Of a stretch of DNA of 42,661 bases, positions 1-42,661 are shown piece by piece. Location: assembly GCA_024698865.1 (NCBI GenBank), contig JAILQS010000057.1, forward strand, positions 1-42,661, given 5' to 3'. The notes under the pieces are model-generated. The model had not been told where the DNA came from. It was given only the letters and a program-made list of their open reading frames with translations, and did not search any database. The DNA is from Lachnospiraceae bacterium (GTDB taxonomy: Bacteria > Bacillota > Clostridia > Lachnospirales > Lachnospiraceae). Every line of letters starts with the position of its first letter. The first letter of the stretch is position 1. A program made the position numbers and the translations under genes.

Positions 1-11
1 AATCCGGCGCG

Positions 12-33
12 CAAGACTCGCGAGCGAGTCTTG
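12..33. repeat. Perfect short palindrome at the window edge
   Basis: Two 9-base arms (12-20 and 25-33) are exact reverse complements around the 4-base loop CGAG. A short direct repeat, AATCCGG, lies at 1-7 and again near 41-47. There is no T-run beside it, so it is not an obvious terminator. It may be the end of a larger palindromic repeat cut by the window. Confidence 0.6.
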
Positions 34-63
34 ACTATGAAATCCGGGAAGCTCTCTGCTTAT

Positions 64-125
64 AAAAAACTCCCCGGTAACGAAATTCTTTAAATTCTTT
101 AAAAAGAATACGTTCCCGGGGAAGT
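64..125 (-). terminator. Rho-independent terminator of the GH127 gene
   Basis: Read on the minus strand, a GC-rich arm (125-111) pairs with 82-69 with one mismatch and one bulge. A/T-rich inner repeats extend the stem. A run of six T follows at 69-64. It lies 26 bases past the stop codon of the glycosidase gene. Confidence 0.85.
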
Positions 126-150
126 CCCATTAAAAACTATGTTTCAATTG

Positions 151-3100
151 TTATTTGATTTTCTTTTTGGCTACTTTACTGTAAGCACCATAAAGTTTGG
201 TTTTACCTACTTTTACGAAAGCTCTTGCTTTTACGTAGTATGTAGTTTTCTTTGTCAGCTTCTTAACTGTTGTAGAAGTTGTTTTACCTTTAGAAATAAC
301 AACGGTTTTCTTTCCTTTTTTGAATTTCTTATCTTTTGCAAGAAGAATTTCATATCCGGAAATACCACTGAGTTTTTTCCATTTTACAGTGAGTGTCTTC
401 GTTTTCTTTGAGGAAACGGTTAATTTGCCCATCTGTTTTGGATTAACTGTAATGGTAACTGTTTTAGTAGCCTGGTTAAAGTTAGCTGTTGCTGCAGCAG
501 ATACTGTAATAACAGCTTTACCCGGTGCAATCACACGGATGTTACCTTTGGCATCCACAGTAGCTACTTTAGGGTTGTTGCTGTTGAATGAAAGTTTACC
601 ATCACCGTTGGTTTTAATACCAAGATTAAAGGTTTTTGCACCTGCTACTTTGGTGTAAGCGGCAGTTCCTGTTAAAACAGTTGCTTTCTTAACGCCAGGT
701 GTTACAGGTTCATCCGGGAATCCCGGTCTTGCCGTGAAGTTGCTGTCTTTAACTTCCAGTACAATTTCGTTGGATTCTGCGACAACAGATCCACCGCTGA
801 AACCTAACATCTTGATGTAATGTGTGCCTTTGGATAATCCGTTAATGGCAACTTTGTCTGCATTAAAGATTCCGCCACCCTTATATGGGTTTGTAAATAC
901 GTCGGTAAATTCTTTGGTGTATTTGCCGGATTTTTCTCCAACGAGGATTTTGTAATTCTTCGCAGCAGAAAGTTTGTAGTATTTAATCATTGCACCGCCA
1001 TAGAATTCAGAAGCCTCAATTTTCATTGGCTTTGGAGTCATAGGGGTGTTCAAAAGTTTCTTCTCTGCGTCGGTAAGATTTGCAGCTTTGGCAGAGTAAA
1101 CAGAATATGCTTTCTGATATCCTCTCAGACCGATTTTGCCTTTTTTGAAGGAGGAATCGGTAATGCTTTCTACCACAGTTCCGTCAATGAGGAATGCAAT
1201 TTTGTTACCCTGGCAGAGTACTTTTAATTTGTGTGTTGGTGTATTGGCAAATGTATAATTTGCTTCGGAAATTCCGGTCCAGTTATTGTCGGCTTTACCG
1301 ATTACGTAACCATCATTCTTTAATCCGAAATAGTAACCTTTATAAGAATCCGGGCCGCTTGCAATATTATCTGCTCTAAAGATAATACCTGCATTACCGC
1401 CACCATTGCCTAAAGCCATCTCGATTTCATAGGAATAATCGCTCCAGTTGGTATCTCCGGCAGAAGCTTTGATGTTGCTGGATTCTCCAAGATATAATTC
1501 ATTGTTATTAAACTGTGCAACGTTGTCACCAACTACAGTCCAATTAGAGGAACTTGCAAAGTTATCGCTAAAGTTTACAGTAACCTCTTCTGTCTGGCTG
1601 TTATCAGCAAATACAGCTAAGTCAGAAGCCTCAACATTTCGTACGGTGAGGTTATAAGCTGTAAAGGCTTCGTTGTATGAACGAAGTCCAACGGTACCGG
1701 TTGCATAGGAAGAATCCGTAAATTTATATGCAAATTCATCATCTACATAAACGGCATACTGATCGCCATAAGCTACAACTTTTAAGTTGTATTTAACCCC
1801 AGGATTAATGGTCCAAGGAATTTCTTCTACGGTACTCCAGCTTCCGTTTACTTTGCCGACAATAATACCGCTTCCAACGCTTCCAACTTTACCGATACCT
1901 ACAAAGTATCCGTTGTAGGCATCCGGACCATCGCCGTAGTTGCTCGTATGTAACATAATACCGCAGTTGTTGGTATCACATTTATCAACGGACAATCTTG
2001 CTTCTACCACGTAGTCAGACCAGTTTTCGGCAGCTGATGTGTTAAGAACTGCTTTTACGTTTGTATCTTTTTCGAAACGGATTTTGGTAAGCTTCTCTCC
2101 TGCCTCTTCGTTTGCCTGAATAGTAACGTTACCTTTAGTTCCGATAAGATCCCAATCCTGTTTCAAATAGTTTTCAGTGTTAAATCCGCTGTAAACCGCA
2201 TTTGCAGCGTTCGGATTTGGCTGTAAGCCTTCTTCCTGTTTTGGAGCAAATACGAATTCTTTACTTGTCTTAACTTCACCCATGATGAAAGCTTTTACAA
2301 CAGCATAATATGTTGTATCAGCATTAAGACCTTCTAAAGTAGCTGTGGAAGAACTGAATCCACGAACTTCTGTAGTGTAGTTTCCTGATTTGGTTCCATA
2401 TTCTACCCAGTAAGGAGTCTCCTGACTGTTTAAGTTGGTAAATAACTTAATAGTGCTTCCGTTACGTGATGTTGCACCTACGTTAATATCAGTAATTTTA
2501 CGATTAACGAGTTCAATTTCGATGCTTTCAACATCAACGTTTTCAAAACGAAGATTATTGTAAATATCGTTTGTAAATTTAAATCCACCGTTTAATCCGG
2601 AAAGAGATGCAAGATTGTTAAGTGTTGCAGTTCCACTGGTTAAATCGATGTCATTAATGGATTTGCCGTTAACCGTAACTTTTCCGTTACCGCTACCGGT
2701 TACTTTAAGGTTATAGTTGTTTGCAGCAGGAACTACGATGTTGTCAAATTCCTGATACTCTACTTCGTCGCCTGCATCGTTGTGACGTTTGATTTTATGA
2801 GAGTCTGCTTTTGTACGAACTACTTTGTCTGTAATAATGTTGCTGTTATCGGTATAAGCAACAGGAAAATGTGTAATCTTCAGACGTTCGCAACCATATG
2901 GAATCAATTCGATATCTTCTACTTTGGAAGCATCGTATTTAACGCCACTATATGGCTGTGGTCCGCAAAGGTTACCGTCCATCTGCCAGTCTTCTATTAA
3001 CTGTCCTTTTGCTTTGATTACAACAGGGGCATTATCAATTGAGAAAATGTTGTAATTTCTCGCTTCTTTTTCTGTACTGAAGTTTTCTCCTGTTTTGGCA

Positions 3101-4956
3101 TAAACCGCATCATTTTTCACAACAGTAAAGCCGTAATCTTTCTTTGTTTTATCAAGTACAAGAGCATAGTTCCATTTGCTCTTTGCATAAACCTCCTGAA
3201 TCGGAGTATTTACTTTTAACTCACGTACTTCATTATCGTGTGTTACTCTGTAGTCTTCTTCGATTTTTAAACTGTAGTATAATGGACCTTTCTTTACTGC
3301 TTTGGAATCATTATACCAGGTAGTAATTTCAAATTCGCTTGGGAATGTTACAACTACTTTATCTCCGTTTTTCCATTCTCTTGTAATCTTCTTGAATTCA
3401 CCGTTTACAATACCGGTTTCAGCCTGTCCGTTTACCGTGATGGTTGGAGTGGTTGTCCATTCCGGAATACGTAAACTTAATGGGAAGGATGCAGTTTCAC
3501 CTGTATAGGTAATTGTCATGCTGTCTTCAAACGGATAGTTGGTTTCTTCTGTGAAGCTGATTGTTTTGCCAGCGGAATTCTTGGTAGAAACCTGGTTTGG
3601 TCCGTATGTGATAACTGCAAGTCCGTCATCTTCTGAAGACATCCACATATTCTGTACGAATTTTGGCCATCCCATACCGTTATTTGCATAACAGCAGTCA
3701 AATCCGGAAGGAAGTGAGAATGCGGAACTGTCACCGTGGTCACAGTCGAATTCGTGGAATCCTTCGGTAGCTGCCACCTGATTCTGTAATGTGAAGTAAC
3801 AATGAGCGCTATAATCCTCTGAATAGCAGGAAGCTAATGAGTTATAAGCAATCATTTCCATATTGTCACCAATCCAGCCTTCGCCAAGTACACCCATAGT
3901 GATCTCGGAAGAAAGTAAACTTTCTACGACACCACAGGTCTCGGTACCGGTTGTAGATTTGTTGTACTCCGGTGCTTCGTCTGAGTTTGGAAGACTGTCA
4001 ATACGGCCATGATCCAGATTCCAGTTAAAGAATCCGTGTTCAAATGCAGCCTTAGAAATAATGTCTTTGTTTTTACGATAAATGAGGGATGGTGTTTTTA
4101 ATCCCTGGCTGGTATTAACTACGTGATAACGAACATTTTCTTCATTATAACGGGTTACCCATGGCTCTGTCTGAGAATATAATGTATCGCCAAGTTCGAT
4201 TAACCATGTGATTTGGGATTCTTTGTATCCATAACTGAGTAATTCATCGTACAACCAGTAAACGCTGTAGATGTTGTCTCCACCTCTGGCAGCGGCCCAG
4301 CTTGTTAAACGATTGCCAGGTAATGTGTTTCTCTGATAATTAAAATACTTGTACATAAAGTTAAGAATTTTTTTCTGTTTATCAGAAATACCTTCGATGT
4401 CATTAATGCTTGTAGTATCGCCATCAGCATTTACTACTGCTTTGGTGTTGTTAAGGCGGCCAAGTGCATTGTAATAATCAATAATTGCCATCAGCATAGG
4501 CATTCTTGGCCACCAGTCAGTATTGCTCAGTGGTCCATAAAAACCATCGCTACGCTGGCTGTTAATCGCTGCATCCATCCAGCTTTCGGCTTCCTGCATA
4601 AGACTTTCATCTTCTAATTCATATGCAAGCGCAACGAGACCACGAACAAAGTAAGGACCGTTCTCCCAACTCTCTCCGCTCGTACCGAGCCAGCCACTGG
4701 TTGCGGCGTTGTAATTGTTATACTTTTTCATTTCACCGGTAAGATACTTCGCCTGAAGCTCTAACTGGTTTTTTAACCAGCCGGTGGCTTTTACGGAACC
4801 TAAAGAAAGCGGTTTGTATACCACTTTTTCAAGTCTCGAATTGTCACCCACTGCGGCTTTGGATTTGTCTGTATTAGTCGGTATCATAAGTCCGGTTAAT
4901 ACAAGCACAAATACTAAAGAAATCGCAAGGATTCGTTGTAAAATGCTATTTTTCAT
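151..4956 (-). CDS. Secreted multidomain GH127-type beta-L-arabinofuranosidase
   Basis: A 1601-residue extracellular enzyme likely to release L-arabinofuranose from plant cell-wall glycans. Residues 1-35 form a signal peptide ending in SKAA. The catalytic (alpha/alpha)6 barrel plus beta-sandwiches cover roughly 45-800. Glu339-x-Cys341 and the pair Cys421-Cys422 match the Glu/three-Cys zinc site of Bifidobacterium HypBA1, where one Cys is the nucleophile; Glu327 or Glu330 may be the acid/base. Then come an Fn3 domain (about 820-905), two tandem LamG/concanavalin-like domains (about 920-1108 and 1127-1293), an Fn3-like segment (1305-1405), a Big2 domain (1422-1505) and a very Lys-rich Fn3 domain to the end. 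There is no LPXTG motif, so wall attachment, if any, is non-covalent. The start has GGAGG 8 bases upstream. A TTGACA lies at 5039-5044, but I see no well-spaced -10. The gene stands alone between two terminators. The class is secure; the exact substrate is inferred. Confidence 0.85.
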   Translation of the reverse strand: MKNSILQRILAISLVFVLVLTGLMIPTNTDKSKAAVGDNSRLEKVVYKPLSLGSVKATGWLKNQLELQAKYLTGEMKKYNNYNAATSGWLGTSGESWENGPYFVRGLVALAYELEDESLMQEAESWMDAAINSQRSDGFYGPLSNTDWWPRMPMLMAIIDYYNALGRLNNTKAVVNADGDTTSINDIEGISDKQKKILNFMYKYFNYQRNTLPGNRLTSWAAARGGDNIYSVYWLYDELLSYGYKESQITWLIELGDTLYSQTEPWVTRYNEENVRYHVVNTSQGLKTPSLIYRKNKDIISKAAFEHGFFNWNLDHGRIDSLPNSDEAPEYNKSTTGTETCGVVESLLSSEITMGVLGEGWIGDNMEMIAYNSLASCYSEDYSAHCYFTLQNQVAATEGFHEFDCDHGDSSAFSLPSGFDCCYANNGMGWPKFVQNMWMSSEDDGLAVITYGPNQVSTKNSAGKTISFTEETNYPFEDSMTITYTGETASFPLSLRIPEWTTTPTITVNGQAETGIVNGEFKKITREWKNGDKVVVTFPSEFEITTWYNDSKAVKKGPLYYSLKIEEDYRVTHDNEVRELKVNTPIQEVYAKSKWNYALVLDKTKKDYGFTVVKNDAVYAKTGENFSTEKEARNYNIFSIDNAPVVIKAKGQLIEDWQMDGNLCGPQPYSGVKYDASKVEDIELIPYGCERLKITHFPVAYTDNSNIITDKVVRTKADSHKIKRHNDAGDEVEYQEFDNIVVPAANNYNLKVTGSGNGKVTVNGKSINDIDLTSGTATLNNLASLSGLNGGFKFTNDIYNNLRFENVDVESIEIELVNRKITDINVGATSRNGSTIKLFTNLNSQETPYWVEYGTKSGNYTTEVRGFSSSTATLEGLNADTTYYAVVKAFIMGEVKTSKEFVFAPKQEEGLQPNPNAANAVYSGFNTENYLKQDWDLIGTKGNVTIQANEEAGEKLTKIRFEKDTNVKAVLNTSAAENWSDYVVEARLSVDKCDTNNCGIMLHTSNYGDGPDAYNGYFVGIGKVGSVGSGIIVGKVNGSWSTVEEIPWTINPGVKYNLKVVAYGDQYAVYVDDEFAYKFTDSSYATGTVGLRSYNEAFTAYNLTVRNVEASDLAVFADNSQTEEVTVNFSDNFASSSNWTVVGDNVAQFNNNELYLGESSNIKASAGDTNWSDYSYEIEMALGNGGGNAGIIFRADNIASGPDSYKGYYFGLKNDGYVIGKADNNWTGISEANYTFANTPTHKLKVLCQGNKIAFLIDGTVVESITDSSFKKGKIGLRGYQKAYSVYSAKAANLTDAEKKLLNTPMTPKPMKIEASEFYGGAMIKYYKLSAAKNYKILVGEKSGKYTKEFTDVFTNPYKGGGIFNADKVAINGLSKGTHYIKMLGFSGGSVVAESNEIVLEVKDSNFTARPGFPDEPVTPGVKKATVLTGTAAYTKVAGAKTFNLGIKTNGDGKLSFNSNNPKVATVDAKGNIRVIAPGKAVITVSAAATANFNQATKTVTITVNPKQMGKLTVSSKKTKTLTVKWKKLSGISGYEILLAKDKKFKKGKKTVVISKGKTTSTTVKKLTKKTTYYVKARAFVKVGKTKLYGAYSKVAKKKIK

Positions 4957-5125
4957 ACTTAACCTCCAAAATTAAAAAATATATGCAACATCATAAAGTA
5001 TAGCGTTTTGAAAAATAAAAGTATTTACGTTATTTTGATGTCAAATTACGTTTTTTTGTCCTGTTTTGTTGAATATAATAAATATTTCACATGTTGTATA
5101 ATAAAATAAGTTATATTATGAGAAT

Positions 5126-5179
5126 AAAAAAGAAACAGACCAACATATGCGATAAAACGTATATGTATAATCTGTTTCT
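5126..5179 (-). terminator. rpsU terminator, probably bidirectional
   Basis: The 9-base arms 5131-5139 and 5171-5179 are exact complements, and an inner ACATAT/ATATGT stem extends the hairpin. On the minus strand it is followed by T-rich sequence (5130-5126). On the plus strand it is followed by ATTTTTTAATT. It isolates rpsU from the glycosidase gene. Confidence 0.85.
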
Positions 5180-5201
5180 ATTTTTTAATTATGAAAATTA
5201 A

Positions 5202-5375
5202 TTAAAATTTACGTTTACGAGCAGCCTCTGATTTTTTCTTACGACGAACACTTGGTTTCTCGTAATGCTCTCTTTTACGAATCTCTTGCTGGATACCTGC
5301 TTTCGCACAACTTCTCTTGAATCTGCGAAGTGCACTATCCAATGTTTCGTTTTCTTTTACGATTACATTTGACAT
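5202..5375 (-). CDS. rpsU: 30S ribosomal protein S21
   Basis: A 57-residue, strongly basic protein of the small ribosomal subunit that in other bacteria helps early steps of initiation near the anti-Shine-Dalgarno region. The sequence begins [10 protein letters not shown] and ends in the [12 protein letters not shown]-type basic tail typical of S21, and the length is normal for the family. An upstream in-frame extension to 5423 exists, but S21 homology starts at the ATG ending at 5375. That ATG has AGGTG about 8 bases upstream and a stronger GGAGG about 14 bases upstream. It has its own promoter (5452-5479) and a strong terminator, so it is monocistronic, although it follows alaS. Confidence 0.97.
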
Positions 5376-5451
5376 AGTCTCACACCTAACCTCCCCTCCA
5401 GTTGCGTATTTTGCTATATACAACTGTTTGGGTTATTTTATAGCAACTTTG

Positions 5452-5479
5452 ATTATATCATAAAATTTCGATTCGTCAA
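5452..5479 (-). promoter_or_regulatory. Sigma-A promoter of rpsU
   Basis: On the minus strand a -35 TTGACG (5479-5474), a 16-base spacer and a perfect -10 TATAAT (5457-5452) predict a start near 5445 and a leader of about 70 bases. Confidence 0.8.
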
Positions 5480-5497
5480 CTATTATATCGAAATTTT
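5462..5497. repeat. 11-bp perfect palindrome enclosing the rpsU -35
   Basis: The arms 5462-5472 (AAAATTTCGAT) and 5487-5497 (ATCGAAATTTT) are exact reverse complements with a 14-base loop. The rpsU -35 (5474-5479) sits in the loop. On the minus strand the distal arm ends in TTTT, so it could be a weak alaS terminator, or it could be a protein-binding site. The sequence does not decide between these. Confidence 0.6.
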
Positions 5498-5588
5498 TAT
5501 CAAATTTTTGTGAAATACCAGTCCCGTAAAGTAAACCATCTGTATTATCGGATGTAGTGTCAAGAACAATAAAATACACAAAAGAAAA

Positions 5589-8228
5589 CTATTTAAGCTG
5601 TCCCTCTAACACTTCGCTTACTTTTGCGATGGCATCTTTAATACCTGCCGGGTTCTTTCCTCCCGCCTGTGCCATATTTGGACGTCCTCCACCGCCACCT
5701 CCTACTAAGGCAGAGATTTCTTTGATAAGGTTTCCGGCATGTGCTCCGGCTTTTACTGCTGCATCAGTAGCCATAGCAACTAAGCTGACTTTGCCGTTAA
5801 GAGCGGAAGCAAGAACTACGACACCATCACCAATATCCTGTTTTAACTGATCTCCGAGGTTGCGAAGCTCGTTCATATCTACATCCGGTACTTCAACCGC
5901 CAGAAGTTTGGTTCCTTTTACTTCTACTACCTGGCTCATTACATCACCGAGTGATTCATTGGCAAGTTTGTCTTTTAACTGCTGGTTTTCAGAGTGTAAT
6001 GCTTTCATCTCATCTAAGATACTCTGGATTTTGTGAGTTAAGTTACCTGCATCAGTTTTTACTAATGCACATACCTCTTCGAACTCTTCTTCCAGTTGTT
6101 TGTAATATTTCATTACTCCCTCACCGGTAAGTGCTTCAATACGTCTAACACCTGCAGCAACTCCGCTTTCGGAAATGATCTTGAAGTTGCCGATATTGCT
6201 AGTGTTAGATACGTGAGTACCACCACAAAGTTCGATTGAGAAGTCTCCCATAGAAACCACACGTACGGTATCTCCGTATTTCTCACCGAATAATGCCATA
6301 GCACCAGATTTCTTAGCTTCTTCAATTGGCATTTCTTTGGTGATAACGGCAAGGCTTTTCTGGATTTGCTCATTAACCAATGCTTCTGTTTGCTGGATTT
6401 CTTCCGGTGTCATTGCGGAGAAATGAGCAAAGTCGAAACGAAGTCTGTCCGGTGCCACAAAAGATCCTTTCTGCTCTACGTGAGAACCAAGAACGGTCTT
6501 CAATGCTTTTTGTAATAAGTGCGTTGCACTATGGTTTTTGCAGGTGTTTGCTCTTTCGCTGGCAGAAACACTGAGATTTGCTGTCTGGTCAAGCAAAATG
6601 CTTCCCTTGGAAACGTATCCTACGTGACCGACTTTTCCACCTGCCAGTTTAATTGCATCATTTACAATAAATTCACCGGTTTCAGTAGTAATCACACCGT
6701 GGTCGCCTTCCTGTCCACCCATAGTAGCATAGAAAGGTGTTTCGGATACAATAACGGTTCCGTTGGTGCCTTCTGAAAGTTCTCCGGTAATCTCTTTTTC
6801 GGTAGTAAGTACTGTAATGTTAGAACTATGTGTTAATTTCTCATATCCAACAAATTCTGTTGTAATAGATGTATCGATTTCATCATATACAGTAGCATCT
6901 GCACCCATGTAGTTGGTTGTGGCACGTGCGTTTCTTGCTCTTACACGCTGCTCTTCCATTGCCTCTTTAAAGCCCTCTTCATCTACCGTATATCCTTTTT
7001 CCTCAAGAATTTCTTTGGTAAGATCAATCGGGAATCCATATGTATCATATAATACAAAGGCATCATTTCCGGAAAGCTGTTTGGTATTGCTTTCTACTAA
7101 TTTGGCTTCCATATCAGATAAGATGGAAAGTCCCTGGTCGATGGTTTTGTTGAAGTTTTCTTCTTCCTGAGCCAGTACTTTGAAAATGAATTCTTTCTTT
7201 TCTTCTAATTCCGGATATCCATCCTTGGAACCTGCAATTACTGTCTCACTTAATTTGGCAAGAAATGCACCGGTAATACCAAGCAGTCTTCCGTGTCTTG
7301 CTGCACGACGAATCAGACGTCTGAGTACATATCCTCTGCCTTCGTTGGTTGGCATAATTCCATCGGAAATCATAAAAGTAGCGGAACGGATATGGTCTGT
7401 AATCAGACGAATGGAAATGTCTTTGTTTTCATCTTCTTTGTATGTAACATTAGCAAATTCGCAAACTTTGTTACGAAGTGCCTGAATAGTATCTACGTCA
7501 AAAATAGAATCTACATCCTGTACAACTACAGCAAGTCTTTCAAGCCCCATACCGGTATCGATATTTTTGTTCTCAAGTTCTTCGTAGTTGCCATTACCGT
7601 CATTTTCAAACTGGGTAAATACGTTATTCCATACTTCCATATAACGGTCGCAATCGCAGCCTACGGTACAATCCGGTTTGCCACAGCCGTATTTTTCGCC
7701 GCGGTCATAATAAATCTCGGAACATGGACCACAAGGACCTGCACCATGCTCCCAGAAGTTATCCTCTTTGCCAAATCTGAAAATACGTTCTTTATCAATA
7801 CCGATTTCTTTGTTCCAGATATCAAACGCTTCATCATCTGTTTCAAAAACAGATGGATAAAGACGATTCTTATCTAAACCTACAACTTCGGTTAAGAATT
7901 CCCAGGACCATGCAATGGCTTCTTTCTTAAAATAATCTCCGAAAGAAAAGTTTCCAAGCATCTCAAAGAACGTACCGTGTCTTGCAGTTTTACCTACATT
8001 TTCGATATCTCCGGTACGAATACATTTCTGGCAGGTGGCAACTCTACGTCTTGGTGGAATCTCCTGCCCGGTAAAGTATGGTTTTAAAGGCGCCATTCCG
8101 GCGTTGATTAACAATAAACTGTTATCATTGTGTGGAACAAGAGAAAAACTGTTCATTACAAGATGCTCTTTGCTTTCAAAGAAATCCAGATACATCTTTC
8201 TAAGTTCATTTACTCCGTAAGCTCTCAT
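5589..8228 (-). CDS. alaS: Alanyl-tRNA synthetase
   Basis: A cytosolic class II enzyme that charges tRNA-Ala; it is 879 residues, normal for the family. The N-terminal catalytic core contains the family signatures FFESKEH, INAGMAPLKPYF and RTGDIENVG. The editing domain carries the zinc ligands His566, His570, Cys668 and His672 (HSATH and CGGTH motifs). The C-terminal dimerisation domain ends with a glycine-rich GGGGGGRP segment. The ATG has AGGAGG 12 bases upstream. The gene lies 20 bases after a small membrane-protein gene and appears to be the last gene of the hisB-hisIE transcript. I found no T-box leader (no AGGGTGG-type antiterminator core), although Firmicute synthetase genes often have one. 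Confidence 0.98.
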   Translation of the reverse strand: MRAYGVNELRKMYLDFFESKEHLVMNSFSLVPHNDNSLLLINAGMAPLKPYFTGQEIPPRRRVATCQKCIRTGDIENVGKTARHGTFFEMLGNFSFGDYFKKEAIAWSWEFLTEVVGLDKNRLYPSVFETDDEAFDIWNKEIGIDKERIFRFGKEDNFWEHGAGPCGPCSEIYYDRGEKYGCGKPDCTVGCDCDRYMEVWNNVFTQFENDGNGNYEELENKNIDTGMGLERLAVVVQDVDSIFDVDTIQALRNKVCEFANVTYKEDENKDISIRLITDHIRSATFMISDGIMPTNEGRGYVLRRLIRRAARHGRLLGITGAFLAKLSETVIAGSKDGYPELEEKKEFIFKVLAQEEENFNKTIDQGLSILSDMEAKLVESNTKQLSGNDAFVLYDTYGFPIDLTKEILEEKGYTVDEEGFKEAMEEQRVRARNARATTNYMGADATVYDEIDTSITTEFVGYEKLTHSSNITVLTTEKEITGELSEGTNGTVIVSETPFYATMGGQEGDHGVITTETGEFIVNDAIKLAGGKVGHVGYVSKGSILLDQTANLSVSASERANTCKNHSATHLLQKALKTVLGSHVEQKGSFVAPDRLRFDFAHFSAMTPEEIQQTEALVNEQIQKSLAVITKEMPIEEAKKSGAMALFGEKYGDTVRVVSMGDFSIELCGGTHVSNTSNIGNFKIISESGVAAGVRRIEALTGEGVMKYYKQLEEEFEEVCALVKTDAGNLTHKIQSILDEMKALHSENQQLKDKLANESLGDVMSQVVEVKGTKLLAVEVPDVDMNELRNLGDQLKQDIGDGVVVLASALNGKVSLVAMATDAAVKAGAHAGNLIKEISALVGGGGGGRPNMAQAGGKNPAGIKDAIAKVSEVLEGQLK

Positions 8229-8248
8229 TGAAAAAAAGTCCTCCTAAA

Positions 8249-8374
8249 TTACTGATTGGTATTATTGTTTTTTCTTTTGCGTAATGTAATCCCCAAATAA
8301 ATTCCAAGCCCTCCAACAATTACAAAGGCAATAAATTTGATAATATATGTGATCAAAGCACTTACAAATAACAT
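8249..8374 (-). CDS. Small single-span membrane protein (41 aa)
   Basis: I do not recognise a named family. The predicted protein starts MLFVSALITY and has one hydrophobic helix covering about residues 2-28, with Gly-Gly in its second half. It ends in a short basic and Asn-rich tail (RKRKNNN), consistent with a single-pass membrane protein with a cytoplasmic C-terminus by the positive-inside rule. Support for its reality: an AGAGGT ribosome site about 6 bases before the ATG, a clean stop, and tight packing 21 bases after hisIE and 20 bases before alaS on the same strand. It is too short for standard gene-length cut-offs. From memory, similar short membrane ORFs occur near alaS in other Lachnospiraceae; this needs a search. 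Confidence 0.7.
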   Translation of the reverse strand: MLFVSALITYIIKFIAFVIVGGLGIYLGITLRKRKNNNTNQ

Positions 8375-8395
8375 ACGTATACCTCTTTTCTATAA

Positions 8396-9682
8396 TTAGT
8401 GTCTGTTTGCCAATTCCTTAAAAATATCTTCCCAATCCAATCCGCGTTCTGCCATAAGAACCATCAAATGATAGAGATAATCGGATATTTCGTATCGAAG
8501 CTCTTCGATATCCGGATTCTTGGCTGCAATGATAATCTCTGCAGCTTCTTCTCCACATTTTTTTAGAATCTTATCGATTCCTTTATCAAATAGATAATTC
8601 GTATAGGAACCTTCTTTGGAATTCTCTTTCCGGTCAATTATGGTGTTATATACGTCTTCAAGTACGTTAGCGGATACAGCATTTGCGCTGCTTCTCTCGA
8701 CAATTTTACGATAGAAGCAACTTCTGTTGCCGGTGTGGCAGGCTGCGCCTACCTGTTTAACCCTAGCAAGTATTGTATCATTATCACAATCAATCATCAA
8801 GTCTTTTACATATTGAACGTGACCGGAAGTATCTCCTTTACACCAAAGTTCATTTCGACTGCGACTCCAGTAGGTCATTCTACCGGTTTCTACGGTTTTG
8901 TTGAAGGCTTCCAGATTCATATAAGCAACCATCAATACTTCTAATGTTTTGTAGTCCTGCGTAACAACAGGAATTAATCCGTCGTTGTTTAATTTGAATT
9001 CATCAAATGCCATGGTTGAATCATATGTGTTCAGGCAAAATCCGTCTTTTTTGAGTGAGATTTTCGTTTTGAGAATGCTCTTTGTTTCAAAATAGTTGGT
9101 TACTACGCCAATTGGAGTTGTAAGTTCAAGTAATTCATCCAAAGAGTGTCGTTCCAGACTGTCCCGAAGTATGATTGGTAGTGGTGACTTTTCAAGGTTG
9201 GCAGTAAGTTTTGGTGAAATATCGACGTGTTTTAAAAGAACGCCTTCTACTCCAAGTTCCTTGTATACGTTGATTTCATCAACGTTGTGGAATGTTCCCT
9301 CTGAGTCCACTTCCAACCAGAACTTGTCTTTTCCAAAACGATTTACGCCTTCGATAAAGACTTCTTTATCCGGGAAAAATTCTTTCTTCAAAACAACTTT
9401 TTTGGCACCGGTATAAACTGCCTTTTTGATGTCTTCAAAAGTGGTTGCATATACGCCAATAGAAAATGGGATATCCAACAGCTTGGAAGCTTTTCGAATC
9501 TGTGAGAAAAACTCTTCTTTTGATTTGGCATCTTTGGAATAGTTATAAAGATAGACTTCATCTGCACCATTTATGTTATAGTGTTCGATTGTTTTGATTA
9601 CGCTTTCAAACAGTTCATTTTCTGTATTGATGTACGCAATCAAAAGCTTGTTATCTGTTGTTTTAACCTCTGTATTGTCCAT
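8396..9682 (-). CDS. hisIE: HisIE (PRA-CH / PRA-PH) with N-terminal HisA/HisF-like domain
   Basis: A bifunctional enzyme for histidine steps 2 and 3: phosphoribosyl-ATP pyrophosphohydrolase (HisE) and phosphoribosyl-AMP cyclohydrolase (HisI). It has 428 residues, about twice the usual length. Residues 229-330 are HisI with WCKGDTSGH (280-288) and zinc cysteines 299, 315 and 322, spaced 16 and 7 as in known HisI. Residues 345-428 are HisE with [13 protein letters not shown] (377-389). Residues 10-220 resemble a (beta/alpha)8 HisA/HisF barrel (GADEV at 39-43; [10 protein letters not shown] at 76-85 in place of the GGGIRT-type loop), but the strand-1 catalytic Asp appears lost (AYIN, 16-19). An internal Met224 just before HisI could start a short form, but GGAGG supports 9682. 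It follows hisB by 9 bases. Confidence 0.9.
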
Positions 9683-9691
9683 ATAATCCTC

Positions 9692-10285
9692 CTATGATAA
9701 AGTTCCCTTTGTGGAAAGTACTCCTGTTATACGCGGATCGATACTTGTTGCCTCATCTAACGCTTTGGCAAAAGCTTTGAAGATTCCTTCGATGATGTGA
9801 TGATTATTTTTGCCATCTAATAATTTGATGTGTAAATTCATTCCCGCGGTATAAGACACTGCATGGAAAAATTCTTCCACCAGCTCGGTATCAAATTCGC
9901 CGACCATTTCTTTGCTGTAAGTCACATCAAAGTTCAGATATGGTCTTCCGGATAAATCCAGAGAACAAAGTACCAGACTTTCATCCATTGGAAGAATAAA
10001 ATATCCGTATCTTTTTATGCCGGCTTTATCTCCTAATGCGTCCTTAATCGCTTCACCCAGAACAATTCCACAGTCTTCTACGGAATGATGCGCATCTACG
10101 AATAAATCACCGTCACAGTTTAAATCAAGATCAAAAAAACCATGTTTTGCAAAACTTTGTAACATGTGATCAAAAAAACCAATGCCACTTTTTACTTGTC
10201 CCTTTCCTTCTCCGTCTATATTCAGGGAAAGCTTGATATTTGTTTCTTTTGTAACTCTTTCAATTGTACTCGCTCTCTTTTTCAT
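9692..10285 (-). CDS. hisB: Imidazoleglycerol-phosphate dehydratase
   Basis: This enzyme performs step 6 of histidine biosynthesis, dehydrating imidazoleglycerol phosphate. It has 197 residues, the monofunctional length, with no phosphatase domain. The duplicated metal-binding motifs are visible: FFDHML and DAHHSVED in the first half, NNHHIIEG in the second. Manganese binding by these His residues is known for the family. An in-frame ATG four codons upstream overlaps the GGAGGG ribosome site, so the downstream ATG at 10285 is the likely start. The gene follows the terminator of the FliD-like gene by about 60 bases. I see no convincing promoter in that gap, so it may depend on read-through. 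Confidence 0.95.
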   Translation of the reverse strand: MKKRASTIERVTKETNIKLSLNIDGEGKGQVKSGIGFFDHMLQSFAKHGFFDLDLNCDGDLFVDAHHSVEDCGIVLGEAIKDALGDKAGIKRYGYFILPMDESLVLCSLDLSGRPYLNFDVTYSKEMVGEFDTELVEEFFHAVSYTAGMNLHIKLLDGKNNHHIIEGIFKAFAKALDEATSIDPRITGVLSTKGTLS

Positions 10286-10345
10286 AGTTCCCTCCATTTT
10301 GTATTTCTTTCAAGTTTCGCTCGAAGTTTGTAACTCCGACTAAGA

Positions 10346-10382
10346 TAAAAATGAGCTGCAGACTTCATCAGCTGCAGCTCAT
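10346..10382 (-). terminator. Terminator of the FliD-like gene
   Basis: The arms 10351-10361 (ATGAGCTGCAG) and 10372-10382 are exact reverse complements over 11 bases. On the minus strand a TTTTTATC tail follows. It sits between the FliD-like gene and hisB and should separate them. Confidence 0.85.
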
Positions 10383-10407
10383 ACTTTTCATTCTTTGTTT
10401 CAACCAA

Positions 10408-11130
10408 CTATAGTAGTTTGGAATAACTGCTGTCCTGACCGGTTTTGATGTATTCTCCGGTGCTTGAATAGTAAGAACCTGATTTGCCAACGGAAAGATT
10501 CTTGCTAATATCATTTGCTTTCGTAGCAAGTTTATCTGTTAAAGAATTTGGTCCGGAGAATATAGTCTTAAGTGTAGTCATATTTGCTCCGTTAAATTTG
10601 TCTTTATCGATTGACAGCTTATTATCTTTGCCGATTGTGATTCCTACTTCGTTTAAAAGATTGGAAAATGTCTTTGTTTCGCTGATTGCATATAATGTTT
10701 TCTTGAGTGTTCCTTTATCTTCTACTTCTGCTGCAGAATCCAACATACTATTATAATCGCTAATCAAGGAATTTACTTTTTTGTAAATCTCATCCCGATT
10801 GTATTCGGTTGTATTGGTTTCACTGTTATAAGTACCTTCGAACAGTTTGCTGTTTCTCAGACCACTCGCATCCTTGCTTAAAAGGTCTGCATCTCCTTTT
10901 ACACTGACTAATTTTTTCGCTTCACTCTTTTGTTTAGAGTCATCTTCTACATTAGCTGTGCCTTCTTTAGAATTAGCATAATAATTCTTAACGAGCTTTT
11001 TGTAGGCACCGCTTTTAATCATTGCATAATCCCCGTAGCCTAAGCCACTCGAATTGTTGACACCGGAATTCGAAAAAAAGTCTGACATAAAGGAAGATGA
11101 ATTATCGCCGACGTTGAAAAAACCTGACAT
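10408..11130 (-). CDS. Uncharacterised protein with a FliD C-terminal-like region
   Basis: A 240-residue protein without cysteine, signal peptide or membrane helix, rich in Ser, Asn, Lys and Asp. The N-terminal 50 residues are Gly/Ser/Asn/Phe-rich. The C-terminal half resembles the end of the flagellar cap protein FliD: a helix with ISDYNSML, then LLNEVGITIGKDNKLSIDKDKF, matching the FliD pattern of a hydrophobic helix, LGI, a turn and L-x-[IL]-D-x-x-[KR]-[LF]. The family link is by pattern, not by search. It starts at the ATG ending 11130, with GGAG 8 bases upstream; an in-frame GTG at 11139 is less likely. It has its own promoter and terminator, so it is a monocistronic insertion between hisD and hisB. 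It may be a flagellar or surface structural protein. Confidence 0.6.
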   Translation of the reverse strand: MSGFFNVGDNSSSFMSDFFSNSGVNNSSGLGYGDYAMIKSGAYKKLVKNYYANSKEGTANVEDDSKQKSEAKKLVSVKGDADLLSKDASGLRNSKLFEGTYNSETNTTEYNRDEIYKKVNSLISDYNSMLDSAAEVEDKGTLKKTLYAISETKTFSNLLNEVGITIGKDNKLSIDKDKFNGANMTTLKTIFSGPNSLTDKLATKANDISKNLSVGKSGSYYSSTGEYIKTGQDSSYSKLL

Positions 11131-11179
11131 ATAAATCACTCCTTTGTTTTAAACACAGGTTACCTATTATCTTATTCTA

Positions 11180-11208
11180 ATTTTAAGTGATATGTCATCT
11201 GTTTACAA
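11180..11208 (-). promoter_or_regulatory. Candidate sigma-A promoter of the FliD-like gene
   Basis: On the minus strand a -35-like TTGTAA (11208-11203), a 17-base spacer and a -10-like TAAAAT (11185-11180) lie about 50 bases before the start codon. No flagellar sigma factor box (GCCGATAA type) is visible. Confidence 0.5.
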
Positions 11209-11238
11209 GTACTATTTATCTGTTTTATCTTACTTTTT

Positions 11239-12528
11239 TTATTCAAAACGTACGGCAATTGAGTTGGCATGAGCGGTCAACTGCTCTGCTTTTGCAAATT
11301 GTTCAATATCGTTATGAATTTCTTCTAACGCCTCTCTTGAGTAGGAAATGATGCTGGATTTTTTGATGAAATCATCTACACTTAACGCAGAGAAGAATTT
11401 GGCAGTACCGTTTGTAGGAAGTACATGGTTTGGTCCTGCAAAATAGTCTCCTAACGGTTCACTTGCATATTCTCCAAGGAAAATTGCTCCGGCATTTTTA
11501 ATTTTGGTCATTGTCTGGAACGGATCTTTTGTGACGATTTCCAAATGCTCACTTGCAATTTCATTTGCTGCATCAATTGCGTCATCCATATTGTCTGCTA
11601 CGAGTATATATCCATAGTTATCTAAGGATTTTTCAAGTATTTCTCTACGGGATAATTTTGGAAGATACCCGTCTATTTCTTTTGTGACTTCTTTCGCAAG
11701 TTTTTCGCTGGTTGTGATTAAAATAGCGGAAGCCATTTCGTCGTGTTCTGCCTGGGAAAGTAAATCTGCAGCAACAAAATGTGGGCTTGCAGTTTCGTCG
11801 GCAAGAACAAGAATCTCACTTGGACCGGCGATGGAATCAATGCTTACGTGTCCGTAAACAGCTTTTTTGGCAAGGGCTACATAAATATTACCCGGGCCAA
11901 CTATTTTATCTACTTTTGGAATACTTTCCGTTCCGAATGCAAGTGCTGCAATTGCCTGTGCACCACCAACTTTATATACATCGGTAACACCGGCTTCTTT
12001 GGCGGCAACCAGAGTTGTAGAAGTTACTTTTCCTTCTTTGTTCGGTGGTGTAACCATAATGATTCGCTCAACACCGGCAACTTTGGCAGGAATTACGTTC
12101 ATAAGAACGGAAGAAGGATATGCTGCTTTTCCTCCCGGAACATATACACCGGCTTTCTCGATTGGTGTAACCTTCTGTCCAAGAATGATTCCTTTGGCAT
12201 CTGAATCAAACCAGCTGTTCTGTCTTTGTTTTTCGTGAAAAGCGCTGATTTTGGTAATTGCTTTACGGATAATCTCTACCAGAGAGGAATCTACTTCTTC
12301 GTAAGCGGCTGCAATTTCTGCTTCTGTCACTTTAATATTGGTGGCGTTGATATCTGCTCCATCAAACTTTTTGGTATATTCAAATATTGCCTGATCTTTA
12401 TTTTTACGTACATTTTCCAATACACCCTGTACTACTCCTTCGAATTCGGAATAATTGTTGGGACTTCTCTTCAACAAATCTTCGAGAATATTCTTTTTGG
12501 TATCGGATGTAAGTTTAATTGTTTTCAT
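11239..12528 (-). CDS. hisD: Histidinol dehydrogenase
   Basis: This enzyme catalyses the last two oxidations from L-histidinol to L-histidine using NAD+ and zinc. It has 429 residues, the usual length. The family core is present: [12 protein letters not shown], the GPSEILV loop, the zinc/substrate region SQAEHDE, the EHLEIV stretch, and [12 protein letters not shown] near the C-terminus. It overlaps the end of hisG by 14 bases, and its ribosome site (GAGGTG) lies inside hisG, which suggests translational coupling. It is the third gene of the hisZ-hisG-hisD transcript. Confidence 0.97.
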
Positions 12529-13180
12529 CTGATTTCACCTCTTCATCTAACACTTTCTGTAAATTTTTGATTAGTTTGTAAATACGCTCCTGCTCCATTT
12601 TCATGCTGACAACGTTAACTACCATTCTTGCGGATAACGGACATACTTCTTCGAGTACAACGAGTCCGTTTTCGCGAAGAGTAGAGCCGGTTTCAACAAT
12701 ATCAACGATAACTTCCGATAATCCTACGATAGGAGCTAATTCAATCGAACCGTTTAATTTGATGATTTCTACGGTCTGGTGTTTTTTGTTATAAAAATAA
12801 TCTTTCGCGATATTTGGATACTTGGTTGCTACGCGGATCAGCTCGCCACTCTTTAAATATTTTTCTGCTTCCGGAGGGCCTGCCACGCACATTCTGCATT
12901 TGCCAAGTCCAAGGTCAACAACCTCGTATAACTTACGACCTTCTTCGACAATCGTGTCTTTTCCTACGACTCCAAGATCGGCAGCGCCATACTCCACGTA
13001 AGTAGGTACGTCGGAGGCTTTGGCAAGGAAGAATTTAAGTTTTAATTCTTCATTCACAAAAATAAGCTTTCTGGAGTCTTTATCCTTCATTTCTTCGCAG
13101 GTAATCCCGATTTGTTCCAAGATTCCCATCGTCTGTTTTGCAATTCGTCCTTTTGCAAGAGCAAAGGTTAAGTATCTCAT
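12515..13180 (-). CDS. hisG: ATP phosphoribosyltransferase, short catalytic form
   Basis: The first enzyme of histidine biosynthesis, joining ATP and PRPP. It has 221 residues, so it is the short form lacking the C-terminal allosteric domain. Such HisG works in a hetero-octamer with HisZ, which is encoded immediately upstream. The N-terminal FALAKGRI segment and the PRPP-binding loop [13 protein letters not shown] are visible. The ATG directly abuts the hisZ stop codon (no intervening base), and its AAGGAG site lies within the end of hisZ. Feedback control by histidine is known to act through HisZ in this type. Confidence 0.97.
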
Positions 13181-14509
13181 TTATTCGTTCTCCTTTCTCT
13201 TGGCTTCATTTATACATAATGTCATCATTTCGTCTGTATTTCCATTCTTTTGTACCGGTTTTGAGTCAAGCGTGATATCCGTAATCCGCTCAGCGCTTTC
13301 CTTGCCGGTCAGGTTGAGAATCTCTGTAATGGCATTGCCTTTTGCAAATGTTACATAATCCTCTACGTTGTAATCGTCTTTCTTTCTAAGCAGTTGTGCC
13401 TGTATCTGATTTTGACGTAAGGTTTTTACGACATTGACCGCATCCATATGTAAATCGGCATCGTATAAAACCAAAACGGACGTTTCTTCGGACCAGGTTT
13501 TGATTTTCTGGCGGGATACAGCCTGCATCAACGCATCTACGACAAAAGCCACACCGATTGCCGGAGATTCTTTTCCAAACTGTCCGACCAGATTGTCATA
13601 TCTTCCGCCCTGCGCAATAATCTCGCCGGTTCCATAGGTGACACCTCTTAAAATAATACCGGTGTAGTAGTTGTAACGACTCAGCATTCCAAGGTCAAAA
13701 GAAAGATAATTTGCAAGTCCGTAGCCGTCAATGATTGTATACAATTCCTCGAGACGTTTGATCACAGCGAGTGCCTTTGGATTATTGGTCTTGGCTTTGG
13801 CTGTCTGTAAATGCTCGATACTTCCAAACATCTCAGGAAGTGCAAGTAATAATTCTTTTGTATTCTCGTTCATATCCTTTTTGGATACGATATCATCAAT
13901 TCCAAAAAGATTCTTCTGCTCCAGAAGCATCTTAAGTTCCATTGCTTCTTCGTTGGTGAAATTTGCTTCCTCCAATAAACTGTTAACAAAGCCGCCGTGT
14001 CCAATCTCAATCTGGAATTCTTTCAGACCGGCCAAAAGCAGTGAATCTATCGTAAGAGCAACAATCTCAGCGTCTGCTTCGACCGATGCGTCATTAAATA
14101 ATTCTGCACCCACCTGTGTCGTTTCATTTAATTTGCCCTGGTGCGAACTGTTGTTAATAAAGGTATTGCCAATATAGCAAAGACGAACCGGCAATTCCTC
14201 GTCTTTAAAATATTTTGCTGCACATCGTCCAATCGAAGGCGTGAAATCCGGTCGTAAGACAAGGGTATTCCCTTCGCGGTCAAAAAACTTATACATTTCG
14301 CGTGAAGGAATAGTTCCGCGTTCTTTATTGAATATATCAAAAAACTCAAAAGACGGAGTCTGAATATCCCGGAATCCGTACAGATGAAGAACATGATGAA
14401 TTTTATTCTGCAAATGCAACTTAAGCTCACATTCACCATTGTAAATATCTCTTACTCCATCCGGAGTATGCAATAAACTGTAACTGTTGTCATATGAATA
14501 GTATTCCAT
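13181..14509 (-). CDS. hisZ: ATP phosphoribosyltransferase regulatory subunit
   Basis: A paralogue of histidyl-tRNA synthetase that lacks tRNA charging and forms the regulatory subunit of short-form HisG. It has 442 residues. It opens with the class II synthetase-like HTPDGVRDIY and shows motif-2-like FDREGNTLVLRPDFTPS and motif-3-like GIILRGVTYGTGE regions. Direct coupling to hisG, rather than to an aspS gene, favours HisZ over HisS. The ATG has GGAGGG 8 bases upstream. A consensus sigma-A promoter (14598-14626) heads the operon with a leader of about 80 bases. Confidence 0.93.
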   Translation of the reverse strand: MEYYSYDNSYSLLHTPDGVRDIYNGECELKLHLQNKIHHVLHLYGFRDIQTPSFEFFDIFNKERGTIPSREMYKFFDREGNTLVLRPDFTPSIGRCAAKYFKDEELPVRLCYIGNTFINNSSHQGKLNETTQVGAELFNDASVEADAEIVALTIDSLLLAGLKEFQIEIGHGGFVNSLLEEANFTNEEAMELKMLLEQKNLFGIDDIVSKKDMNENTKELLLALPEMFGSIEHLQTAKAKTNNPKALAVIKRLEELYTIIDGYGLANYLSFDLGMLSRYNYYTGIILRGVTYGTGEIIAQGGRYDNLVGQFGKESPAIGVAFVVDALMQAVSRQKIKTWSEETSVLVLYDADLHMDAVNVVKTLRQNQIQAQLLRKKDDYNVEDYVTFAKGNAITEILNLTGKESAERITDITLDSKPVQKNGNTDEMMTLCINEAKRKENE

Positions 14510-14597
14510 ACATAATCCCTCCGCGTGTTTGTCGTTTAATCACTTTAGTCAATTAATGTGTTACTAGATTATCATAGTAGCATTTGAAATTGCAACT

Positions 14598-14626
14598 ATT
14601 ATACAAAAACTTATATACAATGTCAA
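14598..14626 (-). promoter_or_regulatory. Consensus sigma-A promoter of hisZGD
   Basis: On the minus strand, TTGACA (14626-14621), exactly 17 bases, then TATAAT (14603-14598): both hexamers are perfect consensus. The predicted start is near 14591. I found no histidine attenuator or T-box in the short leader. Confidence 0.9.
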
Positions 14627-14639
14627 ATACAAATGTTGC

Positions 14640-15173
14640 TTAGGATTTGTTTTGCAAGTCATAGTCGAGTATCTCCAGATAATGTACGAGTACACCATTG
14701 TGCGTCGGTATCTGATAGTGTGGATCGAGATCTTCAAATCGGAAACTTTTTCGACCGCCGTTTTGCGCACGTTCATAGTACATTTCCAATACTTCAAACG
14801 GTAAATAATAATACACGTCCTGTTTTTCGAAGTAGATAAGCAAAAAAGCAATGCCCTGCTGTTTTACAAATTGTTTCATAAATGCGAACTGATGCTCGTG
14901 TACGTTGTTTAGAGAAAATGTATCACTCGCACATTCTTTTGCATCAAAACAAACCGGTATCCCCTGAACCACGCCGATATAATCCACAGTACTTTTCTTT
15001 TCAAAATAAGCCAAAGTGATGTGACGTTTAGCCGGATCGATATGAATTGGCTTGATGGGAGTCGGAATCTTTTGAATCAAGGCAAGATTTTTTTGCGCGT
15101 ATTTTTCATTTGTAATGTTAATCATATCCTCCAGAGTAGAACCTCTGAGGCCTCTGGAATTCCAAGATGGCAT
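14640..15173 (-). CDS. recU: Holliday junction resolvase RecU
   Basis: A structure-specific endonuclease that resolves Holliday junctions in Firmicutes, functionally replacing RuvC. The 177-residue sequence shows the family's N-terminal NSRGLRGSTLEDMIN, the PTPIKPIHID strand, and the nuclease core VDYIGV with FDAKE (Asp64, Asp77, Lys79), followed by HEHQFAFM. Asp77 is where many RecU proteins have Glu. An in-frame ATG at 15218 overlaps the preceding gene. The ATG at 15173 has AGGAGAG 6 bases upstream and gives the N-terminus expected for RecU. It is the last gene after ygiQ, a membrane protein gene and a pseudouridine synthase gene. Confidence 0.92.
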   Translation of the reverse strand: MPSWNSRGLRGSTLEDMINITNEKYAQKNLALIQKIPTPIKPIHIDPAKRHITLAYFEKKSTVDYIGVVQGIPVCFDAKECASDTFSLNNVHEHQFAFMKQFVKQQGIAFLLIYFEKQDVYYYLPFEVLEMYYERAQNGGRKSFRFEDLDPHYQIPTHNGVLVHYLEILDYDLQNKS

Positions 15174-15195
15174 AGACTTCTCTCCTGTTTGTAAT

Positions 15196-16197
15196 TTATG
15201 GTAACGTAACTGTTCCAAACAACGCTTCTACAATCTCTTTGAACTGCTTTGGAAGCGGTGCTTCTATCCGTTTGCCCGAAAGGTGCTCCCACATATCTTC
15301 CGTAGGGAAAACAAGTACACCCGCATGTAATAAATGATGTGTTAATTTAAAATTCTTTTTAAAGTATTTGTTTGTGTTGACATCGCCATATTTGCCGTCT
15401 CCGACAACCGGATGGCCGATGTGTTTTAAATGTGCACGGATTTGATGGCTTTTGCCGGTGATTAATTTGACTCTTACCAGCGTATACTCTCCGTTGCAAG
15501 TCACGGGTTCATATTCCGTCTCTATTTTGTCGGCACCTTCAAAGTATGTATTTTTAATTATAACCTTGTTATGACTGCGATTCTTTTGCAGATATGCAGT
15601 TACTCTCTCTTTGTGAGGAATTACCCCTTTTACAATACTGTAATAGTATTTGTCGATGGTTCGGTCCTTAAAGTGACGATTCATACGGGAAAGACCATTT
15701 AGTGTTTTGCCGGCAACAATGATTCCACTCGTATTGCGGTCCAGACGGTTACAGATTCCCGGTCGGAACACTTTAAGTGTTTCATTTGTCAAAGCGCCGG
15801 ATTGTAGCAAATAATCGGTCAAATACTCAATGAAAGAAACATCCTCGCGTCTGGCTTTTTGAGAAAGCATGCCGGCGGGTTTGTTTATCAAAAGGATATT
15901 TTCATCCTCATATAAAATGTCCAGCTTCACCGGTAAAACGTCGGTTGGCTGATTAGCTCTAGCCGAAGCATTTGCATCTTGCGTGAAAATTTCGAGTGTT
16001 TCCTCTTTGAAAAAAAGTGCAACCATATCTCCGTTTGCAAGTTTTTCTGAGCCGTCTGCTTTCTTGCCGTTTAGGGTGATATTTTTCTTTCGCAGCATTT
16101 TGTAGATAAACCCCTTGGAGGCATTTCTTAAATATTTTTGCAAATACTTATCAAAACGCTGTCCTTCCTCTAAAGTCGTAATCGTAAGTGTTTTCAA
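15196..16197 (-). CDS. RluA-family pseudouridine synthase with S4 domain
   Basis: It converts specific uridines in RNA, most often 23S rRNA, to pseudouridine. It has 333 residues. The N-terminal S4-like RNA-binding domain (about 12-75) is followed by the catalytic domain with NKPAGMLSQ, the catalytic-Asp motif NRLDRNTSGI and the substrate motif GKSHQIRAHLKHIGHP. The order and length fit RluC/RluD-type enzymes, but the target position cannot be read from the sequence. Translation starts at TTG, with GGAG 6 bases upstream. It lies 11 bases after a membrane protein gene. Confidence 0.93.
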   Translation of the reverse strand: MKTLTITTLEEGQRFDKYLQKYLRNASKGFIYKMLRKKNITLNGKKADGSEKLANGDMVALFFKEETLEIFTQDANASARANQPTDVLPVKLDILYEDENILLINKPAGMLSQKARREDVSFIEYLTDYLLQSGALTNETLKVFRPGICNRLDRNTSGIIVAGKTLNGLSRMNRHFKDRTIDKYYYSIVKGVIPHKERVTAYLQKNRSHNKVIIKNTYFEGADKIETEYEPVTCNGEYTLVRVKLITGKSHQIRAHLKHIGHPVVGDGKYGDVNTNKYFKKNFKLTHHLLHAGVLVFPTEDMWEHLSGKRIEAPLPKQFKEIVEALFGTVTLP

Positions 16198-16208
16198 TGT
16201 ATACTCCT

Positions 16209-16775
16209 TTAAACAATCAATGAAAGAATCAGGGAAATTACGTTATCCTCTTCTTCTTTTATAATCTGACATTCCGTAATGTTTTTGATGTTGCGTTCGA
16301 ATTCTTCATAGGTGGAACAAATTTTGACCTTGTAAGTTTTGGCCCAGTTGTGAACACTATTTGTCAGGTATGACGGCAAGTCTTTTGCGTGTTTGGATGT
16401 ATCGGTGCAAAGACCGATTACATTTTCATTGCCGATGACGACAAAGTCCATATGAAAAACGTGTTCGCTTGAAGTAATTACAAGATCGGAAAACAGGTCC
16501 GTATTATCCGGAAGAATTTTCTTCAATGCGTCGTATTGTTCCTTGTTGGAAGAATGATATTTAAATAAAACAAAATATGTTGTTAAGAACCTTGCTGCCG
16601 GTAAAACAAATAAAATTGCCAGTATCGTAAATAAGTTTTTGTTCGAATATTTATTTAGAACAAATCCAACGAGAAATATTGCTATTCCAATCAAAGCCAT
16701 AAGTATGGTAAGCAGTAACTGGGATTTCTTTTTGGAATCGATATATCCGACATTGCCTTTTTCTATGTGTTTCAT
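16209..16775 (-). CDS. Uncharacterised protein with two membrane helices
   Basis: I do not recognise this family. The 188-residue protein has a short basic N-terminus, hydrophobic helices at about 20-40 and 48-71 joined by a short basic loop (NKYSNKN), and then a soluble C-terminal domain of about 115 residues with mixed alpha/beta character (DLVITSSEHVFHMDFVVIGNENVIGL). By charge the tail is probably cytoplasmic. An earlier in-frame ATG at 16787 is part of its own ribosome site (ATGGAGG), so the ATG at 16775 is preferred. It sits 17 bases after ygiQ and 11 bases before a pseudouridine synthase gene, so it is co-transcribed with RNA-modification genes; no function is implied by that alone. 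Confidence 0.85.
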   Translation of the reverse strand: MKHIEKGNVGYIDSKKKSQLLLTILMALIGIAIFLVGFVLNKYSNKNLFTILAILFVLPAARFLTTYFVLFKYHSSNKEQYDALKKILPDNTDLFSDLVITSSEHVFHMDFVVIGNENVIGLCTDTSKHAKDLPSYLTNSVHNWAKTYKVKICSTYEEFERNIKNITECQIIKEEEDNVISLILSLIV

Positions 16776-16792
16776 AATTACCTCCATGTCTT

Positions 16793-18736
16793 TTATTTTT
16801 TCTTGTGCGTGTTTCGAATGGTCTTTTTTTTCGGTCGGCTTTTAGCATTGTTATTGGTGTTTTTTTGAACGCTTGGTTTCCGTCCGTTTCTATTTTGCTT
16901 TTGGGATTTGTGAGCTGTAAATGATTTGTCCTGGGACATTTTCCTTGGACGAATCAGGCAATTTGGTCCAAACCCAACCAAATCCATTCTGTGAGCTGCT
17001 TTTAATGCCTCTAATACCAAATCATAATTATCCGGATTGCGATATTGAATCAATGCTCGTTGCATTGCTTTTTCTTTAAAACTTCTTGGAACATAAACCG
17101 GTTCCATGGTTTTGGGATTCAACCCGGTATAATACATACATGTGGATATTGTACCCGGAGTCGGATAAAAATCCTGTACCTGTTCCGGCATATAGCCCAT
17201 ATCACGAACGTATTCCGCAAGTTCTACGGCTTCTTTCAGTGTGGAACCCGGATGCGAAGACATAAGGTATGGAACTACATATTGCTCCTTTTTTACCAGA
17301 GAATTCACTTTTTTATATTTTTTGATAAATGCTTCATACACTTCATTTCGTGGCTTGCCCATGAGTGAAAGCACGTTATTACTAATGTGTTCCGGTGCCA
17401 CACGTAACTGTCCGCTAATATGGTCTTTGCAAAGGGCTTTTAAGAATGCATCATTCTTATCCTGCATCAAATAGTCAAAACGGATACCGGAACGTATGAA
17501 TACTTTTTTTACACCAGGTAATTTTTTGAGTGAATCCAGTAGTTTCAAGTAATCCTGATGGTCCACAGTAAGATTGTCACACGGTTTTGGAAACAGACAT
17601 TGCTTGTTTTTGCAGACACCGTGCTTTAACTGTTTTTTACATGCTGGAAAACGGAAATTGGCGGTCGGACCGCCGACATCATTGATGTAACCTTTGAAAT
17701 CCGGTTCATTTACAAGCTTTTTAGCTTCATCTATGATGGATTTGTGACTTCGGGTTTGTACAATTCGTCCCTGATGGAAGGTCAATGCACAAAAGTTACA
17801 TCCGCCAAAGCATCCGCGGTTGCTGGTCAGACTAAATTTGAGTTCCTTAATTGCAGGGATGCCGCCCATGGATTCATACATAGGATGATAGGTTCCCATG
17901 TATGGAAGCTCGTAAACATCATCCATTTCCTGTTGTGTCAAAGGGTATGCAGGAGGATTTTGAACGATGTACTCCTTTTCTTTGTATTTTTCGACCAGGG
18001 GTTTGGCTGTAAACGGATCCGTATTGCAATATTGCATATAAAAACTTTCCGCAAAACGTGTTTTGCTTGCTTTTATTGTTTCATAATCCGGTAACATTTC
18101 GTATTCGTATACAGCGTCCAGATTTTTCGCTTTGAATACTGTACCGCGTACAAATTGAATATCTTTCACATCAATTCCGCTGTTTAATGCATCTGCTATT
18201 TCGACAATTGATTTTTCACCCATTCCATAAGATATCAAATCTGCACCGGAATCCAATAATATGGAGCGTTTGACAGAATTGCTCCAATAATCATAATGTG
18301 CAAGTCTTCGAAGACTCGCTTCGATTCCGCCAATGATAATAGGGGTGTGTTTATAGGTTTTGCGAATAAGGTTACCATATACGATACATGCTCTATCCGG
18401 TCTTTTGCCCATTTGACCGCCGGGTGAGTATGCGTCTTCTCGTCGATGTTTTTTGGTAACCGTATAATGATTTACCATGGTATCCATATTGCCGGCACTT
18501 ATCAGAAAACCAAGTCTAGGCTCACCAAAAACAGTGATACTATCGTCCTTTTTCCAATCCGGTTGGGCGATGATTCCCACGCGATAGCCGTAACTTTCCA
18601 ATACCCTGCTGATAATTGCCGGACCAAAAGAATGGTGATCCACATAGGCATCACCAATTACATAGACAAAATCAACCTGATTCCATCCACGACTTTTCAT
18701 TTCTTTTTTTGATACGGGTAAAAACTGTTTATTCAC
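16793..18736 (-). CDS. YgiQ family radical SAM protein
   Basis: A large radical S-adenosylmethionine protein of the YgiQ family, 647 residues; its substrate is not established. The N-terminal domain shows family segments such as [13 protein letters not shown] and [16 protein letters not shown]. The 4Fe-4S cluster motif is CFGGCNFC inside [20 protein letters not shown]. The C-terminus is a long basic, Asn/Lys-rich tail, likely unstructured and possibly RNA-binding. Translation starts at GTG, with AAAGG about 9 bases upstream. It begins a four-gene unit ending in recU, after the rsuA terminator. Confidence 0.93.
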
Positions 18737-18782
18737 TCTAATCGACCTTTTCTTTCTAATCTGATGTATTGGTATGCAAAAG

Positions 18783-18839
18783 ATAAAATAAGCGAATCAT
18801 TACGTCTTATATAAGATACTAGACATTTTCTGATTCGCT
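18783..18839 (-). terminator. Terminator overlapping the end of the rsuA-like gene
   Basis: The arms 18791-18799 and 18831-18839 are exact 9-base complements. Inner complementary bases around an ATATAT centre extend the stem. A T-rich TATTTTATCTTTT tail follows on the minus strand. The upstream arm is inside the last codons of the rsuA-like gene (LSESENV). Confidence 0.75.
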
Positions 18840-19526
18840 CAAAAGTATTAATTCTTCTCTTGATAATTCTCGGTACTCTCCCGGTGCAAGCGTTTCATCC
18901 AATGTCAGTGCACCCATTTGCATACGCTTTAGATACACGACTTTGTAACCGACCTTTTGAAACATTCTTTTAACCTGATGAAACTTTCCTTCGGTTATTG
19001 TAATCAGCGCTTCATCCGCAGATGGAAGTATTTTAAGTGTGGCAGGAAGCGCGGTAAATTCATCATTAATTTTAAGTCCTTTTGCAAAAACTTCCGGAAG
19101 TTCATCTAAAAGTGCGTGATCTACTTTTACATAATAAACTTTTGGAACGTGTTTTTTGGGACTTAACAAATTGTGTGCCAGTGCACCATCATCTGTAATA
19201 ATTAATAATCCTTCGGTATCCTTGTCTAATCTGCCAACCGGAAACAAATCTCTTTTAGAATCCGCAATCAAATCGAGGACAGTTGGATCTTTGGAATCGC
19301 TGGTGGCTGATAAAACTCCTGCCGGTTTATTTAGCATATAATAAATATATTTCTTATAAATTACCGGTTCATTCTGATAACAAATCTGATCCTTATCTTC
19401 TAAAACTTTAAAGGCAGGCTGCTTGATGATTGTACCATTGACAGAAATCAACCCTTTTGCAATTATTTTCTTTAATTCAGATCGTGTTCCGATTCCTGCT
19501 TCAGATAAAAATTTATCAAGACGCAT
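18819..19526 (-). CDS. RsuA/RluB-family pseudouridine synthase
   Basis: A small-subunit-type pseudouridine synthase, about 235 residues. It has an N-terminal S4 domain (MRLDKFLSEAGIGTR), then the catalytic region with LNKPAGVLS and VGRLDKDTEGLLIITDDG containing the catalytic Asp, and the C-terminal EGKFHQVKRMF motif typical of RsuA, RluB, RluE and RluF. Length and the lack of a long C-terminal tail favour RsuA (16S rRNA), but the target cannot be fixed by reading. Two ATGs lie two codons apart (19532 and 19526). The second fits the S4 consensus and has AGGA 6 bases upstream. It follows the alarmone synthetase gene by about 20 bases. Confidence 0.9.
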   Translation of the reverse strand: MRLDKFLSEAGIGTRSELKKIIAKGLISVNGTIIKQPAFKVLEDKDQICYQNEPVIYKKYIYYMLNKPAGVLSATSDSKDPTVLDLIADSKRDLFPVGRLDKDTEGLLIITDDGALAHNLLSPKKHVPKVYYVKVDHALLDELPEVFAKGLKINDEFTALPATLKILPSADEALITITEGKFHQVKRMFQKVGYKVVYLKRMQMGALTLDETLAPGEYRELSREELILLSESENV

Positions 19527-19551
19527 TATCATTCCTGCCTTTTCATAGTTG

Positions 19552-20355
19552 TTATTTTAAACTCTGTGCGCGATAACCTTCCGAGATTACATCCAGCTGT
19601 TTGTTGAAATTCTCAAGCTTCGACAAATCATCCAATCGATAAATCTTTAAGAATTCATCCTGAATCTTAACAACTTCACGTTTGTTGGCAAGATTGTATA
19701 GGTTCTGAATGTTATTTAAAATATCTGCCGTAATATTTGCCTTTCTCTGGAAGGAGTTTTGTGCATCCATAATCTCACTTCGAACGGAAGACATTTCACT
19801 ATCTAACAGAACGATTGCCTCGGACGCACTCCATAATTTCTCACGAAGGAGTGGCGGCATATTCTCTTTGTATTTGTATTGCAAAGAATGTTCGATTGTC
19901 GCCCAGAAATTCATAGCCAAAGTACGAATCTGTATCTCGGCATTAATCTTCTTTGGTCCATCTATCGTTTGAACAACATAGGAAATAATCATGTGATAAC
20001 TACTATATCCGCTCTCTTTACGATCTGCTATGTAGTTTTTCTCTTCGATGACTTCCATATCTTCTCTGTCGTGAATAATCTGTACAACTCGATCGATGTC
20101 TTCAACGAACTGACAAATAATACGAATTCCTGCGATGTCATCTATCTCATTTTCAATCTCATCTAATTCGATTTTCTTCTTTTGCGCTTTCTCCAAAATG
20201 CTGGAAATAGTTTTTACTCTACCATTCACCTGCTCAATTGGAGGATACATATGCTTTGCTCTGTGTTCCCTGATGATATGATTGAACTTAAGAACAAGCT
20301 CGTCCACTGCCAATGCATATGGATCTAAAATCTGGCGCCATAATTGAATCTCCAT
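19552..20355 (-). CDS. Small alarmone synthetase (GTP pyrophosphokinase family)
   Basis: It likely makes (p)ppGpp from ATP and GTP/GDP. The 267-residue protein contains only the RelA/SpoT synthetase domain: RVKTISSILEKA, DDIAGIRIIC, GYSSYHMI, the EIQIRT strand and MNFWATIEHSLQYKYK. There is no HD hydrolase domain and no TGS/ACT region, so it belongs with RelQ/RelP-type single-domain synthetases, although it is longer than their usual 210-230 residues because of a helical C-terminal extension. In-frame ATGs exist upstream to 20448, but the one at 20355 has GGAG 6 bases upstream and begins at the family N-terminus. An extended -10 promoter lies about 100 bases upstream. It is co-transcribed with the rsuA-like gene. 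Confidence 0.92.
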   Translation of the reverse strand: MEIQLWRQILDPYALAVDELVLKFNHIIREHRAKHMYPPIEQVNGRVKTISSILEKAQKKKIELDEIENEIDDIAGIRIICQFVEDIDRVVQIIHDREDMEVIEEKNYIADRKESGYSSYHMIISYVVQTIDGPKKINAEIQIRTLAMNFWATIEHSLQYKYKENMPPLLREKLWSASEAIVLLDSEMSSVRSEIMDAQNSFQRKANITADILNNIQNLYNLANKREVVKIQDEFLKIYRLDDLSKLENFNKQLDVISEGYRAQSLK

Positions 20356-20453
20356 AACCTTCTCCATTCTTATGTCAACATAAAAGTAACGTGTATGAAA
20401 CAACACATCCCAATTTGCTATAGTGACATAAATAATATTTAATACCACTCTCT

Positions 20454-20462
20454 ATTATACCA
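20454..20462 (-). promoter_or_regulatory. Extended -10 promoter of the alarmone synthetase gene
   Basis: On the minus strand TGGTATAAT (20462-20454) forms a perfect extended -10. The -35 region (around 20477-20482, TATGCA) is weak, as is common with extended -10 promoters. The predicted start near 20447 leaves a leader of about 90 bases. Confidence 0.6.
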
Positions 20463-20544
20463 TATTTTATATGTTTTGCATAGGAATAAGCCTTGTTTCC
20501 TCCTATGGTCATTTCTTTCGTTTTTACATTCTTTTTATCCATAA

Positions 20545-20576
20545 GAAAAACCGCTAAATAATATTTAACGGTTTTT
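20545..20576 (-). terminator. rny terminator
   Basis: The arms 20546-20559 and 20563-20576 pair over 14 positions with one wobble (favoured on the minus strand) around a 3-base loop. The minus-strand arm ends in TTTTT. It lies 10 bases after the rny stop codon. Confidence 0.9.
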
Positions 20577-20586
20577 CATTCGCAAA

Positions 20587-22146
20587 TTATTTCGCATATT
20601 CTGTTACTCTGGATTCCCTAATAACATTAACCTTAATCTGACCCGGATATTCCAGTTCAGCTTCAATCTGTTTGGAAATGTCACGAGCAAGTAATATCAT
20701 ATCTGCATCCGATACCTGATCCGGAACTACCATAACACGTACTTCACGACCGGCCTGGATTGCAAATGATTTGTCAACACCTTTGAATGTATTAACTATA
20801 TCTTCTAATTGGTTCAATCTGTTAGTATAAGTTTCAAGTGTTTCACGTCTTGCACCCGGTCTGGCAGCTGAAATAGTATCTGCAGCCTGTACAATACATG
20901 CGATTAATGTCTCCGGTTCAACATCACCATGATGAGCCTCTACTGCATTAATGATGATAGGTGATTCTTTGTATTTTCTACAAATATCAACACCAATCTG
21001 AATATGAGAACCCTCCATCTCGTGATCGACTGATTTACCGATATCATGCAGTAAACCAGCTCTCTTTGCTGTACGAACATCAACTCCTACTTCTGCGGCA
21101 AGAAGACCAGATAAGTGAGCAACTTCGATAGAATGTTTCAAAGCATTCTGTCCAAAACTTGTACGGAATTTCATTCTACCAAGTAAACGAATCAACTCAG
21201 GATGTAAGTTATGAATACCTACTTCTAATGCTGCTGATTCACCTTCTTCACGAATCATTACTTCAACTTCTTTTTGTGCTTTTTCAACCATTTCTTCGAT
21301 TCTTGCAGGATGAATACGTCCATCTACAATTAATTTCTCAAGTGCAATTCTTGCAACTTCTCTTCTAACTGGATCAAAAGCAGATAAAATAACGGCTTCC
21401 GGAGTGTCATCAATAATCAGATCTACACCGGTCATAGTTTCGAGTGTACGAATATTACGTCCCTCTCTACCAATGATTCTACCTTTCATTTCATCATTTG
21501 GAAGCTGTACTACGGAAATTGTAGTCTCTGCCACATGATCTGCTGCGCATTTCTGAATGGCAGTAACAACATAATCCTTAGCTTTCTTTGAAGCTTCTTC
21601 CTTCGCCTTGTTTTCAAGTTCCTTAACTAACATTGCAGTTTCATGCTTTACTTCATCTTCCACTGTTTTTAAAAGATAATCTTTAGCTTGCTCGGAGGTA
21701 AGTCCAGAAATTCTTTCCAATTCTGTCGTTCTCTTATCTTCCAAAGCACTAACTCGCTCTTTCTGTTTGTCGAGTTCGGCTTCTTTAGAGGACAGTCTGG
21801 ATTCTTTCTTTTCAAGTGCTTCCATCTTTTTATCTAAATTCTCTTCTTTAGATAAAACGCGCTTCTCGTATTTTTGCAATTCATTTCTGCGTTCTCTGGT
21901 TTCCTTCTCGAGCTCATTCTTAGTCTTTAAAGACTCTTCCTTTGCTTCAAGAAGTGCTTCTCTCTTTTTAGTCTCAGCTGTTTTTAAAGCTTCATCGAGA
22001 ATCTCTCTGGCTTTTTCTTCTGCACTTCCTAACTTCTGTTCAACAACTTTGATTCGATAGGAAATTGCAGACTTCCAACAAACTAATCCTACAACCGCAG
22101 AAAGTGCAACTGCAATAATAACTGCATATACTATAGAAATAGTCAC
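20587..22146 (-). CDS. rny: Ribonuclease Y
   Basis: A membrane-anchored endoribonuclease that initiates mRNA decay in Firmicutes. It has 519 residues. A single N-terminal membrane helix (about 4-24) is followed by a long charged coiled coil (about 30-200), a KH RNA-binding domain with [12 protein letters not shown] at 222-233, and an HD catalytic domain with His367-Asp368 in [12 protein letters not shown]. Translation starts at GTG after a double AGGAGGAGG. An AGGAG downstream repeat can pair with CTCCT, so the ribosome site could be partly masked. It has its own sigma-A-type promoter (22196-22224) and terminator and is monocistronic. Confidence 0.97.
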
Positions 22147-22195
22147 AGGAGCACCTCCTCCTTATTAAATTTTATTGTATTACTACAACATATTA

Positions 22196-22224
22196 AGTTT
22201 ATACTTTTTTGGAGATGGTGTCAA
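22196..22224 (-). promoter_or_regulatory. Promoter of rny
   Basis: On the minus strand TTGACA (22224-22219), 17 bases, then TAAACT (22201-22196). An overlapping TATAAA at 22203-22198 gives a 15-base spacer. It is positioned about 50 bases before the GTG start. Confidence 0.65.
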
Positions 22225-22273
22225 GTCTGCAACCACTAATTGATGTAGTTTCGATGTCGAAAAAACACAATTA

Positions 22274-22867
22274 TTAGAGATTAAGGTGCTTACGGATATC
22301 AGCATCCCGAAAGCCTTTGCGGTATAAATAAGCAGCCACTTTCTGCTTTTGAGAATAATCTAATTCTGTAACGTCTTTACATTTTTTGTGGAGCGCTTTT
22401 AGTAGCGCTTCTGTCTCATCAATCGGAACTTCTGATAATACATTGGATATGATTTCTTTGGAAATTCCTTTTTTGAGAAGTGCCTGTCGTAACTCAAGAA
22501 TACTCTTTTTTTCTTTGTGGAAGGCAACGTAATTGTATGCAAGACGTTCATCGTCAATGTAATGGTACCCGTCCACATAGGCAATTGCTGCATCAATCAC
22601 CTCTTGCGGATAATACTTTGCCTTGAGCTTGGTGCGAAGTTCAAATTCAGACCGGTCACAACGTTCTAATAAATCCATTACTTTTCGCTTGGCTCTTGGA
22701 ATCAGAGTTTCGGATAGAATCTTTTCATAAGCCTCTTTGCTTAGTTCCATATCTTCTTCCAGATGATGTCTTCTAAGATCCTGTCGATACAACAAAAAAG
22801 CAAATGTCCCGTCAATATATACTTTACTGGCGGCTTTTGTAACCGGTGCAATACTTGTTATAATCAT
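22274..22867 (-). CDS. recX: Regulatory protein RecX
   Basis: RecX binds RecA filaments and modulates their activity. The 197-residue protein has the tandem three-helix repeats of the family: the RSEFELRTKLKAKYYP and DDERLAYNYV segments, KSILELRQALLKKGI, and the C-terminal YLYRKGFRDADIRKHL. It starts 21 bases after the recA stop codon and is probably transcribed from the LexA-boxed recA promoter, so it should be induced with recA after DNA damage. Its ribosome site is weak (AAGGA about 13 bases upstream), which may keep RecX low relative to RecA. Confidence 0.93.
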   Translation of the reverse strand: MIITSIAPVTKAASKVYIDGTFAFLLYRQDLRRHHLEEDMELSKEAYEKILSETLIPRAKRKVMDLLERCDRSEFELRTKLKAKYYPQEVIDAAIAYVDGYHYIDDERLAYNYVAFHKEKKSILELRQALLKKGISKEIISNVLSEVPIDETEALLKALHKKCKDVTELDYSQKQKVAAYLYRKGFRDADIRKHLNL

Positions 22868-22888
22868 AAGAACCTAAATCCTTCGTAA

Positions 22889-23956
22889 TTATTTGTCGGA
22901 TGTCTTCTCAGCTTTCTTAGCTTTGGTGTCATCCACAGCTTCTTCTGTGTCTGCTCCCTGAATAAATCCGTATTTTTCACGTACTTTACGTTCAATTTCA
23001 AGGAATAATTCCGGATTCTCGCGTAAGTACTGCTTCGTATTCTCGCGTCCCTGTCCAATCTTGTTGCCATTATAGGCGTACCATGCACCACTCTTGGAAA
23101 CGATATTCTCATTGGCCGCAAGGTCCAAAACATCGCCTTCACGAGAAATACCCTGTCCGAACATAATATCAAATTCCGCTTCTTTGAATGGAGGCGCAAC
23201 TTTATTCTTAACCAGTTTGATTCTGGTACGATTACCAATAACTTCACCACTTTGTTTTAAGGTTTCGATGCGGCGTACATCCATACGTACGGATGCGTAG
23301 AACTTAAGTGCATTACCTCCGGTTGTAGTCTCCGGATTACCAAACATAACACCAATCTTCTGGCGTAACTGATTAATAAAAATAACGACGCAGTTCGTCT
23401 TGCTGATTACAGCTGTAAGTTTACGAAGAGCCTGAGACATAAGTCTTGCCTGAAGTCCCATGTGAGAGTCACCCATATCGCCTTCAATCTCTGCCTTTGG
23501 TACTAAGGCGGCAACGGAGTCAACGATAATAATATCCACAGCACCGGAACGTACCATCGTCTCTGTAATCTCTAATGCCTGTTCACCGCTGTCCGGCTGA
23601 GAAATGTAAAGATTATCAATATCTACGCCTATATTCTTGGCATAAACAGGATCCAATGCATGTTCTGCATCAATAAATCCGGCGATACCACCCTGCTTCT
23701 GCACTTCTGCAACCATATGTAAAGCGACCGTTGTCTTACCACTGGATTCCGGTCCGTATACTTCTATAATACGTCCCTTTGGAATTCCTCCAATTCCTAA
23801 AGCGACATCCAAACTAAGAGAGCCTGTCGGGTAAGATTCTACATTAATGTTGGTTGTACTATCTCCTAATTTCATAACGGCACCTTTGCCGTAACTCTTC
23901 TCTATCTGTGCCAATGCAGAATCTAATGCCTTTAATTTGTTCTCGTTATTCATCAT
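22889..23956 (-). CDS. recA: Recombinase RecA
   Basis: A DNA-dependent ATPase that forms filaments on single-stranded DNA, drives strand exchange and triggers LexA self-cleavage. It has 355 residues. Walker A GPESSGKT is at 68-75, followed by the [13 protein letters not shown] signature and an acidic/basic C-terminal tail ([10 protein letters not shown]). Open reading continues upstream to 24124, but the ATG pair at 23956/23953 follows GGAGGAG and begins the family N-terminus ([15 protein letters not shown]). A sigma-A promoter and a LexA-type box precede it; recX follows. Confidence 0.98.
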
Positions 23957-23975
23957 AAATAATCTCCTCCATATC

Positions 23976-23989
23976 CAAACAAATGTTCG
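23976..23989 (-). promoter_or_regulatory. LexA (SOS) operator of recA
   Basis: On the minus strand CGAACATTTGTTTG closely matches the Gram-positive LexA box CGAAC-N4-GTTYG. It lies between the -10 element and the ribosome site, about 4-17 bases after the predicted start, where a bound repressor would block transcription. Confidence 0.8.
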
Positions 23990-23999
23990 TTCTTTGAAT

Positions 24000-24028
24000 A
24001 TCATATTATATTTCATATTTTTTGTCAA
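24000..24028 (-). promoter_or_regulatory. Sigma-A promoter of recA-recX
   Basis: On the minus strand TTGACA (24028-24023), a 17-base spacer and TATGAT (24005-24000) predict transcription from near 23993, directly upstream of the LexA box. Confidence 0.8.
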
Positions 24029-24075
24029 CATTTTTTGACGCACCTTATATTGCAAAAAATGTAGCATATTACAAT

Positions 24076-24121
24076 CAAAAAAGAAATTCGCACATTTACT
24101 AAAAATGACGTGCGAATTTCT
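24076..24121 (-). terminator. ilvA terminator
   Basis: The arms 24082-24093 and 24110-24121 are exact 12-base complements around an A/T-rich loop with further pairing. A run of T follows on the minus strand (24081-24076). It closes the rnc-smc-ftsY-ilvA unit ahead of the recA promoter. Confidence 0.92.
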
Positions 24122-24181
24122 CAAAATACGTAAAATTTATTTTCTATGTTTTGAACAATAAATCAGACTATTTTTGTAGAA

Positions 24182-25408
24182 TTAGTACAAAGCATTTGGC
24201 TGTTTGTTCTCAGGATCGTAACCTGCCTTCTGTAATGCTTTGATAATTGTCTGTTTGTGTTCCTCGCCGAATGCTTCCATCGTAATCGTAAGTTCAACGG
24301 CAGCATTACGGTTAATACTTACAAACTGGTTGTGATCCAGACGAATGATATTACCCTGTGCTTCTGCAATGACCTGTGCCACTCTTACCAGTTCACCCGG
24401 ACGATCCGGAAGCTGAACGGAAATTGTGAAAACACGTCCTCTTTGAATCAAACCATGCTGGACAACACTGGATACGGTAATGATATCCATATTACCACCG
24501 CTAAGTACGGAAACAACACGTTTGTTTTTGCATTTCAAATGTTTTAATGCGGCAACAGATAATAAACCGGAGTTTTCTACAACCATTTTGTGATTCTCGA
24601 TCATATCAAGGAAGGTAACAATCAATTCGTTATCCTCTATGGTAATAATCTCATCGATGTTTTCCTGAATATATGGGAAAATTGTACTTCCCGGTGTCTT
24701 AACGGCTGTACCATCTGCAATAGTAACGGCACTTGGAAGCGAAACAACTTTTCCTGCTTTTAACGATTGCTGCATACAATTGGCGCCCGCCGGTTCTACA
24801 CCAATCACTTTAATGTTCGGATTGAGCATCTTGGCAAGTGTGGAAACACCGGCTGCCAGTCCGCCACCACCGATTGGTACAAGAATCATATCTACGGTTG
24901 GCAGGGATTTGAAGATTTCCATTGCAATGGTACCCTGGCCGGTTGCAACCACTTCATCATCAAAAGGATGAATAAAGGTATATCCGTTTTCTTCCGCAAG
25001 TTTGCATGCATGCATATAAGAATCGTCGTAAACATCTCCGTAAAGTACCACTTCAGCGCCATAAGCTTTGGTACGATTTACCTTGATTGGTGGTGTGGTT
25101 GTCGGCATAACGATTGTCGCCTTTACACCATATAATTTTGCGGCATAAGCAACACCTTGTGCATGATTTCCGGCAGATGCGGTAATCAGCCCTTTTTTAC
25201 GTTCTTCTTTGCTTAAAGTGCTAATTTTGTAGTAAGCACCACGAACTTTATAAGCCCCGGTATACTGCATGTTTTCCGGCTTAAAATAAACTTTGTTGTT
25301 GGTTTGTGCGGAAAAATACTCACTGTAAATCAAATCTGTTTTTAAAATAACTTTCTTGACTGCCTCACAGGCTTCTTCAAATTTTTCTCTCGTCATCAAT
25401 GTTTTCAC
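24182..25408 (-). CDS. ilvA: Threonine ammonia-lyase (threonine dehydratase) with ACT domain
   Basis: A PLP enzyme that deaminates L-threonine to 2-oxobutanoate, the first step toward isoleucine or threonine catabolism. It has 408 residues. The PLP lysine is Lys54 in TGAYKVRGAYY; the phosphate-binding GGGGLAAG loop and the SGGNMD segment are present. A single ACT domain occupies about 328-405 (VQLPDRPGELVRVAQVIAE). This length with one ACT domain is the form common in Clostridia; whether it is feedback-inhibited by isoleucine cannot be read. The start is taken as GTG at 25408; ATG four codons later is an alternative, since neither has a strong ribosome site. It follows ftsY by 9 bases, an unusual partner. 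Confidence 0.93.
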   Translation of the reverse strand: MKTLMTREKFEEACEAVKKVILKTDLIYSEYFSAQTNNKVYFKPENMQYTGAYKVRGAYYKISTLSKEERKKGLITASAGNHAQGVAYAAKLYGVKATIVMPTTTPPIKVNRTKAYGAEVVLYGDVYDDSYMHACKLAEENGYTFIHPFDDEVVATGQGTIAMEIFKSLPTVDMILVPIGGGGLAAGVSTLAKMLNPNIKVIGVEPAGANCMQQSLKAGKVVSLPSAVTIADGTAVKTPGSTIFPYIQENIDEIITIEDNELIVTFLDMIENHKMVVENSGLLSVAALKHLKCKNKRVVSVLSGGNMDIITVSSVVQHGLIQRGRVFTISVQLPDRPGELVRVAQVIAEAQGNIIRLDHNQFVSINRNAAVELTITMEAFGEEHKQTIIKALQKAGYDPENKQPNALY

Positions 25409-25417
25409 ACTCTTTTC

Positions 25418-26380
25418 TTATTCGTTGGTAATATCATCTGTTCTGTCAAATAATGCATCTACAAATGCATCTGCATCAAATTTTTGAAGGTCATCAACCC
25501 CTTCTCCGATTCCGATATATTTTACCGGAATGCCAAATTCTGATTGGATGGCAATTGCAATTCCACCCTTTGCAGTGCCATCTAATTTGGTTAAAACAAT
25601 GCCGGAAATGTCCGCCACTTCCATAAACTGCTTTGCCTGAGATACCGCATTTTGTCCGGTAGTACCGTCCAAAACAACCAGAGTTTCTTTGTAGGCATCC
25701 GGATATTCCCGTTCGATAATGCGATTGATTTTGCGAAGTTCTTCCATAAGATTCTTTTTATTATGGAGTCTTCCTGCGGTATCACAAATCAATACGTCTG
25801 CTTTGCGGGCTTTGGCAGCCTGTATAGCATCAAATACAACCGCAGCCGGGTCAGAGCCTTCCTGCTGTGCGATAATATCCACACCGGCTCTGTTGGACCA
25901 TTCCGTAAGCTGTTCTATCGCTGCTGCTCTAAAGGTATCCGCTGCAGCCATAATTACTTTCTTTCCCTGTCCTTTTAACTGGCTTGCAATTTTGCCGACG
26001 GTTGTTGTTTTACCAACTCCGTTAACGCCAATCATTAAAACAACGGAAGTTTTATTTTCAAACGCATACGCATTGTCTGTAACGCGCATAAGTTCTTTGA
26101 TGGTATCCACCAATAAAGCTTTGCATTCCTGCGGTTCTTTGATTCCTTTTTCTTTTACTTTGTCTTTTAAATCTGTGATTATGCGTTCTGTTGTAGCAAC
26201 ACCAATATCTGCCATAATCAAGATCTCTTCGAGTTCCTCATAAAAATCTTCGTCTATACTTGAAAAACCGGAAAATACCGCTTCTATACCGGACGTAATA
26301 CTGTCTCTTGTCTTCGTAAGTCCGGAAACAAGTCTTTTGAAAAACCCCTTTTTTTGTGTCTTTTCATTGTTATCCTGCAT
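25418..26380 (-). CDS. ftsY: Signal recognition particle receptor FtsY
   Basis: The SRP-receptor GTPase that docks ribosome-SRP complexes at the membrane for co-translational insertion. It has about 320 residues, with a short basic N-terminus instead of the long acidic A domain of E. coli. An N domain is followed by the G domain: G1 GVNGVGKTTT, DTFRAAAIEQL, the G3 DTAGR motif, and G4 TKLDGTAKGG. An in-frame ATG at 26404 overlaps the smc stop codon but has no ribosome site. The ATG at 26380, after AAGGAAAGG, is preferred. It is co-transcribed with rnc and smc. Confidence 0.97.
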   Translation of the reverse strand: MQDNNEKTQKKGFFKRLVSGLTKTRDSITSGIEAVFSGFSSIDEDFYEELEEILIMADIGVATTERIITDLKDKVKEKGIKEPQECKALLVDTIKELMRVTDNAYAFENKTSVVLMIGVNGVGKTTTVGKIASQLKGQGKKVIMAAADTFRAAAIEQLTEWSNRAGVDIIAQQEGSDPAAVVFDAIQAAKARKADVLICDTAGRLHNKKNLMEELRKINRIIEREYPDAYKETLVVLDGTTGQNAVSQAKQFMEVADISGIVLTKLDGTAKGGIAIAIQSEFGIPVKYIGIGEGVDDLQKFDADAFVDALFDRTDDITNE

Positions 26381-26396
26381 AAATCCATCCCTTTCC

Positions 26397-29300
26397 TTAG
26401 TCATCCAATTCGTCTTCCAGTAGGTTTACGGATACAAGTGTTGATACACCTTTCTCCTGCATTGTAATACCGTAGAGACGGTCTGCAGCATTCATTGTAC
26501 CACGTCTGTGCGTAATTACAATAAATTGCGTATCCTTCGTTAATTTGTGAAGGTAATTTGCGTATCTGGTTACATTGGAATCATCCAGAGCCGCCTCAAT
26601 CTCGTCCAGAAGACAGAATGGCGATGGTTTCAGATTCTGAATGGCAAATAATAAAGCAATTGCAGTCAGTGCCTTTTCTCCACCGGAAAGCTGTGCCATA
26701 TTCTTAAGGGCTTTACCCGGTGGCTGTGCAGTAATCAAAATGCCGGTTTCCAGAATGTCATCTCCATCCATAAGCTCCAGTGTACCTTTACCGCCTCCAA
26801 ACAGTTCTTTGAACACTTTGTCAAACTGTACCTGGATATCATGGAATTTCTCGCTGAACTGTTTGCGCATTTCTTCGTCGAGTTCTGCGATAATTTTAAG
26901 GATTGCTTCCTCGGATTCTATCAAATCGTCATGCTGCGTACGAAGCAAAGAATGTCTTTCGGACAATGCCTTGTAATCTTCAATCGCATTAACATTTACC
27001 GAACCAAGACCTTTGATCTTTTGTTTCAATTCAGAAACCTCTTTTTTGATCTGAGGCAAAGTTAAATCGGTGTCTGTTTTTAATGGTAACGCGTTGCTGT
27101 AGGTAAGCTCATAGTTTTCCCACATATAGTTCTTGCTTCGTTCCATTTGTTCATTCAGTTTTTCTGCCTGGTTATTCAATCGGAAACATTCTTTATCCAG
27201 ACGACTCATTTCTTCGCTTAACGCTTCCCGTTTTTCAAAGAAACCTTTGTGCGTCTGTTCATTAGCTTCTCGTGTTTTCTTGATTTCTTCGATTTCTTCG
27301 CTGGTACGCAAAATCTTATCTTCAAAATCTTTTACTGCCTGTTCTACCTGTAAGATTTCTTCCTGCTTTTCTACAACTAGAGAATCACCATCCTGTGCAC
27401 TCTCGTTCAGTTCTTTTAACTGATTCATAAGGTCTTCCACTTCGTTATTCATACGACTTAAATTCTCGTCAATAAAGGAAGCCTGCTGTTGTTTGGAAGC
27501 CACTTTCAAATGAACATCTTCTAATTCTTTACGAAGCTTTTCTTCTGCCTTGTTTAACTCCTCGTAGCGATCCGTCTGTTCTTTGATCTGATTTTCATTG
27601 TCCTGACGTTTCTTTTTGTTGTGTTCGAGTGAATTTTCTTCGGCAACGATTGCACTCTTGATGCGACGAATCTCGTCTTCTACACCTGTAGTACCCTCGC
27701 GTATTCCTTCCAGTTCCTTATCATTTTCTTCTTTGTCGGATACTGCCTGGTCATATTTGATTTTGGCAGTATTCTGTTCCAGATAAAGTTCCTGAATCTT
27801 GTCTTTATTGCGTTCGATTACTTCAGATACCTTCTTGTATTTGAGGGTGCTGTCCTGTTCCTGCTTTTTAAATTCTTTTTCCTGTTCGGACAAATCCTTA
27901 AGTATCTTCTCCAAATCTTCCATCTCACGACGGCGACCTAAAAGATTGCTGTTATTACGGTACGAACCACCGGACATGGAACCGCCCGGATTCATAACAT
28001 CGCCTTCTCTGGTTACGATTTTGAAAGACTGACGATATTTTCTGGCGATAGCGATTGCGTTGTCGATGTGGTCTACAACAAGAATTCGACCCAACAGATA
28101 TCCTATCAGCCCGTCAAAACGACTTTCTGCATGTACCAGTTCGCTGGCAAGTCCGATGACACCTTTTTCTTTCAGCGCATCTTCGTGCTGGAATTTACCC
28201 CTTTGGGATACCGTAGACAGTGGCAAAAATGTTGCTCGTCCCAATCGGTTCTTTTTTAAATACGTAATCATCTCTTTAGCAGTCTGTTCATCTTCCGTAA
28301 CAATATTCTGAATCGTACCGCCAAGCGCTGTTTCAATCGCAGTTTCGTAATCCTTCTCAACCTTGATAATATCCGCGATCACGCCGATAATTCCTTTGTT
28401 GGTCTTTTTCATTTCCATAACGTTACGTATACTGTTACCGTATCCTTCGTAACGCTCAGCAATGTTTTTCAAAGATTCCAACTTAGATTTGTTCGCATGA
28501 TATTCTCTATAGTTCTTATCCAGTTGCAGTCGGATATTTTTTCTTGTTTCCTCTGCTTCTTTCAAATCCTTTGTAAGTTCTTCGTTATTGGATGTCAATA
28601 CAAGAATACGGTCGCTTACAACAGTAAGCTCTTCCTGCCTCTTTTGCATATTCTCTTCCAATAACGCCGCATTACTCTTGATTTCAAGGACTTTCTGGCT
28701 CAACTGCGCTTTTTTGATTGTATTTTGCTCCAGCTGTTCTTTGTATCGCTCCATATTGGATTGAATCTCCATCATGGATTTCATGGAATTCATCTTTTCG
28801 TTGTTACGATTTTCGATGTCTTCGTTACAAATCGCAATGTTTTGCTGTAATTCTTTTAACGCATCATCCTTTGACTGTTGCTCTGCTATAATCTCTGCAA
28901 CTAACGTATCATTTGCTTCTTTTTCTTTTAAAATATCCCGGATGCCTTTTTGCTTTTCTTCTATTTCTTTGCTTATTTTCTCGGCATTTTCTTTAAAATG
29001 TGCGCTGTTTTGCTGGCAGGAAAGAATTTTTTCCTTCAAAATAAGAATTTGATTCGCAAGCTGTTCTCGCTTTAATTTACTATCGGTTAACGTCTTGTTT
29101 TTCTCGTCAAGATTTGCGTTAAGCGTTTCAAGCTCAGCCTCTAAATCCTTATATTCCGCTTTTGTACTCTCGTATTCTTTGTTTACATCCTTTAAATCAT
29201 TGGAGGCAATCTCAGTTTTCTTCTCCAATTCGGAAAGTTCATTTGTAATACGATCGCATTCCTGCACAAACATATTTACATCTAATGTTTTTAATTCATC

Positions 29301-29957
29301 GTGGTATTGCAAATAGATTTTGGCAGTTTCGCTCTGTTTTTCCAATGGCTTGATCTGTGTTTCAATTTCGCGCAAAATGTCCTGAATACGACAAAGGTTG
29401 GCTCTTTCGGCTTCCAGATTCTTTTCCGCCATTACTTTACGCTTTTTAAACTTTACGATACCTGCAGCCTCATCGAAAAGGGAACGACGATCTTCCGGCT
29501 TACCACTCAGAATCTTATCAATCTGTCCCTGTCCGATAATCGAATAGCCCTCTTTACCGATACCGGTATCCAAAAACAGTTCCTGTACAGAACGCAAAGT
29601 TCCAGATACTCCGTTAATCAGATAATCACTTTCGCCGGAACGATACAAACGTCTCGCAACCGTAACTTCCTCGTAGGAGGTAGCAAGTTTGTGGTCGGAA
29701 TTATCTAATGTAATAGCCACGTATGCATAACCAAGTGGTTTTCTTGCTTCGGTACCGGAGAAAATAACATCTTCCATTCTGGAACCACGAAGCTGTTTGG
29801 CACTCTGCTCACCAAGTACCCAACGCACCGCATCGGCGACATTACTTTTTCCACTTCCATTTGGCCCGACAATTGCGGTTATACCATCATGGAATTCGAA
29901 GGTCATTTTATTCGCAAAGGATTTAAATCCCTGTACTTCAATACTTTTAAGATACAT
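26397..29957 (-). CDS. smc: Chromosome segregation protein SMC
   Basis: The ATPase core of the bacterial condensin that compacts and segregates the chromosome with ScpA and ScpB. It has 1186 residues, the standard length. It has Walker A GPNGSGKS at 31-38, a long coiled coil (about 170-500), a hinge near 510-670 with the conserved GG-MSGG-type segment (PGGSMSGGSYRN), a returning coiled coil to about 1020, then the ABC signature LSGGEKALTAIALL and Walker B CLLDEIEAALDD. Its ATG follows the rnc stop codon by 9 bases with AGGGGA nearby. Confidence 0.98.
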   Translation of the reverse strand: MYLKSIEVQGFKSFANKMTFEFHDGITAIVGPNGSGKSNVADAVRWVLGEQSAKQLRGSRMEDVIFSGTEARKPLGYAYVAITLDNSDHKLATSYEEVTVARRLYRSGESDYLINGVSGTLRSVQELFLDTGIGKEGYSIIGQGQIDKILSGKPEDRRSLFDEAAGIVKFKKRKVMAEKNLEAERANLCRIQDILREIETQIKPLEKQSETAKIYLQYHDELKTLDVNMFVQECDRITNELSELEKKTEIASNDLKDVNKEYESTKAEYKDLEAELETLNANLDEKNKTLTDSKLKREQLANQILILKEKILSCQQNSAHFKENAEKISKEIEEKQKGIRDILKEKEANDTLVAEIIAEQQSKDDALKELQQNIAICNEDIENRNNEKMNSMKSMMEIQSNMERYKEQLEQNTIKKAQLSQKVLEIKSNAALLEENMQKRQEELTVVSDRILVLTSNNEELTKDLKEAEETRKNIRLQLDKNYREYHANKSKLESLKNIAERYEGYGNSIRNVMEMKKTNKGIIGVIADIIKVEKDYETAIETALGGTIQNIVTEDEQTAKEMITYLKKNRLGRATFLPLSTVSQRGKFQHEDALKEKGVIGLASELVHAESRFDGLIGYLLGRILVVDHIDNAIAIARKYRQSFKIVTREGDVMNPGGSMSGGSYRNNSNLLGRRREMEDLEKILKDLSEQEKEFKKQEQDSTLKYKKVSEVIERNKDKIQELYLEQNTAKIKYDQAVSDKEENDKELEGIREGTTGVEDEIRRIKSAIVAEENSLEHNKKKRQDNENQIKEQTDRYEELNKAEEKLRKELEDVHLKVASKQQQASFIDENLSRMNNEVEDLMNQLKELNESAQDGDSLVVEKQEEILQVEQAVKDFEDKILRTSEEIEEIKKTREANEQTHKGFFEKREALSEEMSRLDKECFRLNNQAEKLNEQMERSKNYMWENYELTYSNALPLKTDTDLTLPQIKKEVSELKQKIKGLGSVNVNAIEDYKALSERHSLLRTQHDDLIESEEAILKIIAELDEEMRKQFSEKFHDIQVQFDKVFKELFGGGKGTLELMDGDDILETGILITAQPPGKALKNMAQLSGGEKALTAIALLFAIQNLKPSPFCLLDEIEAALDDSNVTRYANYLHKLTKDTQFIVITHRRGTMNAADRLYGITMQEKGVSTLVSVNLLEDELDD

Positions 29958-29966
29958 TTCTTTCCC

Positions 29967-30677
29967 CTAATCTCTCTTTTTCACTTCTTTTAACTTTAAA
30001 ATCGCCTGATATGCAGCTTTTTGCTCAGACAGTTTCTTAGACTTGCCTATCCCTGTCGTAAATACTTCATCATTGATTACTACGGCAGAAGTAAAGGTTT
30101 TGTCGTGATCCGGTCCCTCCTGTGAAAGAAGTTTGTAACGGACGGTTTTACCGGAGTTCTCCTGAATCATTTCCTGGAGCGTAGTCTTACTATCATAAAA
30201 GAGTTTTTTGTTTTCGATATCCTCTAATACAAATTTGTGTATAAATTCTTTTGCACTAGTAAAACCACCGTCCAGATATATTGCCCCGATTACTGCTTCT
30301 AATGCATCGGAAACAATAGAATCTCGCTGCCTTCCGCCGGTAATTTCTTCTCCTTTTCCCAAAAGGATGAATTGTTCCAAATGAAATTCTCTGGCACATA
30401 AAGCAAGTGTCTGCTCACAAACGTAACTCGCTCTGGTGCGCGACATCTCTCCCTCGTGTGAATCTTTCAGATTTTTGAAAATGTGTTCACTGCTTATCAG
30501 TTCTAAAACCGCATCGCCAAGAAATTCTAATCTTTCGTTATTGTCGATAGATGAATAATTGTGTTCATTTGAATAAGAACTGTGCATCAAAGCAGTTACC
30601 GCAAGGCTTTTATCTTTAAAAACGTATGCGATGGCATTCTCCAACGACAAAACAGCTTCTTCCTCTCTGTTTAACAT
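29967..30677 (-). CDS. rnc: Ribonuclease III
   Basis: A double-strand-specific endoribonuclease that processes rRNA precursors and structured mRNAs. It has 236 residues. The catalytic domain has the signature NERLEFLGDAVLE (47-59) and the second acidic cluster SDALEAVIGAIYLDGG. The C-terminal double-stranded RNA-binding domain ends with KSKKLSEQKAAYQAILKL. The ATG has AAGGAG 6 bases upstream. It begins the rnc-smc-ftsY-ilvA unit. No clear promoter stands in the 134-base gap to acpP, so part of its transcription may come from read-through of the acpP terminator. Confidence 0.98.
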   Translation of the reverse strand: MLNREEEAVLSLENAIAYVFKDKSLAVTALMHSSYSNEHNYSSIDNNERLEFLGDAVLELISSEHIFKNLKDSHEGEMSRTRASYVCEQTLALCAREFHLEQFILLGKGEEITGGRQRDSIVSDALEAVIGAIYLDGGFTSAKEFIHKFVLEDIENKKLFYDSKTTLQEMIQENSGKTVRYKLLSQEGPDHDKTFTSAVVINDEVFTTGIGKSKKLSEQKAAYQAILKLKEVKKRD

Positions 30678-30711
30678 TTGTTTCTCCTTATGAACCTCAA
30701 ATCATAATGAT

Positions 30712-30745
30712 AAAATTCAGTCAACCGTTCCCGGCCGACTGAATT
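30712..30745 (-). terminator. acpP terminator
   Basis: Arms 30714-30727 and 30732-30745 pair over 14 positions on the minus strand (two G-U wobbles) around a GGAA loop, and AATTTT follows. On the plus strand the two wobble positions would be A-C mismatches, so the structure is built for minus-strand RNA. A second, weaker inverted repeat (30774-30780/30798-30804) lies nearer acpP. Confidence 0.75.
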
Positions 30746-30811
30746 CCATGGCATAAAATATAATTGAAATTTACAAGCAAAACTTCAATATAATTCATTG
30801 CTTGAATACGA

Positions 30812-31042
30812 TTAGTTGGTTGCTTCTTTGATTTTGTTAACGGCATCTCCAACGGTTACAATTTTCTCAGCATCTTCATTTGCAATTTCTATATCAAACT
30901 CTTCTTCGATTGCCATGATAATCTGGAAAACATCTAAAGAATCTGCTCCTAAATCATCGATAAATTTGGTATCCATTGTAACTTCGGATTCGCTTACTGA
31001 TAATACGTCTACTACAATTGCCTGAATCTTTTCAAATTCCAT
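30812..31042 (-). CDS. acpP: Acyl carrier protein
   Basis: The small acidic carrier of growing fatty acyl chains in type II fatty acid synthesis. It has 76 residues, the family length. The phosphopantetheine attachment serine is Ser35 in [13 protein letters not shown]. Open reading extends upstream to 31096, but the ATG at 31042 with AGAGG 7 bases before it gives the normal N-terminus. It follows plsX by 75 bases, with a hairpin in that gap. PlsX uses acyl-ACP as substrate, which explains the pairing. Confidence 0.98.
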
Positions 31043-31079
31043 AATAACCTCTTTCTGCGCTGTTATGTATTTGTAAAGG

Positions 31080-31107
31080 GAACAATTTAACAGCACTAAA
31101 ATTGTTC
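31080..31107. repeat. Hairpin between plsX and acpP
   Basis: GAACAATTT (31080-31088) and AAATTGTTC (31099-31107) are exact complements with a 10-base loop. Only three T follow on the minus strand, so it is a poor terminator. It could be a partial attenuator or an RNase III-type processing site that sets acpP mRNA apart from plsX. Confidence 0.5.
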
Positions 31108-31117
31108 TCTATTCAAA

Positions 31118-32134
31118 CTATATACTATCGTCGTTAGAAATATACTCTCTTAAGCGGTCATTGATTCTTTGTTCACTAAAACTGATGCACTGTACAATGG
31201 AATTCTTGATTTCTTCACTTGTACTGCTTCCGTGTGTTTTCACAACAAGACCGTTTAATCCAAGCATTGGTGCTCCACCATACCGGCTTGCATCGAAACT
31301 CTTAAGTGTTTTCTTCAATGCTGGTTTCACCAATACGGCACCGATTTTACTTCTTAAAGTAGACAACATACCTGTCTTAACTTTAGAAATCAAGGCTGCT
31401 CCGACACCTTCGTATAATTTGAGGATAACATTTCCTACAAAAGCCTCACAAACAATAACGTCTGCCATTCCGTTCGGAATCTCTCTTGCTTCAATGCTTC
31501 CAATAAAATTGATGTCTTTGCAGTTTTTTAATAAAGGAAACGTTTCTTTAACAAGCATATTACCTTTTTCTTCTTCTGCACCGATATTTACAATCGCAAC
31601 TCTGGGATTCTTAACCCCGATAACGTTCTCCATATAGATGGAGCCCATCTTTGCAAATTGTAAAAGGTGGGAAGGACGTGCATCAACATTTGCTCCACAA
31701 TCGACCAAAAGGGATACTCCGTCAACCGTCGGAATCAATGGTGCCAAAGGAGGTCTTTCTACTCCTTTGATTCGTCCGACAATAAGTTGTCCACCAACCA
31801 GAACAGCTCCTGTGCTGCCGGCGGAAACAAAAGCATCGGCTTCTTTGTTCTTTACCAGGTTAAGAGCAACTACAATGGAAGACTGCTTCTTTCTTCGAAT
31901 TGCCATAACCGGCGCTTCCTCATTGCTGATAATCTCATCAGCATTAACTACTTCAATTCTTTCTGAAGGATATTGATACTTTGAAAGTTCCTTCTCAATC
32001 AATGCATCTTTTCCGACTAAAAAAACCTTGATCTGTTCCTTTGACAAAACAGCTTCTACGGCTCCTTTTACAATCTCAGAAGGTGCATTGTCTCCTCCCA
32101 TAGCATCAACTGCTACTTTTACTAACTCACTCAA
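31118..32134 (-). CDS. plsX: Phosphate acyltransferase PlsX
   Basis: A peripheral membrane enzyme converting acyl-ACP and phosphate to acyl-phosphate, the acyl donor for PlsY in phospholipid synthesis. It has 338 residues. The opening VAVDAMGGDNAP, the FVSAGSTGAVLVGG stretch and the GGAPMLGLNGLVVKTHGSS segment are family hallmarks. Translation starts at TTG, with GGAGG 6 bases upstream and no better in-frame codon. A sigma-A-like promoter lies at 32186-32214. It is followed by acpP. Confidence 0.97.
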   Translation of the reverse strand: MSELVKVAVDAMGGDNAPSEIVKGAVEAVLSKEQIKVFLVGKDALIEKELSKYQYPSERIEVVNADEIISNEEAPVMAIRRKKQSSIVVALNLVKNKEADAFVSAGSTGAVLVGGQLIVGRIKGVERPPLAPLIPTVDGVSLLVDCGANVDARPSHLLQFAKMGSIYMENVIGVKNPRVAIVNIGAEEEKGNMLVKETFPLLKNCKDINFIGSIEAREIPNGMADVIVCEAFVGNVILKLYEGVGAALISKVKTGMLSTLRSKIGAVLVKPALKKTLKSFDASRYGGAPMLGLNGLVVKTHGSSTSEEIKNSIVQCISFSEQRINDRLREYISNDDSI

Positions 32135-32185
32135 AATAAACCTCCAAAATTCTCTCTTTTACATCACTCTCATTCTCTCTAAAAT

Positions 32186-32214
32186 ACTATACTAGATAGA
32201 AATATAAAAATCAA
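32186..32214 (-). promoter_or_regulatory. Sigma-A promoter of plsX-acpP
   Basis: On the minus strand TTGATT (32214-32209), 17 bases, TATAGT (32191-32186), about 50 bases before the plsX start. I see no FapR-type palindrome at the promoter. Confidence 0.7.
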
Positions 32215-32238
32215 CTATAAAAATGTATGGTAAACGAA

Positions 32239-32270
32239 ATAAAGAGGACGAAACAATCGCTTCGTCCTCT
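32239..32270 (-). terminator. cheR terminator
   Basis: The 10-base arms 32243-32252 (AGAGGACGAA) and 32261-32270 are exact complements. On the minus strand the distal arm is followed by TTTATTT. It lies about 20 bases after the cheR stop codon. Confidence 0.85.
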
Positions 32271-32291
32271 AAAATATTGTATCCTGAAAAA

Positions 32292-33074
32292 TTATATTTT
32301 TTTCTTATAGAAAAATGGTCTCATTGATTCAAAATGTAAGCTTTGTGGCTGGATAATCTGCTCCGTACTTCCCACAAAGAAAATACCTTCATTCTTTAAT
32401 GAATCATTAAATTTGGCATAAATCTCATTCTTCGCTTCTTCTGTAAAATAAATCAACACATTACGACAAATGATAATATCACAGTTTTTTGGATACGGAT
32501 CTTTCAGCAGGTTATGTTGTTTGAAGTTTACGCGCGACTTAATCTGATCCGAAATCTGATAGGTGGTATCATTAATCTTAGTGAAATATTTGTCCACAAA
32601 TTCTTTCGGAAGTGCTTTTAAACTCTTAACGTTATATAAACCCAACTTCGCTTTTTCCAAAACCTGATTATCGATATCTGTCGCTGTAATGCGAATATTA
32701 TTCAGTGGAAGAAATTTTGACAACAGCATTACAAGGGAATACGGTTCGTCACCTGTCGAGCACGCAGCACTCCAAATATTAAGATTCTTTCCAAAGCGCT
32801 GAAACAGCTCCGGAAAAATCTCTTCCTCAAGCACTTTCCATTGCTCCGGATTACGATAGAATTCGGAAACATTGATGGTAAGATAATTCACAAACTCATC
32901 AAATGCCATCCGGTCAGTCTGCAATAAAGCAACATAATCCGTATAATCAGAAATCTTACGCTTGGAAATAAGTGCATCAATACGCCTCTTCATCTGACGT
33001 TCTTTGTAACTGCTAAGATCAATTTTGGTCAGATTATATACCTGTTGTTTAAAACCTTCATAATCTAATGCCAT
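32292..33074 (-). CDS. cheR: CheR-type protein-glutamate methyltransferase
   Basis: It methylates glutamates on chemoreceptors using S-adenosylmethionine, giving adaptation in chemotaxis. It has 260 residues. The N-terminal helical CheR_N domain is followed by the methyltransferase fold: TINVSEFYRNPEQW, the SAM loop WSAACSTGDEPYSLVMLL, ATDIDNQVLEKA and the CDIIICRNVLIYF strand. Its ATG has GAGGTGA upstream. It follows rpsA by 42 bases and ends the operon. It is the one clear motility-signalling gene here and implies the cell has chemoreceptors elsewhere. Confidence 0.94.
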   Translation of the reverse strand: MALDYEGFKQQVYNLTKIDLSSYKERQMKRRIDALISKRKISDYTDYVALLQTDRMAFDEFVNYLTINVSEFYRNPEQWKVLEEEIFPELFQRFGKNLNIWSAACSTGDEPYSLVMLLSKFLPLNNIRITATDIDNQVLEKAKLGLYNVKSLKALPKEFVDKYFTKINDTTYQISDQIKSRVNFKQHNLLKDPYPKNCDIIICRNVLIYFTEEAKNEIYAKFNDSLKNEGIFFVGSTEQIIQPQSLHFESMRPFFYKKKI

Positions 33075-33116
33075 TGTATCACCTCATCAATACAGTGCTA
33101 AACACCCCTGTTAATA

Positions 33117-34268
33117 TTATTCTTCTGTAGACTCTGCTACTTCTTCTGTTGCAGCTTCTTCTGCAGCGCTTTCAGAAACAGCTTCCTGTTCAGAATCATT
33201 TTCAGCTACTTCCGGTTCAGGAAGTAGTGCTTTAACACTAATACTGATTTTCTTTTCATCGTCATTGAAATCAACAACTTTAGCAGTTACTTCCTGTCCA
33301 ACGCTTAATACGTCTGCAGGTTTTTCAACATGTTCTCTGGAAATCTGAGAAACATGAAGTAAAGCATCTACGCCAGGCTCTAATTCAACAAATGCACCAA
33401 AGTCTGTCATGCGGGCAACTTTACCTGTTACTTCTGTACCAACTGCATATTTGTCAGCTGCATTAATCCAAGGGTTCTGATCAGCAAATTTGAGACTGAG
33501 TGCAATCTTCTCTCCCTGAATATCTTTGATGAGAACGTCGATTTCTTCGCCAACTTTGAATACTTTCTTAGGGCTGTCAACACGTCCCCATGACATCTCG
33601 GAAATATGAAGTAATCCATCAATTCCGCCAAGGTCAATAAATGCACCAAAGTCAGTTACGTTTTTAATGATACCTCTTACTGTATCTCCAACAGAAATCT
33701 TGCTGAGTAATTCAGCCTGCATTTCTTTCTTTTTCGCAACTAATAACTGTTTACGGTCACCAATAATTCTTCTGCGACGAGGGTTAAACTCGCTGATTAC
33801 AAATTCGATTTCCTGATCTTTGTATGTATCAAGATTCTTTTCGTAAGTGTCGGAAACAAGACTGGCAGGAATAAATACTCTTGCTTCATCGATTACTACA
33901 CTTAAACCACCACCAAGTACAGCGGCTACAGGAGCTTTTAATACTTCCTGGTTGTTAAATGCTTCTTCTAAACGTTTGTTTCCTTTTTCGGCTGCAAGTC
34001 TCTTATAAGAAAGAAGAACCTGGCCTTCACCGTCATTAACTTTGAGAACTTTAACTTCCATCTTGTCGTCAACTTTTACTAATTCTCTTAAATCAACGTT
34101 TGGTGTGTTCGTATATTCACTTCTGGAAATGATACCATCTGATTTATATCCAATGTTAAGAATAATTTCATCTTCTTTTACATCGATAACTGTTCCTTCA
34201 ACTACCTCCCCATTGTGAATTGTTGTTACTGTTCCATCCAGCATCTGTTCAAAACTCATTTCTGACAT
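33117..34268 (-). CDS. rpsA: S1 RNA-binding domain protein (ribosomal protein S1-like)
   Basis: An RNA-binding protein with four S1 (OB-fold) repeats at about 17-85, 103-165, 190-258 and 275-345, and a very acidic Ala/Glu/Ser tail (350-383). Repeats three and four carry the clear VTDFGAFIDLGGIDGLLHISEMSW and MTDFGAFVELEPGVDALLH type cores. It is shorter than six-repeat proteobacterial S1, as is usual in Firmicutes, where its role on the ribosome is less certain. Its start lies inside the end of ispH (20-base overlap, different frame) with AAGGAGG 9 bases upstream, also within ispH. In many Clostridia the two are fused as a single IspH-S1 protein. Confidence 0.93.
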   Translation of the reverse strand: MSEMSFEQMLDGTVTTIHNGEVVEGTVIDVKEDEIILNIGYKSDGIISRSEYTNTPNVDLRELVKVDDKMEVKVLKVNDGEGQVLLSYKRLAAEKGNKRLEEAFNNQEVLKAPVAAVLGGGLSVVIDEARVFIPASLVSDTYEKNLDTYKDQEIEFVISEFNPRRRRIIGDRKQLLVAKKKEMQAELLSKISVGDTVRGIIKNVTDFGAFIDLGGIDGLLHISEMSWGRVDSPKKVFKVGEEIDVLIKDIQGEKIALSLKFADQNPWINAADKYAVGTEVTGKVARMTDFGAFVELEPGVDALLHVSQISREHVEKPADVLSVGQEVTAKVVDFNDDEKKISISVKALLPEPEVAENDSEQEAVSESAAEEAATEEVAESTEE

Positions 34269-35109
34269 GCCTTTGAACCTCCTTGATAATATTATTTGGG
34301 GTCGATGCCCCTGCGGTAATACTTACGCTACGAAACGATTTTAACAAATCTAAATCTAGGTCTACGAGTGTCTGTATATAGAAAGTCTCCTCACATTGCT
34401 CTTTGCAAATTTCGTAGAGCTTCTGCGTATTAGAACTCTGCCTTCCTCCAATTACAATCATCGCATCGGAAACAGCAGCTAATTGCCTTGCTTCCTTTTG
34501 ACGCTCCTCGGTAGCGTTACAAATTGTATTTAAAGCAAGTATATCATAACCCTTTTTAGATAAAATTTCAACTAATTCTTGAAATTTATTGTAATTAAAT
34601 GTCGTCTGTGATACAATACATATTTTTTTTGCTTCTGTCTGATAGTTTTCTGCCTCTAAAACAGTGCCGATAACGGTAGGATTACCGTTGCACCATCCCT
34701 TAATTCCTTCCACTTCCGGATGGCCGTTATTGCCGATAATTATAATTTCGTATCCCTCGTTACTTTTTTCAGCCACGATTTTGTGAATCTTTTTTACAAA
34801 AGGACATGTGGCATCCACAATTTCGAAACCAAAATCCGCAATCGCTTCCTGCTCTTTGCGGGAAATTCCGTGGGAACGGATGATAACCGTCCCTTTTTCC
34901 AGATTTGCAAACTCATCCAGGGAATGAACGACCTTCACGCCTTTTTGAGATAAATCCGATACAACCTGTTCGTTATGGATAATTTCACCGTAGGTGTATA
35001 CTTTCAAACCATCGTTTACTTTTTCGTATACGAGATCCACGGCTCTTTTGACACCAAAGCAAAATCCGGCAGTTTTTGCCAGTGTAACTGTTCTCTTGTT
35101 ATTTTGCAT
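34249..35109 (-). CDS. ispH: 4-hydroxy-3-methylbut-2-enyl diphosphate reductase
   Basis: The last enzyme of the MEP isoprenoid pathway, reducing HMBPP to IPP and DMAPP with a 4Fe-4S cluster. It has 286 residues. The cluster ligands Cys17 (GFCFGV), Cys102 (ATCPFV) and Cys197 (TICNAT) are in place, as are His45, His80 and Glu132 of HPEVEG. The ATG has GGAGG 6 bases upstream. It ends in its own stop codon 20 bases inside rpsA. It is in an operon with cmk upstream. Confidence 0.97.
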   Translation of the reverse strand: MQNNKRTVTLAKTAGFCFGVKRAVDLVYEKVNDGLKVYTYGEIIHNEQVVSDLSQKGVKVVHSLDEFANLEKGTVIIRSHGISRKEQEAIADFGFEIVDATCPFVKKIHKIVAEKSNEGYEIIIIGNNGHPEVEGIKGWCNGNPTVIGTVLEAENYQTEAKKICIVSQTTFNYNKFQELVEILSKKGYDILALNTICNATEERQKEARQLAAVSDAMIVIGGRQSSNTQKLYEICKEQCEETFYIQTLVDLDLDLLKSFRSVSITAGASTPNNIIKEVQRHVRNEF

Positions 35110-35147
35110 ACAAATCCTCCCTGCGAAAGCCTTTTTATATGTATTCC

Positions 35148-35804
35148 TTAGTGAAACTTAGAAATAATAGCCTCTACTACTTCTTCAATTGACAAATCGG
35201 AAGTATCCAGATAAATCGCATCTTCGGCCTGCTTAAGCGGTGAAATCTCACGATTCATATCCTGCTCATCTCTTGCAATGATATCCTTTTCGATGTCTTC
35301 GATATCACAGGCAATTCCTTTTTCTTTGTATTCAAGATAACGACGTTTGGCACGTTCTTTGGAGGAAGCGGTCATAAAAATTTTGAGATCTGCATTTGGA
35401 AGCACCTGGGTTCCAATATCTCTTCCATCCATTACAACATTTTCTTTTTGTGCCAATAACTGTTGTAAAGATACAAGTTTAATGCGGACTTCATTAATTT
35501 TGGCAACGTCCGATGCCATCTTCCCTACGGCATCTGTACGGATTTCGCCTGAAACATTTTCTCCGTTTAAAATGACCTGCTGCACACCGTCTTCGTAAGT
35601 CAGTTCGATTTGAACATTGTCACATTCTTTCACGATGCTTGCGGTGTCATCACCTTTGATTCCTTTTTTCATCATATATAATCCCATCGCGCGGTACATT
35701 GCTCCGGTATCAATATAGATAAAACCAAGCTTTTTCGCCACCATTTTCGCGATTGTACTTTTGCCGGCACCTGCCGGTCCATCGATTGCAATATTCTTTG
35801 TCAT
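35148..35804 (-). CDS. cmk: Cytidylate kinase
   Basis: It phosphorylates CMP and dCMP with ATP in pyrimidine nucleotide salvage. It has 218 residues. The P-loop GPAGAGKST lies near the N-terminus; GAMYRAMGLYMMK and the DGRDIGTQVLPNADLKIFMTA core follow, with a LID-like R-x-x-x-R segment (RAKRRYLEYKEKG). An in-frame ATG at 35819 is rejected because the ATG at 35804 has GGAGG 6 bases upstream and gives the normal MTKNIAIDGPAG start. The order cmk-ispH-rpsA is common in Firmicutes. Confidence 0.97.
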   Translation of the reverse strand: MTKNIAIDGPAGAGKSTIAKMVAKKLGFIYIDTGAMYRAMGLYMMKKGIKGDDTASIVKECDNVQIELTYEDGVQQVILNGENVSGEIRTDAVGKMASDVAKINEVRIKLVSLQQLLAQKENVVMDGRDIGTQVLPNADLKIFMTASSKERAKRRYLEYKEKGIACDIEDIEKDIIARDEQDMNREISPLKQAEDAIYLDTSDLSIEEVVEAIISKFH

Positions 35805-35828
35805 AAGAATCCTCCTCAAATATTGTAT

Positions 35829-37061
35829 TTATTGATTAACTCCGGCTACCCAGCCGGTTGACCAGGCAATCTGGAGATTAAAGCCACCTGTAACTGCATC
35901 CAGATCCAGTACTTCACCGGCAAAATAGAGATTCTTGATTCTCTTTGACTCCATCGTTCCCGGATCGATATCTTTTACACTTACCCCACCTTTGGTTACA
36001 ATAGCTTCGTTGTAGTCCCTAAGTTTCCTGAAGGTTAAGGTAAACTCTTTGCATGCTTTCAAAAGACATTCTCTTTCTGCCTTCGTAATCGCATTGATTG
36101 GTTTCTCAGGATCTATCTTTGTATATTCTATCATAACCGGAATCATTTTTTGAGGTAAAAGTTTATCCAATGCATTTTTTATATGTTTATTTTTTTTATT
36201 TTCGAAATCACGCAGTATTCTCTGGTCTAACTGTTCGTAGGACAATGCCGGTTTCATATCAATTTTCAGAGTAATCGGTGTTTGCGACAGATACGGAATC
36301 AACTTTGTACTACCGGTGAGTACCAACGGGCCACTTACTCCGTAATGGGTAAACAACATTTCTCCGACTTCGGAGTAGATTTCCTTTTGATTGGCACATA
36401 TGGTAAAACGCACATTTTTCAGGGATAATCCCATCATTATATTGGGATAGTCTTCGACCGTTTCCAAAGGAACAAGCGACGGACTGATTTTGATAACCTT
36501 GTGTCCGCTCTCTTTCGCAAAACGATAGCCGTCTCCGGTCGAACCGGTTGCCTGATAGGAATAACCACCGGTGGTTACAATAACACTGTCCGAACGTACC
36601 GGCTCTTCTGGGGTGCCTGCAAGATACACGCCTTTTGCCTGTTCATTTTCGATATATAAGCCCTTCACTGCGGTTTCCAATACTACCTTTACTCCAAGGC
36701 GTTTTAGTTCTTTTGATAACACAGAAATCACATCCGAGGACTTATCCGAGGCAGGAAATACTCTTTGTCCCCGCTCTACTTTTGTTTTAAGTCCCAGCTC
36801 CTCGAAAAAAGCGATGGTCATATCGTTGGAAAAGCCGTAAAAAGAACTGTACATAAATTTGTCATTGGTGCAAACCTTTTCAAATAATTCATTTACGTCA
36901 CAGGCGTTGGTAAGATTGCATCTTCCTTTGCCGGTAATAAACAGTTTCCTTCCCAGACGGTCATTTTTTTCGTAGATTGTAACTTTATTTCCGTTTCTTG
37001 CTGCCCAAATGGCAGCCATCATTCCGGCGGCTCCTCCGCCAACTACAATAATATGTTTCAA
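35829..37061 (-). CDS. NAD(P)/FAD-dependent oxidoreductase, HI0933/BaiN family
   Basis: A flavoprotein of about 410 residues belonging to the HI0933-like family, members of which are annotated as BaiN-like or aminoacetone oxidases; the physiological substrate is unknown. The N-terminal Rossmann motif VVGGGAAGMMAA binds FAD, followed by GRKLFITGKGRCNLTNA, the IVTTGGYSYQATGSTGDGY segment, MLFTHYGVSGPLVL, and the C-terminal FAD site LYFAGEVLDLDAVTGGFNLQIAWSTG. The start is taken as the TTG at 37061, 6 bases after GGAGG; a TTG four codons earlier overlaps that site. A TTGACT at 37135-37130 may be its -35, overlapping the promoter of the divergent gene. Confidence 0.9.
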   Translation of the reverse strand: MKHIIVVGGGAAGMMAAIWAARNGNKVTIYEKNDRLGRKLFITGKGRCNLTNACDVNELFEKVCTNDKFMYSSFYGFSNDMTIAFFEELGLKTKVERGQRVFPASDKSSDVISVLSKELKRLGVKVVLETAVKGLYIENEQAKGVYLAGTPEEPVRSDSVIVTTGGYSYQATGSTGDGYRFAKESGHKVIKISPSLVPLETVEDYPNIMMGLSLKNVRFTICANQKEIYSEVGEMLFTHYGVSGPLVLTGSTKLIPYLSQTPITLKIDMKPALSYEQLDQRILRDFENKKNKHIKNALDKLLPQKMIPVMIEYTKIDPEKPINAITKAERECLLKACKEFTLTFRKLRDYNEAIVTKGGVSVKDIDPGTMESKRIKNLYFAGEVLDLDAVTGGFNLQIAWSTGWVAGVNQ

Positions 37062-37128
37062 AATATCCTCCAAATCCTTTTGACAATAGCACTAAAGCAA
37101 CAACTTATAGCATCTTAATGTATTAATA

Positions 37129-37157
37129 TAGTCAAGATATAGTGGTTGTGTTATAAT
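37129..37157 (+). promoter_or_regulatory. Promoter of the plus-strand orphan gene
   Basis: TAGTCA (37129-37134), a 17-base spacer and a perfect TATAAT (37152-37157), about 90 bases before the start codon. The -35 overlaps a minus-strand TTGACT (37135-37130), so transcription of the divergent FAD oxidoreductase operon may interfere. Confidence 0.6.
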
Positions 37158-37250
37158 GTATCCAAGTAGTAAAATGTAAATCAGATATCTGTAAATGGAA
37201 AACGTAAATAAACAACAAGTCATATTTCATATGAAGCAAGGAGGCTTATT

Positions 37251-37766
37251 ATGGCAATTGATACGACGAATTATTTTAAATATTTGGATTCCATGGCGAT
37301 TCATACATCGTCTGTAAACAATAACACCGCAGCAGAAAAAATTGCAACTACTGCTACCGAAGAAAGTAATACTTCTTTTGAAACAGCATTGCTTTCCATG
37401 ATTGAACAATCCCGCGGTGCATACGAAGTTGTTTCCCAAAAAGCGGAGCAGGGAGAACTTGAAACAACCGACGAAACCATCAGTGCTGCAAAAGAGCTCT
37501 ATGATGATTTGTCTTCTGTTATCTCTGCTTACAATAAGATGGAGCTTAATCCGCTTGCAGCGAATTCCGTTGAAAATACATTGTTCCAGTTATTAAACCA
37601 GAGTATTATGACTTCAACAAAACAGCCGACGGATTATGCAGATATCAGTTCGACTTTGATGTCCTCTGCTGCGTCCATGATGCAAAAGAATCTGACATCT
37701 TCCAACACAGATGCCATTAATTCCGAAGCAGATGCCATTGTAAAAGAAGTAATGATGAGTCTTTAA
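37251..37766 (+). CDS. Uncharacterised helical Ser/Thr/Ala-rich protein
   Basis: I do not recognise a named family. The 171-residue protein has no cysteine, tryptophan, signal peptide or membrane helix. It is rich in Ala, Ser, Thr, Asn and Glu and is predicted mostly helical, as are many flagellar axial and secreted proteins. Residues 82-97 (ELYDDLSSVISAYNKM) closely resemble residues 114-129 of the FliD-like protein at 10408-11130 (EIYKKVNSLISDYNSM). It is the only plus-strand gene, with its own promoter and a GGAGG 6 bases before the ATG. It meets cinA tail to tail: the two stop codons share the TTAA at 37763-37766. No terminator is visible at the junction. The gene is well supported; its function is not. 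Confidence 0.8.
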   Translation: MAIDTTNYFKYLDSMAIHTSSVNNNTAAEKIATTATEESNTSFETALLSMIEQSRGAYEVVSQKAEQGELETTDETISAAKELYDDLSSVISAYNKMELNPLAANSVENTLFQLLNQSIMTSTKQPTDYADISSTLMSSAASMMQKNLTSSNTDAINSEADAIVKEVMMSL

Positions 37767-38998
37767 TCCATAAGACTTGTCCGAATCAGATCCAATGCAT
37801 TTACGACTACCATTTCGCGTATTTTGCGACGGTTTCCTTTTAAATGCAGTTCTTTTACAAATACTTTATCTTCAATACAGCATCCCAGGAAAGCCAGTCC
37901 GACTGGCTTTTCTTTTGTTCCGCCGTCAGGTCCGGCAATACCGGTCGCAGAAATTGAAACCTGTGCACCGGTTCTTTTTTGGATTCCCTTTGCCATCTCT
38001 ATTGCTGTCTCTTTGCTGACAGCGGTATATTTTTGTAATGTTTCTTCCAAAACACCGAGATTTTGCGCCTTCGTACGATCTGCATACGTAACAAAACTTT
38101 CTTCCAGCACGTCAGATGCTCCGGGAACATTTACTATGGTTGCCGCAATCAATCCACCGGTGAGTGATTCTGCAGTGACTAACTTATATCCACGTTCCTT
38201 TAACATATCGACAACAACTTCTTCTAACTCCGTTGCCTCATCCATCGTATAAATACATTTTCCGAATTCTTTTTTTAGCCGGTTAATTGTTGGTGCCATA
38301 ATTTCATCTGCCTGCGCTTTATCCTTTGCCATGGCAGATACACGGAAATGTACCTGTGCAGTCTTTGCATATGGCGCAATTGTCGGGTTGGACTGCTTCT
38401 CCATCAGATCACGAATCATATATTCAGCCGTACTCTCCCCGATGCCGCAGACCTTCACCATTTTTGAATAGATACCCATATCAGATAACGCGCGTAAATG
38501 CGGTTTAATTTGCTGATCAAACATCGGAATCATTTCGTTTGGCGGACCCGGAAGTAAAATGATTTGCTGTCCGCTATCAAGACTTACAATCTCTCCGGGT
38601 GCAGTTCCGTTGTGATTATCTATTACAGTTGCACCTTCAATTACTTTAGCTGTCTTCCAATTGTTAGCGGTAATATTTGTTCTACCGGTAAAATATTCTT
38701 TTAAACGCTGCATTGTATGTTCATCTGTATGAATATTTCGGCCAACTGCTTTTGCAGTAATTTCTTTGGTTAAATCATCTGATGTCGGTCCAAGACCTCC
38801 GGTCAGAATAATAATATCTACTTCTTCTAATGCTTCTTTAATCGTCTTTTCGAGTCGATCAGGATTATCCCCTACCGTAACCTCATAATATACAGACAAA
38901 CCAAGAGCAGCACACTCCCGGGAGAGATATGCTGCATTTGTGTTAATGATATTTCCCATTAAGATTTCAGTTCCAACGCTGATTAATTCAACTTTCAC
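37763..38998 (-). CDS. cinA: CinA-family protein (competence/damage-inducible; NMN deamidase)
   Basis: A two-domain protein of 411 residues. The N-terminal MoCF-like domain (ISVGTEILMG, LTGGLGPTSDDLT, LLPGPPNEM) is linked in CinA to ADP-ribose pyrophosphatase activity. The C-terminal domain (AESLTGGLIAA, SISATGIAGPDGG) has nicotinamide-mononucleotide deamidase activity in characterised homologues. Translation starts at GTG after AAGGA. It is the last gene of folD-rimO-pgsA-cinA. In many Firmicutes pgsA-cinA-recA are contiguous; here recA is 14 kb away. Confidence 0.95.
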   Translation of the reverse strand: MKVELISVGTEILMGNIINTNAAYLSRECAALGLSVYYEVTVGDNPDRLEKTIKEALEEVDIIILTGGLGPTSDDLTKEITAKAVGRNIHTDEHTMQRLKEYFTGRTNITANNWKTAKVIEGATVIDNHNGTAPGEIVSLDSGQQIILLPGPPNEMIPMFDQQIKPHLRALSDMGIYSKMVKVCGIGESTAEYMIRDLMEKQSNPTIAPYAKTAQVHFRVSAMAKDKAQADEIMAPTINRLKKEFGKCIYTMDEATELEEVVVDMLKERGYKLVTAESLTGGLIAATIVNVPGASDVLEESFVTYADRTKAQNLGVLEETLQKYTAVSKETAIEMAKGIQKRTGAQVSISATGIAGPDGGTKEKPVGLAFLGCCIEDKVFVKELHLKGNRRKIREMVVVNALDLIRTSLMD

Positions 38999-39014
38999 AA
39001 AAGAATCCTTCTTT

Positions 39015-39557
39015 CTATTTGTTGTTCGATTCCGTAGCTAAAACTTTACGGTTTTTTATAATATAGTCAACAAGTGAAATAACGGTCAAAATAAGTGATA
39101 CATAGACAAAAATCAGATTGATTAATGCAAAGCCTTCCAACTGCAACATCAAGAGAATGCACATAATCATCTGCGCTGTCGTTTTAAACTTGCCCCAGTA
39201 GCTGGCAGCTATAACGACACCGTTGTCTGAAGCGACCAGACGGAATCCACTGATAATAAATTCACGACTGATAATTACAATTACAATCCAAGCCTCCAGA
39301 TAGCCAAGTGCTATCAGAGAAATCATAGCGGAGGAAACAAGCAATTTATCCGCCAAAGGATCCATAAACTTTCCGAAGTTCGTAACCAGTTCATATTTCC
39401 TTGCAATATAGCCGTCTAACATATCCGAAAGGGAGGCAACTATAAATATTGCGGTTGCAATATAGTTACTGTAGGGCACCGGTTGTGCAAGCAAAAATAC
39501 AAGGAAAAACGGAATCAAAAATACTCTGAATACAGTAATCTTATTTGGTAAATTCAA
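39015..39557 (-). CDS. pgsA: CDP-diacylglycerol-glycerol-3-phosphate 3-phosphatidyltransferase
   Basis: An integral membrane enzyme making phosphatidylglycerophosphate, the committed step to phosphatidylglycerol and cardiolipin. It has 180 residues, with about five or six hydrophobic helices. The CDP-alcohol phosphatidyltransferase motif DG-x2-AR-x8-G-x3-D-x3-D is complete (DGYIARKY...FGKFMDPLAD). Translation starts at TTG, 7 bases after AGAAGG. It lies 15 bases after rimO and 16 bases before cinA. Confidence 0.95.
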   Translation of the reverse strand: MNLPNKITVFRVFLIPFFLVFLLAQPVPYSNYIATAIFIVASLSDMLDGYIARKYELVTNFGKFMDPLADKLLVSSAMISLIALGYLEAWIVIVIISREFIISGFRLVASDNGVVIAASYWGKFKTTAQMIMCILLMLQLEGFALINLIFVYVSLILTVISLVDYIIKNRKVLATESNNK

Positions 39558-39572
39558 AATGTAACCTTCTTT

Positions 39573-40952
39573 CTATCGTTCAATTATTTCTCCAATCAAA
39601 TCATATTCATTGGAATCTGTAATGTATACATCTACAATATCTCCGGACATATAAGTTCTTTCGGAACTTACAAAAACAAATCCGTCAATATTCGGTGCAT
39701 CCATATAAGTTCTTCCGATGTACACCTGATCGTCCGGCAGGAAGCCCTCAATCATAACCGGAAGCACACGTCCGGGCTGTTTTGCAGCACGGTCAAACGC
39801 AATCTTTTGCTGGATGAGCATGATTTCTTCCTGACGTTTTACTTTCACTTCTTCGTCAATCTGCGGTTCAAAAGAAGCTGCCGGAGTTCCTTCCTCCGGT
39901 GAATACGTAAATACGCCAAGGCGATCAAATTCCATTGCTTTAACAAATGACTTTAATTCCTCGTGGTCTTCTTCTGTTTCACCCGGGAATCCGGTAATTA
40001 ATGTCGTTCGAAGTGTAATGTCCGGAATATTTTCTCTCAGTAAATGAACCTTATCCACAAGCTCCTGTTTGCTCGTTCTACGTCCCATTTTCTTAAGAAT
40101 CTTATCGGTACAATGCTGAATCGGCATATCCAGGTAATTTAATACCTTTGGCTCTGCCTTGATGGCATTAATTAAATCAATATCGATTTCTTCCGGATAA
40201 CAGTATAATATTCGAATCCAGCAAATACCGTCAATCTTGGCAAGTTCATGCAAAAGTTCCGGTAATTTTCTTTCACCGTAAAGATCCGTTCCGTAAATTG
40301 TTGTTTCCTGTGCAACAAGAATCAGCTCTTTTACGCCATTATCCGCAAGTTCCTTTGCTTCCTGCAAAAGCAGTTCCATAGGTACGCTTCGGTATTCTCC
40401 TCGAATCTCCGGAATAATACAGTATGTGCAATGTTTATTACAACCTTCGGCTATTTTCAAATAAGAATAATAGCCCCCGGTTGTGTTAATACGTTTGCTG
40501 ACTTTCGGCAAATAATTGATATCTTTAAAACTCTCCGGCGTACTACCGGAAGTATTCTTTGACTTGTCACCATCCGATGTAGCGCTATTATCTTTGCTTT
40601 TATTGAGTACTTCCTGTACGATGGAAACGATATTTTCATAACCGGTCGTTCCGATGATGGCATCCACCTCCGGAAGCTCTTTAGTAATTTCATCCCGATA
40701 TCTTTGTGCGAGACAGCCGGCAACAATCAACGCTTTCAGATTGCCGGTTTCCTTCAGTTGTGCCATCTCGAGGATTGTCTGAATACTCTCCTCTTTGGCA
40801 TCATGAATAAAACAACAGCTGTTTACAACAATCACATCTGCTTCATTTTCATCATTCGTTATTTCATAATTGGCTTCTCTTAGTAAACCAAGCATATTTT
40901 CGCTGTCAACGAGATTCTTATCGCATCCAAGGGAAATAAATAGTATTTTCAA
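39573..40952 (-). CDS. rimO: Ribosomal protein S12 methylthiotransferase RimO
   Basis: A radical SAM enzyme that adds a methylthio group to the conserved Asp of ribosomal protein S12. It has 459 residues. The N-terminal UPF0004 domain provides three cysteines for one cluster (SLGCDKNLVD, VNSCCFIHDA, VAGCLAQRY). The radical SAM motif is CNKHCTYC, and a TRAM domain ends the protein. SLGCDKNLVDSE is the RimO version of this motif, which separates it from MiaB. A Ser/Asp/Lys-rich linker (about 118-140) between the first two domains looks longer than usual. Translation starts at TTG, 7 bases after GGAGG. Confidence 0.96.
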   Translation of the reverse strand: MKILFISLGCDKNLVDSENMLGLLREANYEITNDENEADVIVVNSCCFIHDAKEESIQTILEMAQLKETGNLKALIVAGCLAQRYRDEITKELPEVDAIIGTTGYENIVSIVQEVLNKSKDNSATSDGDKSKNTSGSTPESFKDINYLPKVSKRINTTGGYYSYLKIAEGCNKHCTYCIIPEIRGEYRSVPMELLLQEAKELADNGVKELILVAQETTIYGTDLYGERKLPELLHELAKIDGICWIRILYCYPEEIDIDLINAIKAEPKVLNYLDMPIQHCTDKILKKMGRRTSKQELVDKVHLLRENIPDITLRTTLITGFPGETEEDHEELKSFVKAMEFDRLGVFTYSPEEGTPAASFEPQIDEEVKVKRQEEIMLIQQKIAFDRAAKQPGRVLPVMIEGFLPDDQVYIGRTYMDAPNIDGFVFVSSERTYMSGDIVDVYITDSNEYDLIGEIIER

Positions 40953-40969
40953 ATCATATCCTCCAAAGA

Positions 40970-41806
40970 CTATTTTGCGCCTTCTACGCAGTTTTTCATT
41001 AACATGGCAATCGTCATAGGCCCTACGCCACCCGGTACCGGCGTAATCTTGCTTGTAATCGGTGCTACATCATCAAAGTCAACGTCGCCACAGAGTTTGT
41101 TATTTTCATTGCGGTGAATTCCTACATCAATAACAACCGCACCTTCTTTTACGTACTCTTTGGTGATGAATTTTGGTTTGCCGATAGCAACGACAAGAAT
41201 ATCCGCTCTTTTGGTCACTTCTTTTAAATCCTTTGTTCTGGAATGACAAACGGTCACGGTTCCATTTTCTCTAAGTAAAAGCAACGCCATAGGTTTGCCG
41301 ACAATATTGCTTCTTCCAACAACGACGCATTCTTTTCCTTCAATGTCCACATTCGAACGTTTTAATAATTCAATAATACCGGCAGGTGTACAGGAAACGT
41401 AACCTTTCTGACCGATACTTAATGCACCTACAGACTGAGGATGGAAGCCGTCTACATCTTTCTCAGGCGCAATCGCTTTGATTACGGCATCTTCGTCGAT
41501 GTGTTTCGGTAACGGAAGCTGTACGAGAATACCATTGATATCATCCTGCTTGTTTAACTTATCAATTAAGGAAAGCAATTCTTCTTGTGAAATATTTTCT
41601 TCAAGTTCATAGGAAACCGACTCAATACCGGTATATTCACAGGCTTTTTTCTTATTGCCAACGTAAACGGCAGAAGCCGGATCGTTTCCAACTAAAATAA
41701 CCGCAAGAGAAACCTTCTTACCTTGCGCGTTAAGCATTTTTACTTCTTCTTTTACTTCATTTTTAATGTCCATGGAAATGGTTTTTCCGTCAATTAATTC
41801 GTACAT
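40970..41806 (-). CDS. folD: Methylenetetrahydrofolate dehydrogenase/cyclohydrolase
   Basis: A bifunctional cytosolic enzyme interconverting 5,10-methylene-, methenyl- and 10-formyl-tetrahydrofolate. It has 278 residues. The catalytic lysine lies in [27 protein letters not shown], the NADP-binding GRSNIVGKP and the C-terminal [10 protein letters not shown] signatures are all present. The ATG has GGAGG 8 bases upstream. It heads the folD-rimO-pgsA-cinA unit from the promoter at 41881-41909. Confidence 0.97.
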
Positions 41807-41880
41807 GATTTGTCCTCCGTTTGAAACCTTTATCGCTAAATTAGACTGTAGTAAGTCGATAATAAAATTCTATCCTTAAT

Positions 41881-41909
41881 ACTATATATCAAAAGTAGCG
41901 AAATAACAA
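41881..41909 (-). promoter_or_regulatory. Promoter of the folD operon
   Basis: On the minus strand TTGTTA (41909-41904), 17 bases, TATAGT (41886-41881). The leader is about 70 bases. The large palindrome ends about 75 bases upstream of the -35. Confidence 0.65.
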
Positions 41910-41982
41910 GGTTTGTAGGTGCATTTTTACACGCCTTAAATAAAAAAGTAAATTCACATCTACGGGATTTTACGTTTAAAAG

Positions 41983-42138
41983 AGCTTCGCAGACTGCCAA
42001 ATACTTTTCTCGACAAAGCTCTCGCACGGTTTGGGTCCCCTAGGCTCACTAAGCTCTCACTACGCACTTTGTGCTTGTGAATCGCTAAGTGAACAGACCC
42101 AAAACGGTCTCGAAAAGCATTTGGCAGTCTGCGAGGCT
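41983..42138. repeat. 156-bp near-palindrome (long hairpin element)
   Basis: The outer arms 41983-42009 and 42112-42138 are complementary with two wobble-type exceptions, including an 11-base exact block (41990-42000 with 42121-42131). A 12-base one-sided loop (about 42014-42025) interrupts the stem. Pairing resumes between 42026-42037 and 42096-42108, then 42044-42054 and 42083-42094, then TCAC/GTGA, and ends in GCAC-TTT-GTGC (42064-42074). No ORF fits it. On the minus strand the outer arm is followed by CTCTTTTAAA, so it may terminate minus-strand transcription. It could also be a non-autonomous repeat or a structured RNA. Confidence 0.75.
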
Positions 42139-42247
42139 AATCTACACTAACTTCCATTACTACTTAAAAATCAAGAGAGAAACAACTGAAAACAAAATAT
42201 AAACATCAACTAGGCCGGTGGAATTTGTAGTTACCGACTAAAGAGAC

Positions 42248-42306
42248 GTTCCCGGTCATTCCCCATTCCAAAGAGTCGACCTTTTGGAATGAGAAATACC
42301 GGGAAC
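42248..42306. repeat. Two-stage inverted repeat
   Basis: GTTCCCGGT (42248-42256) pairs exactly with 42298-42306. Inside, CATTCCAAA (42264-42272) pairs exactly with 42283-42291. Unpaired internal loops separate the stems. Neither side has a good T-run. It lies 24 bases past the stop codon of the antitoxin-like remnant, so it may be a weak terminator or part of a repeat cluster. Confidence 0.65.
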
Positions 42307-42330
42307 TGTATGTTTTATATTGTAATTAAA

Positions 42331-42471
42331 TTAGGCTGCTGTTTCAAAATCCATAATGCAAACTTTGCTTGCAACATTTTGAATATTTTCAAGAATGTCA
42401 TCAATCTTCTCCATAACAGAAGCAGAATAAACTACTTCCCCGCATTGTGTGCATTCTTCGCAACCTTCCAT
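42331..42471 (-). pseudogene. Remnant of a YgiT/MqsA-type zinc-finger antitoxin
   Basis: The 46-codon minus-strand ORF begins MEGCEECTQCGEVVYSAS and ends KVCIMDFETAA. The C-x2-C-x2-CGEV-x-Y core, the following [VI]-x-K-[IL]-x-x-I-[LV] helix and the [IV]-x-[IV]-x-[DN]-[FY] end resemble the C-terminal half of the small YgiT-type zinc-finger proteins annotated as MqsA-family antitoxins. The N-terminal half (a first C-x2-C and the middle strand) is missing. In-frame extension upstream reaches a stop after 13 codons without homology, and there is no good ribosome site. No toxin gene is seen beside it. I call it a truncated, probably dead copy; an intact small protein is less likely. Confidence 0.5.
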
Positions 42472-42543
42472 ATACAACTTCTGCAGTGCAATGCACCACA
42501 AGGCAAATCATTTTGCCTAAAAATATTATAATTTAGGATACTA

Positions 42544-42604
42544 CCATATTAGCGGATGCCACACAGACAACTTACGTGTTAACAAAAATCACGCACTAAT
42601 ATGG
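42544..42604. repeat. Inverted repeat near the right edge
   Basis: CCATATTA (42544-42551) pairs exactly with TAATATGG (42597-42604), and GCG/CGC just inside (42552-42554 and 42592-42594) extends it. ACAC/GTGT adds an inner match. It is upstream (minus-strand sense) of the antitoxin-like remnant and could be its old promoter-operator or a short mobile-element end. Confidence 0.5.
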
Positions 42605-42661
42605 TTTTACATATCCAAAACAATATAAGAGAACATTACTTCTTGAGGGATGTTGGTTTAT

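Follow-up and report, generated by a model that had tools for sequence, protein, structure and literature searches.

Among described bacterial palindromes, REPs with GTAG or CGTC feet are 20-40 bp long, and the stems of the CGTC families measure 8-9 bp (Di Nocera et al. 2013, PMC3733652). These REPs are reported from other phyla, and Clostridia are not mentioned in that paper. Associations of REPs with insertion sequences are described as well (PMC1525189).

The palindrome considered here lies in a window of 42,661 nucleotides, the whole stretch of DNA analysed, from a Lachnospiraceae bacterium. Its repeat unit of 150-290 bp is not a 20-40-bp hairpin with an unpaired GTAG or CGTC end; CGTC is found only as the 3′ foot of some copies in genomes G203 and G063 and is absent from the window copy. 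No published description of the hairpin was found in the literature searched, and exact-string searches gave incidental matches only. About one third of sampled Lachnospiraceae-type genomes carry it, yet it has no Rfam family. It is probably (at roughly 0.62) a dispersed, mobile, non-autonomous palindromic repeat with a conserved tip and a retained fold, and the window copy probably lies in the relic of an IS30-like element that carried it.

Structure of the palindrome

The initial annotation described a 156-bp near-palindrome at 41983-42138, and folding confirms it. The outer arms at 41983-42014 and 42107-42138 pair with each other, and the inner hairpin nested between them ends in GCAC-TTT-GTGC. 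The minimum free energy is -78.3 kcal/mol (z -8.3) on the plus strand and -93.1 kcal/mol (z -9.8) on the minus strand, and none of 200 shuffles was as stable on either strand. The minus strand carries the CTTAGCGA tip. On this strand the family tip, CTTAGCGA-stem-loop-GAGCTTAG (42049-42089; motif search and covariation), pairs as CUUAGC/GCUUAG with one U.U mismatch, followed by tandem G.A mismatches. The tip lies within an inner core at 42028-42106 (CGTTTTGGGTCTGTTCACTTAGCGA...GAGCTTAGTGAGCCTAGGGGACCCAAACCG), and a small side hairpin, GC-GAGA-GC with a GNRA-type loop, occupies 42018-42025 (folding and alignment, helix 5); most relatives have GC-GAAA-GC at this place. The minus-strand ORF 40970-41806, read as folD and given for context only, lies downstream of the element.

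The window has two other structures of this kind. A second hairpin at 42248-42306 (TTCCCGGT..ATTCCAAAG / CTTTTGGAAT..ACCGGGAA) lies about 110 bp off the palindrome and outside the repeat unit, and another palindrome, CAAGACTCGCGAGCGAGTCTTG, stands at the window start (1-52).

Copies in the source genome and in named records

In the source genome (G000, 2.54 Mb in 183 contigs), a second copy of a ~231-bp unit (window ~41933-42162) was found on contig C135 (locus L002), with 92% identity. This copy stands in front of rplS, its surroundings differ from those in the window, and the homology ends abruptly. A second copy in different surrounding sequence makes the palindrome a dispersed repeat. The repeat unit also exceeds the 156 bp first annotated, with homology from ~41933 to 42162 and a likely element from ~41938 to 42226. 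A 19-base core probe found the core in four named records, Lachnospiraceae bacterium YSB2008 (L117), SRR12081300_bin.117, RGIG8032, and RGIG8178 (the last three L118-L120).

The initial annotation had called for a search for further copies in the source genome and its relatives, and would have left a single copy, neither conserved nor transcribed, as an isolated palindrome. That outcome did not occur, and an isolated single palindrome is rejected because further copies exist. Its suggestion of a non-autonomous repeat family is supported by the C135 copy, by the shared cores of the four records, and by the many related genomes that carry the family. No match came from the phage, plasmid, and viral collections, and a phage- or plasmid-borne element is rejected for that reason. 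Rfam gave no match at the gathering score, and a permissive search of the window region returned a chance match only; a known RNA family is therefore rejected. Beside the C135 copy, a CRISPR-like array (L002:1-295, repeat GTTTTAGTACCTAGAAGAATTAAGTAATCGTAAAAC) directly adjoins a truncated IS30 remnant.

Constant core and covarying stems

Six sequences were aligned: the window, C135, YSB2008, SRR12081300_bin.117, RGIG8032, and RGIG8178. The inner core of the window, together with the small GNRA-type hairpin, is nearly constant across all six, and it is kept in L002 and L117-L120 despite changing outer arms. At the three independent loci L118-L120 the outer stem has unrelated sequence and has kept its pairing. 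RNAalifold predicts 52 pairs for the six sequences, 14 of them with compensatory changes, and the covariation score is 0.245, against 0.094 for shuffled and at most 0.088 for slid alignments.

The wobble positions first annotated, A/C at 42003/42118 and C/A at 42045/42093, are both present as described. At 42045/42093, 5 of 6 relatives have U-G; 42003/42118 is G-U, A-U, or U-A among relatives and is paired in every case. A hand tally of the pair table for the minus-strand structure in the six relatives gives ~23 G-U cells versus 2 A-C cells. The covariation and the minus-strand excess of G-U over A-C are evidence that the fold of the single strand is constrained, in line with one of the two possibilities first suggested, selection on RNA structure.

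Strand-specific G-U tolerance, covariation, and a constant core with varying arms also speak for a functional structured RNA, in which the tip and the GNRA-type side hairpin would form a non-coding RNA or a 5′ or 3′ UTR element, and the stems would be a freely drifting scaffold. The missing Rfam match counts against it, and further evidence on both sides comes from the distribution of the tip and from the arms. Taken together, this explanation is given a small but real chance.

A probable IS30-like carrier of the window copy

In YSB2008 (L117) the palindrome lies between the left end (TAAATTCCAC, ~1955) and an ORF at 2228-3565. This ORF matches NCBIfam transpos_IS30 (NF033563) with 102.5 bits at a cut-off of 80, and also matches Pfam HTH_38; several GTGGAATTTA repeats lie 3′ of it. 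The C135 copy retains N- and C-terminal remnants of an L117-type transposase. In the window, 41938-42157 resembles L117 1945-2167 with 83% identity and 42165-42226 resembles L117 3774-3835 with 76% over 62 bp. Both flanking matches beat 1000/1000 dinucleotide shuffles, and the transposase gene is absent from the window copy.

Degenerate IS30-type end repeats are found on both sides in the window and align to the L117 ends. On the plus strand these are GTAAATTC at 41948-41955, a putative remnant of the left terminal or subterminal repeat (TAAATTCCAC in L117 and L142), and GTGGAATTT at 42218-42226, a putative remnant of the first right-end repeat (GTGGAATTTA). Collinearity with L117 thus extends to either flank of the absent gene. 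The window copy is therefore most plausibly what an internal deletion has left of an IS30-like element, a relic at about 41938-42226 (plus strand) that would comprise the left end, the palindrome, and a 3′ non-coding remnant. Judged by sequence, the window and C135 copies are decayed IS30-family copies. The right end in the window falls short of L117's true end (~4010), and no clear target duplication is seen by eye at the window copy.

The IS30-like relatives L142, L141, and L255 have the same kind of end repeats as L117. The left end of L142 is ~108 bp from its transposase gene, versus 273 bp in L117, and L142 has no tip motif. None of 30 IS30 relatives has the tip motif within 450 bp up- or downstream of the gene. 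The shorter left part of L142 and the 30 relatives without the tip indicate that a single IS lineage acquired the hairpin as an extra part, and the palindrome as a general IS30-like feature is rejected, with the tip upstream of the transposase in none of these relatives. The same count weighs against the main reading, since none of the 30 carries the tip upstream of its gene as a candidate autonomous partner. The missing phage, plasmid, and viral copies, the lack of a clear target duplication in the window, and the limited right-hand similarity (62 bp, 76%) also weigh against it.

The elements L117, L142, L141, and L255 have several GTGGAATTTA copies at the right end and one inverted at the left. 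L142 has a ~14-bp direct repeat, CTCTTCACATGAAT, on both flanks. Besides its upstream palindrome, L117 has a very stable structure 3′ of the transposase (3629-3722), with a best fold of about -80 kcal/mol.

Distribution of the tip

The exact tip pattern is present in 12 relatives out of 61, all from the same family. A sample of 299 genomes from this family has it in 100, where the reversed-pattern control gave very few matches, and it occurs in 9 of 398 genomes across the phylum, including another family (f128). One sampled Lachnospiraceae-type genome has 35 exact tips. The hairpin appears as a repeat scattered through gut and rumen Lachnospiraceae. Among 103 distinct copies, the stem positions flanking the fixed 8-mers pair far above shuffled levels, and G-T exceeds A-C on the tip strand. 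In a genus of f128 (L227-L229; G565, G679, and G540), 2-21 tip copies are close to the window's version (CTTAGCGATTGGCAAG...), and other species of the genus have none. Genome G282 (L107, L108, L111, L112) has alternating tip hairpins arrayed in tandem at intervals of ~91 bp, and the GGTATAATA between them is a -10-like sequence.

By a crude ORF criterion, 111 of 115 copies with context lie outside long ORFs. Between co-oriented genes the tip strand is sense in 50 cases versus antisense in 25, and the C135 and L117 copies have a terminator-like hairpin with a T-run after the palindrome; both observations favour a structured RNA. Different copies have unrelated genes as neighbours, the tip is missing from many genera, and the window copy is itself read as a relic, all of which count against it. 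The intergenic position and the sense bias would likewise suit a hairpin that is not itself mobile and serves the host as a transcription terminator or, in the manner of REPs, by stabilising mRNA; roles of REPs are known (PMC3733652). The palindrome is far longer than terminators: an intrinsic terminator has a short GC stem with a U-run directly after it, whereas this stem exceeds 30 bp, its foot has no U-run, and a T-run directly after the stem is inconsistent among copies. The mobile-element context and the differing presence and absence between congeners make a fixed host hairpin very improbable.

A MITE sub-family

In genome G211 the hairpin lies inside a 190-250-bp element with terminal repeats (TIR) AGGTAATTGCGAAACT and no ORF. 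Direct flanking repeats of ~9-11 bp were read by eye at several copies (ATTTATTTTTT, TTAGTTTACC, and GAGTATATAGC/GAGTTATAGC). One copy lies in the fabG-fabF gap, and 14 congeners have this gap without the element, which makes them empty sites. The G211 element, with the family tip inside it, is a MITE, and in this sub-family the TIRs, target duplications, and empty sites bear out the suggestion of a non-autonomous repeat. The tip is as in the window copy and the ends are different; in place of such TIRs the window copy has only a degenerate ~9-bp end repeat. That the MITE evidence comes from another genome, with a shared tip and different ends, counts against the main reading. Of the two MITE copies at L129 and L131 of G211 (249 vs 194 bp), one has a second tip hairpin nested within the other's hairpin, as though one hairpin had been inserted into another.

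The main reading of a mobile repeat comprises the following steps. The family is defined by its tip, a short stem with a U.U mismatch, a tandem G.A cap, and a variable stem-loop, nested in longer stems. The window copy would have travelled as the cargo of an IS30-family-like insertion sequence, in its non-coding left end. The family in general may spread as mobile DNA that is not autonomous and depends on various transposases acting in trans, with a probable preference for intergenic sites. The hairpin may be selected as a single-strand fold, in read-through RNA or in lagging-strand or other ssDNA, and would then act as a transcript or replication structure, not as coding sequence. The tip may plausibly function as RNA or as ssDNA.

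Copy-specific arms

G203 and G773 are close relatives with ~96% DNA identity. Their copies share one ~110-bp core, mostly 91-99% identical. The 24 nt outside this core are unrelated between paralogues, with local scores mostly of 6-18; 2000 random 24-mers score 8.9 on average, with a 95th percentile of 12 and a maximum of 22. Each arm matches its own partner arm with scores of 18-34. The arms of orthologues are identical or nearly so: L172/L336 score 48/48 on both sides, and L364/L356 score 48 and 40. In G063, 17-25 of 26 arm positions match within a copy, and matches between copies are near random. Random arms in paralogues and identical arms in orthologues imply that the arms are fixed as a copy arises, or that old cores have been homogenised. 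Slow compensatory drift as the sole source of arm differences is disfavoured by the same contrast, and this weighs against a structured RNA with drifting stems, since the paralogue arms are unrelated despite near-identical cores.

These arms also raise the question of how a palindrome is born. According to one proposal, 'one core, any arms', the core is re-framed at each insertion by a new locus-specific inverted repeat of ~15-30 bp, and transposition or repair writes the inverted duplication; this is held to be unlikely. As a rival to the main reading, ~15-30 bp of flank would be copied in inverted orientation on insertion by snap-back or template-switch synthesis, so that each copy obtains its own fresh locus-specific inverted repeat. 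The self-matched arms of G203, G773, and G063, the unrelated arms around the window's core in L118-L120, and the degenerate tandem repeats resembling the arm in the right flanks of some copies are in line with this mechanism. Many G203 and G063 copies have fixed outer ends, with ACAG ~51 nt before the tip and CGTC ~62 nt after it, and ends at a constant distance from the tip argue that the arms are part of the element itself. The same pattern would also result if recombination made the cores evolve in concert. At L329:9609-9750 in G773, the shared core has its left arm from one G203 locus and its right arm from a different one, either by recombination at the core or as an assembly chimera. For the only single-arm site found, which lies in G773, deletion at a GACGCT direct repeat is the better explanation. 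A 274-bp insertion specific to G203 exceeds the hairpin in size and shows no clear duplication, and neither site gave clean proof of an inverted target duplication. Arms copied from the flank on insertion are regarded as quite improbable. The contrast between paralogue and orthologue arms would allow a direct test of palindrome birth, by inverted duplication at insertion versus gene conversion of the core.

Comparison with known systems

Structured RNAs in Rfam have covarying stems like those of the present hairpin, and none of the families matches. The likeness to IS30-family insertion sequences lies in the transposase and ends of L117 and in the apparently decayed window and C135 copies; the difference is the added palindrome, absent upstream of the transposase in the 30 IS30-like relatives. 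The G211 elements resemble MITEs in their TIRs, ~10-11-bp direct repeats, lack of an ORF, and empty sites. The family as a whole differs from MITEs in that the same tip occurs in different host elements and the window copy has no visible TSD.

REP/BIME and CGTC- or GTAG-tagged palindromes are similar in being dispersed intergenic palindromes with conserved parts, a sense bias, and sometimes an unpaired CGTC-like foot. In contrast, the repeat described here is 100-250 bp long and nested, and has a GA-mismatch tip and copy-specific arms. Such a layered build is unusual for a bacterial palindrome, with a tip that is fixed and arms that are free in sequence yet paired, being set as a copy arises unless the cores were homogenised later.
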